Source: Rhodopseudomonas faecalis (GTDB taxonomy: Bacteria; Pseudomonadota; Alphaproteobacteria; Rhizobiales; Xanthobacteraceae). Taken from it: a stretch of 64,000 nt of DNA. Location: the NCBI RefSeq assembly GCF_003217325.1, contig NZ_QJTI01000005.1, forward strand, positions 62,001 through 126,000, in the 5' to 3' direction. The translations under genes and the position numbers were made by a program. This document shows positions 1-64,000 of this stretch, one piece after another. How positions within the stretch are numbered: position 1 is the first letter of the stretch; each line of letters opens with the position of its first letter. The notes under the pieces are model-generated. The model had not been told where the DNA came from. It saw only the letters and a program-made list of their open reading frames with translations, and did not search any database.

Positions 1-1
1 T

Positions 2-298
2 GCCGACACCGTGGCAGTGATCGGCGACAACCGCAAAATGCTGCTGTTTCCGCTCGACCAGGTGCCGGAAATGGCGCGCGGCCGCGGCGTGCGGCTGCAG
101 AAATACAAGGATGGTGGCCTGTCGGACATCATCACCTTCAACGCCAAGGAAGGGCTGACTTGGCGCGACTCCGCCGGCCGCGAGTTCAACGTCAGCATCA
201 AGGAGCTGGCCGAATGGCGCGGCAATCGCGCCGATGCCGGCCGGCTGCCGCCGAAGGGATTTCCCAAATCCAACAAATTCGGCCACAGCCTCGGATGA
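2..298 (+). CDS. parC: DNA topoisomerase IV subunit A, C-terminal end (partial)
   Basis: This is the last ~98 codons of a gene that begins before the window. The reading frame is open from base 2, and the GTG at 11 is internal, not a start. The visible part is a strand of the GyrA/ParC C-terminal beta-propeller ([19 protein letters not shown], then [13 protein letters not shown]) and ends [15 protein letters not shown], a tail typical of alphaproteobacterial ParC. ParC cuts and rejoins DNA in topoisomerase IV, which unlinks daughter chromosomes. The catalytic tyrosine lies outside the window, so the call rests on the C-terminal propeller and tail only. Confidence 0.85.
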
Positions 299-363
299 TG
301 CACCCCGCCTGCGCGCTGCCGTGCAGGTGGGGTTTCGCTGTTCAACTCTGCTGAAAGGAACCG

Positions 364-1794
364 ATGACCGGACGCTGGCTGCGCTGCTACCGCCTGCTGA
401 TCATGATCGTGATCGTTGCGCTATTACCGGGAGTCGCGCAGGCGGCGGAGCTGGATGGCGCCGCGCTCGGCTGGGTCTGGGGCATGCCCTTTGCTGGCAT
501 TCTGCTATCGATCGCGCTCGGGCCGCTGCTGTTTCCGAAAATCTGGCACACGCATTACGGCAAGATCGCCGCTGGCTGGGCGCTGCTGACCTTATTGCCG
601 ATCACCCTGGTCTATGGCTGGCAGACCGCGCTGGCGGCGGCCATTCACGCGCTGCTCGGCGAGTATCTCAGCTTCATCGTGCTGCTATTTGCGCTGTTCA
701 CGGTGTCCGGCGGCATTCTCGTCACCGGCACCATGCGCGGCACGCCGCTGCTCAACACCATGCTGCTGGCGCTCGGCACCGTGTTTGCCAGCTTGATCGG
801 CACCACTGGCGCCGCGATGGTGCTGATCCGGCCGCTGATCCGCGCCAATATCGGCCGGCAGCACAATGTCCACGTCATCGTGTTCTTCATCATCCTGGTC
901 GCCAATGTCGGCGGTGCGCTGTCGCCGCTTGGCGATCCGCCGCTATTTGTCGGCTTCCTGCGCGGCGTCGATTTCTTCTGGCCGCTGCAGCAGCTTTGGC
1001 CGCAGACCCTGATCGTGGCCGGCCTGCTGCTGGTGCTGTTCTTCCTGGTCGACCTGTGGTTTGCGCGCCATGAGCCGCGTTCCAGCACACGGCCGGAGCC
1101 GCTCGGATTTCGCGGCGGCATCAATTTCGTGCTGATCGCGGCGATCATCGCCATGATCCTGCTGTCGGCGGAATGGCAGCCGGGAATCGTGTTCGATGTC
1201 TATGGCACCAAGGTCGCGCTGCAGAATCTGGTGCGCGACGTCGCGTTGGTGCTGATCGCGCTATTGTCGCTGTGGCTGACCGCCGACGAGCATCGCTCCG
1301 CCAATGATTTCGCCTGGGAGCCGATCCGCGAGGTCGCCAAACTGTTTGCCGGCATTTTCATCGCGATCATTCCGGTGCTGGCGATGCTCGGCGCCGGCAA
1401 GCACGGCCTGTTCGCGCCGCTGCTTGAAGTGGTGACCGCGCCGGATGGCACGCCGCGCGAAGTGCCGTATTTCTGGATGACCGGACTGTTGTCGGCGGTG
1501 CTCGACAATGCGCCGACCTATCTGGTGTTCTTCGAGCTGGCCGGCGGCCATGCCGCCGAACTCACCGGCCCACTGGCGGGCACGCTCGGCGCGATCTCGA
1601 TGGGCGCGGTCTATATGGGCGCGCTGACCTATATCGGCAATGCGCCGAACTTCATGGTCTATGCGATCGCAACTGAGCGCGGCATCAAAATGCCGGGCTT
1701 CTTCGGCTATGCGCTGTGGGCGAGTGCGGTGCTGATCCCGCTGTTCCTGCTGCTGACCTATCTGCCGATCGTGCCCAACCTGCGGCTGGATTGA
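364..1794 (+). CDS. Ion-transporter-superfamily antiporter (annotated as sodium:proton antiporter)
   Basis: A 476-residue integral membrane protein with an N-terminal signal-like segment (residues ~10-27) and about ten to twelve hydrophobic helices. The stretch NVGGALSPLGDPPLFVGFLRG (~residues 179-199) carries the half-helix hairpin typical of the NhaD/ArsB/citrate transporter superfamily. A second re-entrant motif, LLSAVLDNAPTYLVFFEL (~379-396), matches the second inverted repeat. It probably exchanges Na+ or an anion for protons across the inner membrane; the substrate cannot be read from sequence. It follows parC by 65 bp on the same strand. A start at ATG 364 has an AAAGGA ribosome site just upstream. 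Confidence 0.75.
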   Translation: MTGRWLRCYRLLIMIVIVALLPGVAQAAELDGAALGWVWGMPFAGILLSIALGPLLFPKIWHTHYGKIAAGWALLTLLPITLVYGWQTALAAAIHALLGEYLSFIVLLFALFTVSGGILVTGTMRGTPLLNTMLLALGTVFASLIGTTGAAMVLIRPLIRANIGRQHNVHVIVFFIILVANVGGALSPLGDPPLFVGFLRGVDFFWPLQQLWPQTLIVAGLLLVLFFLVDLWFARHEPRSSTRPEPLGFRGGINFVLIAAIIAMILLSAEWQPGIVFDVYGTKVALQNLVRDVALVLIALLSLWLTADEHRSANDFAWEPIREVAKLFAGIFIAIIPVLAMLGAGKHGLFAPLLEVVTAPDGTPREVPYFWMTGLLSAVLDNAPTYLVFFELAGGHAAELTGPLAGTLGAISMGAVYMGALTYIGNAPNFMVYAIATERGIKMPGFFGYALWASAVLIPLFLLLTYLPIVPNLRLD

Positions 1795-1819
1795 AGCCGC
1801 GCCGGATCAGGCGACGCTG

Positions 1820-2005
1820 CTACTTGGCCACGGGCGCGCTGCTGGTGGTCGCCGGCACCAGCCCGGGATGCCGGTTCGGCTTGAGCGAGCCGACATAGAA
1901 CGACACGCCGCCGATCAGCACCACGGCGACAAAATACGCCAGATAGGCTTGCGGCGGGGTCATCAGCCAGCGGATCAGGCCGGGGCGGCTCGGCTGCTCT
2001 GTCAT
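1820..2005 (-). CDS. Small single-pass membrane protein, unknown
   Basis: A 61-residue protein starting MTEQPSRPGLIRWLMTPPQA, with one clear transmembrane helix (~residues 21-41, YLAYFVAVVLIGGVSFYVGS) and a short polar proline-rich tail. The frame can be extended upstream, but the extension is arginine-rich and looks non-coding, so the ATG at 2005 is preferred. It lies between the antiporter and mntH and points away from mntH. I do not recognise the family. Composition and the single helix support a real small gene, but no strong ribosome site is visible. Confidence 0.5.
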   Translation of the reverse strand: MTEQPSRPGLIRWLMTPPQAYLAYFVAVVLIGGVSFYVGSLKPNRHPGLVPATTSSAPVAK

Positions 2006-2236
2006 GGCGTTGTTGTGCCGTAACTCGGACGCCAAGAAAAGCCCGCCATCTGCTGAAGTTTGTGGCGCTCGGTCGGCGCCGTGACCCGCGTCCGGTGGAA
2101 AGAGCCGCACTCGGCAGCACCACAGGCGGGCGGCGCGTGACGATTGCACTGCACCGTGTCACGATAGAAAAGCGCGAGCGATTCCGGGGCAGGTGGCCCA
2201 AAATCAGCTCCACTATTCCCAGTCAGGGCGTGTTGC

Positions 2237-2257
2237 TTATGCAAATCAGTTGCATAA
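2237..2257. promoter_or_regulatory. Palindromic operator candidate upstream of mntH
   Basis: A perfect inverted repeat, TTATGCAA and TTGCATAA separated by five bases, sits 27 bp upstream of the mntH ATG, where it would overlap the promoter or leader. In alphaproteobacteria mntH is repressed by manganese through Mur (Fur family) or MntR (DtxR family), both of which bind AT-rich inverted repeats. That this palindrome is the manganese operator is inferred from its position and shape. Confidence 0.6.
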
Positions 2258-2284
2258 AGAGCAAAAAGCGGTCATGCTCGGGCC

Positions 2285-3667
2285 ATGGATTCGAGAATTT
2301 CGCCATTGCCCGTTGATCAGGCCCCCGTTGTCAGTGACCAGCCCAAGCCCAATGGCTGGCGTAATCCGCGCGGCGAGCCGTCGCTGTCCGGCGTGTTCGG
2401 CTCGATCCGAACCAAATCCTCTGGTTCGCTGCTGCGCAAGCTGGTCGCCTTTCTCGGCCCCGGCTATCTGGTCGCGGTCGGCTATATGGACCCCGGCAAT
2501 TGGGCGACCTCGCTCGCTGGCGGCTCGAAATTCGGCTATGCGCTGCTGACGGTGGCGCTGCTCTCCAATCTGATGGCGATCGTGCTGCAATCGCTGTGCG
2601 CGCGGCTTGGGGTTGGCGCCGGCCGCGATCTGGCACAGGCCTGCCGCGACGCCTATCCGCGCTGGGTGTCGTGGCCGCTGTGGTTGTCGGCGGAAATCGC
2701 CATTACCGCCACCGATCTCGCCGAGGTGATCGGCACCGCGATCGGCCTCAATCTGCTGTTCGGGATTCCGCTCGAACTCGGCGTGATCATCACCGCGCTC
2801 GACGTCTTTCTGGTGCTGGCGCTGCAGGCGTTCGGCTTCCGCTGGATCGAAGCCTTTGTGGTGGCGCTGCTCGGCGTGATCGCGGCCTGCTTTGCGATTC
2901 AGATCGCGATGGCCGATCCCGATTGGGGCGCAGTGATCCGCGGCTTTGCACCGACCACGCAGATTCTCACCGAGCCGGGCATGCTGTACCTGGCGCTCGG
3001 CATCATCGGCGCCACCGTGATGCCGCATAACCTCTATCTGCATTCCGGGCTGGTGCAGACCCGCGGCTATGGCAGCAGCGTCGCCGAGAAGCGCGAAGCG
3101 ATCAAACTGGCGACCATCGACTCGACGCTGGCGCTGTGCTTCGCGCTCACCATCAATGCCTCGATCCTGATCCTGGCTGCCGCCACCTTCCACCACGCCG
3201 GCCAGACCGACGTCGCCGAGCTCGATCAGGCGCACGCCTTTTTGGCGCCGCTGCTGGGCTCGACGCTGGCGCCGACGCTGTTTGGCGTCGCGCTGCTGTG
3301 CTGCGGGCTCAACTCCACCATCACCGCCACTTTGGCCGGTCAGATCGTGATGGAGGGCTTTATCCGCTTCAAGATCGCACCCTGGATGCGGCGCATGGTG
3401 ACACGGATGATCGCGATCGTGCCCGCGGTGGTGGTGACGATCTGGTACGGCGAAAAGGGTACCGGCCAGCTGTTGATCCTGAGCCAGGTGGTGCTCAGCC
3501 TGCAATTGCCGTTCGCGGTGGTGCCGCTGGTGATGTTCACCGCCAGCCGCGCCAAAATGGGCGAGTTCGTCGCGCCGCGCTGGCTGACCGCGATCGCGCT
3601 GCTGATCGCCGCGATCATCATCGTGCTCAACGCCAAGCTGGTGCTGGATTTCGTGCTCGGCAGCTAA
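2285..3667 (+). CDS. mntH: Nramp-family divalent metal (Mn2+) transporter
   Basis: A 460-residue inner-membrane transporter of usual length for bacterial MntH plus a ~40-residue N-terminal extension. It has the Nramp metal-site motif DPGNW (residues 69-73, first helix) and the helix-6 motif [10 protein letters not shown] (~residue 245), whose Asp, Asn and Met/His region coordinate Mn2+ and couple proton entry. About eleven helices follow. It takes up Mn2+ (and possibly Fe2+) with protons. It ends 4 bp inside the convergent bpt gene. A palindromic operator at 2237-2257 suggests manganese control. The long second open frame on the opposite strand is a GC-rich shadow. Confidence 0.93.
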
Positions 3668-4440
3668 TCCTGCGGCTCGTTCCAGTCGTCGCCCTCGGTG
3701 CTGACCCGGTCCCAGCCGGACGGCGACAGCCGCTGCTGCGGCAGATAGCGGCCCTTGTAGTCCATCTTCTGCGAGCCTTCGATCCAATAGCCGAGATAGA
3801 CGTAAGGCAGGCCGAGCCGGCGCGCGCGGGCGATGTGATCGAGGATCATGAAGGTGCCGAGCGAGCGGCGTTGCTCGGCGGGCTCGAAGAACGAATACAC
3901 CATCGACAGCCCGTCATGGAGCACGTCGGTCAGCGCCACCGCCAGCAGCTCTTCGCCGCGGCCATTGCTGCCGGGGCGCAGCCGGCGCCGACGATATTCG
4001 ATGATGCGGGTTTTGACGTGGCTGTCCTCGACCATCATCGCGTAGTCGAGCACGGTCATGTCGGCCATGCCGCCATCATGATGGCGCTGGTCGAGATAGC
4101 CACGAAAGATCGAATATTGTTCGGAGGTCGGCACCGGGCTGCGCAATTCGCCGACGATGTCGGAATTGCGCGCCAGCACCTTGCGCTGGGCGCGCGAGGG
4201 TCGGAATTCGTTGGCGATCACCCGCACCGAGACGCAGGCCCGGCACTGATCGCAGGCCGGCCGGTAGGCGATCGACTGGCTGCGGCGGAAGCCGCCATGG
4301 GTGAGCAAATCGTTGAGCTCACCCGCCTTCGGCCCGACCAGATGGGTGAACACCTTCCGCTCCTGCCGGTCCGGCAGATATGGACATGGCGAGGGCGCCG
4401 TCAGATAGAACTGCGGGGTGTCACGTGAATGCTGGGTCAC
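3664..4440 (-). CDS. bpt: Aspartate/glutamate leucyltransferase (bacterial protein transferase)
   Basis: A 258-residue Ate/Bpt-family aminoacyl-tRNA-protein transferase. The N-terminal cysteine motif [13 protein letters not shown] (~residues 19-31) and [16 protein letters not shown] (~59-74) are diagnostic, followed by the GNAT-like C-terminal half ([20 protein letters not shown]). It adds leucine from Leu-tRNA to proteins with N-terminal Asp or Glu, marking them for ClpS/ClpAP degradation. The start is GTG at 4440. Its stop overlaps the end of mntH by 4 bp, tail to tail. It is often labelled arginyltransferase by homology, but the bacterial clade transfers Leu. Confidence 0.88.
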
Positions 4441-4530
4441 GGGCTTGCGGCTGTCCTCCGAATTGCACCAGCTTCGCGCGCGCTCGCGCGCAGGTCAATG
4501 TCTGCCAGCCAGAAACGTTCGAGGGCGCGC

Positions 4531-5070
4531 TCAATAGCGCGCTGGATGCGCGGGACTATCGAGCGCGGAACTGTTGAGCACCACGGTTCCGAGCACGATA
4601 TCGTGCAGCAACCGGCGCCGCGCATTGAACGGGCCGACCAGCAGCACCAGCGGCGACAGCATGGTGATCGACAGCCAGAACAGGATCGCGTGCACCGCCC
4701 CCATCACGAAGTAACTGGGCTCGCCGTACCAGGTGCGCATCTCCAGATCCATCGCCCGCATGCCGAGCGTGGCCGAGTAGGGACCGCCGAGCGTGGCGCC
4801 GTAATAGACCAGCGCCCAGATCACCGTGGCCGGCGACACCAGCCAGAACAGCGACCAGCCGAGCCCGAGCGTCACCAGGCCGAACACGCTGATGAAGGTC
4901 ACCGCCAGCACCACCGGAATCGCCAGCAGCATCAGGTCGATCAGGAACGCGGCGACACGGCGGCCAAGCACGCCGCGAAACAATTCCGGCTGCAACCAGG
5001 GATCAAACGCCGGTCCGCGCTGATCGCCCGCAGCCCAGTCGGCATTCCTGCGATAATCGCTGTCCGACAT
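4531..5070 (-). CDS. RDD family membrane protein
   Basis: About 179 residues. After a polar N-terminus (MSDSDYRRNADWAAGDQRGP) comes the RDD signature region FRGVLGRRVAAFLIDLMLL (~residues 52-70), containing the Arg and Asp residues that name the family, then further hydrophobic helices and a closing amphipathic stretch. RDD proteins are inner-membrane proteins, mostly of unknown role; some have been linked to ion transport. The in-frame GTG at 5073 directly precedes the ATG at 5070, and the ATG is preferred. It lies between bpt and hemB on the same strand, with about 90 bp to bpt. Confidence 0.8.
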   Translation of the reverse strand: MSDSDYRRNADWAAGDQRGPAFDPWLQPELFRGVLGRRVAAFLIDLMLLAIPVVLAVTFISVFGLVTLGLGWSLFWLVSPATVIWALVYYGATLGGPYSATLGMRAMDLEMRTWYGEPSYFVMGAVHAILFWLSITMLSPLVLLVGPFNARRRLLHDIVLGTVVLNSSALDSPAHPARY

Positions 5071-5148
5071 CACCCAATCTCCCTCGGCAATGATTGTCGA
5101 TCGACATGGCCACGCGGCTGCGTGGTTGCAAGACGGGTCGTGGGAACA

Positions 5149-5167
5149 ATTATCTTACATTGATAAT
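5149..5167. promoter_or_regulatory. Short AT-rich inverted repeat upstream of the RDD gene
   Basis: ATTATC and GATAAT form a perfect 6-bp inverted repeat with a 7-bp loop, about 80 bp upstream of the RDD start. It is the only AT-rich patch in the 287-bp space between the RDD gene and the hemB stop; the rest is GC-rich with no credible gene. It could be a regulator site or promoter element for the RDD gene. Chance occurrence is quite possible. Confidence 0.25.
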
Positions 5168-5357
5168 GACTTGAAGCTAGCCTTGGCTGATCTTTTGCGA
5201 TCAAACGGCCATCAGGCTGGCGGGCGCCGCGTTGTCTTGAGGCTGCGTCCCGGACAGCGCCTGTCGCGGCGGAGCACCCCTCAGATGCGTCCGCGCAGAG
5301 AGCCTTGCGGCGGCCGCAGCCCGTGGGCTGCGGCGCGTTGGTGGAGCCGGACGCGGC

Positions 5358-7050
<1,693 letters not shown>

Positions 7051-7110
7051 AGCCGTTCTCAATCCGCGCACAGAAAAACAACCGCGCGGCAACAACAAGG
7101 GAGGACAACC

Positions 7111-8676
7111 ATGCACGAGCTTCACTCCGGCGGAACCGGGGGCAGCCTGATCATCAGCGCGATCGCCCGCTATGGCGACCGTCCGGCAATCGCCGACGGC
7201 ACGATCCGCTGGAGCTATCGCGAACTCGGCGACGCTATCGGCCGCTTCATCACGCTGTTCCGCTCGGTCGGCCTGCGGCGCGGCGCCGCGCTGTCGATCC
7301 TGTCCGGCAACCGCGCCGAGTCCTGGGCCGCGATCGCAGCGGCGATGGTGATGGGGCTGCGCTACACGCCGCTGCATCCGCTGGCCGCCGAGGACGATCA
7401 CGCCTTTATCGTTGAGGACGCCGAGATCGAGGCGCTGATCGTCGAGAGCGGCAAGTTTGCCGCGCGCGGCGCTACGATCCGCCGCCGCGTGCCAGCGCTC
7501 AAACATCTGTTGTCGTTCGGTCCTGTGGAAGGCGCGCGCGATCTGCTCGCCGAGTTGCCAAACGTTGCCGCGGCGCCGCTGATCGACGACAGCGCCACCT
7601 CTGATATCGCCTGGCTCGCCTACACCGGCGGCACCACCGGGCGGTCCAAAGGCGTGATGATTCCGCATCGCGCACTGACCACCATGACGGTGCTGCTCTA
7701 TGCCGATTGGGATTGGCCGGCCGAGATCCGCTATCTCGCGGCAACGCCGATCAGCCACGCCGCCGGCGTCACCGTCTATCCGGTGATGCTGCGCGGCGGC
7801 TTCGTGCGCTTGGTGCCGGGTTTCGAAACCGAGTCCTATTGCCGGGTGATCGAAGAGGAAAAGATCACCGCGGTGTTCCTGGTGCCGACGCTGATTTATG
7901 CGCTGGTCGATGCACCGCAGATCCGCGCCAAATTCGATCTGTCATCGCTCGACATGATCGTCTATGGCGCCGCACCGATGTCGCCTGATCGCTTGCGCGA
8001 GGCGATCGAAATCTTTGGCCCGGTGTTCGTGCAACTGTATGGCCAGACCGAAGCGCCGCAATGCATCACCACGATGCGCAAGAGCGATCATGATCTGTCA
8101 AAGCCCGGCCGGCTCGGCTCGTGTGGCCGGCCGAGCCCGCTGCTCGACGTAAAACTGTTCGATCGCGAGATGCGTGAGGTCGCGGTCGGCGAGCCCGGCG
8201 AAATCTGCGTGCGCGGCACGCTGGTGATGGATGGCTATTGGAAGCGGCCAGAGGCCACCGCAGAAGCGCTGCGCGGCGGCTGGCTGCATACCGGCGATGT
8301 CGCGATCAAGGATGAAGAAGGCTACTTCTATATCGTCGATCGCACCAAGGACATGATCATCTCCGGCGGCTTCAACATCTATCCGCGCGAGGTCGAGGAT
8401 GCGTTGATGGCGCACCCTGCTGTGGCGTCGGCCGCGGTGATCGGCGTGCCCGATCCGAAATGGGGCGAAGCTGTGAAAGCGTTCGTGGTGTTGAAGGATG
8501 CCGTCGTGTGCGATGCCGCGACACTGCAAGCGCATGTCAAAGATAAGCGCGGTGCGCCGTGGGCGCCGAAGTCGATCGATTTTGTTGGCACCATTCCTGT
8601 GACCGGACTCGGCAAGATCGATCGCAAGATGCTGCGTGCACCATATTGGGAAGGCCGCGACCGCGGCGTCGCGTAA
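7111..8676 (+). CDS. AMP-forming fatty-acid/aryl acyl-CoA synthetase
   Basis: A 521-residue ANL-superfamily adenylating enzyme. The phosphate loop YTGGTTGRSKGVM lies at ~residues 169-181. The A5 motif region YGQTEAPQC and the hinge region DRTKDMIISGGFNIYPREVE (~410-429) are intact, and the C-terminal catalytic lysine sits in GLGKIDRKML (~500-509). It activates a carboxylic acid with ATP and CoA. The substrate (long-chain fatty acid versus aromatic acid) cannot be fixed from sequence. It stands alone, 60 bp after the DUF6163 gene, with an AGGGAGGAC ribosome site before ATG 7111. Confidence 0.85.
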   Translation: MHELHSGGTGGSLIISAIARYGDRPAIADGTIRWSYRELGDAIGRFITLFRSVGLRRGAALSILSGNRAESWAAIAAAMVMGLRYTPLHPLAAEDDHAFIVEDAEIEALIVESGKFAARGATIRRRVPALKHLLSFGPVEGARDLLAELPNVAAAPLIDDSATSDIAWLAYTGGTTGRSKGVMIPHRALTTMTVLLYADWDWPAEIRYLAATPISHAAGVTVYPVMLRGGFVRLVPGFETESYCRVIEEEKITAVFLVPTLIYALVDAPQIRAKFDLSSLDMIVYGAAPMSPDRLREAIEIFGPVFVQLYGQTEAPQCITTMRKSDHDLSKPGRLGSCGRPSPLLDVKLFDREMREVAVGEPGEICVRGTLVMDGYWKRPEATAEALRGGWLHTGDVAIKDEEGYFYIVDRTKDMIISGGFNIYPREVEDALMAHPAVASAAVIGVPDPKWGEAVKAFVVLKDAVVCDAATLQAHVKDKRGAPWAPKSIDFVGTIPVTGLGKIDRKMLRAPYWEGRDRGVA

Positions 8677-9002
8677 ATTTCAATCGCTGTGTTGCCGGCG
8701 CAAGGATTTACTCACCCTAACGCGCCGGTGACCTTCGTTACGCAAGTCCTTCCAATTTGAATGATGCTGTCCTCGAATGCGACAACGCCTCAGACGAAGC
8801 GTGAACAAAGGCGTCGATCCGTGAAGGAGAAGTTTCAAGAAGTGGCCGTTTCATCGGCTTAATATGCGATTCACTCTCTCAAATTCATGATCTCTTTATT
8901 GTCTTTTTTAGGCGGATGTTCAAACGCCCAAGCTAAGTTGCAGCTATCAGGCGAGACACAAGTTTCGTCGAATAAGCTGAAAAACGACAACAGGGGAATG
9001 TC
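8677..9002. other. Intergenic region upstream of ldtR
   Basis: No coding frame of quality is seen in these 326 bp. The last ~130 bp are distinctly AT-rich for this genome (around 8870-8920, with a run of six T), which suits a promoter for ldtR. No clear hairpin terminator for the upstream ligase gene is visible. Confidence 0.5.
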
Positions 9003-9518
9003 ATGATGAAAGCCGTTGCCACCGCGGTTGATACCGCGTCGGCTGCGCCCGCTAGCTCGCCGGTGCAGCCTCTCTATCTCGAAGCTCTGACCTTGGTGGA
9101 ACGACTGCATCGCCGTCTGCTCGATGTGATCAAGGATGAGTTCGACCGGCGCGGCCGCTCTGATATCAACTCTGTGCAGGCGTTGTTGCTGTACAACATC
9201 GGCGACAAGGAACTGACCGCCGGTGAGCTGCGCACGCGCGGTTACTACCTTGGCTCGAACGTGTCCTACAATCTCAAGAAGCTGGTCGAACTCGGCTTCC
9301 TCGATCATCAGCGCTCGCGCGTCGATCGCCGCTCGGTGCGCATTCGGCTGACGCCGCAGGGCCAGGAGATCCGTCATATCGTCGACGCGCTGTATCAGAA
9401 GCACGTGCGCACGGTGGAGCAGGTCGGCGGCATCTCCAACGAAGAATTCGCGACCCTCAACAAGTCGCTGCATCGCCTGGAACGGTTCTGGACCGACCAG
9501 ATTCTGTATCGGCTCTGA
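9003..9518 (+). CDS. ldtR: MarR-family transcriptional regulator, LdtR type
   Basis: A 171-residue winged-helix regulator. After a short Ala/Pro-rich N-terminus, helices ALTLVERLHRRLLDVIKDEF (~residues 28-47) lead to the HTH (ELTAGELRTRGYYLGSNVSYNLKKLVELGFL, ~71-101) and wing (RSRVDRRSVRIRLT). YYLGSNVSYNLKKL is characteristic of LdtR, known in Rhizobiales and Liberibacter as a regulator of an L,D-transpeptidase gene and stress tolerance. The two adjacent ATG codons at 9003 and 9006 are equivalent candidate starts. No L,D-transpeptidase gene is in the window. Confidence 0.85.
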   Translation: MMKAVATAVDTASAAPASSPVQPLYLEALTLVERLHRRLLDVIKDEFDRRGRSDINSVQALLLYNIGDKELTAGELRTRGYYLGSNVSYNLKKLVELGFLDHQRSRVDRRSVRIRLTPQGQEIRHIVDALYQKHVRTVEQVGGISNEEFATLNKSLHRLERFWTDQILYRL

Positions 9519-9742
9519 GCGAGGTCTTCCCCTCGACGGCGGCGAGGAGGGCGGCGGCATCAGCCGCCAGCCCAGCCGCAGAAGCAGCCAGCCGTCGTTG
9601 CGACCAAGCACAGGCTATACAGCAGTTACGATCCGGCCTCCCTCTGGGAGGCCGTTGTCGTTCGGGGGCATTAAACCGACCGTCGCCCGGAACCATCTGC
9701 CGCATCGCAACTTGTCTTATTGGGGACAGACGGAGGAAAGCC

Positions 9743-9979
9743 ATGCTGCAAGAGCCCAGTGTGCGGGTGATGAATGTCGATGTGATCGGCAAGGCTTACG
9801 ATATTGCAGCCAACTATCTGCGGCGCACGGGGGCGATCGCTGAGCAGCCGGCCACCAATGAAGCGCTGCTGCAATTGATCGTGCAGTTGTTCGAGCATGG
9901 CGACCATCATCAGGTCAGCCTCGCCAATCGCGCCATCATGCGTTATCAGCGCCGCTCCGCGCGTGTTGAGGCCGCCTGA
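9743..9979 (+). CDS. Hypothetical protein, 78 aa
   Basis: A small, mostly helical soluble protein (MLQEPSVRVMNVDVIGKAYD...). No signal peptide or membrane segment is seen. It is preceded by a good GGAGGAAA ribosome site and overlaps the next small gene by one base (TGATG), so the two are translationally coupled. Similar paired small genes downstream of ldtR are conserved in relatives as far as I recall, but I recognise no domain. Confidence 0.65.
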   Translation: MLQEPSVRVMNVDVIGKAYDIAANYLRRTGAIAEQPATNEALLQLIVQLFEHGDHHQVSLANRAIMRYQRRSARVEAA

Positions 9980-10194
9980 TGCAGGCCGCGCTCGATCGTA
10001 TTCTGCAGACCTATGCGTTGCTCAATAGCAGCGCAGCCGCTGACGCTGTGCGCGACCAATTGCAGCGCTATCTACAGACCCTGCATGACGGCGGCGAGAC
10101 TGACGTCGACCGCTTAACAGTGTGCGGTCTGGTCTATCTGCGCCAGCAGGACGGAAGGCTTGACCCGGTCAAGGCCGGCTATACGGGGATGTGA
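9979..10194 (+). CDS. Hypothetical protein, 71 aa, coupled to upstream gene
   Basis: A helical 71-residue protein (MQAALDRILQTYALLNSSAA...) starting on the ATG that overlaps the stop of the previous gene. It contains a regular amphipathic helix DAVRDQLQRYLQTLHDGG and a short C-terminal segment. No catalytic motif is seen. The coupling suggests the two small proteins act together. It ends 156 bp before the end of the convergent GGDEF-EAL gene. Confidence 0.6.
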   Translation: MQAALDRILQTYALLNSSAAADAVRDQLQRYLQTLHDGGETDVDRLTVCGLVYLRQQDGRLDPVKAGYTGM

Positions 10195-10349
10195 AGTCAC
10201 CGGTGCGGTCAAATGGCCGCACGACGCGCTGGGGGCACGCTACGAGCGTTATCCGTATTTGCCCCCACATCATCGGGCTGAACGAAAACGGCGCCCCAGA
10301 GGGCCGCCGCAGGCGCTTGGAGCGATGTCAGGCGTGCCGCTCGCCGTAG

Positions 10350-13055
10350 CTAGGTGGCGGCTGCCGCGCGCAGTTCGTCGGTCGAGTGCTCGGCAGACGG
10401 CGGCGGCGCGTTGTCCGGAACCTGACCGGAACTGATCAACCGATTGAGGTCCTCAGTGCGCAGCGCCGGGCTGAACAGATAGCCCTGCATCTGGGTGCAG
10501 CCGATCTTCTTCAGCAGGTCCCGTTGCTCGCTGGTCTCCACGCCTTCGGCGAGGGTGATGCGATCGCCCGAAGCGGCGATCTGCACGATCGCCTGGATGA
10601 TGGTCAACGAGCTTTGCTCGTCCGTGAGGCGGGCCACAAAACTCTTGTCGATCTTGATCTTGTCGATCGGGAAGCGGTGCAGATAGCTCAGTGACGAATA
10701 GCCGGTGCCGAAATCGTCCAGCGCGATCTTGATGCCGATGTTGCGCAGCTCGGTGAGGGTGGCGAGTGTGGTGTCGTTGTCGCGCAGTAGCAGCGCTTCG
10801 GTGATCTCGAGTTCCAGCCGATGCGCGCCAAGGCCGGCGCGCGCAACCGCGAGTGCGACGTTGAGCGCAAAAGTCTGACGCTTGAACTGGATCGGCGACA
10901 CGTTGACCGCCACGGTCATGTGGCTCGGCCAGGTCGCGGCTTCGCGGCAGGACTCGGCCAGCACCCATTCGCCAAGTTCTTCGATCAGGCCGATCTCTTC
11001 CGCGAGCGGGATGAATTCCGCTGGGGAGATCGCGCCGCGCGTCGGGTGATGCCAGCGCAGCAGCGCCTCGCAGCCGGAGATCTGCCCGGTGGCCAGATCG
11101 ACCAGCGGCTGGAAGTGGATGTCGAACGCGCGATCGGCGACCGCGCGACGCAGTTCGACCGCCAGTTCATGTTTGGCGCGCGCCGTAATGTCCATCTCCG
11201 GCTCAAAGAACCGGAATGTGCGGCGCCCATCCGACTTCGCGGCGTACAGCGCCATGTCAGCGTGGCTGATCAACTGGTTCGGATCGCTGCCATGCTGCGG
11301 GGCAATAGCGATGCCGATACTGACATCGCTGGAGATCGCGTGCCCGTCGCAATCATAGGTGTCGCGTACCGCCGCATGGACCATTTTGGCGAAATTGCCG
11401 ATCTGGTGCGCCGAATGCTGGTCATGCAGCACGATGGCGAACTCGTCGCCGCCAAGCCTTGCAATATAGTCGTCGTGGCGCAGGCAGCTCTCCAGGCGGT
11501 CGGCAATCGCTTTCAGCAACTGGTCGCCGATCGGATGGCCGAGCGTGTCGTTGACGGTCTTGAATTCATCGACGTCGATATAGAGCAGCGCCAGTGGATT
11601 ACTGTCCTTTAGTGAAGCGAAGGCGGCGTTGAGATGGTCGCGGAACGAGGTACGATTGGGCAATCCTGTCAGCTCGTCGAAATGCGCCAGATGCGCGATC
11701 CGTTCCTGAGCCTTTTTACGGTGCGTGATGTCTTCGTGCGTTGTTACCAATCCGCCTTCCGAAATGATCTGCCGGGTGATCAGCACGGATTTGCCATCGC
11801 TGAACGAGACTTCGACGGTTCCCTTCTGATCTTTGTGGCTCGCCACAAATTCGAAGTATTGCTGAAGCGGCTCTTCTTCGCCTCCGATCTCTCGAAAATG
11901 CGCCACGATTTCTTCAAAAGTTATGCCTGGTTTGACGACCTCGGAGGATAGTCCGTAGATGTCGAGGTAGGGCTGGTTGAATACTTCCAGCCGCCCGGCC
12001 GCATCGAACATCGTCAGGCCGTGCGACATGTTGTTGACGGCAACATCAAGCCGCTTTTTGTCCATCTTCAGCCGATATTGCGTTTCCTTGTGCTGCTGGA
12101 GCAGTCGGCGCGCGAACATCGAAAGAACCAGCGAGATCACGATGGCGAGGGCCGCGGCAATCGACAGCAGCAGTTCGGTCTGCTTCCGCCAATCCGTCAG
12201 AATGGCGGGGATGCTCCTGGAGGCCACCAGGAGCAACGGCACGTGTTTGAGCGGGCGTGAGACTGCCAGCCGCAACGAGCCGTCGAACGGGCTCGGTGAC
12301 TGGAAGGTCATCGAGCCATCGCGGAACAGCTGCTCAAGCGAGCCGAAGCGAAACACTTTGCCGATAGAGTCGTGTGCTTCCGGATAGCGCGCCACAAGGG
12401 CGCTGTCGTCCAGAAACAGCGCGAGCGCGGCCTGCTCGCCAAGCGCCACCGACGAAAAGAAGGTTTCATACAACGATGCCGGGATGCGGCGCACGATGGT
12501 GCCGATCAGCGTGCCATCCTGATCGGTGATCGGCCGCGACAGCACGATAATCCAATTCGTCGTCACCGCATCGCGGATCAGACCGATGCTGCTCTTGCGA
12601 CCGGCGATCGGCTTGAGCTGTTCAGCGGGAGGAAATTGCTGCTGGCTGAGCGTTGCCCCCACCCAGGCCCGGGATGAATTGACCTGCATGCCGACAGCAT
12701 CGAACAGCTCGAATTCACCGATGCCGCTGGCTTTGGAGCGCAGGATTTCATGAACGGATTTGGCACCCAGTTGAAAGTTCAGCGCGCCCGCGCCCAGAAG
12801 CGTACTGATGTCGCGCTGATCAGACAGCAGATCCTCGAACTCGCGGTCCAGATGCCGGGTCAGAATCAGCGCTGTGTTGGATAGCTCGCGTTCGCCGTTG
12901 TGCAATGCGCGATCACGCGTGGCGAGAACGGCCCAGGCGGTCACTGAAATGATGATGATCAGGAGCAGGGCGCCGATCGCTGCAATCCAACGGGTCGGCG
13001 TATGATGCGCCGCCCATCGGGAACCGCTCGACCATTCTTGAACATCATGCGCCAT
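10350..13055 (-). CDS. Membrane-bound GGDEF-EAL protein with periplasmic sensor and PAS domain
   Basis: A 901-residue cyclic-di-GMP enzyme. Order: a transmembrane helix (~23-45); a periplasmic sensor of Cache type (~50-295); a second helix (~300-322); a PAS domain (~340-450); GGDEF (~465-625); EAL (~640-885). The cyclase motif GGDEF is intact, and RHDD five residues before it is an inhibitory I-site (RxxD). The EAL half keeps the key residues: CEALLRW, NVSP, LEITE, ALDDFGTG, KIDKSF and EGVET. Both activities are therefore plausible, with feedback inhibition of the cyclase. It would turn an external signal into a change in c-di-GMP level. It stands alone. Confidence 0.92.
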   Translation of the reverse strand: MAHDVQEWSSGSRWAAHHTPTRWIAAIGALLLIIIISVTAWAVLATRDRALHNGERELSNTALILTRHLDREFEDLLSDQRDISTLLGAGALNFQLGAKSVHEILRSKASGIGEFELFDAVGMQVNSSRAWVGATLSQQQFPPAEQLKPIAGRKSSIGLIRDAVTTNWIIVLSRPITDQDGTLIGTIVRRIPASLYETFFSSVALGEQAALALFLDDSALVARYPEAHDSIGKVFRFGSLEQLFRDGSMTFQSPSPFDGSLRLAVSRPLKHVPLLLVASRSIPAILTDWRKQTELLLSIAAALAIVISLVLSMFARRLLQQHKETQYRLKMDKKRLDVAVNNMSHGLTMFDAAGRLEVFNQPYLDIYGLSSEVVKPGITFEEIVAHFREIGGEEEPLQQYFEFVASHKDQKGTVEVSFSDGKSVLITRQIISEGGLVTTHEDITHRKKAQERIAHLAHFDELTGLPNRTSFRDHLNAAFASLKDSNPLALLYIDVDEFKTVNDTLGHPIGDQLLKAIADRLESCLRHDDYIARLGGDEFAIVLHDQHSAHQIGNFAKMVHAAVRDTYDCDGHAISSDVSIGIAIAPQHGSDPNQLISHADMALYAAKSDGRRTFRFFEPEMDITARAKHELAVELRRAVADRAFDIHFQPLVDLATGQISGCEALLRWHHPTRGAISPAEFIPLAEEIGLIEELGEWVLAESCREAATWPSHMTVAVNVSPIQFKRQTFALNVALAVARAGLGAHRLELEITEALLLRDNDTTLATLTELRNIGIKIALDDFGTGYSSLSYLHRFPIDKIKIDKSFVARLTDEQSSLTIIQAIVQIAASGDRITLAEGVETSEQRDLLKKIGCTQMQGYLFSPALRTEDLNRLISSGQVPDNAPPPSAEHSTDELRAAAAT

Positions 13056-13426
13056 GCAAAAATTCCAACTGCGCCAATACTGTCATCCATCGGTAATGGC
13101 GCCGTATGGAGATCGCGTTAGCAAGCTGAGTTACTGGAATGCAAAAGTTCGCGTAAATTGAATGGTGATCGTACGTCTTTGCGTGTTTTCAAACGCCTGG
13201 GTTGCGGCATTGGAATTTGTGCGCCAAGCGAACGGTGGCGTGGGCGGGGAGGGCTCGCGTCATGCAGTTGGCGCCGAGCGCGTGTGGCGAAGCGTTCGTG
13301 GCCTGCGGATCGTGCTGCCTCGCGCCATCAAAGCCGGGCAGCGTGCGGATGAGCGCGTTAAACGGCAGTTGGCGCGGCGCGCGGAAAGGTTGATAACGGC
13401 GCAGGTCGGCAAAGGGATTTTGGGCG
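13056..13426. other. Intergenic region between GGDEF-EAL gene and small zinc-ribbon gene
   Basis: In these 371 bp the first ~100 bases are relatively AT-rich and probably hold the promoter of the GGDEF-EAL gene. Several overlapping open frames exist but read as arginine- and alanine-rich shadow peptides. No repeat, hairpin or RNA is recognised. Confidence 0.45.
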
Positions 13427-13633
13427 ATGGACAAGGCGGCAATGCGCGCGGAAGCCGAGCGGCTGATGCGCGAGGCGATGGAGAACAAGGCGCTGGTGGT
13501 CAAGCACGGCAACACCGTGATCATGGCGACCTGCGGCAAATGCGGCGCGGTCACCAAGGTGTCGGCGCCCAAGGGCGAAAGCCGCGTCGATTACGTCTGC
13601 AAGGAATGCGGCGCCAAGCAGCGCACGATCTGA
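13427..13633 (+). CDS. Small zinc-ribbon-like protein, 68 aa
   Basis: The protein opens with a charged helix (MDKAAMRAEAERLMREAMEN) and then has two CxxC pairs: CGKCG (~residues 36-40) and CKECG (~57-61), the spacing of a four-cysteine zinc ribbon. It could bind DNA, RNA or a partner protein; no specific family is recognised. It is separated from the convergent TIR gene by about 70 bp. A larger overlapping frame in another phase (13162-13647) is rejected because this frame has the cysteine pattern. Confidence 0.65.
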   Translation: MDKAAMRAEAERLMREAMENKALVVKHGNTVIMATCGKCGAVTKVSAPKGESRVDYVCKECGAKQRTI

Positions 13634-13704
13634 ACGCCGTCGTTTGACGGAAGCGTTTGCGGCGCAGCGTAATAGATCGCAGGGCTGCGGATCTCACAAA
13701 GCGC

Positions 13705-14136
13705 TCAATGGGCGGCGATATTGTACAGATCGCGCGCTGGAACGGCTTGAACCAAGGTGTCGGCGACGCTGTCCAGCGATCGGCGATTGGCATCGAGCAT
13801 CAGCAGGCCGGCAAGGTCTGTCGGCAGTTCGGTCGTCGCAGCTTCGCGGGAAGGGGGCAAAACCGCCAGCACGGGCTTGCCAAGCGCCTTGGCCGCTCCG
13901 GCTTCAAACCAGATAGCGTTCCGGTTCGGCTCGGTCTGCGAAGGGATCAACAACACCAAAGCATTGGCGCTTTCGATCTGCCGGCGCAGCCCGTCACGCC
14001 AATCGCTGCCGAAACTGGCGTCGAGATTGCCGGCCACGGCGACGCCGCGCTGTATCATCAGATCGCCGATCTGACGCGCGAAGTCGCGATCTTGTCGCGC
14101 ATAGGAAATGAACACTCGCTTGTGGTCTTCAGGCAT
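13705..14136 (-). CDS. Small stand-alone TIR-domain protein
   Basis: A 143-residue protein that is essentially one TIR domain. The first strand and loop read RVFISYARQDRDFARQI (~residues 7-23). The mid region is DWRDGLRRQIESANALVLLIPS. The catalytic-glutamate motif is AIWFEAGAAKALGKPVLAV, with Glu at residue 78, the position used by NAD+-cleaving TIR domains. It could be an NADase or an adaptor in cell-death or signalling responses. It is downstream of and overlaps by 8 bp the end of a second, frameshifted TIR gene, so the two formed an operon. No sensor or STAND ATPase gene lies beside it. Confidence 0.8.
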   Translation of the reverse strand: MPEDHKRVFISYARQDRDFARQIGDLMIQRGVAVAGNLDASFGSDWRDGLRRQIESANALVLLIPSQTEPNRNAIWFEAGAAKALGKPVLAVLPPSREAATTELPTDLAGLLMLDANRRSLDSVADTLVQAVPARDLYNIAAH

Positions 14137-14526
14137 CGGCAGCGCTCACTCGTTTGCCCAATTCTACAAGATAGGTATCGAATTCATTCAGGCCAATCAC
14201 GTTGGTGGGCGACAGCATCGCCAAGCCGCCGTGGTTCTTCTCGATCTCTTCGAGTGACAAGCCGTAGATGACGCCAACATAGCGCTTTCGCAGCGCCCAG
14301 GCTCCTGCCATCTCGCTCCACACCCAGTTGCGATCCACCGACCATGGAGTGAGCAACGACACCAATTCCGTGCATCCGCTCAATCCGGCGTGGACACGTT
14401 GTTCAATCCGATCGCCGCTTTGGATGTTAAGACCTGGGCGCCGGTCTCGGCGACAATGCTGCTCGCCATCTGCCGGGCGATCCAGCGGTCGTGCCATCCG
14501 TGTGAGACAAACACGTTGTAGGGCAT
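14129..14526 (-). pseudogene. Second TIR-domain gene, broken by a frameshift
   Basis: The first frame starts at ATG 14526 with MPYNVFVSHGWHDRWIARQM, a TIR first strand, and runs to ...AQVLTSKAAIG before meeting a stop near 14380. The rest of the domain continues in another frame: SGDRIEQRVHAGLSGC, ELVSLLTPWSVDRNWVW, SEMAGAWAL (with the expected Glu) and RKRYVGVIYG, ending at 14129. The two frames join around 14410-14450; the total length of 398 bp is one base short of whole codons. The shift may be a real inactivating mutation, a sequencing error or recoding; no slippery heptamer is obvious. It is upstream partner of the intact TIR gene. Confidence 0.7.
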
Positions 14527-14771
14527 TATTGCACCCAATAACAACTCCTGATTGAATTGAGCATGGCGACAAGTCGGTGCCAAGGGATTTGCTGACAGGT
14601 GACGCACCTGCAACCTTCTCGCATCCACCATATCTGGCCAAAGCCGCGTTCGCCGGGCGCAATAGCTTGGCCGGAGGCCCGCGATATGGTAAGGGCACGC
14701 TCCGCTTCCGACCGCACTAGCTGGCCGCCCGCGCCCTCCGGAAGGGCTGCGGCGGTGGAGAGTTTTTTCCT

Positions 14772-16073
14772 ATGAGCACACCTGCTACGTCCGCCTCCGC
14801 GACCGACTCGTTCTTTTCCACCTCGCTCGAGCAAGCCGATCCGGAGATCGCCGCCGCCATCAAGGGCGAGCTCGGCCGGCAGCGCCACGAAATCGAGCTG
14901 ATCGCTTCGGAAAACATCGTCAGCCGCGCCGTGCTTGAGGCGCAGGGCTCGGTGCTCACCAACAAATACGCCGAAGGTTATCCCGCAGCCCGTTACTATG
15001 GCGGCTGCGAATTCGTCGACGTCGTCGAAAACCTCGCGATCGACCGCGCCAAGAAGCTGTTCGGCGCCAATTTCGCCAATGTGCAGCCGAACTCCGGCAG
15101 CCAGATGAATCAGGCGGTGTTTTTGGCGCTGCTGCAGCCCGGCGACACCTTTATGGGCCTCGACCTCGCGGCCGGCGGCCATCTCACCCACGGCGCCACC
15201 GTCAACATGTCGGGCAAGTGGTTCAAGCCGGCGCATTACACCGTGCGCCGCGAGGACCAGATCATCGATATGGACGCGGTCGCCAAGCAGGCGGAAGAGG
15301 TGAAGCCGAAGCTGATCATCGCCGGCGGCTCGGCCTATTCGCGCGCCTGGGATTTTAAGCGGTTCCGCGAGATTGCCGACAGCGTCGGCGCCTATTTCAT
15401 GGTCGACATGGCGCATTTCGCCGGTCTGGTCGCCGGCGGCGCCCATGACTCGCCGGTGCCGCACGCCCATGTCGTCACCACCACCACCCACAAATCGCTG
15501 CGCGGTCCGCGCGGCGGCCTGATCCTCACCAATGACGAAGTGCTGGCCAAGAAGTTTAATTCGGCGATCTTCCCCGGCCTGCAGGGCGGCCCGCTGATGC
15601 ACGTGATTGCCGCCAAGGCGGTGGCGTTTGCTGAAGCGCTGCAGCCGGAGTTCAAGGTGTACGCGAAGAATGTCGTCGAAAACGCCAAGGCGCTTGCGGA
15701 AACGCTGCGTGGCCATGGCTTCGACATCGTGTCGGGCGGCACTGACAACCACCTGATGCTGGTCGATCTGCGGCCCAAGGGCCTGAAGGGCAACGTCTCG
15801 GAGAAGGCGCTGGTGCGCGCCGGCATCACCTGCAACAAGAACGGTATCCCGTTTGACCCGGAAAAGCCGTTCGTGACTTCGGGCATCCGGCTCGGCACCC
15901 CGGCCGCCACCACCCGCGGCTTCGGCGTCGCCGAATTCCAGCAGGTCGGCGGCATGATCGCCGAGGTGCTCAATGCCATCGCGCAGTCCGCCGACGGCAC
16001 CGCGCCGACGGTGGAATCCGCGATCAAGCAGCGTGTCAAGGAGCTGACCGACCGCTTCCCGGTCTATCCGTAA
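14772..16073 (+). CDS. glyA: Serine hydroxymethyltransferase
   Basis: A 433-residue PLP enzyme that interconverts serine and glycine with tetrahydrofolate. Full length with all landmarks: [13 protein letters not shown] (~residues 36-48), [20 protein letters not shown], and the PLP lysine in [16 protein letters not shown] (~233-248). It starts the run glyA-nrdR-ribD-ribE. The upstream 245 bp contain no recognisable glycine riboswitch. The 639-residue open frame on the opposite strand is a codon-usage shadow. Confidence 0.97.
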
Positions 16074-16100
16074 AGGGCGGCTCGCGCCCGAGGTGAAGGC

Positions 16101-16583
16101 ATGCGCTGTCCAAGCTGCGGCTCTCTCGATACCCAGGTCAAGGATTCCCGCCCCACCGAAGACTCCACGGTCATTCGGCGGCGGCGGGTCTGCCTGACCT
16201 GCAACTTCCGCTTCACCACCTTCGAGCGGGTGCAGCTTCGCGAACTGACGGTGATCAAGCGTAATGGTCGCCGTGTGCCATTCGACCGCGACAAGCTGGT
16301 GCGCTCTGTGCAGATCAGTCTGCGCAAGCGCCCAGTGGAGCCCGATCAGCTCGAAGCGATGGTTTCGGCCGTGGTGCGCGAGCTGGAAAGCGGCGGCGAA
16401 TCGGAAATCTCCTCCGAGGCGATCGGCGAGATCGTCATGGAGCATCTGCGCAAGCTCGACGACGTCGCCTATGTCCGCTTTGCCTCGGTCTATCGCAATT
16501 TCCGCGAGGCCAAGGATTTTGAGGCGGTGCTGGGCGAATTGTCCGCCGACGAGCTGGCGCGGGCGGCGCTGCTGCGCAAATGA
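16101..16583 (+). CDS. nrdR: Transcriptional repressor NrdR
   Basis: 160 residues, usual length ~150-160. The N-terminal zinc ribbon has its four cysteines in MRCPSCGS and [14 protein letters not shown], followed by the ATP-cone domain ([20 protein letters not shown]). With dATP or ATP bound, NrdR represses ribonucleotide reductase genes. It sits 27 bp after glyA and its stop overlaps the ribD start by 4 bp (ATGA), a conserved alphaproteobacterial arrangement. Confidence 0.97.
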
Positions 16584-17731
16584 TCTTCCGCCTGCTGGAG
16601 GACCAGTTGGCGGAACGCGGTCGAGCCGCCAAGGCGGCCGACCAACGATTCATGCAACTCGCTTTGACGCTCGGCCGTCGTGGGCTCGGCAATACCTGGC
16701 CGAACCCCGCGGTCGGCGCTGTGCTGGTGCAGGACGGCGTCATTGTCGGCCGCGGCTGGACCCAGGCCGGCGGTCGGCCCCATGCCGAAGTCGAGGCGCT
16801 GGCGCAGGCCGGCGCCAAGGCGCGCGGCGCCACGCTCTATGTCACGCTGGAACCATGCTCGCATCACGGCCGCTCGCCGCCCTGCGCGGACGCGCTGATT
16901 GCGGCCGGCGTGGCGCGGGTGGTGTCGGCGATCGAGGACCCCAATCCGGAGGTGGCCGGGCAGGGCCATGCCAAGCTGCGCGCGGCCGGCATCAAGGTTG
17001 ATATCGGCATCGGCGCGGCTGAGGCGGCGCGCGCTCACGCCGGCCATTTCCGCAAAGTGCGCGACGATCGTCCTCATGTGATCCTGAAACTCGCGGTGTC
17101 GAGCGATGGCAAGATCGCCGGCGCCGGGCGGCAGCGGGTGGCGATCACCTCCAGCGCCGCGCAGCAGCGCGTCCATTTGTTGCGCGCGCAGTGTGATGCC
17201 ATCCTGGTCGGGATCGGTACCGTGCTCGCCGACGATCCGGAACTGACTTGCCGGCTACCGGGTCTTGCGCCGCGTTCGCCGGTGCGGGTGGTGCTCGATC
17301 GGGCGCTGCGCATACCGGGCGCCAGCAAACTGGTGCATTCGGCGCGCGCGACGCCGCTGTGGCTGATCGCGGCGGAAACCGCCGAGGCCGCTGCCGCCAC
17401 CAAGCTGACCGCTGCCGGCGCCGAGCTGCTCCGGCTCAATGTCGAGCCCGATGCACCGGGCTTTGATCTTGGCGCGGTGCTGCCGCTGTTGGCCGCGCGC
17501 GGCATTTCAAGGCTGATGGTGGAGGGCGGCGCAAAAGTCGCCGCATCGCTGCTCAAGCAAGACCTGGTCGATGAAATCTGGCTGCTGCGCGGCCCGGCGC
17601 CAATCGGCGATGACGGCGTGCCAGCGCTCCATGACCTGCCGCTGACCGCGATCACCGACGCGCCGGCATTTCGGCTTCACACGAGCACCACGCTCGGCCC
17701 CGACACACTGACCATTTACGAGCGCAACTGA
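16580..17731 (+). CDS. ribD: Bifunctional riboflavin deaminase/reductase RibD
   Basis: 383 residues. The N-terminal deaminase (~1-150) has the zinc site HAE in [11 protein letters not shown] and [11 protein letters not shown]. The C-terminal reductase (~160-383) begins [18 protein letters not shown]. It converts the first pyrimidine intermediate of riboflavin synthesis by deamination then ribose reduction. The ATG at 16580 overlaps the nrdR stop; a later in-frame Met at residue 25 ([20 protein letters not shown]) begins the conserved region, so the first ~24 residues are a short extension. The stop overlaps ribE by one base. Confidence 0.95.
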
Positions 17732-18339
17732 TGTTTACCGGAATCATCACCGACCAGGGCGAGATCGTCGCGCTGACCCCGACCGTGCCCGGCCAGCTGC
17801 ACCGGCTGCGGATCGCTTGCGGCTATGACCGCGCCACCATCGCCGATGGTGCCTCGATCGCTGCCAATGGCATCTGCCTCACCGTGGTCGGCACCGGCGA
17901 GCAGGGTGGCCGCAGTTGGTATGAGGTCGATGCCGGCGCCGAAACGCTGGCCAAGACCAGCGCCCAGCATTGGGCGGTCGGCACCCGGCTCAATCTGGAG
18001 CGCGCCTTGAAGATTGGCGACGAACTGGGCGGCCATCTGGTTACCGGCCATGTCGATGGCATCGCCAAGGTCACCGCCCGCGAGGAACTGGAGGGCATGG
18101 TGCGCTTTGAGCTCGATGCGCCGCGCGATCTGGCCCGGTTTATCGCCACCAAGGGTTCGGTAACGCTGGACGGCGTGTCGCTGACGGTGAACAGTGTCGA
18201 GGATACCCGGTTCAGCGTATTGATCATTCCGCACACGCTGGCCGTGACCACTTTGAGCGGCTGGCGAACCGGCAGCGATGTCAATCTCGAAATCGACCTG
18301 ATGGCGCGCTATGCCGCACGGCTCCGCGAGACGACCTGA
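17731..18339 (+). CDS. ribE: Riboflavin synthase, alpha chain
   Basis: 202 residues with the canonical N-terminus [10 protein letters not shown] and two lumazine-binding barrel repeats; the second begins near GGHLVTGHVDGIAKV (~residues 98-112). It dismutates two lumazine molecules to riboflavin and a pyrimidine that returns to lumazine synthase. It is coupled to ribD through TGATG. Confidence 0.95.
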   Translation: MFTGIITDQGEIVALTPTVPGQLHRLRIACGYDRATIADGASIAANGICLTVVGTGEQGGRSWYEVDAGAETLAKTSAQHWAVGTRLNLERALKIGDELGGHLVTGHVDGIAKVTAREELEGMVRFELDAPRDLARFIATKGSVTLDGVSLTVNSVEDTRFSVLIIPHTLAVTTLSGWRTGSDVNLEIDLMARYAARLRETT

Positions 18340-18377
18340 CGGCTTTGTGGCCTGTTTGGGGCTTGGCTTTATCCGGG

Positions 18378-18398
18378 GGCCCGCCTAGAACGCGGGCC
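18378..18398 (+). terminator. GC-rich hairpin between ribE and ribH
   Basis: GGCCCGC and GCGGGCC form a perfect 7-bp stem with a 7-base loop in the 192-bp space between ribE and ribH. There is no T-tract, so it may be an attenuator-like or RNA-stability element. The FMN riboswitch consensus was looked for here and not seen. Confidence 0.4.
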
Positions 18399-18531
18399 AT
18401 CTCTCTCAATTCATGGCGCTCAGGCGCACCGGCGCTGTCGCGGGCCATGGGACCAATTCTCGCCTTATCCGGCAAGTCGCGGCGTTGGCCGTGCCGCAGG
18501 ATGAGGCTGTTATGATGCTGATGGAAGTTCA

Positions 18532-19023
18532 ATGGCAGAGCCGCGACGCGCACGACTGAAGGACGACACCGACATTTCTGGCGCGCGCGCGCTGATCGTC
18601 GAAGCACGATTCTATGACGATCTGCAGGACGCGCTGCTGGCCGGCGCCCGGGCCGAGCTCGACGCCGCCGGCGTCAGCCATGAGGTGATCACGGTGCCGG
18701 GCGCGCTGGAAATCCCGGCCGCGATTGCGATCGCGCTCGATGCTGCGCAGGCCGCGGGCCGTCCCTATGACGCGGTGATTGCGCTTGGCTGCGTGGTGCG
18801 CGGCGACACCATTCATTTCGAGATCGTGTCGATGGAATCCTCGCGCGCGCTGATGGATCTCGCGGTCGCCCGGCAGATTCCGCTCGGCAACGGGATTTTG
18901 ACCGTCAACACCGAAGAACAGGCATGGGCGCGGGCGCGCGCCTCGGAACTCGACAAGGGCGGCGATGCCGCGCGTGCCGCGCTGGCGATGCTGCGGCTAA
19001 AACGCCGGCTGGCGCGGGGGTGA
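18532..19023 (+). CDS. ribH: 6,7-dimethyl-8-ribityllumazine synthase
   Basis: 163 residues. Starts [30 protein letters not shown], then [14 protein letters not shown] and the conserved [19 protein letters not shown] (~residues 80-98). It condenses ribityl-pyrimidine with a butanone phosphate to give lumazine, usually as an icosahedral or pentameric shell. Followed after 5 bp by nusB. Confidence 0.95.
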
Positions 19024-19028
19024 CGGCG

Positions 19029-19538
19029 ATGAACGATTTCCGAAAGCCCGTCATGAAACATCCGGCGCCGAAGGGCGATCGCAAGGCCAACCGGCGTGGC
19101 GCGGCGCGGCTCGCCGCGGTGCAGGCGCTGTATCAGATGGATGTCGGCGGTGCCGGCCTCAACGACACCTTTGCAGAGTTCGAAAGCCATTGGCTCGGCA
19201 ACGAGGTCGAGGGCGAGCAGTATCTGCCGGCCGAAGCCGCGTTCTTCCGCGACATCGTCGCCGGCGTGGTTCAGGAGCAGAAAGAGATCGATCCGCTGAT
19301 CGACGAGGCGCTGTCGCGCGGCTGGCCGCTGGCCCGCATCGAAGCGATTCTGCGCGCGGTGATGCGTGCAGGGACCTATGAGCTGCAATGGCGCAAGGAC
19401 GTGCCGGCGCGGGTGGTGGTCTCGGAATATGTCGACGTCGCCCACGCTTTCGTCGATGGCGACGAGATCGGCATGGTCAACGCCGTGCTCGACCAGATCG
19501 CCCGCCAGTTCCGCGCCGACGAGTTTGCGCGGGGGTAG
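19029..19538 (+). CDS. nusB: Transcription antitermination protein NusB
   Basis: 169 residues from the ATG at 19029 (MNDFRKPVMKHPAPKGDRKA). All-helical NusB fold: RRGAARLAAVQALYQMD (~residues 19-35), RIEAILRAVMRAGTYEL and VSEYVDVAHAFVDGDEIGMVN. With NusE/S10 it binds boxA RNA to support rRNA antitermination. A longer frame from 18924 overlaps ribH and is rejected. It starts 5 bp after ribH. Confidence 0.95.
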   Translation: MNDFRKPVMKHPAPKGDRKANRRGAARLAAVQALYQMDVGGAGLNDTFAEFESHWLGNEVEGEQYLPAEAAFFRDIVAGVVQEQKEIDPLIDEALSRGWPLARIEAILRAVMRAGTYELQWRKDVPARVVVSEYVDVAHAFVDGDEIGMVNAVLDQIARQFRADEFARG

Positions 19539-19586
19539 GATCAGACGTTGCGGCGAGGCGATAATGCTGGCCGCGGACTCAGTTCA

Positions 19587-19723
19587 CCTCTCCCCGCGTG
19601 CGGGGAGAGGTCGACCCGGCGAAGCGCAGCGCTGCCGGGGCGGGTGAGGGGGCGCTTCACCAGGTCTCTGCCTCGCTGAGGCGCCCCCTCACCCCAACCC
19701 TCTCCCCGCAAGCGGGGAGAGGG
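19587..19723. repeat. Composite palindromic intergenic repeat
   Basis: Three nested or adjacent inverted repeats fill this space. A CCTCTCCCCG/CGGGGAGAGG hairpin at 19587-19610; a 14-bp perfect pair GGGTGAGGGGGCGC (19642-19655) with its complement at 19681-19694; and a second CTCTCCCCGC hairpin at 19698-19723. This type of palindromic, GC-rich, mobile-looking repeat is scattered between genes in Bradyrhizobium and Rhodopseudomonas genomes. It may fold as RNA between nusB and thiL. Confidence 0.75.
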
Positions 19724-19778
19724 AGCGCGCCGTGCAATCGAGCGAAGATTGCGGAATAGCGCTGAGGTTCTGGCTCCG

Positions 19779-20744
19779 ATGCCCTCCGGTGAAGACGATC
19801 TGATCGCGAAATATTTTAAGCCGCTGGCGACGGATGCCGGCGCGCTCGGGCTCGTCGATGACGCCGCGGTGCTGGCGGCCACGGCGGATGATCTGGTGCT
19901 GACCACCGACGCCGTGGTCGAGGGCGTGCATTTTCTGCCCGACGATCCGCCACACACCATCGCCCGCAAGGCGCTGCGGGTGAATCTGTCCGATCTCGCT
20001 GCCAAGGGCGCGACGCCGGCCGGCTTTTTGCTGACGCTGGCGCTGCGCAGCGCCGATCCAGCGTTTCTGGAGCCGTTTGCCGCGGCGCTCGGCGAAGATG
20101 CCGAGACCTATCGCTGCCCGCTGCTCGGCGGCGACACGGTCTCGACCCCCGGGCCGCTGATGATCTCGGTGACCGCGTTCGGCCGGGTGCCGCCCGGCCG
20201 CATGGTGCGCCGCGACCGGCTGCGCGCCGGCGATCTGATCGTGGTGTCCGGCACGATCGGCGATGCCGCGCTCGGGCTCGATGTGCTGCAGGGCCGACTC
20301 ACGGAACTTACGACCGACCATCAGGCGTTTCTGATCGATCGCTATCGCCAGCCGCAGCCGCGCTCGGCGCTGGCTGTCGCGGTGCGCGACCATGCCGGCG
20401 CCGCGATGGACGTGTCCGACGGCTTGGCCGGCGATCTTGCCAAACTATGTGCGGCGTCCGGCGTTTCGGCGACCATCAATGCCGCCGCGGTGCCGCTGTC
20501 GGCCGCCGCGCGCGCGGCGTTCGGGCAGGCGGGACTGGCACGGCTGCTGTCGGGCGGCGACGATTATGAGATTTTGTGCGGTGTCGCCGCGGACGCGATC
20601 GACTCATTCAAGGCCGCCGCCGATGCGGCCGGCGTGCCAGTCGCGGTGATCGGCACCGCGGCGCCGGGCAGCGCGCCGCCGCAATTCCTCGATACCGATC
20701 AACGTCCGATCGCGCTCAAGCGGTCCTCGTTCAGCCATTTCTAG
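19779..20744 (+). CDS. thiL: Thiamine-monophosphate kinase
   Basis: 321 residues from ATG 19779 (MPSGEDDLIAKYFKPL); an upstream in-frame TTG at 19749 is less likely. ThiL landmarks: LGLVDDAAVLAATADDLVLT, TTDAVVEGVHF (~residues 46-56), PLLGGDTVSTPGPLMISVTA and AMDVSDGLAGDLAKL. It phosphorylates thiamine monophosphate to the active pyrophosphate, using Mg-ATP bound by the aspartates. It follows nusB across the palindromic repeat and has its own terminator downstream. Confidence 0.95.
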   Translation: MPSGEDDLIAKYFKPLATDAGALGLVDDAAVLAATADDLVLTTDAVVEGVHFLPDDPPHTIARKALRVNLSDLAAKGATPAGFLLTLALRSADPAFLEPFAAALGEDAETYRCPLLGGDTVSTPGPLMISVTAFGRVPPGRMVRRDRLRAGDLIVVSGTIGDAALGLDVLQGRLTELTTDHQAFLIDRYRQPQPRSALAVAVRDHAGAAMDVSDGLAGDLAKLCAASGVSATINAAAVPLSAAARAAFGQAGLARLLSGGDDYEILCGVAADAIDSFKAAADAAGVPVAVIGTAAPGSAPPQFLDTDQRPIALKRSSFSHF

Positions 20745-20868
20745 CGCTGTCCGCGTAGCGGTTGCGGCGCCGCACAAGGGTTTGCGAACAGCTCCCAAAA
20801 GTGACGGCTTAGCCCTTTGGCAGCGTTGCGGAAGGTTTACGATTTTGGCAAGGTCCGCCACGATTTGA

Positions 20869-20895
20869 GGCCGCCCGTGCGGGTCGGCCTTTTAT
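20869..20895 (+). terminator. Intrinsic terminator after thiL
   Basis: A GC-rich stem (GGCCG CCCG paired with CGGG CGGCC, one bulged T) is followed by TTTTATTT. It would end transcription from the nusB-thiL run before the hppA promoter region. Confidence 0.75.
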
Positions 20896-20959
20896 TTGTG
20901 CGTCCTTCGCCTCCGCGGCTCGGGACGCGGGGCGAGACCAAGGACCTGAGGCAAAATCA

Positions 20960-23089
<2,130 letters not shown>

Positions 23090-23114
23090 GCCGCAAAGCC
23101 AACGACCAAAACGA

Positions 23115-23146
23115 AACCCCGCGGTGCGAGCCGCGGGGTTTTTCTT
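23115..23146 (+). terminator. Strong intrinsic terminator after hppA
   Basis: AACCCCGCGG and CCGCGGGGTT form a perfect 10-bp stem with a 6-base loop, followed by TTTCTTT. It lies 26 bp after the hppA stop. Confidence 0.9.
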
Positions 23147-23177
23147 TGTGTGCCATCGGGTCGTATCAACGGCCGCC

Positions 23178-23262
23178 ATACCCGCGCTTGTCCCGGGTAT
23201 CCACGTCTTGAAATCGCTGCAGGACCCAAGACGTGGATGGCCGGGACATGCCCGGCGCACGA
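23178..23262. repeat. Palindromic intergenic repeat (ATCCACGTCTT type)
   Basis: ATCCACGTCTT (23199-23209) and AAGACGTGGAT (23228-23238) form an 11-bp perfect inverted repeat flanked by CCGGG(T/A) blocks. The motif of this block (a cggccatccacgtctt core) recurs in many intergenic regions of Bradyrhizobiaceae. It lies in the 341-bp space between the hppA terminator and the convergent bamE gene; nothing else is seen there apart from GC-rich non-coding sequence. Confidence 0.65.
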
Positions 23263-23487
23263 CGTGCGGGATAGGTTGGTGTCGATCGCTGGCATCACGC
23301 CACGGAGCAGGGTGGGGCGCGCCGCTCGATGATAGGCACCGACGCGGAGCTTCATTCGGCTTTGCAGGCGGAGATGCTGCCAAGGACCGCCGCGCGCCGC
23401 ATCGGCGTTCGCACCATTCGCGCATGACGAAAACCCCGCGGCTATTCGCCGCGAGGCTGGTGCAGATTGAGGCTCAGCAAAGGCCGA

Positions 23488-23970
23488 TCAGCGGAAGCTG
23501 ATCAGCTTGAACAGCGGCGTCAGGTAGCTCAGCTCCTGCCCCGAGGTCGGTGTGGTCCGGCTGATGAAATCGAAGATCTTGCCGTCCTGCAGCCCATAAT
23601 TCGCGATCCGGCGAACCTGCCGGTTCTGGTCGAAATAGATCGCGATGACGCGCTGATCGATCACCTTCTGCGGCATAAACGCCACCGGCCGTTCAGCGCG
23701 CTGCGAAATGTAGTAAAACACCTCGCCGTTCAGCGTCGCGACGGTGGACGGGGTGCCCATCACGATCAGCACCTGATCCTGGCTGGCGCCGATCGGAATC
23801 TGTTCGAGGGCGCCGGGGGGCAAAATGTAGCCTTTTTGGAACTGTTCTGAGGTACAAGCCGTCAGCGCGACGCAGACGGCCGCCGCTGCAATCGCGGGCT
23901 TCAACCGTCGCCAGAAACCAACCGATGGGCGAACCATTCCAGTCCTTAAACCTTCATTCCAAAGAGTCAT
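23488..23970 (-). CDS. bamE: Outer membrane assembly lipoprotein BamE
   Basis: About 160 residues. The basic N-terminus and hydrophobic helix end in a lipobox (VALTAC, cysteine ~residue 40 from this start), then the SmpA/OmlA fold: IPIGASQDQVLIVMGTPSTV, EVFYYISQ and RVIAIYFDQNRQVRRIANYGLQDGK. BamE is a lipoprotein of the BAM complex that inserts beta-barrels into the outer membrane. ATG 23970 is chosen; the ATG at 23937 (MVRPSVGFWRRLKP) gives a more usual signal peptide length and is equally possible. It is divergent from the bc1 chaperone gene. Confidence 0.87.
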   Translation of the reverse strand: MTLWNEGLRTGMVRPSVGFWRRLKPAIAAAAVCVALTACTSEQFQKGYILPPGALEQIPIGASQDQVLIVMGTPSTVATLNGEVFYYISQRAERPVAFMPQKVIDQRVIAIYFDQNRQVRRIANYGLQDGKIFDFISRTTPTSGQELSYLTPLFKLISFR

Positions 23971-24080
23971 CGCGGAGTTTGTCCGATCCGCTTGCATCGA
24001 GCACGGTGTTGCCGTACCCGGCAGCCTCCACCATGGCAGAACCAGCTGCGGGTGCGAACCCGCAGTAGCAGGAACTCAAC

Positions 24081-24632
24081 ATGATTTGGCCGTTTGATCA
24101 ATTCACTAGCCCTAGGTCGCCGTCGCGCGGCACCATCGAGACCATCTATGGCATGATCGTGACGCAAGCGCGAGAACCGGCTTTTTACCAAAAACTCGGG
24201 GTCGAGGACACGGTTAATGGCCGTTTCGAGATGATTGTGCTGCATCTGTGGATGGTGCTGCGCCGGGCCCGCGAGGACTCGGAGAACACCGCTTTCGTGC
24301 AGATGCTGTTCGACCACTTCTGCAGCGACCTCGATGCCAATCTGCGCGAGATGGGCGTTGGCGATCTCGCCGTACCGAAGCGCATGCAGAAGTTCGGCGA
24401 AGCGTTTTACGGCCGCTCGGCCGCCTATGACCGCGCCCTGGCCGACGAGGACGATCCGCGCGGCGCCATGACCAAGACGCTGTGCCGCAACGTGCTCAAC
24501 GGTTTTGGCATGGACAATGCCAAGCAGCTCGAGGGCTATGTGCAGGACACGATCGCCAAGCTGGCCCGGGTCGATGCCGCCGCGCTGCGCTCCGGCCGGT
24601 TCAGCTTCCCGGCCGTGCCCGCCGCCAACTGA
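24081..24632 (+). CDS. Ubiquinol-cytochrome c chaperone family protein
   Basis: 183 residues of the CBP3/UQCC1-like family: AREPAFYQKLGVEDTVNGRFEMIVLHLWMVL (~residues 33-63), then VQMLFDHFCSDLDANLREMGVGDLAVPKRMQ and FGEAFYGR. In mitochondria the family helps cytochrome b translation and complex III assembly; in alphaproteobacteria it lies next to bamE and DUF177, as here. It is likely a cytoplasmic assembly factor for the cytochrome bc1 complex. Confidence 0.88.
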   Translation: MIWPFDQFTSPRSPSRGTIETIYGMIVTQAREPAFYQKLGVEDTVNGRFEMIVLHLWMVLRRAREDSENTAFVQMLFDHFCSDLDANLREMGVGDLAVPKRMQKFGEAFYGRSAAYDRALADEDDPRGAMTKTLCRNVLNGFGMDNAKQLEGYVQDTIAKLARVDAAALRSGRFSFPAVPAAN

Positions 24633-24645
24633 GCCTGGTGACACC

Positions 24646-25212
24646 ATGACCGATTCGAGCCATCCCTGGAGCCTGCCGGTCATGGTGGCGCAGATCCCCG
24701 AGAACGGCCTCCATCAAAAGCTGACCGCCAACGCCGAGCAGCGTGCCGCCATCGCCGCGCTCGGCGGCTTGCGGGAGGTGATTGAGGCCAATGCGTCGTT
24801 CGATCTGATGCACATCCATGATGGCCGGGTGAGAGTCACCGGCCGTCTACAGGCGGTCGTCGGCCAGACCTGCGTGGTGACGCTCGATCCGGTCGACAAT
24901 CGCATCGACGAGGCGATCGATCTGGTGTTTGCCCCGCCGGGGCAGATTCCGGAAATGGCCGATCTGGTCGATGACGATCAGTTGCCGGGCGCCGACACGC
25001 CCGATCCGCTGGAGCCGATCGAGCGCGGCATCATCGATCTCGGCCATGTCGCGGCCGACGCGCTGTTCCTGGCGATCGATCCGTATCCGCGCCGGCCTGA
25101 TGCGGTGTTTCAGCCGCCGGTCGAGCCGCAGGATCCCGACGAGCACCCGTTTGCGGCGTTGAAAGCGTTGCAGACGCCGGCCGCAGGCAATCCTAAGCGT
25201 CGCGACGACTGA
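24646..25212 (+). CDS. DUF177 (YceD-like) protein
   Basis: 188 residues from ATG 24646, 13 bp after the chaperone gene. The family core is visible in DGRVRVTGRLQAVVGQTCVVTLDPV (~residues 60-84) and acidic segments around DDDQLPGADTPDPLE. YceD proteins usually precede rpmF and plsX and have been tied to 23S rRNA maturation. Here rpmF is missing between it and plsX, as is usual in alphaproteobacteria. Confidence 0.85.
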   Translation: MTDSSHPWSLPVMVAQIPENGLHQKLTANAEQRAAIAALGGLREVIEANASFDLMHIHDGRVRVTGRLQAVVGQTCVVTLDPVDNRIDEAIDLVFAPPGQIPEMADLVDDDQLPGADTPDPLEPIERGIIDLGHVAADALFLAIDPYPRRPDAVFQPPVEPQDPDEHPFAALKALQTPAAGNPKRRDD

Positions 25213-25264
25213 CTACGCTGCACTGCGGAAATCAGTTCGCTGCGCAGCCGAGTGACGGCGCGAT

Positions 25265-25294
25265 GCATTTGCGCACCAAATGACGCATTTGCGC
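25265..25294. repeat. Two direct repeats spaced two helical turns, upstream of plsX
   Basis: GCATTTGCGC occurs at 25265-25274 and again at 25285-25294, exactly 20 bp apart, about 190 bp before plsX. Such phasing places both copies on the same face of the helix, as for a dimeric regulator site. The rest of the 275-bp space is GC-rich with no credible gene. Confidence 0.35.
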
Positions 25295-25487
25295 CGTAAA
25301 TCATGCGGAGTTCGACTAAAACGGGTTGCTCCGGATGTTGTATCGGAGCCGAGAAACGTTATTGTCCGCCCCGACGGGAGCGTGGCGCTGCGCTCCGCCG
25401 CGTGCCTGCTGTGGCGCGTTTCATCCGTCCGCTGCCGGGCGCTCCAAGGCCGCGACACTTCAGGTTTTACTAGTTTCCGGAACGTTC

Positions 25488-26549
25488 ATGTCCCAAAAGG
25501 TTCGAATCGCGCTTGACGCCATGGGCGGCGATTTCGGCGCTTCGGTCGTCGTTCCCGGCGCGGCTATTTCGCTTACCCGGCATCCCGACACTGAGTTTTT
25601 GCTGTTCGGCGACAGCGCCCTGATCAACAAGGAATTGCAGGCGCATCCGGCGCTGAAGGCCGCCTCTCAGGTGATTCACACCGACGTCGCCGTCAGCATG
25701 CACGACAAGCCGAGCCAGGCGCTGCGCCGCGGCCGCAAGACCTCGTCGATGTGGCTGGCGATCGAAGCAGTGAAAAACGGCAAGGCCGATGTCACCGTGT
25801 CGGCCGGCAACACCGGCGCGCTGATGGCGATGTCGCGATTCTGTCTGCGCACGCTGCCGGGCGTCGACCGGCCGGCGATCGCGGCGGTGTGGCCGACCTT
25901 GCGCGGTGATTCGGTGGTGCTCGACCTGGGCGCCTCGATCGGCGGCGATGCCGAGCATCTGCGCACGTTGGCGGTGATGGGCAGCGCGATGGCGCGGGTG
26001 CTGTTCGACCTGGAACGGCCGACCGTCGGCCTGCTCAATATCGGCGTCGAAGAGATCAAGGGCGGCGAGGAGATTCGCGCCGCTGCCGACCTGCTGCGGG
26101 CGATGGATTCGCCGCAGTTCGATTTCATCGGCTTCGTCGAGGGCGACGGCATCGGCAAGGGGGCCGCCGACGTGATCGTCAGCGAGGGCTTTGCCGGCAA
26201 TATCGCGCTCAAGGCCGCCGAAGGCACCGCGCGCCAGATCAGCGAATATCTGCGCTCGGCGATGTCGCGCACCTGGCGCTCCAAGCTCGGCTACCTGTTT
26301 GCTCGCCAGGCGTTCCGCTCGCTGAAAGACAAGATGGACCCGAACAAGTCCAATGGCGGCGTGTTCCTCGGCTTGAACGGCGTGGTGGTCAAAAGCCATG
26401 GCGGAACCAGCGCAGACGGCTTTGCCTATGCCGTCGATGTTGGCTATGACATGGTTCGCTACGATCTCCTGACCAAAATCAATCAGACGCTCCATCGCGA
26501 TCCTGCCGCGCTGGGTGTGTTACCGACCGCACAAGAGGCTGTTTCGTGA
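25488..26549 (+). CDS. plsX: Phosphate acyltransferase PlsX
   Basis: 353 residues from ATG 25488 ([20 protein letters not shown]). Family motifs: [24 protein letters not shown] (~residues 104-118), and [15 protein letters not shown]. It makes acyl-phosphate from acyl-ACP for phospholipid synthesis. The longer frame from 25326 lacks coding character. Its stop overlaps the fabH GTG by 4 bp. Confidence 0.96.
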
Positions 26550-27523
26550 CTGTCAAACGCTCGGTTGTTATCGGCTGCGGCTCCTATCTGCCGGAGCGAA
26601 TTCTGACCAACGCCGAGCTGGCGGCCAAGGTGGACACCTCGGACGAATGGATTGTGCAGCGCACCGGCATTCGTGAGCGCCACATCGCCGCCGAGGGCGA
26701 GTTCACCTCGCATCTGGCGATCAAGGCCGCGCAGGCCGCGCTCGACAATGCCGGCATCGAGGCCCAGGACATCGACCTGATCGTGCTGGCCACTTCGACC
26801 CCCGATCTGACCTTTCCGGCGACCGCGGTTCAGGTGCAGGCGGCGCTCGGCATCACCCAGGGCTTTGCGTTCGATCTGCAGGCGGTGTGCTCGGGCTTTG
26901 TGTACGCGCTCGCCACCGCCGACAATTTCCTGCGCTGCGGTTCGGCGAAGCGGGCGCTGGTGATCGGCGCCGAAACATTTTCGCGGATTTTGGACTGGAA
27001 CGATCGCTCGACCTGCGTGCTGTTCGGCGACGGCGCCGGCGCGGTGGTGCTGGAGGCCCAGGAAAACTGGGGCACCTCGGCCGACCGCGGCGTGCTCACC
27101 ACCCATCTGCGCTCCGATGGTCGCCACAAGTCAAAACTCTATGTCGATGGCGGTCCGTCCTCGACCCAGACCGTCGGCTATCTGCGCATGGAAGGCCGCG
27201 AGGTGTTCAAGCACGCGGTCTCGATGATCACCGGCGTGATCGTCGATGCCTTCGAGGCCAGCGGCACCAGCGCCAACGACATCAACTGGTTCGTGCCGCA
27301 CCAGGCCAATAAGCGCATCATCGATGCGTCCGCGCAAAAGCTGCATCTGGCGCCGGAGAAGGTGGTCTTGACCGTCGATCGCCACGGCAACACCTCCGCG
27401 GCGTCGATCCCGCTGGCCTTGTGCACCGCGGTCGCCGATGGCCGCATCAAGCGCGGCGATCTGGTACTGCTCGAAGCGATGGGCGGCGGTTTCACCTGGG
27501 GGGCGGCCTTGGTGCGCTGGTAA
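26546..27523 (+). CDS. fabH: 3-oxoacyl-ACP synthase III
   Basis: 325 residues starting at GTG 26546, which overlaps the plsX stop (GTGA). The catalytic triad is intact: Cys in [14 protein letters not shown] (~residue 113), His in [12 protein letters not shown] (~251) and Asn in [14 protein letters not shown] (~281). It starts fatty-acid synthesis by condensing acetyl-CoA with malonyl-ACP. Confidence 0.96.
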
Positions 27524-27654
27524 TCGCGCTGCTTAAAGGTCTTGGCGTATTGCCTTGTACTTCCATGCTTTCATGGCGATCGAAGGTTGACCGCAGGCCG
27601 GTAACCTCCTAATTTCGATCGTAGAATTTTGTTCGCCTTGATTTGGGGCAGGCG

Positions 27655-27999
27655 ATGACCGGAACTGGAAAAACTGTAACGCGCGTCGATCTGTGCGAAG
27701 CCGTCTATCAGAAGGTGGGGCTGTCACGCACGGAATCCTCGGCATTTGTCGAGCTGGTTCTGAAAGAGATCACCGACTGCCTGGAGAAGGGCGAGACGGT
27801 GAAACTGTCGTCGTTCGGCTCGTTCATGGTGCGGCAGAAGGGCCAGCGGATCGGCCGCAACCCGAAGACCGGAACCGAGGTGCCGATTTCGCCGCGGCGC
27901 GTGATGGTGTTCAAGCCGTCCGCGATCCTCAAACAGCGCATCAACAGCCAGCTTAACAGCCACGCCAAAGCGACGCCGGACGAAATAAAGGCCGAGTGA
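27655..27999 (+). CDS. ihfA: Integration host factor subunit alpha
   Basis: 114 residues from ATG 27655 ([20 protein letters not shown]). HU/IHF fold with the beta-arm tip [20 protein letters not shown] (~residues 62-81), whose proline intercalates and bends DNA. With IhfB it bends specific sites in recombination and transcription. The alternative upstream start at 27643 adds four residues. It is followed after 19 bp by a MerR regulator, a conserved pair. Confidence 0.95.
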
Positions 28000-28018
28000 T
28001 CGCCCAAGCCGGGGGAGC

Positions 28019-28726
28019 ATGCGTTTGGACAAAGCGCCGGATGCCTTCCGCACCATCAGCGAGGTCGCCGACGACCTCGACATTCCGCAGCATGTGCTGC
28101 GGTTCTGGGAGACCCGCTTCGCGCAAATCAAGCCGATGAAGCGCAGCGGCGGTCGCCGCTATTATCGTCCCGACGACATCGATCTTTTGCGCGGCATCCG
28201 CCGGCTTTTGTACGGCGAGGGCTACACCATCCGCGGCGTGCAGCGCATTCTGAAAGAGCAGGGCGTCAAAGCCGTGCAGGCGCTGGCCAGCGAGAGCGCC
28301 ACGCTGCAGCCGCGTGCGGCCACGGCCACGCGGCAATCGGCCGCTGATGAGCCTGTGTTCGAGCATCATGATGATGCCGAATTGCTGATCGAGGCTGATG
28401 AGCCGGACGACGAGATCGACGAGCAGGAGCCTGAGCCCGACCAGGAGCCGTTTGTGGAGCCGGAACCGCTGGCGGTGCGCCGTGAGCCGGTGCTGATCCG
28501 GCCGGCGGCGCCACCGCAGCCGGGCGCCGTCGAGCGGTCTGCCGCTTTGGAAGAACAGCGCGAGCGCGACCACGCCCAGATCGACAAGGTGCTGCGCGAA
28601 CTTGTCGAATGCCGGCGCATTCTCGATCATGCCCTGCAAAGCGCGGGTCCTGAGCCTGCGACATTCGAGCATCTTCTCAATAATCCCCCAGAAGTCAAAG
28701 ATAAGAATAGAAATTCCGAGAACTAG
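28019..28726 (+). CDS. MerR-family transcriptional regulator
   Basis: 235 residues. The N-terminal MerR HTH reads [25 protein letters not shown] (~residues 9-33) with wing [33 protein letters not shown]. The middle (~110-160) is acidic and low-complexity (repeated DE and PEP), and a helix at the C-terminus ([20 protein letters not shown]) probably makes a coiled coil. There is no cysteine or effector domain, so no metal or drug ligand is indicated. It follows ihfA, as in other Rhizobiales. Confidence 0.9.
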
Positions 28727-28772
28727 GAGCAGTGTCGGCACAGCGCGGATGTCGGCCTCCCAACGAGTGATC

Positions 28773-29630
28773 ATGAACGCTCCGACCGACCCTTCGCAGA
28801 TCGCCACCGTTCACAGCGCTTCTCAGCAGGCCGCGCCAGCTCAGCCGGCGCAGCCGCCGCATATTCGCCGCCACACGTTGGAGCGCGTTGCTCATGCCGC
28901 GCTGCAGATCGGAGCGACGCTGTCGCAAAATGGCGCGTCGTTGCGGGTCGCCCATGAGGGCGCGCGCATGATCGCCAACGGCTTTGGCGTCGAGGTGCTG
29001 GGCATGCGCTCCGGCTACACCTCGTTCGAGATCACCGTGGCCTATGGCCGCGATGCCATCACCCGCATGACCCAGATCGGGCCGCATGGCGTCAATCACC
29101 GGCTGGATTTCGCGGTGCGCGAGCTGGCGCTGCGCGCCTCGGCCGGAACGATGGCGCCCGAAGAAATCGAGACCGAACTCGAGCGCCTCAAGCGCGATAC
29201 GCCGCGCCATCCGCCGTGGCTGGTGGCGATCGCCACCGGCGCCGCCTGCGCGGCGTTCGGCCGGCTGCTCGGCGCCGACTGGCTGGCGTTCATTCCGGTG
29301 CTGGCCGCGGCTTCGGTCGGGCAGGGGCTGCGCCATATTCTGATCAAGCGCCGCGTCAACGTGTTCGTGGTCGCCGCCATCATCGGCTGCGTGTCGGCGA
29401 CGCTGGGCGGGCTCGGCGCCCGGCTGGCCGGCAGCCACACCATGGAACTGGCGATGATGGCCTCGATCCTGCTGCTGGTGCCGGGCGTGCCGTCCACCAA
29501 TGCCCAGACCGACATCATGGATGGCTATCCGACCATGGGCAGCGCCCGCGCCATCTGGGTGGTGATGATCATGGTGTTTGCGGTGACCGGGCTGTGGATC
29601 GCCGAATTCCTGTTGAAGGTGCAGATGTGA
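28773..29630 (+). CDS. ThrE-like threonine/serine exporter, large subunit
   Basis: About 285 residues. After a Gln/Pro/Ala-rich N-terminus come a soluble ThrE N-domain (HTLERVAHAALQIGATLSQNGAS...) and about four to five helices from ~residue 145 (WLVAIATGAACAAFGRLLGAD) ending VPGVPSTNAQTDIMDG and a last helix. In this split form the second subunit supplies the remaining helices. Together they would export small amino acids such as threonine and serine. The ATG at 28749 is an alternative start eight codons upstream. Its stop overlaps the next gene. Confidence 0.85.
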   Translation: MNAPTDPSQIATVHSASQQAAPAQPAQPPHIRRHTLERVAHAALQIGATLSQNGASLRVAHEGARMIANGFGVEVLGMRSGYTSFEITVAYGRDAITRMTQIGPHGVNHRLDFAVRELALRASAGTMAPEEIETELERLKRDTPRHPPWLVAIATGAACAAFGRLLGADWLAFIPVLAAASVGQGLRHILIKRRVNVFVVAAIIGCVSATLGGLGARLAGSHTMELAMMASILLLVPGVPSTNAQTDIMDGYPTMGSARAIWVVMIMVFAVTGLWIAEFLLKVQM

Positions 29631-30106
29631 CCGACGCTATTCTTGCGATGCTGCCGCATCTCGGCCACCAGGCGGTATTTGGCGCCATCGCCGCCGCCGG
29701 GTTCGGCGTGCTGTTCAATTTTGGCTGGCGGGCGCTGGTTTGGTGCGCGGTCGCAGGCGCCTTGGCGCTGGCGGTGCGGACGTTTGGCCAGAGCCAGGGC
29801 GCGAGCCTGGAGGCCGCCACCTTTGCTGCCGCCGCCATCACCTCCTGCGCCGCGATTCTGTGCCGGCGCTGGCTCGGCGTGGCCTGTCATGGCATCGCGC
29901 TGGCCGGCTGCATCCCGATGGTGCCGGGCGCGTTTTTCGGCCAGGCGCTGCTCGGTTTTATGTCGGTGTCGTCGCTGTCGGCCGAACAATCCGTGACCAC
30001 GGTGATTTCGTCGCTGCAGGCCGGCTTGCGGGTGGTCGCGACCGTCGGCGCAATCGGCGCCGGGCTGACGATCCCGGCCTATCTGCTGCGCAGCCGCGAG
30101 TTTTGA
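29627..30106 (+). CDS. ThrE-like exporter, small subunit (DUF3815 type)
   Basis: 159 residues from GTG 29627, overlapping the previous stop by 4 bp (GTGA). Nearly all membrane: about five helices, with the motif CIPMVPGAFFGQALLGF (~residues 100-116) typical of the C-terminal half of ThrE. It pairs with the preceding subunit. It is the last chromosomal gene before the integrated element. Confidence 0.85.
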   Translation: MTDAILAMLPHLGHQAVFGAIAAAGFGVLFNFGWRALVWCAVAGALALAVRTFGQSQGASLEAATFAAAAITSCAAILCRRWLGVACHGIALAGCIPMVPGAFFGQALLGFMSVSSLSAEQSVTTVISSLQAGLRVVATVGAIGAGLTIPAYLLRSREF

Positions 30107-30161
30107 GGGGCGGCGAGGTGCCGCGGCCTCACACGACAGCTGCGATCGATAAGACATGTGC

Positions 30162-30218
30162 TTGGAAAAATGGTCGGAGCGAGAGGATTCGAACCTCCGA
30201 CCCCTAGTCTCCCAGACT
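30162..30218. repeat. attL: 3' half of tRNA-Pro(GGG)
   Basis: Fifty-seven bases identical to 53652-53708 (from TTGGAAAAATGG to CTCCCAGACT). It covers the tRNA 3' end, T-arm, variable region and half of the anticodon arm on the minus strand. Downstream the sequence departs from the tRNA, so this is an attachment-site copy, not a gene. Confidence 0.93.
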
Positions 30219-30259
30219 GAAGAATGTGCTTTTCATCCTATTTCATCTAGTCTCAAAAT

Positions 30260-30356
30260 ACCCAAATTGTCCTTGCGTTACAGATACAAATAGCCTCTCT
30301 TAGTCTCAATTGGGTCCAGCGCGTCGCGCAATTGGGTGACCCAAATTGGACCCAAC
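30260..30356. promoter_or_regulatory. Cluster of ACCCAA-type repeats beside attL (candidate integrase arm sites)
   Basis: ACCCAAATTG (30260-30269), CAATTGGGTCC (30307-30317), CAATTGGGT (30329-30337) and a 20-bp block TGACCCAA..GGACCCAAC (30337-30356) share an ACCCAA core in both orientations. The 20-bp block recurs with two mismatches at 53575-53594 beside attR. Tyrosine integrases of this family bind arm-type repeats on both sides of the core site, so these are candidates. Confidence 0.6.
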
Positions 30357-30406
30357 GATTTTCGTAGTCCGCTCTGGACTGAAGGTCGCGGGTTGGAGGG
30401 CATGAC

Positions 30407-31687
30407 ATGCCGCGCCGCGAACTCACGTCAGCCGGCCTCAAGGCGGAACGGCCGCCAGAGACGGGCATCCTTGAGATTTGGGACACGCTATCGCGTGGTC
30501 TTTGCTTCCGCCTGATGCCGAGCGGCAAGGCCACATGGTCTTTTCGGTACCGTCCGGCAGATGGCGGACCGCGCCGGCGTATCGCTCTTGGCGACTACCC
30601 GACCGTAGGACTGGCGGAGGCGCGGAAGCGCGCCGATCGTCACCGCGGGAACGTTGCCGACGGTGCCGACCCACAGGGCGCGCGGCAGGCAAAACGTGAA
30701 GCCCCAACGCTCGACGCCGTGATCGACCGTTTTCTCGCCGAACACGTGGAGCCGAAAAAGAAGGCTTCGACGGCCGCGCTCTACCGGCATTACCTCAAGA
30801 ACCTTGCCGGCCCGGTGCTGGGCGCGAAGAAGGCGCACGCGATCTCCCGAGCCGAAATGGCGACCCTGCACCGCGACCTCGGCGCCGATCGTCAAGCGAC
30901 GGCCAATCGCGTGCTGGTCACGTTGTCCGGCGTCTACACATGGGCGGCGAAGTCGGGGTTGGTGCCGGAAGGCGTCAACCCGGCGCGCGGCGTCGAGCGG
31001 TTCAGGGAGCAGGGCAAGGAGCGCTATCTATCGACCGACGAGTTATCCCGCCTCGGCGCCGTGCTGCGCACAGCCGAGACGGAAGGGCTGACGTGGCCGG
31101 AAGACGATGGCAAAGCGGCGTCAAAGCACAGCCGGAAGGCGGAGAACAGGCGAACCGTATTGCCACCGCACGTGGTCGCAGCGTTCCGACTGCTGTTGTT
31201 CACAGGATGTCGGTTACGCGAGATCCTGAACCTTAGGTGGTCAGAGGTCGATTTCGAGCGCGGCTTGCTGCTGCTACCGGATTCGAAGACCGGCAAGAAG
31301 GCGGTGGTGCTCAACGCGCCGGCCCTCGAAGTGCTCAAGGGAATTCCACGGCTGGGATCATGCGTTGTGCCCGGCGATGATTTAGAGAAGCCGCGCGCCG
31401 ATCTGAAAAAGCCATGGGACTTGATCCGGCATCATGCCGGGCTCGCAGACGTGCGGCTTCACGATTTGAGACACACCCACGCATCGGCCGGCGCCGGCGC
31501 AGGGCTAGGCCTGCCGATTGTCGGCAAGCTGCTTGGTCACCGCAGCGTCACCACAACGGAGAAATACGCGCATTTGGATGCCGACCCACTGCGGCGAGCA
31601 TCGAACACCATCGCGTCGACACTCGCCGCTGCGATGGGAGAGGGGGCGTCGACCGCCGTCGTGGTCCCGATCGGACGGCGGCGATGA
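30407..31687 (+). CDS. int: Tyrosine-type site-specific integrase with DUF4102 arm-binding domain
   Basis: 426 residues. An N-terminal arm-binding domain (LSRGLCFRLMPSGKATWSFRYRP, then IALGDYPTVGLAEARKRA, ~residues 29-78) is followed by a core-binding domain (~100-195) and a catalytic domain. Catalytic residues are visible: Arg in FTGCRLREILNL (~268), HDLRHTHAS (~357-365), GHRS (~378) and the Tyr nucleophile in TTTEKYAHLD (~389). It integrates and excises the element at tRNA-Pro. It lies 188 bp from attL and reads inward. Confidence 0.93.
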   Translation: MPRRELTSAGLKAERPPETGILEIWDTLSRGLCFRLMPSGKATWSFRYRPADGGPRRRIALGDYPTVGLAEARKRADRHRGNVADGADPQGARQAKREAPTLDAVIDRFLAEHVEPKKKASTAALYRHYLKNLAGPVLGAKKAHAISRAEMATLHRDLGADRQATANRVLVTLSGVYTWAAKSGLVPEGVNPARGVERFREQGKERYLSTDELSRLGAVLRTAETEGLTWPEDDGKAASKHSRKAENRRTVLPPHVVAAFRLLLFTGCRLREILNLRWSEVDFERGLLLLPDSKTGKKAVVLNAPALEVLKGIPRLGSCVVPGDDLEKPRADLKKPWDLIRHHAGLADVRLHDLRHTHASAGAGAGLGLPIVGKLLGHRSVTTTEKYAHLDADPLRRASNTIASTLAAAMGEGASTAVVVPIGRRR

Positions 31688-31757
31688 ACAATCGGGACAC
31701 GTCTCAAGTCAAAACGCGCGGCTCCGTGGTGCCGCTGCATCGTGCCGAGGGGTAACG

Positions 31758-32612
31758 GTGGTGGCGAAGAAACCGGCAATCCCAGAACGCAAGGCCCGAT
31801 TGATCAATGTCTCGGGCAAACCGCCAGCGCAGAGAAAGCCCACCCCAAACAGCACCAAGGGCAGGGCGAAGGATGTCGTTGCGCATCCGGGTGGCACGAT
31901 CAGGATGTACAGACGGCTTCCCTTTGGTGAGGCTGCCGTTGATCAAGTCGCCTGCCGTCTCGCCGAGCAAATGGGCCGGGAGCCGGCTTCCATTTCAGCG
32001 GCGCTTCGCAGTGCCGTCGACGCGGCAAATGCAGGGGCGATGGATCGCGTGAACGACTTCAATCGTGCGGACATTCGAGGGCGCACAGAGGACGCGCTGG
32101 CAGTAGTCACACCGCTTGCAGCGGCCTTTTCCGCTCCTGATCTTCGCGAGCGGTTGTTGATGGTCTTAGATATCTTTGACCATGATAGCCATCGCAAAGG
32201 TCGCGATCTGTTCGATCTGCTTGCAATGGCGCAGGTCGTCGCACGTATGGAAAAGTCGCTCACCGCCGCGGCGCGATCGTCAAAGCCGCGACCCAAACAG
32301 CAAAATCTCGGCAACCCGTATCAGAAAGCTCTAATCGGGCTCCTCGTCATGTTCTGGCGAGACTATGTCGGCGTGCTGCCAAGCAAGAAACCTGCAAGCG
32401 TAAACACGGCATCACTTCGCGGGATGTTTTGGGATTTCGCTGTCGCGAGCCTCATCGACCTGCACATACCCGACAAAAACCTAGCGTTTGCTCACTACGT
32501 GCGCGACGCGGTCGATTGTTTGGAGCGCGGGGAGCAACCCAAGATGCTGGACGTTGATCCGGCGAGAGCCGAAGCGCTGGAGCGCCTATTGGGTGTGAGA
32601 CCCATCAAATAA
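31758..32612 (+). CDS. Hypothetical protein, 284 aa
   Basis: Starts at GTG 31758 with an AGGGG ribosome site. The N-terminus is basic (KKPAIPERKARLINVSGK...), the middle helical (EAAVDQVACRLAEQMGREPASIS) and the C-terminal half contains LGNPYQKALIGLLVMFWRDYVG. No signal peptide or clear membrane span, and I recognise no family. It lies directly after int and ends in a segment ARAEALERLLGVRP. It may be an accessory or stability gene of the element. Confidence 0.65.
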   Translation: MVAKKPAIPERKARLINVSGKPPAQRKPTPNSTKGRAKDVVAHPGGTIRMYRRLPFGEAAVDQVACRLAEQMGREPASISAALRSAVDAANAGAMDRVNDFNRADIRGRTEDALAVVTPLAAAFSAPDLRERLLMVLDIFDHDSHRKGRDLFDLLAMAQVVARMEKSLTAAARSSKPRPKQQNLGNPYQKALIGLLVMFWRDYVGVLPSKKPASVNTASLRGMFWDFAVASLIDLHIPDKNLAFAHYVRDAVDCLERGEQPKMLDVDPARAEALERLLGVRPIK

Positions 32613-32620
32613 TTCGCTCA

Positions 32621-32645
32621 AACAGGGGTAGTCCCTCACCCTGTT
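32621..32645 (+). terminator. Hairpin after the 284-aa gene
   Basis: AACAGGG and CCCTGTT form a perfect 7-bp stem with an 11-base loop, 8 bp after the stop. There is no good T-tract, so termination is uncertain. Confidence 0.4.
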
Positions 32646-32737
32646 CTCAAATGACTTTCTTTGCCTGCAAGCGCAATTCTTTGCGTGTAGCAGCGGCTGC
32701 ATGACGCGGACCGCGACGGCATCGGAGGTCAGAATTG

Positions 32738-32947
32738 ATGAATACCACGAACACGGATCAGAACACGGCGCCGCGCAAGCTCAAGCGGCTCAAGGCGTGG
32801 CGTGAGGAACTCGGCATTTCTGCGGCCACGGCCTGGCGCTGGAATAAGTCTGGCCGGATCAAGATCGTCACGGTCGGCGGCGTGTCGTTCGTCGATGTCG
32901 CGTCCTTCGACGCGACGATCGAGGCGGCAATCGAGAAGGCCGCCTGA
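32738..32947 (+). CDS. Small HTH protein (excisionase/AlpA-like candidate)
   Basis: 69 residues: KLKRLKAWREELGISAATAWRWNKSGRIKIVTVGGVSFVDVASFDATIEAAI. The pattern (HTH with WRWNKSGRIK, then a short beta wing ending in a position-setting VDVASF) is that of helix-turn-helix_17/AlpA-type proteins that serve as excisionases or activators in integrated elements. An adjacent ATG at 32735 is an equal start. It precedes the replication genes. Confidence 0.7.
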   Translation: MNTTNTDQNTAPRKLKRLKAWREELGISAATAWRWNKSGRIKIVTVGGVSFVDVASFDATIEAAIEKAA

Positions 32948-32949
32948 TC

Positions 32950-33165
32950 ATGAGCACCGCCACCAACACCACGCCGCGGCGCGACGTCGATCTGAGCGCA
33001 GCCGTCGCCGCTTATTCCGGCCGCACACTGTTGGGCTGGCTCAAGCACAAGTCAGAACGCTGCGAAGCTATCACGCCGGATGGTCGAAGCCTTGGGCTTT
33101 ACAACAACGTTCGCGCGGCATGGGGCGCCCTCGCTGAGCTGCATCACCAAGGGGCGCCTGCATGA
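32950..33165 (+). CDS. Hypothetical protein, 71 aa
   Basis: A small protein (MSTATNTTPRRDVDLSAAVAAYSG...) with helices and a short conserved-looking LGWLKHKSERCEAITPDGRSLG. No domain recognised. It starts 2 bp after the HTH gene and its stop overlaps the start of the replication gene by 4 bp (ATGA), so the three form one operon. Confidence 0.6.
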   Translation: MSTATNTTPRRDVDLSAAVAAYSGRTLLGWLKHKSERCEAITPDGRSLGLYNNVRAAWGALAELHHQGAPA

Positions 33166-34010
33166 CGGACGCCGCGGACAGTGATCGCGAGCGGTTGAAG
33201 GCGTTCACCGGCCAGAAGCTGGATTGGATGTCGGCGCTATGCGCCGACCCGCGTATCGGCCCGAGGGCGTTTCAGGTGGGGTTTTGCATCGCGCAGCACA
33301 TCAACCGCGAAACTGGCTTGGCGATCCTCTGCGACGACACGATCCGCGACAAGACCGGGATTGCTAATAGGTGGATTGCCAGAGCCCGAAACGAGCTTCG
33401 GGATGCCGGTTGGATTGATTGGCGTCGCACCAGGACAGCCAACGTCTACACCACCAGTGACGGACCGATGAACATGGTCATAGATCGGCAGATGCTGCTC
33501 AAGGAAGAGCGGGACGAGAGACGGGAGAAGCGCAAGTCTCTCCGTCAAGAACTGCCACCCGTGGCATATCTAAAATCGGAAGAACTGCCACCCGTGGCAG
33601 AACAAGATTTGCCACCCGTGGCAGAACAAGATTTGCCACCCGTGGCAGACAAACACCTTAGTAATTACACCGTAGATATTACACCTTCAAAGCTGGGACT
33701 ATCGATAGAGGAACAGACCATACCACCGCAGCCGGACAGCGAGCCGATCACGGCGAGCGCTGTTGCCGGGCCGGCCCCTGCGGACCTTCCGCCAGCCGAA
33801 GAACCGCTTCCCGCCGTTGCGCATCCGCAGTTGGCGGAGATGCGCCTGATAGACGAGCTAGGCGATGGAGACCCGGATCGCGGCGTTGAGGTGGCGGCGG
33901 CTATAGGCGGGAGGCGGTTTGAGTACCTACGCAGTGAATTGATGCGCGGCCACCTGTACCCCAGCGCAATCAGGGCGGCGTCGCGCTGCGTCCGCGGAGT
34001 TGCGGCATGA
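33162..34010 (+). CDS. Replication initiator-like protein (phage O-like, winged helix)
   Basis: 282 residues, near lambda O in length (299). The N-terminal half is a winged helix: IGPRAFQVGFCIAQHINRETGLAILCDDTIRDKTGIANRWIARARNELRDAGWI (~residues 27-80). The middle contains four copies of an (E/D)LPPVA motif, encoded by palindromic DNA repeats (33553-33647). The C-terminal part is Pro/Ala-rich then helical. By analogy with lambda O, the N-terminal domain would bind iterons in its own gene. No DnaC- or P-like helicase loader lies beside it. The identification rests on layout, not on a clear family match. Confidence 0.6.
   Translation: MTDAADSDRERLKAFTGQKLDWMSALCADPRIGPRAFQVGFCIAQHINRETGLAILCDDTIRDKTGIANRWIARARNELRDAGWIDWRRTRTANVYTTSDGPMNMVIDRQMLLKEERDERREKRKSLRQELPPVAYLKSEELPPVAEQDLPPVAEQDLPPVADKHLSNYTVDITPSKLGLSIEEQTIPPQPDSEPITASAVAGPAPADLPPAEEPLPAVAHPQLAEMRLIDELGDGDPDRGVEVAAAIGGRRFEYLRSELMRGHLYPSAIRAASRCVRGVAA
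33553..33647. other. Four palindromic iterons inside the initiator gene: candidate replication origin
   Basis: TGCCACCCGTGGCA, a palindrome with 6-bp arms, occurs four times: 33553-33566, 33586-33599, 33610-33623 and 33634-33647. Start-to-start distances are 33, 24 and 24 bp. The next ~70 bp (33648-33720) are visibly AT-richer (about 41 percent GC by my count) than the flanks. Iterons followed by an AT-rich unwinding zone, inside the initiator gene, is the lambda-type ori layout. Confidence 0.65.
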
Positions 34011-34061
34011 CCACCACCAAGATCGGCCGGCGCCCTCAAGGCGCCGGGCCTGGTGTCGAGA

Positions 34062-34262
34062 TCAGCGCTTCGACTTCAAGCCGAGCGCGGTCAATTGGCG
34101 AATGGCTTCCGGCCGTGTCGGCGGGTCGTCCTGCCGCTCGATCCAACGATCGATCTCGGCGAGCTGTTCGTCGGGCAGACGGACCAGAATTCCAGCCTTG
34201 CGGCCTCCGGTTGACGGACGGCCACGCCCCTTTTTTTGGATATCCCGAATTGACTTCACCAT
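34062..34262 (-). CDS. Ribbon-helix-helix (CopG-like) regulator, 66 aa
   Basis: From ATG 34262: MVKSIRDIQKKGRGRPSTGG, then RKAGILVRLPDEQLAEIDRWIERQDDPPTRPEAIRQLTALGL, an RHH fold with a basic N-terminal tail. It is the only leftward gene in the early region, opposite the replication genes, as expected for a repressor. Two GGATATCC palindromes (34238-34245 and 34270-34277) flank its start and may be its own operators. The longer upstream frame to 34505 is non-coding in style. Confidence 0.7.
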   Translation of the reverse strand: MVKSIRDIQKKGRGRPSTGGRKAGILVRLPDEQLAEIDRWIERQDDPPTRPEAIRQLTALGLKSKR

Positions 34263-34278
34263 GAAAAAGGGATATCCC
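34238..34278. promoter_or_regulatory. Paired GGATATCC operators around the RHH gene start
   Basis: Two copies of the palindrome GGATATCC, with centres 32 bp apart (about three helical turns), at 34238-34245 (inside the first codons) and 34270-34277 (7 bp upstream of the start, within GGGATATCCC). RHH repressors bind such short palindromes as paired dimers, so autorepression is likely. Confidence 0.5.
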
Positions 34279-34464
34279 AAAAGTGAGCCGAGAGCAAGGT
34301 GCAGCGCGCTCCCGGCCTTAGCCAACCGCTGCAAGGCTGTTTCCGTGATGACCCGGTCTGATGGCGCGCTTGGCGCGCAACGGGTCGTCGCGCCCTGAAC
34401 CACACCGCACGGCACTGGGGCAGCCGCGCGGCGATCACCAGCCCCACCACAGAAGGAAAACACC

Positions 34465-34746
34465 ATGACCACCGATGACAACTTCAAGAAACGCCGATCG
34501 ACCACGATCCTGATCGAGCTGACGCGCCGAATTTACGATCAGTGCATCGAACAGGGACGCGAGGATCTGGCGAACGGCGTATGGCTGCTTGAAAAGCTCG
34601 CGCTCGCGAACCCGGAAGCGGTGCGCAACAGCCGGGCCGAACTGCTCGACGTCCTGAAGCAAGACGACTGGATTATCGAGACCGCCGAATACATCACGAC
34701 CATCAATAACGCCGTCGCCGAAGGGAAGCTCGTGCGCCTGCATTAA
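34465..34746 (+). CDS. Hypothetical protein, 93 aa
   Basis: MTTDDNFKKRRSTTILIELTRRIYDQ...: a helical soluble protein with a short RHH-like opening strand (STTILIELT) but no clear second helix pair. The preceding GAAGGAAAA is a good ribosome site. Divergent from the RHH gene, 202 bp between starts. No family recognised. Confidence 0.6.
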   Translation: MTTDDNFKKRRSTTILIELTRRIYDQCIEQGREDLANGVWLLEKLALANPEAVRNSRAELLDVLKQDDWIIETAEYITTINNAVAEGKLVRLH

Positions 34747-34806
34747 CCGCCGACGGCGCCGGCACCGGGGCGCGCCGCGCGCTGATCTATCCCGCCCCAG
34801 CGGCCC

Positions 34807-34831
34807 GGCGTGGTGTTGCAACCACCACGCC
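34807..34831. other. Perfect 9-bp hairpin upstream of a 171-aa gene
   Basis: GGCGTGGTG and CACCACGCC pair perfectly around a 7-base loop (TTGCAAC), 33 bp before the next start. No T-tract follows. It could be a weak terminator, an RNA element or a protein site. Confidence 0.4.
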
Positions 34832-34864
34832 CGGCCTGACCACATCAACGGAAGGACCGCAATT

Positions 34865-35380
34865 ATGGCTATCGAACCGAATACCACACCCATCGCCGCA
34901 CCGTCACCCGCTATGGCCGCGGGACTGGCCCATTCCAGCGACGACGCCGAACTCGTTCGTCTCGCCGGGGTGATGGATGTCTTGTGGGCGCGAAATCGGG
35001 CGGCGAACGCGCAATATCGCGAGGCCGCTGCCCGTTACGACGCGATTGCGCCGGCGAAGCCGGACGCGGTGTCTGGCCCGGCGTTCGACGACTGGAAGGC
35101 GGCCGATAACGCCGCTGGCGAGCTGAGCGGGTTGGACGCCGCCAATGCTGAGATCGAAGCCGTCATCGCGGCGGAATGCTCCGTCTTGGAGCAAATGCTT
35201 GCGCTCCGGCCGACGACCGTTGCGGGATATCAGGCCATAGCGACGGGGCTAGTGGTCGCGTGCTGGGGGAACGACATTTTTGACGGCACCGGGTCGTCGC
35301 TGGATCAGCGGACGATCGCGCACATCATGGCTAACCTCACCGGGCGCCCGAACCCGTTCGCGATCGAGGTGGCAGCATGA
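34865..35380 (+). CDS. Hypothetical protein, 171 aa
   Basis: MAIEPNTTPIAAPSPAMAAG...: disordered N-terminus, then helices (LAGVMDVLWARNRAANAQYREAAARYDAI) and a C-terminal region with ALRPTTVAGYQAIATGLVVACWGNDIF. This pattern occurs in small proteins of Rhizobiales islands and prophages of unknown role. The stop overlaps the next gene start by 4 bp. Confidence 0.6.
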   Translation: MAIEPNTTPIAAPSPAMAAGLAHSSDDAELVRLAGVMDVLWARNRAANAQYREAAARYDAIAPAKPDAVSGPAFDDWKAADNAAGELSGLDAANAEIEAVIAAECSVLEQMLALRPTTVAGYQAIATGLVVACWGNDIFDGTGSSLDQRTIAHIMANLTGRPNPFAIEVAA

Positions 35381-35670
35381 GCACGGTTCTGACAAGCACG
35401 GCGCGGTTCTGGTGGGTCAAGGTGAGGAGCGGCAGCCTCGATATACTGAAGGGCGTGGCCGACCTCAGTATGCGCCTGCTGACGCTGTCGTTGCGAGGCG
35501 AGATCGACTGCCAATTGGCGGCCGGCCTCCAAGAGAAGCTGCGCCACGCGGAGAGACTTCGCGCCAGCGGGGCCGATGAAACGCAACGTCCCATCGACTT
35601 GGCGCTGAGCCTCGTCGATGAGGTCAAGGTCGAGGTGGCGCGGCTCGAATCGGGGTGGGCGGAGACATGA
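35377..35670 (+). CDS. Hypothetical protein, 97 aa
   Basis: MSTVLTSTARFWWVKVRSGSLDILKG...: helical, Leu-rich, with a charged C-terminal coil (LALSLVDEVKVEVARLESGW). No membrane segment. Start and stop overlap its neighbours by 4 bp, indicating one tightly coupled set with 34865 and 35667. Confidence 0.55.
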   Translation: MSTVLTSTARFWWVKVRSGSLDILKGVADLSMRLLTLSLRGEIDCQLAAGLQEKLRHAERLRASGADETQRPIDLALSLVDEVKVEVARLESGWAET

Positions 35671-35885
35671 CGACAACAGCCGAGATCCGCTCGATTGCCG
35701 ACGACATGCAGGATGACGCGTTGACGATCAAAGACCTGGCCCATGCGATCTGTTCTCTCGCGAGCCAGATCGATAACGACGACTGCGCCGCGATCGATCG
35801 GATCGCCTCGCTGATCCAAGACCGGGCCATTGAGATCGAAGGGAAACGCGAGAAGATTTGGCAGGGCCTCGCCGCTGCCGACTGA
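35667..35885 (+). CDS. Hypothetical protein, 72 aa
   Basis: From ATG 35667 (overlapping the previous stop): MTTTAEIRSIADDMQDDALT, helical and acidic, C-terminal IEGKREKIWQGLAAAD. It probably forms a helical bundle. No family recognised. It is the third gene of the coupled set and is followed by the protease gene after 63 bp. Confidence 0.55.
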   Translation: MTTTAEIRSIADDMQDDALTIKDLAHAICSLASQIDNDDCAAIDRIASLIQDRAIEIEGKREKIWQGLAAAD

Positions 35886-35948
35886 CGCCACCGGCCGCCG
35901 GGGCGATCCGGCGGCCTTCATTTGCAGTACCCAGCAACCGAGGATGCG

Positions 35949-36908
35949 ATGAGTGAAGGTGAACTCCACGAAAAGCTGATCGCCATGGCCGAAAGGCTGC
36001 GCCCGCAGCTAGCGGATGAAGCCAGCGCAATTTCGATCATCAAAGACCTAATTAACTCGCCCGGCGTCATCACTGTGGGCATCTATCCTGACGCGGATAG
36101 CCCAAGTGGCTACGGCGAGTTGTACATCAAAGGCGGCGAGATCATCAGCAACCAACTTTGGGCTGCAAGCGCTGCCGGCGCGAATAATATGGTATCTCTG
36201 AACCGATTTTCAGCCATACCCTGTTCGGACGAAAACTACGCCAAATGGCTTCAGATGACGTTCGGAGACGGGGCCACCTATCCCCTTGAGGTGCTGACGG
36301 ACCCGCTGAAGAGATCTGCTGCATCCGTTCTAAAGGTCGGGGGCGGGCGCGGGTTCGTAGTCGAAGGCAAGCAAAACCGTCTTGTGATCACTGCTGCTCA
36401 TTGTTTGCCGAGCCTGCCGCCGGCCATGCCCGCCGCCTACACAGAAGAAAAGACGTTCCCCCGTCTGCTCGGACCGCTGGGAGGCGGACCATCCGTCGCG
36501 GCGGAATGTCTCTTTGTCGACCCCGTGGCCGACATAGCGATACTCGGGCAAGCGGACTACGAGTTCGAAGAGGAGAACTGCGGCGCGTATCAGAACCTCG
36601 TCGAGGCCTGCGAACCTATCATGGTCGACGTGTGCCGGCATGAAGATCGCCTTTTCCTGCTATCGCTCGACAACGATTGGCATGAATGCATGGCGCGGCA
36701 TTCTGGCGGCGGCGTGTGGTTCAGCGAGGCAGGCAACGGCATCTGCGCGGGGATGTCAGGGTCGCCAGCGATAAACACCGATGGAAAGGCTGTGGCGCTG
36801 GTGAGCGTGGCGGAGGGCATGAAGGGCACCAGGGGCGGTCCGAACCCAAACCTTGCGGCGCATCTTCCCGGATGGGCGCTCACCGAACTGATGAACGCCA
36901 AGGACTGA
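35949..36908 (+). CDS. Trypsin-like serine protease (cytoplasmic), 319 aa
   Basis: Starts MSEGELHEKLIAMAERLRPQ with no signal peptide, so it likely acts in the cytoplasm. A trypsin fold follows from ~residue 120: the His of the triad in LVITAAHCLPS (~148), Asp in DPVADIAILG (~193), and Ser in AGMSGSPAINTDG (~276). The N-terminal ~110 residues are a separate helical/beta region that could sense or bind a target. Its role could be defence, host-protein cleavage or maturation of a structural protein. A terminator follows. Confidence 0.8.
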   Translation: MSEGELHEKLIAMAERLRPQLADEASAISIIKDLINSPGVITVGIYPDADSPSGYGELYIKGGEIISNQLWAASAAGANNMVSLNRFSAIPCSDENYAKWLQMTFGDGATYPLEVLTDPLKRSAASVLKVGGGRGFVVEGKQNRLVITAAHCLPSLPPAMPAAYTEEKTFPRLLGPLGGGPSVAAECLFVDPVADIAILGQADYEFEEENCGAYQNLVEACEPIMVDVCRHEDRLFLLSLDNDWHECMARHSGGGVWFSEAGNGICAGMSGSPAINTDGKAVALVSVAEGMKGTRGGPNPNLAAHLPGWALTELMNAKD

Positions 36909-36950
36909 TCGACGCGCCGCGCCTAATCGTATTCCTTGATGCAGCCGCGC

Positions 36951-36975
36951 CCCCGGCCCGTCCGGCGGGGTTTTT
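36951..36975 (+). terminator. Intrinsic terminator after the protease gene
   Basis: CCCCGGCC and CGGCGGGG-type arms form a GC-rich stem directly followed by TTTTT. It separates the early rightward genes from the promoter-led late cluster. Confidence 0.7.
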
Positions 36976-37118
36976 CTATGTGCAGTCCTTCACCAGTGTC
37001 CGCCGCTTTCCGTCCCGCTGCGGTTCAATGAAGCGCAATTCGCGCGGCCGACGCGACCCGACAACGTTCTTGATTTCTTGCCAGGAGAAACCGCCGCTGA
37101 GACACGATAACAAGTGCG

Positions 37119-37168
37119 TAGTTAGCGCATTGCGTTGAACAAATGCTTCAGTTCGCATATACTAACTA
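37119..37168 (+). promoter_or_regulatory. Sigma70-type promoter with flanking inverted TAGTTAG sites
   Basis: TTGAAC (37135-37140), a 17-bp spacer, and TATACT (37158-37163) give a good -35/-10 pair in an AT-rich patch upstream of the phage-type gene cluster. TAGTTAG (37119-37125) and its complement CTAACTA (37162-37168) bracket it; the second overlaps the -10 and start point. A repressor bound there would block the promoter. Confidence 0.6.
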
Positions 37169-37190
37169 ACCAAATCGGAGCGCATCGTTG

Positions 37191-37376
37191 ATGGCAAAGT
37201 CGAAGAGATTTGAGGCCCGGATAACCTTCTGTATCCCTCACGAATTGGGCGAGAAGCTCTACGCGGCAGCAGATCGCAGCATGTCGTCGGTGAGCGACTT
37301 TTGCAGGCGCGCGATCGTCGAGAAATTGCAGCGCGATGGAGCCATTCCTCCGGTCACCGACGGGCGCGCCGAATGA
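37191..37376 (+). CDS. Small RHH-like regulator, 61 aa
   Basis: MAKSKRFEARITFCIPHELGEKLYAAADRSMSSVSDFCRRAIVEKLQRDG: a short strand followed by two helices, the ribbon-helix-helix order. It is the first gene after the promoter at 37135-37163 and could regulate it. The ATG at 37191 is preferred over the TTG before it. Its stop overlaps the next gene by 4 bp. Confidence 0.65.
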   Translation: MAKSKRFEARITFCIPHELGEKLYAAADRSMSSVSDFCRRAIVEKLQRDGAIPPVTDGRAE

Positions 37377-37906
37377 AGAAGCACCTCGCTCCTGATCTAT
37401 CCGCCCTGATCTCAACCGCTGCCGCAGCTCAACTGCTGATGGTCACGCCGACGTGGCTTCGCCGGCTGGAACGGGATGGCTGGTTCGCCAAGGCTGAGCG
37501 CGGCCAGTATCGCCTCACTGATTTGGTACAGGGTTTCATTCGATATCTTCGCGACGAAGATCGGCGCGCGACCAAGACTGCCAGCTTCGCCAAGGTGCAG
37601 GACAGCCGCGCCGAGGAAATCCAGCTCAGGATCGACGAGCGGCGCAAGGTGCAGATCGCGGCCGGCCAGGCCGCGGCGGTTCAGGTGATCGACGAGTTCT
37701 TTGGCATCCTCAAGGCCGATCTTCTCGCAATCCCGGCCCGTGTGACGCTCGACGTGGCGCTGCGCCGGAAGATTGAAGACGAGATGGGAGCTGCATTTGG
37801 TGCAGCCGCCAAGCGAGCTTGCGCCGCCGCGGACTGCGTCGAGAACGCTGGCGCGACCATCAATCATGCGGTCCACGGCGCGCCTCGACGGAAGGGACAC
37901 AGATGA
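37373..37906 (+). CDS. Terminase small subunit-like protein (Nu1 type)
   Basis: 177 residues (lambda Nu1 is 181). N-terminal HTH for DNA-site recognition (ALISTAAAAQLLMVTPTWLRRLERDGWFAKAERGQYRLTDLVQGFIRYL), then a charged helix (QLRIDERRKVQIAAG) and a C-terminal part with QVIDEFFGILKADLLAIPARVTLDVALRRKIE, as in Nu1 homologues. Nu1 binds cos DNA and hands it to the large terminase. No large subunit gene is in the element, so the protein would have to redirect a helper phage enzyme. Coupled to neighbours on both sides. Confidence 0.7.
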   Translation: MKKHLAPDLSALISTAAAAQLLMVTPTWLRRLERDGWFAKAERGQYRLTDLVQGFIRYLRDEDRRATKTASFAKVQDSRAEEIQLRIDERRKVQIAAGQAAAVQVIDEFFGILKADLLAIPARVTLDVALRRKIEDEMGAAFGAAAKRACAAADCVENAGATINHAVHGAPRRKGHR

Positions 37907-38178
37907 TCGATGAAATCGTGGTGCAGGCCGCGATCGTCTTCCGTGAGACGCAAAAGCTGATCGCCATGATGCCAGGGCTGCCGATAGCTGCAGCACCTGA
38001 CGATGAGCCGCACGACTTGATTGAGCTCGGTGTCGCGGCGCAGATCGCCCGCCGCTCGAAGAGTGTCGTCCGAAAATGGTGCGCCAAAAACCTTATGAGC
38101 GGCGGCGGCTTTGCCATGAAGATCGCCGACCGGTGGTACGTTTCGGCTTCTCGATTTAGAGCCTATATCCGGCGCTGA
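37903..38178 (+). CDS. Small HTH-like protein, 91 aa
   Basis: From ATG 37903 (ATGA overlap with the terminase-like gene). N-terminal helical part, then DLIELGVAAQIARRSKSVVRKWCAKNLMSGGGFAMKIADRWYVSASRFRAYI (~residues 38-89), an excisionase/MerR-like HTH_17 with a short wing. It may bind DNA in packaging or control. Confidence 0.6.
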   Translation: MIDEIVVQAAIVFRETQKLIAMMPGLPIAAAPDDEPHDLIELGVAAQIARRSKSVVRKWCAKNLMSGGGFAMKIADRWYVSASRFRAYIRR

Positions 38179-38234
38179 GCGAATTGCGCGCTTTGCGCGC
38201 TGCGCTTGCGCGCGCGACCTGCTGTAGTCGCGCC

Positions 38235-38435
38235 ATGCAGAGCAAAGTTCCCGACCGCATTGATCTCAACGCGAAGGTCACCGCACCAGTGACCGAAGAA
38301 ATCGCCGACGCGATCAAGGATGCAGCGCGACTGCAGCGCATCAGCCCGGAAGATTTCATCCGATCGGCGATTAGCGACCGGCTCGACCGGCTCGGCGCGC
38401 CGCATTTCCGACTTCCGATCTTGCGGCGGTTCTAA
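38235..38435 (+). CDS. Small RHH-like protein, 66 aa
   Basis: MQSKVPDRIDLNAKVTAPVT, then EEIADAIKDAARLQRISPEDFIRSAISDRLDRLG: a strand then two helices, RHH-like. A perfect stem GCGCGAC/GTCGCGC at 38212-38233 ends right before the ATG and could block its translation. The longer frame from 38184 is less likely because the extra segment is Arg/Ala-rich. Confidence 0.55.
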   Translation: MQSKVPDRIDLNAKVTAPVTEEIADAIKDAARLQRISPEDFIRSAISDRLDRLGAPHFRLPILRRF

Positions 38436-38466
38436 TCCATCAACCCGGCAAACCCGAAGGCACCCT

Positions 38467-39384
38467 ATGAAGGCAACGAAGGCAATCGCCGCCGCAGAGG
38501 CGGCACTTGAACAAGCCAAGGCTGATCTGTCCGCGGCACAAGCCCGCAAGGAAACCATCGCCGCCGCTGAATCCGACGCCGTCGCGGATGCCTCGGCCTA
38601 CGCCAAATGGCGCGCCGACAACGAGGCGGCCGGCGTCGAGGTGACCCGCACCACAGCTCTCGTCGCGAAGCGCGAAGCCGAACTTCAAGCGGCCGAAGGA
38701 AAGGCTGCCGCCGACGAACAGGCGCGTCTCGAGGACGACTTCAACAAGTCTGCCGACAAGGTCGCGAAGCTGATCACCGACAATCTCAAGGCGATGGCGC
38801 GCCTGGCGCGCGAGACGGTCGAGGCGGTCGCCAGGTCCGAACAGCAGCGGGAAGCGGCGCAGCGAGGACGGGCCGAGGGGTTGCCGGCGCTGCAATCTGC
38901 TGAGGGGCGCGCGCGTAACGTGGCCGAGCAGCCGCGCAAGAATATCTCAGAAACGATCGTCACGCATTGGGTCTACGTCTCCAATGGCAACGTGATCACG
39001 TCCCCCGAGCAGTCGGCCGACGTTCGCCCGACTGGTGGTCGAGAAGGCCGTCTTGGCGACAGCATGGTCGAGCAGCGCGATTTTCGGTTGATCAAGTACC
39101 ACCCTGCTACGAACACTCAATTTGCCAAAGATCTGGTGCGCGAGCTGCGCGTGCCAGGCGTCCGCGCCAACGATCCGCCGGGTTGGGACAATTGGCGCGA
39201 CCTCACGAGCCCCCATTCCCTCCTGGCCGAGCTAGAAAAGCTCGTTGAGCTGGATAAGGCCGGACCGCAGCGGCAGGTTTGCGAAGAGTTAGTTCCGTTC
39301 CAGCCGAGCCTCGCGAAGCGCGCGTTCGGCAAATTGGCTGCGGCTTTCGGCTCATCCGAAGATGCGGAGAGCGAAGATGTTTAG
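38467..39384 (+). CDS. Coiled-coil phage-type protein, 305 aa
   Basis: MKATKAIAAAEAALEQAKADL begins a long Ala/Glu/Lys-rich coiled coil (~residues 1-145). The C-terminal part (~145-305) is globular (ETIVTHWVYVSNGNVITSPEQSAD, DFRLIKYHPATNTQFAKDLVRELRVPG). It could be a scaffold or tail-associated protein, but no family is recognised. It lies upstream of the tail chaperone. Confidence 0.6.
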   Translation: MKATKAIAAAEAALEQAKADLSAAQARKETIAAAESDAVADASAYAKWRADNEAAGVEVTRTTALVAKREAELQAAEGKAAADEQARLEDDFNKSADKVAKLITDNLKAMARLARETVEAVARSEQQREAAQRGRAEGLPALQSAEGRARNVAEQPRKNISETIVTHWVYVSNGNVITSPEQSADVRPTGGREGRLGDSMVEQRDFRLIKYHPATNTQFAKDLVRELRVPGVRANDPPGWDNWRDLTSPHSLLAELEKLVELDKAGPQRQVCEELVPFQPSLAKRAFGKLAAAFGSSEDAESEDV

Positions 39385-39613
39385 CGTCGAAATGATCGCC
39401 GCCGTGAATTCTGCCTATAGGGTCGTGGGACCGACTTCGCTGCTGCTGGCGAGGCAGCGGCGCGACATGGCCGCGATCGTCGGTGGGGAGATTGCAGAAG
39501 CCGGTAAACACGCCATCGAACGGGCGACGGCTCACGTCCGCCAAGCGCTCGCCACTGCTGATGCGGTGGTTGCCCGCGCCCAGTACCAAGAGGAACAGCC
39601 CGATGCAAAGTGA
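39377..39613 (+). CDS. Hypothetical protein, 78 aa
   Basis: From ATG 39377, overlapping the end of the coiled-coil gene by 8 bp: MFSVEMIAAVNSAYRVVGPTSLLLARQ... Helical, no strong membrane segment. Overlaps the next gene by 11 bp. Unknown phage-type protein. Confidence 0.55.
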   Translation: MFSVEMIAAVNSAYRVVGPTSLLLARQRRDMAAIVGGEIAEAGKHAIERATAHVRQALATADAVVARAQYQEEQPDAK

Positions 39614-39818
39614 CAACACACTGATCCGCGCCGTCGACGCCGTGAACGCCAGCCGCGCCGGCCGAGTCTATCGGCCGCCGGCGAGTGCCGACAGCAAGAT
39701 GGCCCCGCTCGCTGCGGCGGTCGCGACCGTCAATGCACGTCGGACTAGGATCCTCGGCCGATCGGCTGTCGCCGATGCCGTCGCCACACTCAACAAGCAG
39801 CGCCAGGCGGCTGCGTAA
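39603..39818 (+). CDS. Hypothetical protein, 71 aa
   Basis: MQSDNTLIRAVDAVNASRAGRVYRPPASAD..., with two similar halves: AVDAVNASRAGRVY and AVATVNARRTRILG, then AVATLNKQRQ. The repeated A-V-x-x-(V/L)-N-x-x-R pattern suggests a short helical repeat. Unknown function; lies directly before the tail assembly chaperone. Confidence 0.5.
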   Translation: MQSDNTLIRAVDAVNASRAGRVYRPPASADSKMAPLAAAVATVNARRTRILGRSAVADAVATLNKQRQAAA

Positions 39819-39857
39819 GCAGCCAGCTGCTCAATCCACCAACCAGAGGAACTTGAA

Positions 39858-40136
39858 ATGAGCGACACCGTCACCGTGGCCCTGTCGAAGCCGATCACCC
39901 ACGAGGGCAAGACTGTTTCCGAGCTGGTATTCAATGAGGCCACTGTCGGCGATGCCTGCCTTGCTGATAGCGTCAAGGGCGAGACCAGCAAAATTCTCGC
40001 TATTCTTTCTGGGATGAGCGGCCAGCCGATGCCGTTGCTGATGAAGCTGTCGTTTCCTGATTTCAACAAAGTGGTTGACGCGACGGTGCCTCTCATGGGG
40101 GAGCTGCAACAGCAGTCGGATGGGTCGATGCCGTAG
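39858..40136 (+). CDS. Phage tail assembly chaperone, short form (gpE-like)
   Basis: 92 residues: MSDTVTVALSKPITHEGKTVSELVFNEATVGDACLADSVKGE, SKILAILSGMSGQPMPLLMKLSFPDFNKVVDATVPLMGEL. This matches the phage tail assembly chaperone family (E or gp41/14 of P2/Mu-like phages). The HEGKTVSELVFNEATVGD opening is characteristic. Such proteins wrap the tape measure during tail assembly. The gene sits just before the tape measure gene and has a -1 frame extension (40079-40258). Confidence 0.85.
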   Translation: MSDTVTVALSKPITHEGKTVSELVFNEATVGDACLADSVKGETSKILAILSGMSGQPMPLLMKLSFPDFNKVVDATVPLMGELQQQSDGSMP

Positions 40137-40258
40137 CGCTGATTGCCTCCGAGTTATCGACGCCAATTTCGGAAGTCGAGCGCATGAGCCCGACGAAGGC
40201 GTTGCAGTATCACGCCGCGGCAATCCGATTGATCAAGGCAAGGGACGGGACAAAGTAG
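40079..40258 (+). CDS. Tail assembly chaperone -1 frameshift extension (gpE' part)
   Basis: In the -1 frame relative to 39858-40136 an open frame runs from after a TGA at 40076 to TAG 40256-40258, abutting the tape measure ATG at 40259. It encodes WVDAVALIASELSTPISEVE, then MSPTKALQYHAAAIRLIKAR, which looks like the E' part of such chaperones and has no start or ribosome site of its own. The slip must fall between 40079 and 40133; candidate sites are the five-G run 40097-40101 (ATG GGG GAG) and GAT GGG TCG (40119-40127). Confidence 0.75.
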   Translation, partial: RDGASHGGAATAVGWVDAVALIASELSTPISEVERMSPTKALQYHAAAIRLIKARDGTK

Positions 40259-42499
40259 ATGGGTGTTCTCACTTCAAAACTGATCCTTGAACTGATCGAT
40301 CGGCTGACCGGGCCGGCGAAGAAAGCCAACGCGGCGTTGACGTCATTGAAGGCCGCGCAGGCGCGCAACAGCGCCATGCTCGCCGCAACCTCGCAAAAGC
40401 TGGTTGTGGCGGGCGCTGCAGCCTACGGCCTCGCCCGAGGCATTGGGGCTCCCATCAAGGCGGCGATGGAATTTGAGAGCGCGATGGCCGACGTCAAGAA
40501 AGTCGTAGACTTCGAGACGCCGGAAGGGCTCAAGAACATGAGCCGCACCATCATCGAGATGTCCAAGCGCATCCCGATCGCGGCAACTGGCCTGGCAAAG
40601 ATCAGCGCCGCGGCCGGTTCGTCCGGTATGAAGGAAGGCGAAATCCCCGCCTTTACCGAGATGGTCGCCAAGCTGGCGACGGCCTTTGACATGACTGCCG
40701 GCGACGCCGGCGAGGCGATGGCGAAGATCAAGACCGGGCTCGGCTACACGGTCGAACAGACCGGCGCGCTCGCCGATGCGTTCAACCACCTGTCCAACAA
40801 CGTGGCGGCGAAGGCGCCGCAGATCATCGATTACATGAAGCGCGTTGGCGTTTCTGGAAAGCAGTACGGTTTCTCGGCTGAACAGACTGCAGCCCTCGGC
40901 GCGGCGATGATCGCGGCTGGTGCTGAATCCGAGGTCGCGGCGACGTCGTTCCGCAACATCGGCAAGGCGCTTAGCAAGGCGGACAACGTCAGCAAGGACA
41001 CCGCCGCTGCATTCAAGAAGCTTGGCCTTAGCTCGATGGGCGTAACCAAGGCGATGCAGAAGGACGCGGTCGGAACCTTCAAGGACGTCCTCAAGCGTGT
41101 GGCGAAGCTGCCCAAGCACCTGCAAAAGAGCGTCCTGACGCAGATCTTTGGCGAGGAGGCGCGCGGGATGGACCCGCTCGTTGATAACGTCAAGCTCCTC
41201 GACGAATCGCTCGGCATGGTCGCCAACAAGACGAACTACCTCGGCTCGGCGACAAAGGAGTTCAAGGCAAGAACGGAGACCACAGCGAATGCTGTCCAGC
41301 TATTTAAGAACAGGCTGGAAGCGCTATCGATCGCGATCGGCGTGGCACTGCTCCCAGGTGTGAGAGACGCAACGACGGCGATGAACCCACTGATTGAGCG
41401 GCTGACAAAGTGGGCTGAAAACAACCCCGCCATTGTTCGAGCTGTGACACTCACGACGGCCGGATTGCTCGGCCTGCGCATTGCTGCACTTGGCTTGAAG
41501 TGGGCATTTGGTTGGCTCTGGGGCGGCGCCCTTTGGGTCGCGCGTGGCGCTCTGGTCGCGCTGGGTGCGGCATCCGCGCCTCTTACAATCATCCTCGGCA
41601 CGCTCGGCGCCGCTGCGATTTACGCTTATCGCAATTGGGATGAGATCCTGCAGCTCTGGCAGCGCATGAAGGAGCCTTGGCTAAATCTGGGCACGACGAT
41701 TTCGGCAACGTGGGAGAAGATCGCCGCGCCGATGCGGACCAAGTTCGCCGAGATCGTCACCGCAGTGCAGGAGTTGCCGGAGAAGGTGAAGGCTGCGGCC
41801 TCTGGGATGTACGACGCCGGCGTGGCGCTGATCACTCAGCTCTGGGAGGGTATGAAAGCCAAGGTGCAGGCGCTGCTCGGCTGGGTTTCAGGCATTGGGT
41901 CGCGGATCAAGAGCGCGATTGGTCTTGGCGGTGCGGCGCCTTCCAGTAGTCCGGCTGTTGCCGGCTCAAGGGCTACGGGCGGCCCTGTCCAGCGTGGCAA
42001 GTCTTACCTGGTTGGCGAGCGCGGACCGGAGCTGTTCACGCCGGATGCGCCCGGCCAGATTTCAACCGCTGCCGATACGGTCCGCATGATTAAGGACCGC
42101 GCCTTGTCTGTGGCGGCACTGCACAAGGTCGCTTCTCCGGTCATGCCGCAGATCGCAGCGCCAGTGATCCAGGCTCCGGTCATGCCGCAGATCGCAGCGC
42201 CAGTGATCCAGGCTCCGGTCATGCCGCAGATCGCAGCGCCAGTGATCCAGGCTCCGGTCATGCCGCAGATCGCAGCGCCAGCGTCGGTCGATACGTTGCA
42301 GGCCATCCGCGAGATCAAGGCACAGCAATCACAGCGTCAGGCCAGCGGCGGAACGGTGAACAACAACACATTCACGTTTCACGTCCAGGCCGCTCCGGGC
42401 CAATCTCCTGAAGCAATCGCCGCGGCCGTTGAGCGCCGTCTCAGTGACAAGCTCAATCAGTTGTCCCGCGGCGCCTACAGTGACGGGGCGTATGCATGA
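40259..42499 (+). CDS. Phage tail tape measure protein
   Basis: 746 residues. The N-terminal part (~1-370) is TP901-type tape measure core (KAAMEFESAMADVKKVVDFE, TALADAF, ALGAAMIAAGAESEVAATSF). A hydrophobic stretch (~395-460) contains two or three helices; the C-terminal part has a Gly/Ser linker and 13-residue repeats (MPQIAAPVIQAPV, ~628-675). Length sets tail length; at ~0.15 nm per residue it would give a tail of about 110 nm. Starts at the base after the E' stop and overlaps the next gene by 4 bp. No tail tube, sheath or baseplate gene follows. Confidence 0.93.
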   Translation: MGVLTSKLILELIDRLTGPAKKANAALTSLKAAQARNSAMLAATSQKLVVAGAAAYGLARGIGAPIKAAMEFESAMADVKKVVDFETPEGLKNMSRTIIEMSKRIPIAATGLAKISAAAGSSGMKEGEIPAFTEMVAKLATAFDMTAGDAGEAMAKIKTGLGYTVEQTGALADAFNHLSNNVAAKAPQIIDYMKRVGVSGKQYGFSAEQTAALGAAMIAAGAESEVAATSFRNIGKALSKADNVSKDTAAAFKKLGLSSMGVTKAMQKDAVGTFKDVLKRVAKLPKHLQKSVLTQIFGEEARGMDPLVDNVKLLDESLGMVANKTNYLGSATKEFKARTETTANAVQLFKNRLEALSIAIGVALLPGVRDATTAMNPLIERLTKWAENNPAIVRAVTLTTAGLLGLRIAALGLKWAFGWLWGGALWVARGALVALGAASAPLTIILGTLGAAAIYAYRNWDEILQLWQRMKEPWLNLGTTISATWEKIAAPMRTKFAEIVTAVQELPEKVKAAASGMYDAGVALITQLWEGMKAKVQALLGWVSGIGSRIKSAIGLGGAAPSSSPAVAGSRATGGPVQRGKSYLVGERGPELFTPDAPGQISTAADTVRMIKDRALSVAALHKVASPVMPQIAAPVIQAPVMPQIAAPVIQAPVMPQIAAPVIQAPVMPQIAAPASVDTLQAIREIKAQQSQRQASGGTVNNNTFTFHVQAAPGQSPEAIAAAVERRLSDKLNQLSRGAYSDGAYA
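42141..42281. repeat. 39-bp in-frame tandem repeat in the tape measure gene
   Basis: Three full copies of a 39-bp unit start at 42141, 42180 and 42219, and a partial fourth at 42258. The copies are practically identical, so the array is recent. Each unit adds 13 residues (MPQIAAPVIQAPV). Unit gain or loss would keep the frame. Confidence 0.9.
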
Positions 42500-42750
42500 G
42501 CGGGACAGGAAAACCCGTCGATGGTCGGGAAAAATGGCGCCGCCGGAATGCACGGTCGTCCGTGAGCTTCACACGACGCTATCCGACGTGGGCCGAGGCA
42601 ACCCGCCAGCCAACGCAGGGCGGAGGTGTTGTCGTCAAGGCTGACGAAGGGAACCGCACCAAGTCTGCGGTCACCTACCAGGAAGCTCTGTCGCACCCAT
42701 CGGCGCGCGAAATCATGACGCGGGCGTCCAAGTTGTCCGGTGAGACTTAA
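42496..42750 (+). CDS. Hypothetical protein, 84 aa
   Basis: MSGTGKPVDGREKWRRRNARSSVSFTRRYPTWAEATRQ..., overlapping the tape measure stop (ATGA). Basic N-terminus, no membrane segment. In phages the gene after the tape measure is usually a tail protein, but I see no such family here. Confidence 0.55.
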   Translation: MSGTGKPVDGREKWRRRNARSSVSFTRRYPTWAEATRQPTQGGGVVVKADEGNRTKSAVTYQEALSHPSAREIMTRASKLSGET

Positions 42751-42776
42751 CCCGACGGATCGGCAGGAAAGCAGGA

Positions 42777-43154
42777 ATGACGGCAATGACGAACGAGAAT
42801 GAAGACGACGGCCAGGCTCAAACGCTGTCAGTGCAGGAACAGCTTATTGCGGCCCGGGCCGAAGGCGCGCGGGAGGTGATGGGCCGGCTGACAGCCGCGA
42901 TCGGCGCCGACGAAGTTAAGCGTCATCCGCTACGCCTTGCCGCCGCGGTCGACTTGCTGACCCGGGCGCCGGATATGCCAGGCGAGGCCATTGCGGCGTT
43001 CGTGGTCAACAACATCGCGGCCGCAAATCCGCAGGAGACCGCATCGGATGGTTACGCGGCCCGGCGCGCGGCAATGCATGTTGCCTGGACGCGACCAGAG
43101 GCGGCAAAACCGGACCGGGTCTTGCCAACATCGGACGAAGCTACTGGGGATTGA
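42777..43154 (+). CDS. Small acidic helical protein, possibly scaffold-domain-like, 125 aa
   Basis: Central part EQLIAARAEGAREVMGRLTAAIGADEVKRHPLRLAAAVDLLTRAPDMPGEAIAAFVVNNIAAANP. This pattern (AARAEGA..., a conserved Leu-rich helix, then a MPGEAIAAF helix and AANP tail) recalls the C-terminal scaffold domain of S49-type prohead proteases, but no protease domain is present. That similarity is by eye and weak. Otherwise unknown. Confidence 0.55.
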   Translation: MTAMTNENEDDGQAQTLSVQEQLIAARAEGAREVMGRLTAAIGADEVKRHPLRLAAAVDLLTRAPDMPGEAIAAFVVNNIAAANPQETASDGYAARRAAMHVAWTRPEAAKPDRVLPTSDEATGD

Positions 43155-43237
43155 CGCGCTGGCGTGGCTGCGCCGCCTTCAGCAGCACCGTCCATCGCAT
43201 CACGGCCAGCCGGCGGTGCCGCATAACACCGGCCAGC

Positions 43238-43260
43238 GGGAAGGCGCCGGGAGCCTTCCC
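43238..43260 (+). terminator. Hairpin after the 125-aa gene
   Basis: GGGAAGGC and GCCTTCCC form a perfect 8-bp stem with a 7-base loop. No T-tract. It lies 26 bp before the small gene at 43287 and may attenuate or stabilise the message. Confidence 0.45.
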
Positions 43261-43286
43261 GCATCACCGGCCTGCAGAGGGATGCT

Positions 43287-43451
43287 GTGACCAATACGAA
43301 CTACCCCATCGGAATTGTGCTGACTGAGGAAGACATGCGCGCGCTTGAGCGCGCAGCGGGCGCGGCCGGGCTTTCACCAGTTATGTTCATCGAAACCGTC
43401 CTTGCCCGCGCTCTCGTCGAGACCGGGCACCTTGAACCCGCGGCGTCCTGA
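43287..43451 (+). CDS. Small RHH-like protein, 54 aa
   Basis: From GTG 43287: MTNTNYPIGIVLTEEDMRALERA, AGAAGLSPVMFIETVLARALVE. A strand followed by two helices fits a ribbon-helix-helix regulator. The ribosome site CAGAGGGATGCT is reasonable. Too short for most gene finders; supported by composition and position. Confidence 0.45.
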   Translation: MTNTNYPIGIVLTEEDMRALERAAGAAGLSPVMFIETVLARALVETGHLEPAAS

Positions 43452-44378
43452 CATTGAGGCGCCCATCAGCCTCAGCAGCCGATCAGCCTGCCAGAAATGC
43501 GGCGACGGTTTGCACGCCATCCGGTCCAGCAAACCTCAATATCGGAATACCGAAATATGCTCGAATTTCGGGGCGGCGCCCCGCAGGCCCCGAGCGCAAA
43601 GGAATACGGTCCCTGCGCCGTAGGTAGGCGTCTCAGCGGGCTTCACCCATGCGTTAAACCCGGTCTGACGCGGAAAGGCGTTGGCCTCGTGAACAGCGCT
43701 GTACGGCTTCGCCTGCGCGTCCTACAGCCATTCACGCTCGCCGCACGAGGCATTCCGCCCCGGCAGACAAAAGGGACCGTGCTGCAGCGAAAGCGCGAGA
43801 CGGGCGCGCTCGACTGCCGCTTTTTCCTAGTAGGTCGATTGAAAACCGGTACACGGACCCGTGCAGATGCACACGTGGCCGCTGCACAGGTCGTCTAACC
43901 GCATGGCCCTACAGGCAATTCGGCCGACAACCGGCTCACGGGTCACGTGTGCACGCACGGATCGCTGCACGCGTCGCTGCACAGGTGCACGCGTCCGCTC
44001 ATCACCAGCGCCGCGGCCAGCACACTCCACGACAGAGAGCAGCACGGATAGCCGGTGCCATCCCTGATGACCTGGCGCGGCAGCGCCGGCCAGCCCGACG
44101 CCGTCATGAGGCGGAACCAACAGCACAGGCCATAGGGCTCGCAGGGAAGCCCACACAGAACGCCAGCCAGCAAAGGCGCGGGGGGTCCTGAAAGATCGGA
44201 CGGTCGCGTCTCCGGGCCCCGCAGCGGCGTCTGAGGCATGCCTTACCCCTACGGGGGTATAGGGACCGTACAAACCGCTGACCTACATGCGCAAGCGCGC
44301 GAGTGCGGGATTTGCGCGTTTTTGGGGTTTGCGTTTTCTCACTTTACTGTCGGGTCCCACCCCTCCTATCCTTTGAAA
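43452..44378. other. Region without a convincing gene
   Basis: 927 bp. Open frames on both strands (for example 43497-43898 plus, 43827-44273 and 43943-44239 minus) read as Arg/Cys/His-rich shadows and disagree with each other. There are GC-rich small palindromes (GGGGCGGCGCCCC near 43570) and several GTGCACG/CGTGCAC words between 43860 and 44000. It could hold an RNA, an attachment or packaging site, or a decayed gene; nothing can be assigned. Confidence 0.4.
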
Positions 44379-44693
44379 ATGCCCGCGAATTCGCGATTTA
44401 AGACCCGCTTTGGCGTCATCGAGGTTGCAGCCAATGTCGACCTTGAACGACGTCTGCGCGCTGCCCTTCGGCGTCATGGCCCGCTGACCGCAGTCGAGGC
44501 CGCGGACCTGGCGTATTGGAACCGGCCACCCGGATCGAGGATGAGCCTGCAGTGGGTGGCCAATGCCAGCGCACGGTCGGCGACCCGGCGCGCACTGGCC
44601 CGGCTGCGTCGCAATGGTGAGGTTGAGGCCGTCAGGCGATCGGGGCGCGCGTTCGTATACGACCTCGCCGGATTCCGATCGGGCCGCGGCTGA
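44379..44693 (+). CDS. Winged-helix-like protein, 104 aa
   Basis: From ATG 44379: MPANSRFKTRFGVIEVAANVD, RRLRAALRRHGPLTAVEAADLAYWNRPPGSRMSLQWVANASARSATRRALARLRRNGEVEAVRRSGRAFVYDL. The order helix-HTH-helix then two-strand wing ending FVYDL fits a winged-helix DNA-binding protein. Upstream sequence is AT-rich, suggesting its own promoter. No family assigned. Confidence 0.55.
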   Translation: MPANSRFKTRFGVIEVAANVDLERRLRAALRRHGPLTAVEAADLAYWNRPPGSRMSLQWVANASARSATRRALARLRRNGEVEAVRRSGRAFVYDLAGFRSGRG

Positions 44694-44915
44694 CATCGGG
44701 CCAACGTCCGCCAGGTTGCCGGCTATTCATGCGTCGCCCCCGACAGCATCGCCAAGCAACACAGCAATCTCAGATACGTTTACCTGCAGTTGTTTGCGCA
44801 GCCTGATATGGCAATAATCGAAGTAAATCCGCGATCTATTTGGAAGACGTAGGCGCTGATCTATGCTTTACGTTGTTCCTGCACTCGATTTGCTGACCGA
44901 CGACGGGGGATTGCT

Positions 44916-45788
44916 ATGCCGCAAGCCGTGCTCGCCGATACCGACAAGGCGCCCCAGCGGGGCGCGCTGGTGCGATTTCCGAAACGCAAGGGGAGACGGC
45001 CGAAGGCCAGCACCGACGAACTCCAATCGATCCTGGCGGCGCTCGATATCCGCCTGATCGGGTGCACGGAGACGCGGCGCGACCACGAGACGACGGCCGG
45101 CGAGGTGTTGCGCAAGATGATCGCGGCGCACGGCGCCGAGCATGTCACCCTTATCCTCCGGACGATCCGGGAGAGCCGCGGCAACGAACGAGCGCTGACA
45201 GATCCGATCATCAACGCGGTGTCTGCCGTTGCCTTGGCGTTCCCGGCATGGCCGGCAACCGGACTGCGCTGGATCGAGGCATTCGATCAGGTGCCGTTGG
45301 TCGAGCTCTACGCCAAGGTCCGGCCGCTGAAATACGCTGTGAAGGGTTCGGCCTGGTGCTTCCTCGCCGGGATGATTGCCGAGCGTCTCTACCCCGTGTT
45401 CGCCGAGCAGAAGATCGCGCCGCCGAAGCGGGTGAACCTGCCCAAGCGGCCAGTCGCCGGCGCCCGCCGCATCGTCGAGAAGGGCTTGGAATTGCTGCCG
45501 CACAAAGGGCCGCACAACACCAGCCCGGTTCCTCGCGACGTGTGCGAGCGCGTCGGGGTCGAGAAGTATCAGGCGGGCTTCCACATCCGCGCCGCCCGCA
45601 TGTACGGCGATCGGCTCGAACTGATCGAGCGGCTGAAACCCGAGGCGCTGCGGGTGCTCATAAGCCCGACATTCCCGGCGGAGATCCGCGCCCAGGTCGA
45701 GCGGCGGCTTGCCGACGGCGAGAAGTTCAGCGGCCGGCAATTGAAGCGCATGGCGGGCATCACCACCCGCCGCCGTCAACGGAAGTGA
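44916..45788 (+). CDS. Hypothetical protein, 290 aa (paralogue A)
   Basis: A soluble protein. Basic N-terminus, then ELQSILAALDIRLIGCTETRRDHETTAGEVLRKMIAAHGAEHVTLILRTIRESRGNERALTDPIINAVSAVALAFP (~residues 34-110). The C-terminal part (~170-290) has RIVEKGLELLPHKGPHN, VGVEKYQAGFHIRAARMYGDR and a basic end. Its N-terminal half is clearly homologous to the next gene (45795), six bases downstream. I do not recognise the family; similar proteins occur in Rhizobiales islands. Confidence 0.7.
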   Translation: MPQAVLADTDKAPQRGALVRFPKRKGRRPKASTDELQSILAALDIRLIGCTETRRDHETTAGEVLRKMIAAHGAEHVTLILRTIRESRGNERALTDPIINAVSAVALAFPAWPATGLRWIEAFDQVPLVELYAKVRPLKYAVKGSAWCFLAGMIAERLYPVFAEQKIAPPKRVNLPKRPVAGARRIVEKGLELLPHKGPHNTSPVPRDVCERVGVEKYQAGFHIRAARMYGDRLELIERLKPEALRVLISPTFPAEIRAQVERRLADGEKFSGRQLKRMAGITTRRRQRK

Positions 45789-45794
45789 TCCTCC

Positions 45795-46679
45795 ATGGCT
45801 CAATCGGCATTGCGCGACGACCCGGTGGTGTCGTTTCCGCGGCGGAAGGCCAAGGCCGCGCCAGACGAGCTCGCCGCGCTGCTCACCTCGCTCGATATCA
45901 AGATCATCGGCCCGAACGATTATCGGCACCAGAACTGCACGACGGCCGTTGAGACGTTGCGGAGCCTGCTCGCCAAGCACGGGGCGGAGCACCTGACGAT
46001 CGTCCTGCGTGCCATTGTCGAGAGCGCGGGCAACGCCCGCGCGCTGATCGATCCCGTCATTCGCGCCATGAGCGCGGTGGTCCTGGCGCACCCCGAGTAT
46101 GTCGCCAAGGGGCTGGAGTTCGTCGAAGCCTTCGACGACTTTCCGCTGCTCGACTGCTACCGCGGCACAGCGGCGCTGAGGAAGACCGCGCCGGCGCCGG
46201 CATGGGCTGCGCTCGCCGGAATGATTGTGCTGGTGCTGCGCGACGGGTTCGACCGTGACCGCAAGCGGCACCGCACGCGCGCCGAGATCGCTGCCGATCG
46301 AGAGGAGCGCGAGGAAGCCGAGCGGGCCCGCGTTGCCGCTGCGAAGGTCAGCCGAAACCGCCGGAAGATCGAAACCGGGCTGCAGCTGATCGAGCTGAAA
46401 CGGAAGGCCGGCCGCGGCCAATTCCTGCGCCTAGCGCAGCAGCGGTTCGGGCTGGCCTATCCCGGCGAGGTCGCGGCGCTGGTGCGCGTGGCCGCGCTCT
46501 ACGGAGAGCGGGAGCCGATATGGTCGCGGGTGTCCTGGCAGGTGCTTGGGGTGCTGGCTGCGCCGGCCATGCCGTCAGATCTGCGGACAGAGTACGAAGC
46601 CCGCATCGAGGCCGGAGAGCACATCACCGCCAAGGAGGTCGCCCCGCCGCCGATCGGACGGCCCCGCAGTCGCCCATAA
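45795..46679 (+). CDS. Hypothetical protein, 294 aa (paralogue B)
   Basis: Paralogue of 44916: ELAALLTSLDIKIIGPNDYRHQNCTTAVETLRSLLAKHGAEHLTIVLRAIVESAGNARALIDPVIRAMSAVVLAHP (~residues 25-100) aligns directly with the same region there. The middle is strongly charged (AEIAADREEREEAERARVAAAKV), and the end is RPRSRP. The pair probably forms a hetero-complex. Unknown function. Confidence 0.7.
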   Translation: MAQSALRDDPVVSFPRRKAKAAPDELAALLTSLDIKIIGPNDYRHQNCTTAVETLRSLLAKHGAEHLTIVLRAIVESAGNARALIDPVIRAMSAVVLAHPEYVAKGLEFVEAFDDFPLLDCYRGTAALRKTAPAPAWAALAGMIVLVLRDGFDRDRKRHRTRAEIAADREEREEAERARVAAAKVSRNRRKIETGLQLIELKRKAGRGQFLRLAQQRFGLAYPGEVAALVRVAALYGEREPIWSRVSWQVLGVLAAPAMPSDLRTEYEARIEAGEHITAKEVAPPPIGRPRSRP

Positions 46680-46880
46680 ATCAGGGTTGCGCGCGTTTCC
46701 AGCGAATTGCTGCCTGGCCGCTTGGAGCGCGAAAAACGCGTCAACTTGCCTGAGATTGGCATGAAACAAGGCGCCATCTGCGTTGATAGGTCGCGCGTAG
46801 TCGAGTTTCTTTCCAGAGCAGGAACACGATGCTACGCTTTAGCATGTGTTTTATTTCCAGCTTCTCTAGTGCAGGGTGTC

Positions 46881-47606
46881 ATGATCATTGGAGACTATGG
46901 GAAGGATGCATTGGACTTTATTGAAGAATTGGAGGCTTATTCGACGGTTTCGTCTGCCTTCGACGCAATAAAATCCGGGTTCTATGCTTTTGGGTTTGAG
47001 ACAATAATCATTACAGGGATCCCGAGCTACCATCAGAAATTTGCTCAGATGGTGATGGCTAAGCGTTGGCCGGACGAATGGTTCGCCATTTATACGCAGA
47101 AGAACTATGATCAGTTTGATCCAGTCGTGAAGCATCTGCGACGAACGATCAATCCATTCGAATGGTCAGAAGCTAAGTACGATCGGGCATACGATCCGCG
47201 TGCGGCAGAGGTTATGGATCGCGCCGCTGAATTCAGGATGGTTCGAGGATTTGCCGTTCCGATTCATGGGCTCGCAGGCTATGAGGCGGCGATCTCGTTA
47301 GGTGGATCGGACATCGATCTGAACTCGCGCAGCAAGCCCGTGCTGCATCTGATGGCCATGTATGCCTTTGATCGAATTCGAATCCTTTCAACTCCGGAGC
47401 CAGTTGTCCCACGGTTGACCAACAGGGAACGCGAGGCGCTTAGTTGGGCGGCGCTCGGAAAATCAGCTTGGGAGATTGGTGAGATACTCAGAATCACGCA
47501 GCGGACGGCAGAAGAGCACATCGCAACTGCATGCCGGAAGCTCGGAGCCGCCAACAAGACGCATGCCGTGGCTCTCGCGATCCGCCAGAATCTGATCTCT
47601 CTATAG
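46881..47606 (+). CDS. luxR: LuxR-type quorum-sensing regulator
   Basis: 241 residues from ATG 46881. The N-terminal autoinducer-binding domain (~1-165) has WFAIYTQKNYDQFDPVVKH (~residues 59-77) followed by NPFEW, holding the conserved Trp, Tyr, Asp-Pro and Trp of the ligand pocket. The C-terminal GerE HTH reads LTNREREALSWAALGKSAWEIGEILRITQRTAEEHIATACRKLGAANKTHAVALAI (~177-232). It is close in length and pattern to BjaR/RpaR-type regulators of this group. Base composition is AT-richer than flanking genes, suggesting separate transfer. luxI follows after 86 bp. Confidence 0.9.
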   Translation: MIIGDYGKDALDFIEELEAYSTVSSAFDAIKSGFYAFGFETIIITGIPSYHQKFAQMVMAKRWPDEWFAIYTQKNYDQFDPVVKHLRRTINPFEWSEAKYDRAYDPRAAEVMDRAAEFRMVRGFAVPIHGLAGYEAAISLGGSDIDLNSRSKPVLHLMAMYAFDRIRILSTPEPVVPRLTNREREALSWAALGKSAWEIGEILRITQRTAEEHIATACRKLGAANKTHAVALAIRQNLISL

Positions 47607-47619
47607 CCGACAACGACAC

Positions 47620-47649
47620 TGGGACTTTTCCCAATATCGAGTTTTCGAT
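47620..47649. promoter_or_regulatory. Two adjacent inverted repeats between luxR and luxI (lux-box candidates)
   Basis: TGGGACTTTTCCCA (47620-47633) and ATCGAGTTTTCGAT (47636-47649) are both perfect 5-4-5 inverted repeats, with centres 16 bp apart, 44-73 bp before the luxI start. LuxR-family proteins bind ~18-20-bp inverted repeats upstream of luxI, so one or both may be the lux box. Neither matches a known lux-box consensus that I can cite. Confidence 0.45.
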
Positions 47650-47692
47650 TGTTGCCGGCAAGATCGCCTCACGTACTAAAGGGGAGGCGGGA

Positions 47693-48355
47693 ATGATCCA
47701 CGTGATTACGGCTACCAATCGTCACCTATATCACGAGGCGATCGAGCAACACTTCAAGATCAGGCACAATGTCTTTGTCGACGAACGTGGATGGAAGACG
47801 CTTGAGCGCTCGGACGGTCGCGAGATTGACCAATACGACAATGACGACACGGTCTATTTGCTCGCCATGGAAGGGGACAGAGTGGTGGGAGGGCATCGCC
47901 TATATCCGACCACCAAGCCGACTATGATCAGCGAGGTGTTTCCTCACCTCGCTGCCGTGAGTAGCTGTCCTTCGGCGCCGGACATCTGGGAGTGGTCACG
48001 GTATTTCATAGTCCCGGAGCGGCGGGACGGAGATTTGAATCTGCGGCTCATGGCTGCCGTTCAGGAGTTTTGTCTCGACGAAGGCATCTCCCAGGTTTCC
48101 GCAGTATTCGAGATGTGGTGGTTACCTCGCTTTCAGCAGGCCGGATTCGTTATTAAGCCGCTCGGCATTCCTGCTCTTGTCGAGAATGCTTGGACGATCG
48201 CGGCGCTGATCGATGTCAGTGACAGCACGTTTAGAGCAGTGAGCCAAAAAGTCGGCCAGCGTAGCGTGTTGAAGCGATGCGGTCCTCAGCGGAGGCACGT
48301 TGATCACTCAAAGAGGCTACAACAAGAGCATCTCGAGCGTTCACTTCTGTCCTGA
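47693..48355 (+). CDS. luxI: Acyl-homoserine-lactone synthase (LuxI family)
   Basis: 220 residues from ATG 47693, with a GGGGAGG ribosome site. Conserved LuxI residues are present: Arg and Phe in FKIRHNVFVDERGW (~residues 22-35), Asp/Asp in GREIDQYDND (~43-52), Arg in GGHRLYPTT (~66-74), FPHL, and EWSRYF (Glu and Arg, ~103-108). It makes an N-acyl (possibly aryl) homoserine lactone from S-adenosylmethionine. The pattern, with a C-terminal WWLPRFQQAGF, fits the BjaI/RpaI/BraI branch that uses acyl- or aryl-CoA. The C-terminal end is basic and longer than usual. Chemical identity of the signal cannot be read from sequence. Confidence 0.9.
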   Translation: MIHVITATNRHLYHEAIEQHFKIRHNVFVDERGWKTLERSDGREIDQYDNDDTVYLLAMEGDRVVGGHRLYPTTKPTMISEVFPHLAAVSSCPSAPDIWEWSRYFIVPERRDGDLNLRLMAAVQEFCLDEGISQVSAVFEMWWLPRFQQAGFVIKPLGIPALVENAWTIAALIDVSDSTFRAVSQKVGQRSVLKRCGPQRRHVDHSKRLQQEHLERSLLS

Positions 48356-48563
48356 TAGGACGCTCTGCGCGAACTCAATCACTTGCTGCCGTCCGGCTGG
48401 TGACGAGATTCGAGAAAAGAGCCGGACGAGAACCAAGCTCTCATACGGTGGGGCGAAATCTCCCTCCGCGGAGGTCGGCCGGTTGGGCCTCTGAAAATAG
48501 GGGGCCACCGTCTCATCGTCCGGTTTGTCGCGATTAACCAAAACAGCCTCCCGAGGTGAGGAA

Positions 48564-48755
48564 ATGGCTACCGTCGATCAGTTGAACCTGCTCCGGAGGT
48601 CTGTGGATGACGCTCGGGAGCTGGCTATCAAACTTGATATGACCATGACCGCCTACATTCTGGCAATGGCGTGCTTGGAGATTGCAGAGTCGATCGACGA
48701 CAAGATGTCCCGCGAAGTCTGCGCGCCCAATAGCGAACATGAATCAGACGAATAG
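48564..48755 (+). CDS. Hypothetical protein, 63 aa
   Basis: From ATG 48564, with a GAGGTGAGGAA ribosome site: MATVDQLNLLRRSVDDAREL, AIKLDMTMTAYILAMACLEIAESIDD. An acidic, all-helical small protein. Similar short proteins near luxI genes occur, but I know no function. About 207 bp separate it from luxI. Confidence 0.55.
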   Translation: MATVDQLNLLRRSVDDARELAIKLDMTMTAYILAMACLEIAESIDDKMSREVCAPNSEHESDE

Positions 48756-49012
48756 CCGAATAGGGATATTCCCAGGTTGAAGCTCTCCGGTGTCGGCGCG
48801 CCCGAATGCCGCAGCCCCCCGGCGGAACTCCGTGGGTTGGCATGCCGGTCGGTCTAGCTTGGCGCCACACCCCAACCGCCGCACGCCGCAACCTCGGCTT
48901 GAATGGTCTCTTCTGGCGTCTGGAATGGCTGCTAGCCTCCTGAGCGAGCTTCGGGACTCCATTCACTGGTCGCATGTGTTAAGCCGCACCTGACCGGAGG
49001 CGATTGGGTGCG

Positions 49013-50089
49013 ATGCGAAGCTTGTTAGGTTTGACGGTCTGTTGTGCAGCGGCCGCGATGTTGGTGTTCGTACCCAGCTCGGTTGGCGCTGGCGGCTGGG
49101 AAACCGTGCATCGTCACGTGCACAAGACCGGGAAGTGCGGTTCGGGCAAGGAGGTCCTCGCGACGCTCTATTCGATCGGTTCGCGCACGAGCACGGGCGA
49201 GCCTGTAAGCCGTGACAGCCTGACCGCGGCTTCCCACGAATACCCGCTCGGAACGACGGTCTCTGTGACCAATCCTGCGAACGGACGAACGTGCAGCGTC
49301 CGCATCAACGACCGAGGTCCATTCGGAAGGGCCCGCGACGCCGGTGTGAAGATCGATTTCACTCCGGGCGCGGCGCGCTGCCTGGGAATGCGGGGCACGC
49401 AGTACGTCTGCTTGCCTGGCGACGAAACCGTCGAGGTCGCCGGCGTGCCGCGCATCGTTGATGCCGATACGGTCGAGATCGGCGGCACCAAGATCCGATT
49501 GCATGGCATCGACGCGCCGGAGACCGACCAGCTCTGTCTCGACGAGAAGGGGGAGCGCTGGCCCTGCGGCATCGCATCACGCGACGAGCTTGCCAGGCGT
49601 TTCGGGGGCAAGCCGTGGACCTGCGAGGTCAGCAGTCAAGACAAATACGGCAGATCTCTTGGCACGTGCCGCGTGGGCTCAGAGAGCGTTGAGGAGTGGA
49701 TGGTTCGCTCGGGCTGGGCGCTGGCCTTCATTCGCTATTCGCGCGAACACGAGGCTTCTGAGGCCGTCGCTAGGGAAGCGCAGTCCGGGTTGTGGGCCGG
49801 CGCATTCATTGCGCCATGGGATTGGCGCGACCGAAACCGAAGGACCATGATCCTCGGAGCGGCCAGCGTGCCGCGCAACGCGCAGGAGGTGCTGCTCGGG
49901 GCAGCGTCGGCGGCTGCAGCGCCGTCTCAGCAGTGCGTGATCAAGGGCAACATCAGCCGCAGCGGCGAGTGCATCTACCATCAGCCAGGCAACCGCTGGT
50001 ACGCGAAGGTGATGATGGGCCCGGGGAAACGTTGGTTCTGCAGCACCACGGAAGCCGAGGCGGCCGGCTGTCGGGCACCCAAGCGCTGA
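49013..50089 (+). CDS. Secreted RlpA-like / thermonuclease fusion with C-terminal cysteine domain
   Basis: 358 residues from ATG 49013. A signal peptide (~1-26) is followed by an RlpA-like double-psi barrel (~48-125): TSTGEPVSRDSLTAASHEYPLGTTVSVTNPANGRTCSVRINDRGPF, with the Glu and a later Asp (VKIDFT) in positions of the RlpA transglycosylase pair. Next is an SNase domain (~143-262): PRIVDADTVEIGGTKIRLHGIDAPE and DKYGRSLGTC. Then a ~50-residue Cys-containing tail (QQCVIKGNISRSGECIYHQPGNRWY), like the sunset/Excalibur-type domain found after secreted nucleases. It could cut peptidoglycan strands and DNA in the periplasm or outside. Confidence 0.85.
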   Translation: MRSLLGLTVCCAAAAMLVFVPSSVGAGGWETVHRHVHKTGKCGSGKEVLATLYSIGSRTSTGEPVSRDSLTAASHEYPLGTTVSVTNPANGRTCSVRINDRGPFGRARDAGVKIDFTPGAARCLGMRGTQYVCLPGDETVEVAGVPRIVDADTVEIGGTKIRLHGIDAPETDQLCLDEKGERWPCGIASRDELARRFGGKPWTCEVSSQDKYGRSLGTCRVGSESVEEWMVRSGWALAFIRYSREHEASEAVAREAQSGLWAGAFIAPWDWRDRNRRTMILGAASVPRNAQEVLLGAASAAAAPSQQCVIKGNISRSGECIYHQPGNRWYAKVMMGPGKRWFCSTTEAEAAGCRAPKR

Positions 50090-50326
50090 GATATCTGCCG
50101 GCGTCTCATTCAAGGCGCGACGGGCGAGCTTTTCACTAGCCGGCCTTTCAAGCTGAGGCGCATGTCAGGTGAATGCATGTGCCACGCTGGTGATCTACGA
50201 GAGGCCGCCTTACAGCTCGCTGACAGCGATTACTCGCGATGCGGAATGGTCCAGACGAGCACGTGACCGCGCCGATGATCGATGCGATGCGGCGGACGGC
50301 CTGATAGCAGCGTCAGGGGCGAGGGT

Positions 50327-50977
50327 TCAGAACAGGGGCGGCTGAGGGATTGCAAGATCTCGGCCCTCGGCCTTGAACATATTTGGTTCTTGATTGCAGG
50401 TGCTACGAGCAACAACCAACCCCTTGTTCAATGCTGCTCCAATTTCAGACAGCCGCCACACCGCCGCAATGAATGAAGATCCGGACGTCACCACGTCATC
50501 AAATAGGATGACAGGCCGTGTGGGTTTTTGAACAACAACTAGATTGTCGTAGCGAGGTTCAGGACTTCGATGCCCGGCGGTGGTGTGAACTGCCGGAGCC
50601 GCAGATCTCCAGCGGAGGCAATCCTCGGCTACCAATTTTCCCGATGAAGCAGACGCCATGCTGCTTGCAAATGACAATGTTCGGTAGTTCGGAGACGCGC
50701 CAACTACGGCTGAGCTATTTGGTATCGGCACGATCGTGGTCGTTTCGCGCAGCGTCTTCGCAACGTCTTTTCCTATGAAGGTCCAAAGTCGTGCCAAGAA
50801 CTCCTCTTTGCTGCTCTGCTCGAGTCGGATGGATAGCCCAGCGATTCCGATTTGGGCATAACCGTTGATAGGCTGTCCCTTGAGGCACTTTACGACCTTG
50901 TTCGTGTCAAAATCTTGCTGTCTGGGCGAGATCCCAGCCCAGTCCGTCAAGTAATAGCAATAGTGCTGGACCAGCAT
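50327..50977 (-). CDS. Phosphoribosyltransferase-fold protein (ComF/PRTase-like)
   Basis: 216 residues. The PRPP-binding motif VILFDDVVTSGSSF (~residues 156-169) matches the type-I PRTase loop; upstream ETTTIVPIPNSSAV (~78-91) fits a ComF-like PPi loop region. No cysteine zinc finger as in true ComF. Starts on the ATG that directly follows the TAA of the DprA-like gene (TAAATG), so both form an operon. ComF and DprA have natural-competence roles, but such pairs also occur in defence-like cassettes. Confidence 0.8.
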   Translation of the reverse strand: MLVQHYCYYLTDWAGISPRQQDFDTNKVVKCLKGQPINGYAQIGIAGLSIRLEQSSKEEFLARLWTFIGKDVAKTLRETTTIVPIPNSSAVVGASPNYRTLSFASSMASASSGKLVAEDCLRWRSAAPAVHTTAGHRSPEPRYDNLVVVQKPTRPVILFDDVVTSGSSFIAAVWRLSEIGAALNKGLVVARSTCNQEPNMFKAEGRDLAIPQPPLF

Positions 50978-51736
50978 TTAGGCGCCGATAGCAGCGACGA
51001 TCTCGTCCGTAGAAGACAGAACCGCTACTTTGGGATGCTTCAAGAATTGTTGCGGCCAGGAGAGAGAGCCATTTTCGGCTACCGCCCTCATAATGAAAAG
51101 CCACCGATTGAGCCGGACGCACTCTGCCGCTTGATGTAGCGTGCCTGAAGTATCTGACGCTTCAACGATCACCGTCGCATCACTGATAGCTGCCATCACG
51201 CGGTTCCGAGCTGGAAAATTCGACTTGAAGACGCGCTCGCCGTTGCGAAATGGCGAAATCAGTAAGTGGTGCTTGTAGATGTGCTGTTGAAGTTCCGAAT
51301 TTTCCGCCGGGTACGCCTTGTCGAGCGGAGTTCCGATTACGGCGACCACTCGACCTTGATTGTCTATTGCACTCTGCAGAGCGGCCGTGTCGACGCCTTT
51401 CGCGAGGCCGCTGACCACCGTCACCCTAGTTCTGGCCAGATCTCGAGCAAGTTGAGAAGCCCTCCGCCAGCCATCATCTGAGACCTCGCGCGTGCCAACG
51501 ATGGAGACAGTGGGGCCATCCAACAAATCGAGCTCGCCAGCATAATAGATCGCAACCTCGCGGCTGGGAGAGGCATTCCGCAAGAAATCAAGCTGGCGAT
51601 CAGCCAGCGGCATGCGACCGAACCTCATCAATAGGTCCGAGAGTAAATACCGATGCGAATCGACCGGCGGAGCATACGAGCCGCGGCGGCGCTCTCTTCC
51701 TTCAATTCTGCGATTTATCATTGCGGTCGACAGCAT
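50978..51736 (-). CDS. DprA/Smf-like Rossmann protein
   Basis: 252 residues (full DprA is ~360). The Rossmann core of DprA is clear: TVSIVGTREVSDDGWRRASQLARDLARTRVTVVSGLAKGVDTAAL (~residues 74-118), AVIGTPLDKAYPAENSEL and FPARNRVMAAISDATVIVEASDTSGTL. N-terminal SAM-like and C-terminal winged-helix domains are replaced by ~60 and ~40 other residues. So it is not the housekeeping competence DprA but an accessory SLOG-type protein that may sense or bind nucleotides. It is first in the operon; an alternative start ATG at 51721 exists. Confidence 0.85.
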   Translation of the reverse strand: MLSTAMINRRIEGRERRRGSYAPPVDSHRYLLSDLLMRFGRMPLADRQLDFLRNASPSREVAIYYAGELDLLDGPTVSIVGTREVSDDGWRRASQLARDLARTRVTVVSGLAKGVDTAALQSAIDNQGRVVAVIGTPLDKAYPAENSELQQHIYKHHLLISPFRNGERVFKSNFPARNRVMAAISDATVIVEASDTSGTLHQAAECVRLNRWLFIMRAVAENGSLSWPQQFLKHPKVAVLSSTDEIVAAIGA

Positions 51737-51822
51737 ACCGCGAATCTCACTATTTGGCCTGCAATTGTAACGACTAGTGCGGCGATGTTACAACCCGAGT
51801 CCGCGTATGGAATTGTGCGGGA

Positions 51823-52163
51823 TCAAGCTTTCCAGCGATTTGAGAAGGGCACGGCGAGATCCCGGTGATCCAGCCAATTCGGGGCGATCGACACGGCGCC
51901 GGGCGTGCCGCAGGCCGTGCAGAGCACCATCCGGCCGACTTCTCCCCAGCTGCGGCCCGGTGTAGATCCTCGAGCCGGACGTGGCCGCTGGAGACGCTGG
52001 CGACGCCGTGGCCGTCGCTGATCCACTCGGCCGGGCTGCCGGTCGGACCTGGCACAGCCGCGGCCCGTTCTGTGCGTGCGCACAGTGCCGCGCGCGGTCA
52101 ATACCGCGATGGGAAGCGAGCGGACCGGTTGGCGATCGACGAATCGGATCGAGGCACTGGTCA
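51823..52163 (-). pseudogene. Possible decayed small gene
   Basis: Two protein-like stretches sit in different frames: MTSASIRFVDRQPVRSLPIA...(frame ending at 51823) and PAEWISDGHGVASVSSGHVRL (frame 51774). The end in the first frame reads CTACGTPGAVSIAPNWLDHR. Joining them needs one or two frameshifts. It could be a decayed gene or two short shadows; the region 51737-52330 holds no convincing intact gene. Confidence 0.25.
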
Positions 52164-52330
52164 TCGGATCACCCACAGCCACACCGCCATCATCAGCGCG
52201 AATAGGATGCATGACGTGGCGATCGCGGCGATGCGCTGGAGTCTGGTCGTTTGCCTTCCGTGTCGCGGATTGCTCACAACAGCGTCCTTTCACGCCTACG
52301 CCGGCCGGCGTGGGCGCTGGCCTCCGAGGC

Positions 52331-52765
52331 TCACCGCCATGGGTTCGGCGCCGGCGGGCAGCCCGTCGGCCCGCAGATGAACGGAACGGCCAAGCCTTCG
52401 CGGATCAGGATGGCCCCGACGTCTTCGCCCCGCGATTTGAGGACGCCGCACTTGCGACCGAAGTTGCAGAACGCGGAGTCTTCCGAGCCGGGCCGGCAAG
52501 AGCACTGCACCTCGGCATAGTCGAGCTCGCCGCCGCGGACGATCTCCCGAAGCCTGGCCGTGGCCCTGCCGCCGAGCTCCCGTTCTCTCTCGGTCTCTGC
52601 ATTCCGCGTTTCCGGGGCATTGAAGCCGACGAGGCGGCGATCCGGCTGCTGGCCGTCGATTCGGATTGTGTCGCCGTCGATCACCCTGATCCGGTCGGGG
52701 GCGATCGGCTCGGCCGCAGCAGCGCTTGCCAGCAACAGCAACAGCGCCGGGAAAACGTGTCTCAT
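52331..52765 (-). CDS. Secreted thermonuclease-like (SNase) protein, 144 aa
   Basis: From ATG 52765 (MRHVFPALLLLLASAAAAEP): a signal peptide (~1-19), then an SNase fold: DRIRVIDGDTIRIDG (~25-39), RRLVGFNAPET (~45-55), a cysteine-rich loop (VQCSCRPGSEDSAFCNFGRKCG) and GAILIREGLAVPFICG. The catalytic Arg region is altered around the cysteine insert, so activity is uncertain. Its start overlaps the stop of the small cysteine protein gene by 4 bp. Confidence 0.75.
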   Translation of the reverse strand: MRHVFPALLLLLASAAAAEPIAPDRIRVIDGDTIRIDGQQPDRRLVGFNAPETRNAETERERELGGRATARLREIVRGGELDYAEVQCSCRPGSEDSAFCNFGRKCGVLKSRGEDVGAILIREGLAVPFICGPTGCPPAPNPWR

Positions 52766-52974
52766 TCCTTCGCCCCTTTGCCGCGCTCCTGCACGTTCTC
52801 TGGCGTGCACCTCTTTTCCGGTGGATTGCCACAGACCCGGCTGAACTCGGCCCAGCCGACGCACTTGCCTGACGGCCCCCGATAGCCCGGGCCGCCGCGG
52901 TCGCCGCAGGCCGGCATGGCCGACGTGGGGATCATGACGACCGCAAGAGCGGCTATGGTAACGCGCAGACGCAT
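52762..52974 (-). CDS. Secreted small cysteine-containing protein, 70 aa
   Basis: From ATG 52974: MRLRVTIAALAVVMIPTSAMPAC, a signal peptide, then CGDRGGPGYRGPSGKCVGWAEF, RVCGNPPEKRCTPENVQ with five or so cysteines. The CGxRGGPGYR...GKCVGW pattern is seen in small secreted proteins that accompany SNase-like proteins in alphaproteobacterial phages. ATGA-coupled to the nuclease gene. Confidence 0.65.
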   Translation of the reverse strand: MRLRVTIAALAVVMIPTSAMPACGDRGGPGYRGPSGKCVGWAEFSRVCGNPPEKRCTPENVQERGKGAKE

Positions 52975-53056
52975 AATGGAACCATCGGCCCCGAGGCCCA
53001 ATGGTGCAAGCCTATGACCACTGTCCGAATGGACAGGCGGCGCTATCGTGCCGGGC

Positions 53057-53293
53057 ATGAGCCTCAAGATCACCCTCGCCGAGATGCGCGCTGCCGGCGC
53101 GCGGGCCGTGCTGGTCTATTGCCGCGCCTGCGGTCATGGCACGCGGCTTGAGGCCGAGCGCTGGCCGGATGACGTGCGGCTGTCCGATCTAGAGCCTCGG
53201 TTCACCTGCAAGGCGTGTGGCGCCCGCGGCGCCGATGTCCGGCCGGACTACAACAGCGCGCAGCGGGGCGAGGGGGCGCTCTACCGAACCTGA
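53057..53293 (+). CDS. Small zinc-ribbon protein, 78 aa
   Basis: From ATG 53057: MSLKITLAEMRAAGARAVLVYC, with CRACG (~residues 22-26) and CKACG (~52-56), forming a four-cysteine zinc ribbon spaced by ~30 residues. Common in Rhizobiales phage-like elements; function unknown. Last gene of the element. Confidence 0.65.
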   Translation: MSLKITLAEMRAAGARAVLVYCRACGHGTRLEAERWPDDVRLSDLEPRFTCKACGARGADVRPDYNSAQRGEGALYRT

Positions 53294-53451
53294 TCAACAC
53301 AAGCGCCGGTGTCATCCCCCTAGTGTTTCGATTGGTTGATCTGTCAAGGATTCGTTAACCAACCGGGAGCAGCCTCATGCGTGGCACACCTCCGTGCCGG
53401 GCCATGTGAAACCTCGAAGTGAAATCCAGACCGGACTGCAGAACCGCCGCC

Positions 53452-53490
53452 CGTCCTCGCTCGGGTGGCGGTTTTGTCTTTGGGACTGAG
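53452..53490 (+). terminator. Intrinsic terminator after the last element gene
   Basis: AACCGCC.CCCG and CGGG.GGCGGTT arms (one mismatch) with a loop of about 9 bases, followed by TTTGTCTTT. It lies within the 367-bp right-end non-coding space 53294-53660, which otherwise holds only the arm-type repeat. Confidence 0.7.
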
Positions 53491-53574
53491 ATCAGAACCC
53501 AAACTCGGCGCGGTCGTCGGTCAATTGCGGCAACGATTCTGAGCATTGGCAGGGCAGGGACCAAAGCCCCCAGA

Positions 53575-53594
53575 TGACCCAATATGGACCCAAC
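53575..53594. promoter_or_regulatory. Right-end copy of the ACCCAA arm-type repeat
   Basis: TGACCCAA..TGGACCCAAC, 18 of 20 bases identical to 30337-30356 at the left end. Its position just inside attR mirrors that at attL, as for integrase or excisionase arm sites. Confidence 0.55.
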
Positions 53595-53651
53595 CCGGAA
53601 AGCCGCAATGATCGGCCAAAGAGCCGATCAAGCTAAACTGCTGAAATGTAT

Positions 53652-53708
53652 TTGGAAAAATGGTCGGAGCGAGAGGATTCGAACCTCCGACCCCTAGTCT
53701 CCCAGACT
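53652..53708. repeat. attR: 57-bp copy within tRNA-Pro(GGG)
   Basis: Identical to 30162-30218. It reconstitutes the 3' half of the intact tRNA-Pro gene, so insertion left the tRNA functional. Confidence 0.93.
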
Positions 53709-53738
53709 AGTGCGCTAACCGGGCTGCGCTACGCTCCG
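53661..53738 (-). tRNA. tRNA-Pro (anticodon GGG)
   Basis: On the minus strand a full cloverleaf is seen: acceptor CGGAGCG paired with CGCTCCG, D-arm GCGCAGCCCGGTTAGCGC, anticodon loop CTGGGAG in a CTAGT/ACTAG stem (anticodon GGG), T-loop GGTTCGAATCC, and encoded CCA end. Read from 53738 to 53661. The element is inserted at its 3' half. Confidence 0.95.
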
Positions 53739-53801
53739 ATGCCTGTCGTGTAGCTTCGTTCGCCGCCGGGCGCAAGCCGGAGTAGCCTTTGCGCCCAGCA
53801 A

Positions 53802-53825
53802 AAAAGCCGCCCGAAGGCGGCTTTT
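53802..53825 (-). terminator. Bidirectional hairpin terminator
   Basis: AAAAGCCGCC and GGCGGCTTTT form a perfect 10-bp stem with loop CGAA, 22 bp downstream of the membrane-protein gene stop at 53847. Works in both directions by symmetry. Confidence 0.85.
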
Positions 53826-53846
53826 GCGAATGGCAGGCGGTGTTGG

Positions 53847-54161
53847 TCAGCCGCGCTTAAACATGCCGGTGACATTGGCCGGAACCGGGATCTTGGCAGC
53901 CAGCCCCGGGACGAACACCAGCGCCACGATCACGCCCGCGAGCAGAATCGACAACAGCCCCATGCTGGCCAGGCCAGACACGATCCACAGCGCCACCAAA
54001 AACACCGCCACTTCACCAGCGAAATAGGCCAGCACCGTCCAAAAACTCTGCTGGGCGACCTTGATCGGCGGCGCAAACAACGCGACCGCGATGCTGAACA
54101 CCAGAATCACCACGGCGTACAGGAACAGCGCCGACATGGCTTCCAAGACGGCTGCAAGCAT
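53847..54161 (-). CDS. Small membrane protein, 104 aa
   Basis: MLAAVLEAMSALFLYAVVILVFSIAV: about three transmembrane helices (~11-32, 43-64, 69-88) and a basic end (TGMFKRG). No motif recognised. It lies between the tRNA and kup, pointing towards the tRNA. Conserved small membrane proteins of this kind are common in the group. Confidence 0.7.
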   Translation of the reverse strand: MLAAVLEAMSALFLYAVVILVFSIAVALFAPPIKVAQQSFWTVLAYFAGEVAVFLVALWIVSGLASMGLLSILLAGVIVALVFVPGLAAKIPVPANVTGMFKRG

Positions 54162-54473
54162 GGGGAGTACCTCGACAGAACAGAATGATCGGCAACCATA
54201 GGACGATTCGACAGGGCACGAAAGCCGCCAGCGGCGCGCCTGCGGTGCGCGGGCACCGCTAAGCCGCCCATGGTGCCGATCCCGCCAATAATCGCGTGCA
54301 GCGCGCGGAGCGATGGCCGCGCCCCGGTATGTCGATGCCGGCGTGTGGCGCGGCGGCTTTACACGCTCTTGATGGCGGCGTGCCGTATTCCGAATGGCAT
54401 CCTTATGCGCCGGCCAGGAACCTGGGAGCTGGGGCCACGAACGCTGTTCGGCCCGCTGCTTTCAGAGGACCCG
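54162..54473. other. Intergenic region upstream of kup
   Basis: 312 bp. The in-frame extension of kup to 54270 has no coding quality, and another long frame here is a shadow. It must contain the promoters of both divergent genes, but I see no clear consensus or riboswitch. A TCAGAGGACCCG ribosome site precedes the kup ATG. Confidence 0.4.
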
Positions 54474-56375
54474 ATGAGCGACGCCATCAGCGCACCTGCC
54501 GCCATTCACACCAAGCGACCCACCTCCCTTGCCACCCTCACGCTCGGTTCGATCGGCGTGGTCTATGGCGATCTCGGCACCAGCCCGCTGTACGCGCTCA
54601 AGGAGAGCTTGGCGGCCGCCTCGGCCGGCGGTGCGCTGACCCAGCCGATGGTGCTCGGCGTGGTGTCGCTGGTGCTGTGGACGCTGTTCGTGATCGTCAC
54701 GCTCAAATACGTGCTGCTGATCATGCGCGCCGACAATCACGGCGAAGGCGGCATTCTCACGCTGATGGCGCTGCTGCAGGGCGTGATGCGCCGCCGCTTC
54801 ACCGCGATCTCGGTGCTCGGCATGGCCGGCGCCGCGATGTTCTATGGCGACGCCATGATCACGCCGGCGGTGTCGGTGCTGTCGGCAGTCGAAGGGCTGA
54901 AGCTGGCAACGCCGGCGTTCGAGCCGTACATCATGCCGCTCAGTATGGCGATCCTGATTGGTTTGTTCGTGGTGCAAAGATGGGGCACCGCCGCAGTGGC
55001 CGCCTGGTTCGGACCTGTGATGCTGGTGTGGTTCTGCGTAATCGGGATCGGCGGCCTGATGAACCTGATCGGCGATCTCAGTATTTTGGCTGCGCTCAAT
55101 CCGCTGCTCGGCATCGAGTTCCTGCTCAATCACGGCTATGCCGGCATGGTGGCGCTGGGCGCGGTGTTTTTAACCGTCACCGGCGCCGAGGCGCTCTATG
55201 CCGACATGGGCCATTTCGGCCGCAAGCCGATCAAGCTGGCTTGGATGTCGATCATCTTCCCGGCGCTGGTGCTGTGCTATCTCGGGCAGGGCGCGATGCT
55301 GCTATCCAGCCCGGACAAGGCGGAAAACCCGTTTTTCCATCTGTTTCCGGAATGGGCGCTGTTGCCGATGGTCGGCTTGGCGATGCTCGCGACCACCATC
55401 GCCAGCCAGTCGGTGATCTCGGGCGCGTTCTCGCTGACGCGCCAGGCGATCCAGCTCGGACTGTTGCCGCGCATGGAAATCCGCCGCACCTCGGAGACCG
55501 AGAAGGGCCAGATCTATCTGCCGCGCGCCAACTGGCTGCTGTTGATCGCGGTGCTGTATCTGGTGTTCGCGTTCAAATCGTCGAGCGCGCTGGCGGCCGC
55601 ATTCGGTATCGCTGTCACCGGAACCATGGTGATCACCAGCATCATGGCATTTTTGGTGATGCGGACCTGCTGGAAATGGCCGCTGCTGGTGTCGGCGCTG
55701 GTGATCGCGCCGTTCCTGGCGGTCGACACCATCTTTCTGTCGGCCAATCTGCTCAAAGTGTTCGAGGGAGGCTGGATCCCGCTGGCGATGGGCACCGCGC
55801 TGATGGTGATCATGATCACCTGGCAGCGTGGCTCCAAGATCGTGGCGCAGAAATCGGTGCGCGACGAGACCGACCTTGATGATTTCATCCGCTCGATTTC
55901 GACCTCAAGCTCGGCGGTCCGGGTCCGGGGCGTCGCGGTGTTCCTGACCGCCAATCCGAACTCGACGCCGACCTCGCTGATGCACAACCTCAAGCACAAC
56001 AAGGTGCTTCATGAGCACAACGTGATCCTGCGGGTGGTGACCGAGGATGTGCCGCGCGTGCCGAACAGCGGCCGCGCCAGCGTCGAAGTGGTCAATGACC
56101 GCTTCACCCGGATCGTGCTGCGCTTTGGCTATATGGAAACGCCGGATGTGCCGGCAGCGCTGCGGCAATGCGCGGCGGGTGGTTTTGCCTACAACGCCAT
56201 GAACAGTTCGTTCTTCTTGTCGCGCCGGGTGATCCGCGCCGGCCGGCCGTCGGACATGCCGCGCTGGCAGTCATGGCTGTTCGTCAACATGGCGAAATGG
56301 GCCGACGACGCCAGCCTGTATTTCCAGATCCCGAGCGGCCGCGCGGTCGAGATCGGCATGCAGATCAATGTCTGA
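54474..56375 (+). CDS. kup: Low-affinity potassium transporter Kup
   Basis: 633 residues from ATG 54474 (MSDAISAPAAIHTKRPTSLA). Kup hallmarks: SIGVVYGDLGTSPLYALKE (~residues 28-46), ADNHGEGGILTLMALL (~84-99), DAMITPAVSVLSAVEGL, GAEALYADMGHFGR, and a C-terminal cytoplasmic domain with MQINV end. It takes up K+ with protons through twelve helices. The upstream extension is not used. Confidence 0.95.
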   Translation: MSDAISAPAAIHTKRPTSLATLTLGSIGVVYGDLGTSPLYALKESLAAASAGGALTQPMVLGVVSLVLWTLFVIVTLKYVLLIMRADNHGEGGILTLMALLQGVMRRRFTAISVLGMAGAAMFYGDAMITPAVSVLSAVEGLKLATPAFEPYIMPLSMAILIGLFVVQRWGTAAVAAWFGPVMLVWFCVIGIGGLMNLIGDLSILAALNPLLGIEFLLNHGYAGMVALGAVFLTVTGAEALYADMGHFGRKPIKLAWMSIIFPALVLCYLGQGAMLLSSPDKAENPFFHLFPEWALLPMVGLAMLATTIASQSVISGAFSLTRQAIQLGLLPRMEIRRTSETEKGQIYLPRANWLLLIAVLYLVFAFKSSSALAAAFGIAVTGTMVITSIMAFLVMRTCWKWPLLVSALVIAPFLAVDTIFLSANLLKVFEGGWIPLAMGTALMVIMITWQRGSKIVAQKSVRDETDLDDFIRSISTSSSAVRVRGVAVFLTANPNSTPTSLMHNLKHNKVLHEHNVILRVVTEDVPRVPNSGRASVEVVNDRFTRIVLRFGYMETPDVPAALRQCAAGGFAYNAMNSSFFLSRRVIRAGRPSDMPRWQSWLFVNMAKWADDASLYFQIPSGRAVEIGMQINV

Positions 56376-56439
56376 GAGGGACCGGAGCGGGAGGGCGCTG
56401 TGGTCACCGCAGCGCCTGAGGAAACAAACGCCAGCAAGC

Positions 56440-57981
56440 TTAGTAGGCGTTCTCGCCCTTCAGCAGCGCCCACGGCGTCTTGAGCAGGATGTACAGATCG
56501 AACAGCACCGACCAGTTCTCGATGTAGTACAGATCGAACTCGACGCGCTTCTGGATCTTCTCATCGGTGTCGACCTCGCCGCGCCAGCCATTGATCTGCG
56601 CCCAGCCGGTGATGCCCGGCTTGACGCGATGGCGCGCGAAATAGCCATCGACCGCCTCGTCGAACAGCCGGTTCTGCAGCTTGCCCTGCACCGCATGCGG
56701 GCGCGGCCCGACCAGCGACAGATTGCCCTTGAACACCACGTTGAACAGCTGCGGCAGCTCATCAAGGCTGGTGCGGCGGATGAACCGGCCGACGCGGGTG
56801 ACGCGCGGATCGTTCTTGGTCACCACCTTGGACGCGGTCGGGTCGGCCTGATGATGATAGAGCGAGCGGAACTTGAAGACGTCGATGCGCTCATTGTTGA
56901 AGCCGAACCGCTTTTGCCGAAACAGCACCGGGCCGGGGCTGTCGAGTTTGATGGCGAGCGCCACCAGCGCCATCACTGGCGCCGCCACCAGCAGGATCAG
57001 GCCGCCGACAATACGGTCGAACAGCATCTTCATCACCAGATCCCAGTCGGTGATCGGCGCTTCAAATACGTCGAGCGTCGGCACCTTGCCGAGATAGGAA
57101 TAGGAGCGGGGCCGGAACCGCAGCCGGTTGGTGTGCGCCGACAGCCGGATATCGACCGGCAGCACCCATAGCTTCTTCAGCATTTCCAAAATGCGCGTTT
57201 CCGCGGAAATCGGCAGCGCGAACAGCACCAGATCGACGCGGGTGCGGCGCGCGAATTCCACGATGTCATCGACCTTGCCGAGCTTGGGCACGCCGGCGCA
57301 ATTGTCGAGCGCCCGCTCGTCATTGCGATCGTCGAACACGCCCAAAATCCGCAAGTCGGAATCGTCCTGGGCGTTGAGCGCGCGGATCAGGCGTTCGCCA
57401 TTGTCATCGGCGCCGACGATCACCGTGCGGCGGTCAAGCCGGCCTTCGCGCGCCCAGCGTCGCACCAGGCTGCGCAGCCCGAGGCGCTGCGCGATCAACG
57501 CACTCAAGCCGGCGAGGTAAAAGCCCAACAGCCAGACCCGCGACACCTCGCTGCCAAGCTTTGCGAAGAACGACACGCCGATGAACAGCAGAAACACCAC
57601 GGTCCAAGCCGACAGCATCCGCGTGAATTGCCGCAGCTGGCAGCGGAACATCTGCACCTGGTAGAGATCGGCTGCCTGGAACGCCAGCACCATGGCAGAA
57701 GTCATCGCAAAGATCGCCGCCATGTACGGCCAGGTAGCGCCATCGTTGCGCGCCACGTAACCGAAATACAGAACAACGCCGGTCAGGCTGATCAGAACGA
57801 AGTCGCTGATGCGCGCCATACCAGTGATCACAACCGGCGAATAGGCGGGGCGCACTTTCTCGTTGGCAATAGCAAGCGCCGGTGCGGAGAGCCGGCGGCG
57901 GCGCTCAACGGGTACACCGGTCGGTGTGGCGCTCGGCGTTGCAGCTGCGCTGATCAGCGCGCGTGCGTCGATAGGTTCCAA
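56440..57981 (-). CDS. Exopolysaccharide polyprenyl glycosylphosphotransferase (WcaJ-like)
   Basis: 513 residues. Four or five N-terminal helices (~50-165), a CoA-binding-like Rossmann domain ([17 protein letters not shown], ~187-203; [13 protein letters not shown]) and a bacterial sugar-transferase domain (~320-513: [68 protein letters not shown]). It transfers a sugar-1-phosphate to undecaprenyl phosphate to start exopolysaccharide units. Divergent from the Wzc-like gene, with which it forms an EPS locus. Confidence 0.92.
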
Positions 57982-58310
57982 GACTTACTGTCCCGTATTT
58001 GCCGCAAGCGGTCAGGCCGCGTCAGCGATCGTTTTCTTCATTCTGCTATCGATTAACGGAAAACTTGGAACAATTAGTTAGCGGCTCGTGCGACAACTGC
58101 TGCGCATCGTCTGGGGCCATCCCAACTACACTTCAGATCACGACATTCCACAGGGATTGCGCGACCTTGAGTTGTGATTTTGATCCCAAAACTCATGACC
58201 GCTGGCGCGGCGCCCCTTAAGCAAGCGTCGCCCGGCAATTAACGCCCCGGCAACCTTAATGAAGTGTAATCGCTGCCAGACTCAGCGGGGACACGGGTCG
58301 GGAGTTTTCC
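57982..58310. other. Divergent promoter region of the EPS genes
   Basis: 329 bp between the two divergent EPS genes, with AT-richer patches (58040-58080, 58165-58200). TGAGTT and AACTCA form a 6-bp inverted repeat around 58166-58195. No gene seen. Probably holds both promoters. Confidence 0.4.
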
Positions 58311-60386
58311 ATGCGTTTGGCGTTTTGGCGGAAGGGCGGCGGCGTGCCGGTCGGTGAGGCGGCTACGGCTGACCCGACTGCGGACAATGACGCCGAAGCG
58401 CCGTCTGGGCGCCAGGCAGCGGCCATTTTGCGCCAGAAGAAATGGCGCGTGCTGGCGCCGACCGCGCTGGCGCTGTTGCTGTCGCTGGCGATCGTCAGCC
58501 TGATGGCGCCGCGTTATCAATCAACCTTGCAGCTCTCGAGCGAGCGCCCGAGCGCCGTGCGGCAGCAATTGCTGAAATCGCGCGACATCGCCCGCGAGGT
58601 GATCGACAGCGCCAAGCTGATGGAGCGGCCGGAATTCGATCCGGTGCGCGGCCAGCCGTCGGCGCTGAAATCGCTGGCGTCATTGGCCGGCCTTGCCAAG
58701 GATCCGCTGGTGCAGACGCCCGAGCAGCGCGTGCTGGCCGCTTATTTCGACCGGCTGACAGTCGAGGCCGATGACGCCGCGCGAACGTTGGTGGTGGGGT
58801 TCCAGTCCAGCGATCCCAACCTTGCGGAAGAGGTGGTCGAGGCGATCGCCGAGCACGCCGAGGTGTTGGAAGAGACGCTGCGGCAGCAGCAGGCGAGCGC
58901 CGATGCCCAGCGTCGGACCGGCGCGATCGACCAGCAGCGCAAGCGGCTGGCGGAGGCCGAGGCGCGGGTTGCACAATTGCGCGCGCTGTCGGTGGATGGC
59001 GATGGTGCCGCAAATCTCAATACCGAATTGATCAAGGCGCGCGCGCAGAAGTCCGAGGCCGAAGCCAAGGCGCGGCTGCTGCAAGACGCGCTGCAAAGCG
59101 GCCGGCCGATCGATGTCGCGGCGCTTGATGCCGAACCGATGCGCCGGCTGACCGAGCGGCGGGCCGCGCTGCGCGGCGAACTGGCTCAGCAGTCGCTGAC
59201 CTTGCTCGATGGCCATCCGCGCATCAAGGAGCTGAAGGCGCAACTCGCCGAGCTGGATCGGCAGCTTCGTGCCGAGGCGACGCGGCAGGCGCAATCATTG
59301 GAAGTTGAGGCGCGGCTCGCCGCCGAGCGGATCGACAGCCTGACCGCTAACCTCGAGCAACTCGCCCGGCAGCCGTCGCCGGCGTCCGACAAGTCGCAGC
59401 TCGCCGCGGCGGAACGCGAGCTGAATGCGCAGCGTGTCAAGCTTGAGTCCGAGCAGGCTGCCGGCCGCGCGACGGCCGAGCCCGAAGCGACGGATGCCGA
59501 GGCGGCCGACCAGCAGATGGTGTCGACCACGCCGGTTGCTCCGCGCAAGCTGCCGATCGTGCTGGCGGCGACGCTCGCCACCATGCTGCTCTCCGCAGGG
59601 GTCACGGTCGCGCGCCACAGGCCGCGTCCAGCCGCGCCGTCGGAAGCGGATGATGGCGCGGATGAGGATGTCGGGGAGCAGGGCACCGCGATGGAGCCCG
59701 AACCGCTGACGCCGCCGGTCGAGACGGCGATCGAAGTGCCGGCCGACCCGGTGCCGGCCTTCACCGCGGCTGTACCCGACACCCATCCTGCCTTGGCGGC
59801 CGCGGTCGGCGACCTTGAGGCGCTGGCTGCCGAGCTGAGCAAGGCCGGCCGCGCGGCGCGCAAGCTGACATTCCTGGGGGCCCGCCAGCCGGGCGGCGCC
59901 ACCATGACCGCATTGACGCTGGCGCGGCTGTTGTCGCGGAGCGCCAAGGTGGTGCTGATCGATCTGGCGCCGTCATCGCTCGCGCTGCGGGCGATTTCGA
60001 CCGACCCGGCGGCGCCGGGCCTTGCCGAATTGCTGCTGAAACAGGCCTCGTTCGGCGACATCATCAATCGCGACCGCTTTTCGCAGCTGCATCTGGTCAC
60101 CACTGGCCATGGCGGCGCCGACCGGGCGCTGCTGCGCTCGCCAGAGCTCAACCTGGTGCTCGATGCGCTGCTGCGCGTCTATGACCACGTGTTGCTCGAT
60201 GCCAGCGCCGCGACCGACCTGTCCGCGGGACTTTTGAGCGCGCAGGCGCATGCCATCGTGCTGCCAGAGCCGGACATGACGGCGCATGAGCAGGCGCAGC
60301 GGCGCGCGCAGCTGATGGCGGTTGGATTTTCGGATGTGACGATGCTGGGCAGCCCGCCGCCACTCGCCGTGCCGGCAGCGGCCTGA
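58311..60386 (+). CDS. Wzc-like polysaccharide chain-length protein with degenerate kinase domain
   Basis: 691 residues. TM1 (~46-66), a Wzz-like region with LLKSRDIAREVIDSAKLME and long coiled coils (~170-390), TM2 (~414-434), an Ala/Glu/Pro linker, and a Rossmann domain (~510-690). The domain begins LTFLGARQPGGATMTALTLARLL, where a Walker A loop should contain GKT/S; the Lys is absent (GGAT). The following AKVVLIDLAPSS is Walker A'-like, and no C-terminal Tyr cluster is present. So it looks like a BY-kinase-type protein without kinase activity. It controls EPS polymerisation and export with its divergent partner. Confidence 0.85.
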   Translation: MRLAFWRKGGGVPVGEAATADPTADNDAEAPSGRQAAAILRQKKWRVLAPTALALLLSLAIVSLMAPRYQSTLQLSSERPSAVRQQLLKSRDIAREVIDSAKLMERPEFDPVRGQPSALKSLASLAGLAKDPLVQTPEQRVLAAYFDRLTVEADDAARTLVVGFQSSDPNLAEEVVEAIAEHAEVLEETLRQQQASADAQRRTGAIDQQRKRLAEAEARVAQLRALSVDGDGAANLNTELIKARAQKSEAEAKARLLQDALQSGRPIDVAALDAEPMRRLTERRAALRGELAQQSLTLLDGHPRIKELKAQLAELDRQLRAEATRQAQSLEVEARLAAERIDSLTANLEQLARQPSPASDKSQLAAAERELNAQRVKLESEQAAGRATAEPEATDAEAADQQMVSTTPVAPRKLPIVLAATLATMLLSAGVTVARHRPRPAAPSEADDGADEDVGEQGTAMEPEPLTPPVETAIEVPADPVPAFTAAVPDTHPALAAAVGDLEALAAELSKAGRAARKLTFLGARQPGGATMTALTLARLLSRSAKVVLIDLAPSSLALRAISTDPAAPGLAELLLKQASFGDIINRDRFSQLHLVTTGHGGADRALLRSPELNLVLDALLRVYDHVLLDASAATDLSAGLLSAQAHAIVLPEPDMTAHEQAQRRAQLMAVGFSDVTMLGSPPPLAVPAAA

Positions 60387-60406
60387 CGGGACTTTTGGGC
60401 GCCGCC

Positions 60407-60619
60407 TCAGGCGGTGCGGTCAGGCCGCGACATCCAGCTCACGATCGGCATCGCCGGCAGCACCCAGCCGAGCCCGACCACGACATAGAAGCCGGCCTGC
60501 ATCCATTTGGAGTCCTGGATCAGCGGGAACTGGGCCAGCACCATGCCGAACAGCGACCAGGTGATGGCCAGCACCAGCAGACCGATGGTTCCAACGAATT
60601 TGCGGGTGCGGATCTTCAT
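60407..60619 (-). CDS. DUF2842 membrane protein
   Basis: 70 residues from ATG 60619: [20 protein letters not shown], with two transmembrane helices (~10-30 and ~42-62) and [14 protein letters not shown] at the end. The (K)FVGT...[11 protein letters not shown] pattern is the DUF2842 family of alphaproteobacteria, usually next to ctaA. Role unknown. Confidence 0.85.
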
Positions 60620-60708
60620 GGTTTCGGGTCCGGAGCAATGTACCGCGCGGGTTGCGCGCATGCAGCGTGGCGATAGGCTGCGAAAAACACATTCGGGGTA
60701 GGGCGTCA

Positions 60709-61752
60709 ATGGCCGGTTCCTCCAACGCTCGATTTGTTGCGCTGCGCATCTGGCTGTTTTCGGTCGCGGGGCTGATCGTGGCGATGGTGTTGGTCGGCGG
60801 CGCCACAAGGCTGACCGGCTCCGGCCTGTCGATCGTGGAATGGCAGCTGGTGACCGGCACGCTGCCGCCGTTGTCGGACCAGCAATGGCTTGAGGCGTTT
60901 TCGGCCTATCAGCAGATACCGCAATATCGCCAGCTCAATGCCGGCATGACGCTGGCCGAGTTCAAGACGATCTTTTGGTGGGAGTGGAGCCATCGGCTGC
61001 TCGGCCGCGTGATCGGCCTCGCTTATCTGGTGCCATTCCTCTGGTTCATCTGGCGCGGCGGGCTGGAACGCACGCTGCAGCGCCGGCTGTGGCTGATTTT
61101 TGCGCTCGGCGCGCTGCAAGGAGCTGTCGGCTGGTGGATGGTGAGCTCCGGGCTGACGCAGCGCGTCGAGGTCGCGCAGGAACGGCTGGCGATCCATCTG
61201 ACGCTGGCGCTGGCGATCTTCGCGGCGATCATCTGGACGCTGCAACGGCTTGGCCCACAACACAAAGAACAAGGTTCTAAGCGGCTGCGCTTCACGGCAG
61301 CGGCGCTGCTGGCGCTGGTATTCGTGCAGCTATTTCTGGGAGCGCTGGTCGCCGGGCTGCGTGCCGGGCGAATCTACAACACCTGGCCGCTGATCGACGG
61401 CGCGCTGCTGCCAGCGGCGCAGCGGCTGTGGCTCGAAACGCCATGGTGGCGCAATCTGGTCGATAATCAGCTCACCGTGCAGTTCAATCACCGCATGATG
61501 GCCTATGCGCTGTGCGCCCTCGCACTGCTGCATGTGATCGATGCGTGGCGCTGCCGGGCGGCGACAAGCAGCGCGCTGCTGCTACTCGGTGCACTGCTAT
61601 TGCAGGCCGGGGCCGGGGTGCTGACGCTGCTCTATCAGGTTCCGATCGGACTTGGGCTGTTGCATCAGGCGCTGGCGGTGCTGGTGCTGACACTGGCGGT
61701 TACGCATCTGGCGCGGCTGTGGCCGCCGCGCGCGCCACAGCTCCTTCGCTAG
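60709..61752 (+). CDS. ctaA: Heme A synthase
   Basis: 347 residues from ATG 60709, eight helices in two four-helix halves. Heme-ligand histidines lie in [15 protein letters not shown] (~residues 87-101), [26 protein letters not shown] and [12 protein letters not shown]. It oxidises heme O to heme A for cytochrome aa3 oxidase. This is the type-2 CtaA of alphaproteobacteria. Divergent from the DUF2842 gene. Confidence 0.93.
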
Positions 61753-61764
61753 AGCAGCGGCGAA

Positions 61765-62106
61765 CTACTCGGCCTTGCCGTATTGAATGACCTGCACCTT
61801 CTCCAGCGTCACCAGGCCGCTGCTGCCGTTCATCATCACATTGAGCTCGGGCAGAAAGCCGTTGATCGCCTGCTCGCTGTCAACGATCTCGATCACCAGC
61901 GGCAGGTCCTGTGACAGCCGCAAAATCTTCGCGGTGTGCAGCCGGCTGCTCTTGCCATAGCCGACCGGGCCACGCAGCACGGTGGCACCAGCCAGATGCA
62001 GCTCGCGCGCCTTGAGCACGATCGCCTCATGCAGCGGCGTGCCCTCAAATCGATCGTCCTCGCCGATATAGATGCGCAGCAGCACCGCCTCTTTGGGAAG
62101 ATCCAT
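61765..62106 (-). CDS. DUF190 protein
   Basis: 113 residues from ATG 62106: MDLPKEAVLLRIYIGEDDRFEGTPLHEAIVLKARELHLAGATVLRGPVGYGKSS. This PII-like fold (DUF190) is often encoded with crcB, as here. It may regulate or sense ions; function not established. An AAGGAACC site precedes the start. It is the last gene of the crcB operon. Confidence 0.88.
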   Translation of the reverse strand: MDLPKEAVLLRIYIGEDDRFEGTPLHEAIVLKARELHLAGATVLRGPVGYGKSSRLHTAKILRLSQDLPLVIEIVDSEQAINGFLPELNVMMNGSSGLVTLEKVQVIQYGKAE

Positions 62107-62108
62107 GA

Positions 62109-62540
62109 TCAGGTTCCTTTCAGACGATTGAGCCTTGTGGCGGCGAGAAGCCCAAGCCACGCCGCGAGCAGCCATGCGACCGGCGAGCTGCCAAGATAGA
62201 TCAGCGCCGCCAGCGCGTGGCCATGATGCAGCAAGTCAAGCATTTCCAGGCTGAAGCCGGAGAAGGTGGTGTAACCGCCGCAAATGCCGGTCATCACAAA
62301 TTGCCGCTGCCGGCTGGAAGCGAACAGCCGGCCGTCCGGCGCGGTGATCGCGGCATAAAAGCCGATCAGCAGCGAGCCGGTGACGTTGACGGTCAGCGTT
62401 GCCCACGGAAACCCTGGGCCGAGCAGCGCGTGTTGCGCGAGCGCCAATAGATGACGCGCCAAGCCGCCGATCACGCTGCCAGCGGCGATGTAGCCATAGA
62501 GCACGGCGCGATCGAGCATTTCGCTGCGGCGAGCGCTCAT
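62109..62540 (-). CDS. crcB: Fluoride channel CrcB, subunit 1
   Basis: 143 residues from ATG 62540, four helices. Family motifs: GGLARHLLAL, FPWATLTVNVTGSLLIGFYAA (~residues 45-65), GICGGYTTFSGFSLEML (~85-101). Fluc channels export toxic fluoride as dual-topology dimers. Two different crcB genes in tandem, overlapping by 4 bp, suggest a heterodimer. Confidence 0.93.
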   Translation of the reverse strand: MSARRSEMLDRAVLYGYIAAGSVIGGLARHLLALAQHALLGPGFPWATLTVNVTGSLLIGFYAAITAPDGRLFASSRQRQFVMTGICGGYTTFSGFSLEMLDLLHHGHALAALIYLGSSPVAWLLAAWLGLLAATRLNRLKGT

Positions 62541-62941
62541 GGCAGCACGCTCCACCAGCGGCCCGAGGCATAGCCGAGCGCGACCACGACCAGCCCCAGC
62601 ACCAGCGTGAACATCACATTGCACGCCGCGCGCAACGCTTCACCTTGGCGGGCGAGCGTGAGGGTCTGCAGGCTGAATGACGACACCGTGGTGTAGCAGC
62701 CGAGAAAGCCGGTGACCGCAAACAGCCACGGTCCAGGCGTCGCGAACCAGCCGCGCCCGGTGCTGGCCAGGGCACCGAACACGCCAATCACGAACGCACC
62801 GCTGAGATTGACGATCAGCGTGCCCCACGGAAAGGTCTCGCCGATCCGCCGTGCCACCCAGCCGGACACGAAGAACCGCGCCATGCCGCCGAGCGCGCTG
62901 CCGAGCGCCACAAAGAGCAGCCCTGTGACGACCTCGATCAT
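62537..62941 (-). CDS. crcB: Fluoride channel CrcB, subunit 2
   Basis: 134 residues: MIEVVTGLLFVALGSALGGMARFFVSGW, FPWGTLIVNLSGAFVIGVFGAL (~39-60), GFLGCYTTVSSFSLQTLTL. First gene of the operon; its stop overlaps the start of the other crcB (ATGA). No fluoride riboswitch consensus is visible in the 23 bp upstream, which abut the metY stop. Confidence 0.93.
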   Translation of the reverse strand: MIEVVTGLLFVALGSALGGMARFFVSGWVARRIGETFPWGTLIVNLSGAFVIGVFGALASTGRGWFATPGPWLFAVTGFLGCYTTVSSFSLQTLTLARQGEALRAACNVMFTLVLGLVVVALGYASGRWWSVLP

Positions 62942-62964
62942 GATGGCGGCTGGCGCGGCCGCAC

Positions 62965-64000
62965 TCAGGCGCCGAGCGCCTGCTCCAGATCGGCGATCAA
63001 ATCTTCCTTGTCCTCAATGCCGATCGAGACCCGCACCACGTCCGGCGCGGCGCCGGCCGCGGTCTTTTGCTCATCGCTGAGCTGGCTGTGGGTGGTGGAG
63101 GCCGGGTGGATGATCAGCGAGCGGGTGTCGCCGACATTGGCGAGATGCGAGAACAATTTCAGCTTGGCGACCAGATCGACGCCGGCCTGATAACCGCCCT
63201 TGAGCGCGAAGGTGAACACCGCGCCGGCGCCCTTCGGTGCGTATTTGCGCTGCAGGTTGTTGTAAGGATCGCTGGGCAGGCCGGCATAATTGACCTGTGC
63301 CACTGCCGGATGCTTCGACAGCCATTCGGCAATCGCCTTGGCGTTGTCGCAGTGCTTCTGCATGCGCAGCGGCAGGGTTTCGATGCCGGTCATGATCATG
63401 AAGGCGTTGAACGGCGATATCGCCGGCCCGAGGTCGCGCAGGCCGAGCACGCGGCAGGCGATCGCGAATGCGAAATTGCCAAAAGTCTCTTGAATCTTCA
63501 GGCCATGATATTCCGGGCGCGGCTCGCTCAGCATCGGATATTTGTTGTCGCGCGACCAATCGAAGGTGCCGGCGTCGACGATGATGCCGCCGAGCGAATT
63601 GCCATGGCCGCCGAGGAACTTGGTGAGCGAATGCACCACGATGTCGGCGCCGTGGTCGATCGGGCGGATCAGATAGGGCGTCGCCAGCGTGTTATCGACG
63701 ATCAGCGGCACGCCGGCCTTGCGCGCCACCGCGGCGATCGCTTCGATATCGGTGATGGAGCCGCCCGGATTGGCGATCGACTCGATGAAGATCGCCTTGG
63801 TGCGCGGCGTCACCGCGCGCTCGAAGCTGCCGATGTCATCGGGATCGGCCCACGCCACGTTCCAGCCAAAACTCTGAAAAGCGTGTTTGAACTGATTGAT
63901 CGTGCCGCCATAGAGCTTGCGCGCCGCGATGAATTCATCGCCGGGCTGCAGCAGCATCTGGAACGCCACCAGCTGCGCGGCATGGCCGGACGCGGTCGCG
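62965..64000 (-). CDS. metY: O-acetylhomoserine sulfhydrylase (C-terminal part, partial)
   Basis: The gene runs past the window end at 64000, so the N-terminus is missing; 345 codons are seen. Cys/Met-metabolism PLP fold: [33 protein letters not shown], and the PLP lysine in [18 protein letters not shown]. The C-terminal region ([19 protein letters not shown]) is conserved. It makes homocysteine (or cysteine) from O-acetylhomoserine and sulfide. The O-acetylhomoserine type is inferred from overall pattern; methionine gamma-lyase-like relatives are the alternative. Confidence 0.88.

Follow-up and report, generated by a model that had tools for sequence, protein, structure and literature searches.

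The luxR–luxI–orf3 locus

The window, by which we mean the whole 64,000-nucleotide stretch of Rhodopseudomonas DNA analysed here, belongs to a genome of 4.07 Mb (G000). It contains a luxR gene (46881–47606, plus strand), a predicted lux box (47618–47635), a luxI gene (47693–48355, plus strand) and a small gene, orf3 (48564–48755, plus strand), which forms the third gene of the module. The open reading frame holding luxR (46857–47603) matches the Pfam families Autoind_bind (PF03472, 1.3e-30) and GerE (PF00196, 2e-13) above the curated cut-offs, as expected of an AHL receptor, and the luxI product, an AHL synthase of 220 amino acids, matches Autoind_synth (PF00765, 4e-25) with 88.9 bits versus a curated cut-off of 24. 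An earlier luxI start at 47531 was rejected, as it overlaps luxR; the start was placed at 47693 because, read from there, the protein aligns with its homologues from the first residue onward and its ATG follows a purine-rich stretch. All three genes are open and the box is intact. A promoter and terminator scan returned one promoter-like site, versus 1.0 expected, and no terminator.

The GC content of luxR (52.1%) and luxI (55.1%) is below that of the surrounding element (61.9%) and of the chromosome (64.1/64.7%). A sequence-only reading of the same DNA had taken the pair to be complete and AT-richer than its surroundings, and both claims are borne out by the domain matches, the base composition and, where it could be measured, the low dN/dS given below. 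The neighbours are also as that reading described them. Upstream lie two related ORFs of unknown function (44916–45788 and 45795–46679, both plus strand; phrog_22699 at 3e-8 and 2e-8, with no Pfam match for either), and downstream is a gene for a protein with SNase and DPBB domains (49004–50089, plus strand; PF00565 and PF03330). It had overlooked orf3, the lux box and a second box at 53020–53037.

A phage-derived element in tRNA-Pro

The module lies within a phage-derived element of 23.5 kb that is integrated in a tRNA-Pro gene. A repeat search identified a 66 nt direct repeat (95% identity) at 30153–30218 and 53643–53708, with a spacing of 23,490 bp. The left copy is a partial copy of the tRNA-Pro end, and the right copy lies inside the intact end and overlaps tRNA-Pro(GGG) (53661–53738, minus strand; identified with ARAGORN). 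A tyrosine integrase is encoded at the left end (30407–31687; phrog_1 9.6e-59, PF00589 2e-19), followed by a weakly matched excisionase/regulator-like small ORF (32735–32947; phrog_66, E=1.8e-4), a terminase small subunit (37301–37906; phrog_57 8.6e-7), a tail protein/chaperone-like ORF (39858–40136; phrog_166 5.6e-8) and a tail tape measure protein (40259–42499; phrog_28 8.3e-110, TIGR01760 1.5e-69), all on the plus strand. Towards the right end, two small secreted-looking ORFs occupy 52331–52974 on the minus strand, one at 52762–52974 (from an inner ATG) and the other, weakly SNase-like (E 0.0095), at 52331–52864.

Sixteen congeneric genomes were searched for the tRNA-bearing right flank and the MerR gene of the left flank. 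The site is empty in 13 of the 15 genomes that have both flanks, these being 50–657 bp apart; in G000 and G002, where the element is present, the distance exceeds 23 kb, and neither flank was found in G013. The integrase, the att repeat in a tRNA gene and the empty site in relatives together confirm an integrated phage-derived element, as the sequence-only reading had proposed. The 13 empty sites rule out that luxR–luxI was ancestrally present beside this tRNA-Pro gene, and the pair was not found at this place in strains lacking the element.

The copy of the element in G002 also occupies tRNA-Pro. It is a mosaic relative to the window copy: the two agree at either end and in scattered patches, separated by diverged sequence; the integrase is 99% identical, the terminase small subunit 94% and the SNase-domain protein 88%. 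Between the alignable ends at 46698 and 49088 there are 2389 bp in the window versus 276 bp in G002, and luxR, luxI and orf3 are absent from the G002 tRNA-Pro element. The best LuxI of G002 is 39% identical and is encoded far from the element. With two copies only to compare, we infer that the module was gained in the window element rather than lost in G002, since its GC content is low and the block recurs elsewhere.

No homologue of a portal, head protein or large terminase, the genes taken to mark a complete prophage, was found among the window ORFs scanned. G002 has a second related element, 18.4 kb in length and flanked by a 50-nt repeat overlapping tRNA-Cys, which encodes an integrase and a tape measure protein as well as all three of these: portal, head protein and large terminase. 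Over 612 residues its tape measure and that of the window share 91% identity, but a tblastn search of the window with the other three proteins gave no match at E<=1e-3, for which reason the window element looks head-less and would be either decayed or satellite-like. PICI-like phage satellites have an integrase and small terminase, lack head genes and depend on a helper. The gene content seen here, an integrase and small terminase without head genes, fits such a satellite.

Recurrence of the module in unrelated surroundings

A block of about 1.84 kb (46865–48706) aligns with two other Rhodopseudomonas genomes, at a DNA identity of 71.8% with G015 and 70.9% with G001. At the protein level LuxR is 77–78% identical to the G015 copy and 75% to the G001 copy, and the lux box is kept in both copies with at most a Y position changed. 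The DNA flanking the G015 and G001 blocks aligns neither between these two genomes nor with the element: sarcosine oxidase-type genes and a TPP enzyme surround the former, and a SMODS/S_4TM pair, a Tle1-like gene and a Y-family polymerase the latter. Other congeners have matches to the DNA on the right of the G015 module; among the matches listed, the module itself was matched only in G000, G001 and G015. Because the block recurs in unrelated flanks and is confined to these three genomes among the matches listed, the three genes move as a unit, as a mobile cassette. The 9-bp word GCATGTGTT occurs in direct orientation on both sides of the cassette, at 46842 and 48972, and was judged to be a chance repeat (about 0.4 expected, an estimate for the stretches compared); the two edges share no word longer than 9 bp.

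The dN/dS of luxI is 0.07 versus G015 and 0.13 versus G001, and that of orf3 is 0.26 and 0.25, respectively. For luxR dS is saturated in both comparisons (pS 0.78–0.83, pN 0.12–0.15), leaving dN/dS undefined.

LuxI type and predicted signal

The solved structures nearest to the window LuxI are 5w8a and 5w8c (E 2e-97, 66.5% identical over 200 residues), which we take to be Bradyrhizobium BjaI. In a phylogeny of the kind suggested in the sequence-only reading, set against BjaI and RpaI, the window, G015 and G001 sequences group together (support 100/96) within a clade of 16 rows that includes sequences of genus g25 and 5w8a (100/99) and stands apart from RpaI. The LuxI of G367, a g25 genome, is identical to 5w8a across the alignment columns used, and on this ground the genus is probably Bradyrhizobium. 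The host has two other luxI genes, on contigs C14 and C26. The former is RpaI-type, with 6wn0 as its best match (E 1.4e-96), and the product of the latter is 30.9% identical to the window LuxI. As the substrate of BjaI is isovaleryl-CoA (PMC4234381), the product of the window enzyme is predicted by analogy to be a short branched, isovaleryl-type homoserine lactone made from acyl-CoA.

Six records of the phage collection match the window LuxI, every one below 60% identity and with less than 80% of the query covered; plasmid matches are likewise all below 60%. The luxI of 'Acinetobacter phage MD-2021a' was rejected as a phage case, since its neighbours are metabolic genes and it looks chromosomal.

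Two kinds of lux box

The predicted box before luxI, ACTGGGACTTTTCCCAAT, is of the Bja type. The consensus of this type, ACTGGGAAATTTCCCAAT, is present at all 27 Bradyrhizobium-type loci (L099–L125), with no mismatch in 23 and one in 4, and differs from the window box at two bases. At up to 3 mismatches it has one match in the window, the site before luxI, versus 0.08 expected; a looser core gives 3 sites versus 1.45 expected.

At 53020–53037 lies a palindrome, CCTGTCCATTCGGACAGT when read on the minus strand, of the same type as the host's RpaI lux box. The RpaI-type box, CCTGTCCGATCGGACAGT, was found with at most one mismatch at 12 of 17 loci (L011–L027, the RpaI-type ones, G000 C14 included) and was absent at that threshold from the other five. 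The window palindrome differs at 2 positions from the box that precedes the rpaI-type gene of the host and is the single window match at up to 3 mismatches, versus 0.03 expected. The same box is found near the right end of the first G002 element, and a variant of it in the element of locus L216. The pattern CTGTCC-N4-GGACAG has 20 matches, corresponding to 16 distinct places, in the 1.10 Mb of DNA examined, which is enriched for luxI loci by construction; luxI loci account for 13 of these places, and the other 3 fall at the right ends of the window, first G002 and L216 elements, ends that are partly homologous, so that the three occurrences are not independent. The same 1.10 Mb contains none of six palindromes made by permuting the arms. 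In all three elements the box separates a plus-strand small ORF (MSLKITL...) from minus-strand ORFs. Its distance to the minus-strand start is 46 bp in the window and 55 bp in L216, versus 64–71 bp for four RpaI-type luxI genes. Since the host-type box also occurs in the two related elements, this predicted right-end box may let elements of the family react to the quorum sensing of their host.

The orf3 family and PraR

A profile of orf3 was built from 13 small ORFs picked from luxI loci. Searched with it, 18 of 20 loci within the genus (20 of 21 luxI matches examined) and 30 of 30 within the family (the best 30 of 66) have an orf3-like ORF after luxI; with three duplicates removed this amounts to 45 of 47 distinct loci, a count that is partly circular because the profile sequences came from such loci. 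The window orf3 is among the profile matches. The two loci without it, L025 and L027, have the 33% LuxI type, and those that contain it include Bja-, Rpa- and related types. The profile has no match at four plasmid luxI loci (M. extorquens AM1, M. huakuii, Tistrella and Paracoccus) or at two from Hyphomicrobiales MAGs. At E<=0.001 it matches in 114 of 397 genomes; of 30 such orf3 loci examined, the 9 best have luxI and the remaining 21, of lower score, are without it. An IMG/VR contig (L135) with integrase, endolysin and tail-fibre genes carries luxR–luxI (LuxI 36% identical) and a weak orf3-like ORF after luxI, whose match has an E of 6e-7 when scored alone and of 0.011 and 0.0013 in larger sets. 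The window orf3 has no NCBIfam or PHROGs match, and for this family of small proteins that follows luxI so regularly no Pfam family was found beyond noise among the 13 members scanned.

One luxR–luxI–orf3 locus of G012 has an XRE gene divergently upstream of luxR that is presumably PraR-like, having been picked by a PraR motif. A probe made from it finds a copy at 55–58% identity in 16 of 16 genomes, and G012 has its two. In G000 the PraR-like gene is on contig C21 between ORFs that, recognised by eye, we take to be lnt and trmB. The metK neighbourhood was tried as a route to PraR and abandoned, metK being on C31 in this genome. Around the second luxI of G012, luxR and luxI were the only element genes matched.

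Published work likewise places a tRNA-methyltransferase gene near praR (PMC10790750). Two precedents connect PraR with small proteins encoded beside luxI genes. CinS of Rhizobium is cotranscribed with CinI and binds and inactivates PraR (PMC4149787), and MmaP, a protein of 59 amino acids encoded directly downstream of mmaI and cotranscribed with it, binds PraR and suppresses swarming (PMC10790750). The 63-residue orf3 product resembles both in gene position and small size, and by this analogy we regard orf3 as the probable output of the cassette. That it is kept beside luxI in nearly all loci and travels with the pair suggests that the output is dedicated; these precedents, together with the PraR-like gene in the genome, are the reason for proposing it. 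The 21 lower-scoring orf3-like loci without luxI, the six plasmid and MAG luxI loci without an orf3 match and the two of 47 loci that lack orf3 speak against it.

Comparison with known systems

Complete LuxI/LuxR pairs on prophages are already known from Roseobacter (PMC13345283). This 2026 preprint reports luxI in 53 of 93 prophages, luxI-bearing prophages having served as queries to enlarge the set, and describes two Phaeobacter inhibens prophages (Phage A and Phage B) in which a complete LuxI/LuxR controls lysogeny, with cross-regulation involving the host receptor. The sequence-only reading had called such a pair rare on a phage-like element, a view that these numbers weaken. Roseobacter modules are exchanged between prophages, and some are in degraded ones; the horizontally transferred prophage-associated clusters are described as confined to the Roseobacter clade, and the main text returns no occurrence of Rhodopseudomonas, Bradyrhizobium or BjaI on a term search (PMC13345283).

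The window resembles these modules in having a complete luxR–luxI on alphaproteobacterial phage-derived DNA, with a cassette exchanged or missing between related elements, but differs in its Bja-type enzyme, in its distance from the integrase and in its genus (PMC13345283). The wiring is also different. In Roseobacter an xre–luxR–luxI operon and a divergent hth gene act as a lysogeny switch (PMC13345283), whereas here there is no xre directly upstream of luxR and no divergent hth, the adjacent gene (45795–46679) being on the same strand, and a third gene follows luxI. The Roseobacter host receptor acts on the phage (PMC13345283); the counterpart seen here is a host-type box in the element.

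With Bradyrhizobium BjaR1–BjaI, an isovaleryl-HSL system (PMC4234381), the locus shares the LuxI clade, the 66.5% identity, the lux-box type and an orf3-like ORF after luxI, but it lies in a phage-derived element of a different genus, alongside an RpaI-type system, and its signal is predicted. The small ORF directly downstream of luxI and the PraR-like gene in the genome are common to CinI–CinS (PMC4149787) and MmaI–MmaP (PMC10790750), although orf3, unlike CinS and MmaP, is on a mobile element. Phage LuxR solos (PMC6456758) likewise place an AHL receptor on phage-derived DNA, to which a synthase is added here. The open-licence literature searched yielded no description of a phage element bearing a Bja-type pair. 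On rhizobial and agrobacterial plasmids and ICEs, TraR–TraI forms an AHL circuit of the element's own that controls conjugation. The window element likewise has its own AHL circuit, though with a LuxI of the Bja clade.

A quorum-sensing cassette with a possible route to the host

The explanation that we favour, at a probability of roughly one half, is that luxR, the lux box, luxI and orf3 form a self-contained quorum-sensing cassette, carried as cargo, with an output that reaches the host through orf3 and PraR. The cassette would ride in the tRNA-Pro-integrated element without recognisable head genes, and its BjaI-type LuxI would make an isovaleryl-type homoserine lactone from acyl-CoA. LuxR with this signal would then activate a luxI–orf3 transcript through the box at 47618–47635, amounting to autoinduction, and the orf3 product, made together with LuxI, would bind and inactivate the host XRE regulator PraR. 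In this way traits of the host, for instance motility or behaviour on surfaces, would be linked to the density of carriers. In this scheme the identity of the signal, autoinduction, cotranscription, the binding of PraR and the phenotype are all inferred. If it is true, phage-borne LuxI/LuxR extends beyond the Roseobacter clade with a different wiring, and a mobile element may have provided this bacterium with a further cell-to-cell language: the cassette would bring a signal, a receptor and a protein likely to plug into a host regulator, on an element with a predicted operator for the host circuit.

The module could instead be ordinary cargo, neutral or of benefit to the host, in which an extra Bja-type system controls unlinked chromosomal genes, or nothing, with no orf3–PraR link. 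We consider this possible but unlikely. It is consistent with the existence of the element without the cassette in G002, with the position of the G015 and G001 blocks at places without phage matches among the ORFs scanned, and with the breadth of the LuxI type, for which at least 66 of 391 family genomes have close matches at E<=1e-60, 63 of them outside Rhodopseudomonas. The persistence of orf3 beside luxI at 45 of 47 distinct loci, and its travelling with the pair, argue against it and favour the cassette with an output of its own.

The host-type box at 53020–53037 points to a link between host and element outside that cassette-output model, and an alternative gives it the leading role: the element family would listen to the host's RpaI/RpaR-type circuit, or expose a secreted-protein operon to it, and the window copy would also speak its own Bja-type signal. 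Such wiring gains from the rarity of the palindrome, including the absence of its permuted forms, from the presence of the same box type at the host RpaI-type locus, from the divergent arrangement around the box in all three elements and from the host–phage cross-regulation in Phaeobacter (PMC13345283). It is nevertheless doubtful as the explanation of the locus, given the enrichment of the scanned DNA for luxI loci, the partial homology of the three right ends, target genes that differ in L216, a spacing unlike that of rpaI and the position of the box away from the cassette. The sequence-only reading had also suggested signalling to the host's own system. That suggestion takes another form here: the synthase and its box are of the Bja type versus the RpaI type of the host, but host–element links are plausible, since there is a host-type box at the right end and a third gene resembling PraR-binding small proteins, and the host-type box makes cross-talk between host and element a possibility.

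That the pair itself senses the density of carriers and controls excision, lysogeny or cargo expression, the first suggestion of the sequence-only reading, now appears improbable. Its location in an integrase-bearing element, the lysogeny switches of Roseobacter prophages (PMC13345283) and the luxR–luxI and orf3-like ORF on the L135 contig would suit such a role, but the window has a single Bja-type box, before luxI, no xre lies next to luxR, the module is about 15 kb from the integrase and the sister element is without it. A decaying remnant without function, which the lack of portal, head and large-terminase homologues in the element might suggest, is very improbable with three open genes, an intact box and low dN/dS for luxI and orf3 versus two distant copies.

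A broader proposal joins the cassette with PraR-directed output to the host-type box and is speculative. A satellite-like, head-less element would hear the host through an RpaR operator at its right end and speak an insulated Bja-type signal with an anti-repressor of the conserved host regulator PraR as output; this two-channel quorum device would weigh the density of the host against that of carriers and reprogram the host accordingly, and luxR–luxI–orf3 would be a general module that passes between phages and islands in Alphaproteobacteria.

The element is also met in IMG/VR, where the first gene of a 16,273 b contig encodes an identical integrase and the last an identical copy of the 45795–46679 protein. 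The viral call on this contig stops just ahead of luxR.

Phage gene content and a related element

An integrase, a small terminase and a tape measure gene are all retained in the phage-derived element (30153-53708), and within the same interval no portal, head protein or large terminase could be recognised. Judged on gene content, this set might be that expected of a packaging-hijacking satellite. A compact related element of 18.4 kb is found within tRNA-Cys of the congeneric genome G002 (L216:1020-19457, contig G002:C1), encoding an integrase, portal, fused head/protease, tape measure and large terminase, and has stretches of 90-96% identity in common with the window element, for which it is possibly the parent or helper type. 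Between the window element and the tRNA-Pro copy in G002, the integrase is 99% identical and the tape measure strongly different (34%). The tape measure gene of the window element contains a repeat of 39-bp period (42096-42281).

Repeats, a possible operator and cargo

A 24-nt repeat that includes the inverted repeat TGCCAC-CC-GTGGCA occurs four times in a cluster at 33547-33651, possibly as an iteron-like array; the enclosing ORF has a weak replication-protein match (E 0.021). Three related elements (window 53020-53037; the G002 tRNA-Pro element, L087/L088; L216:18982-18999) each have near their right end, between divergent small genes, a palindrome of the same type as the host's RpaI lux box. 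It is a possible operator for the host's quorum receptor.

At 50327-51736 (minus strand), within a low-GC stretch, a weakly phosphoribosyltransferase-like ORF and an adjoining DprA-like gene (PF02481, 4e-52) mark a second variable cargo slot. In the G002 tRNA-Pro element it is occupied by unrelated genes, one of which may encode a Panacea/SocA-type protein.

Other luxR-luxI loci

Alongside genes for an integrase, an endolysin and tail fibres, one IMG/VR contig has a luxR-luxI pair and an ORF with weak similarity to orf3 (L135:7825-9550); this may be another three-gene module borne by a phage. In another congeneric genome, G012, a PraR-like XRE gene lies upstream of, and divergent from, a luxR-luxI-orf3 locus (L026:290-646, minus strand, locus downstream).
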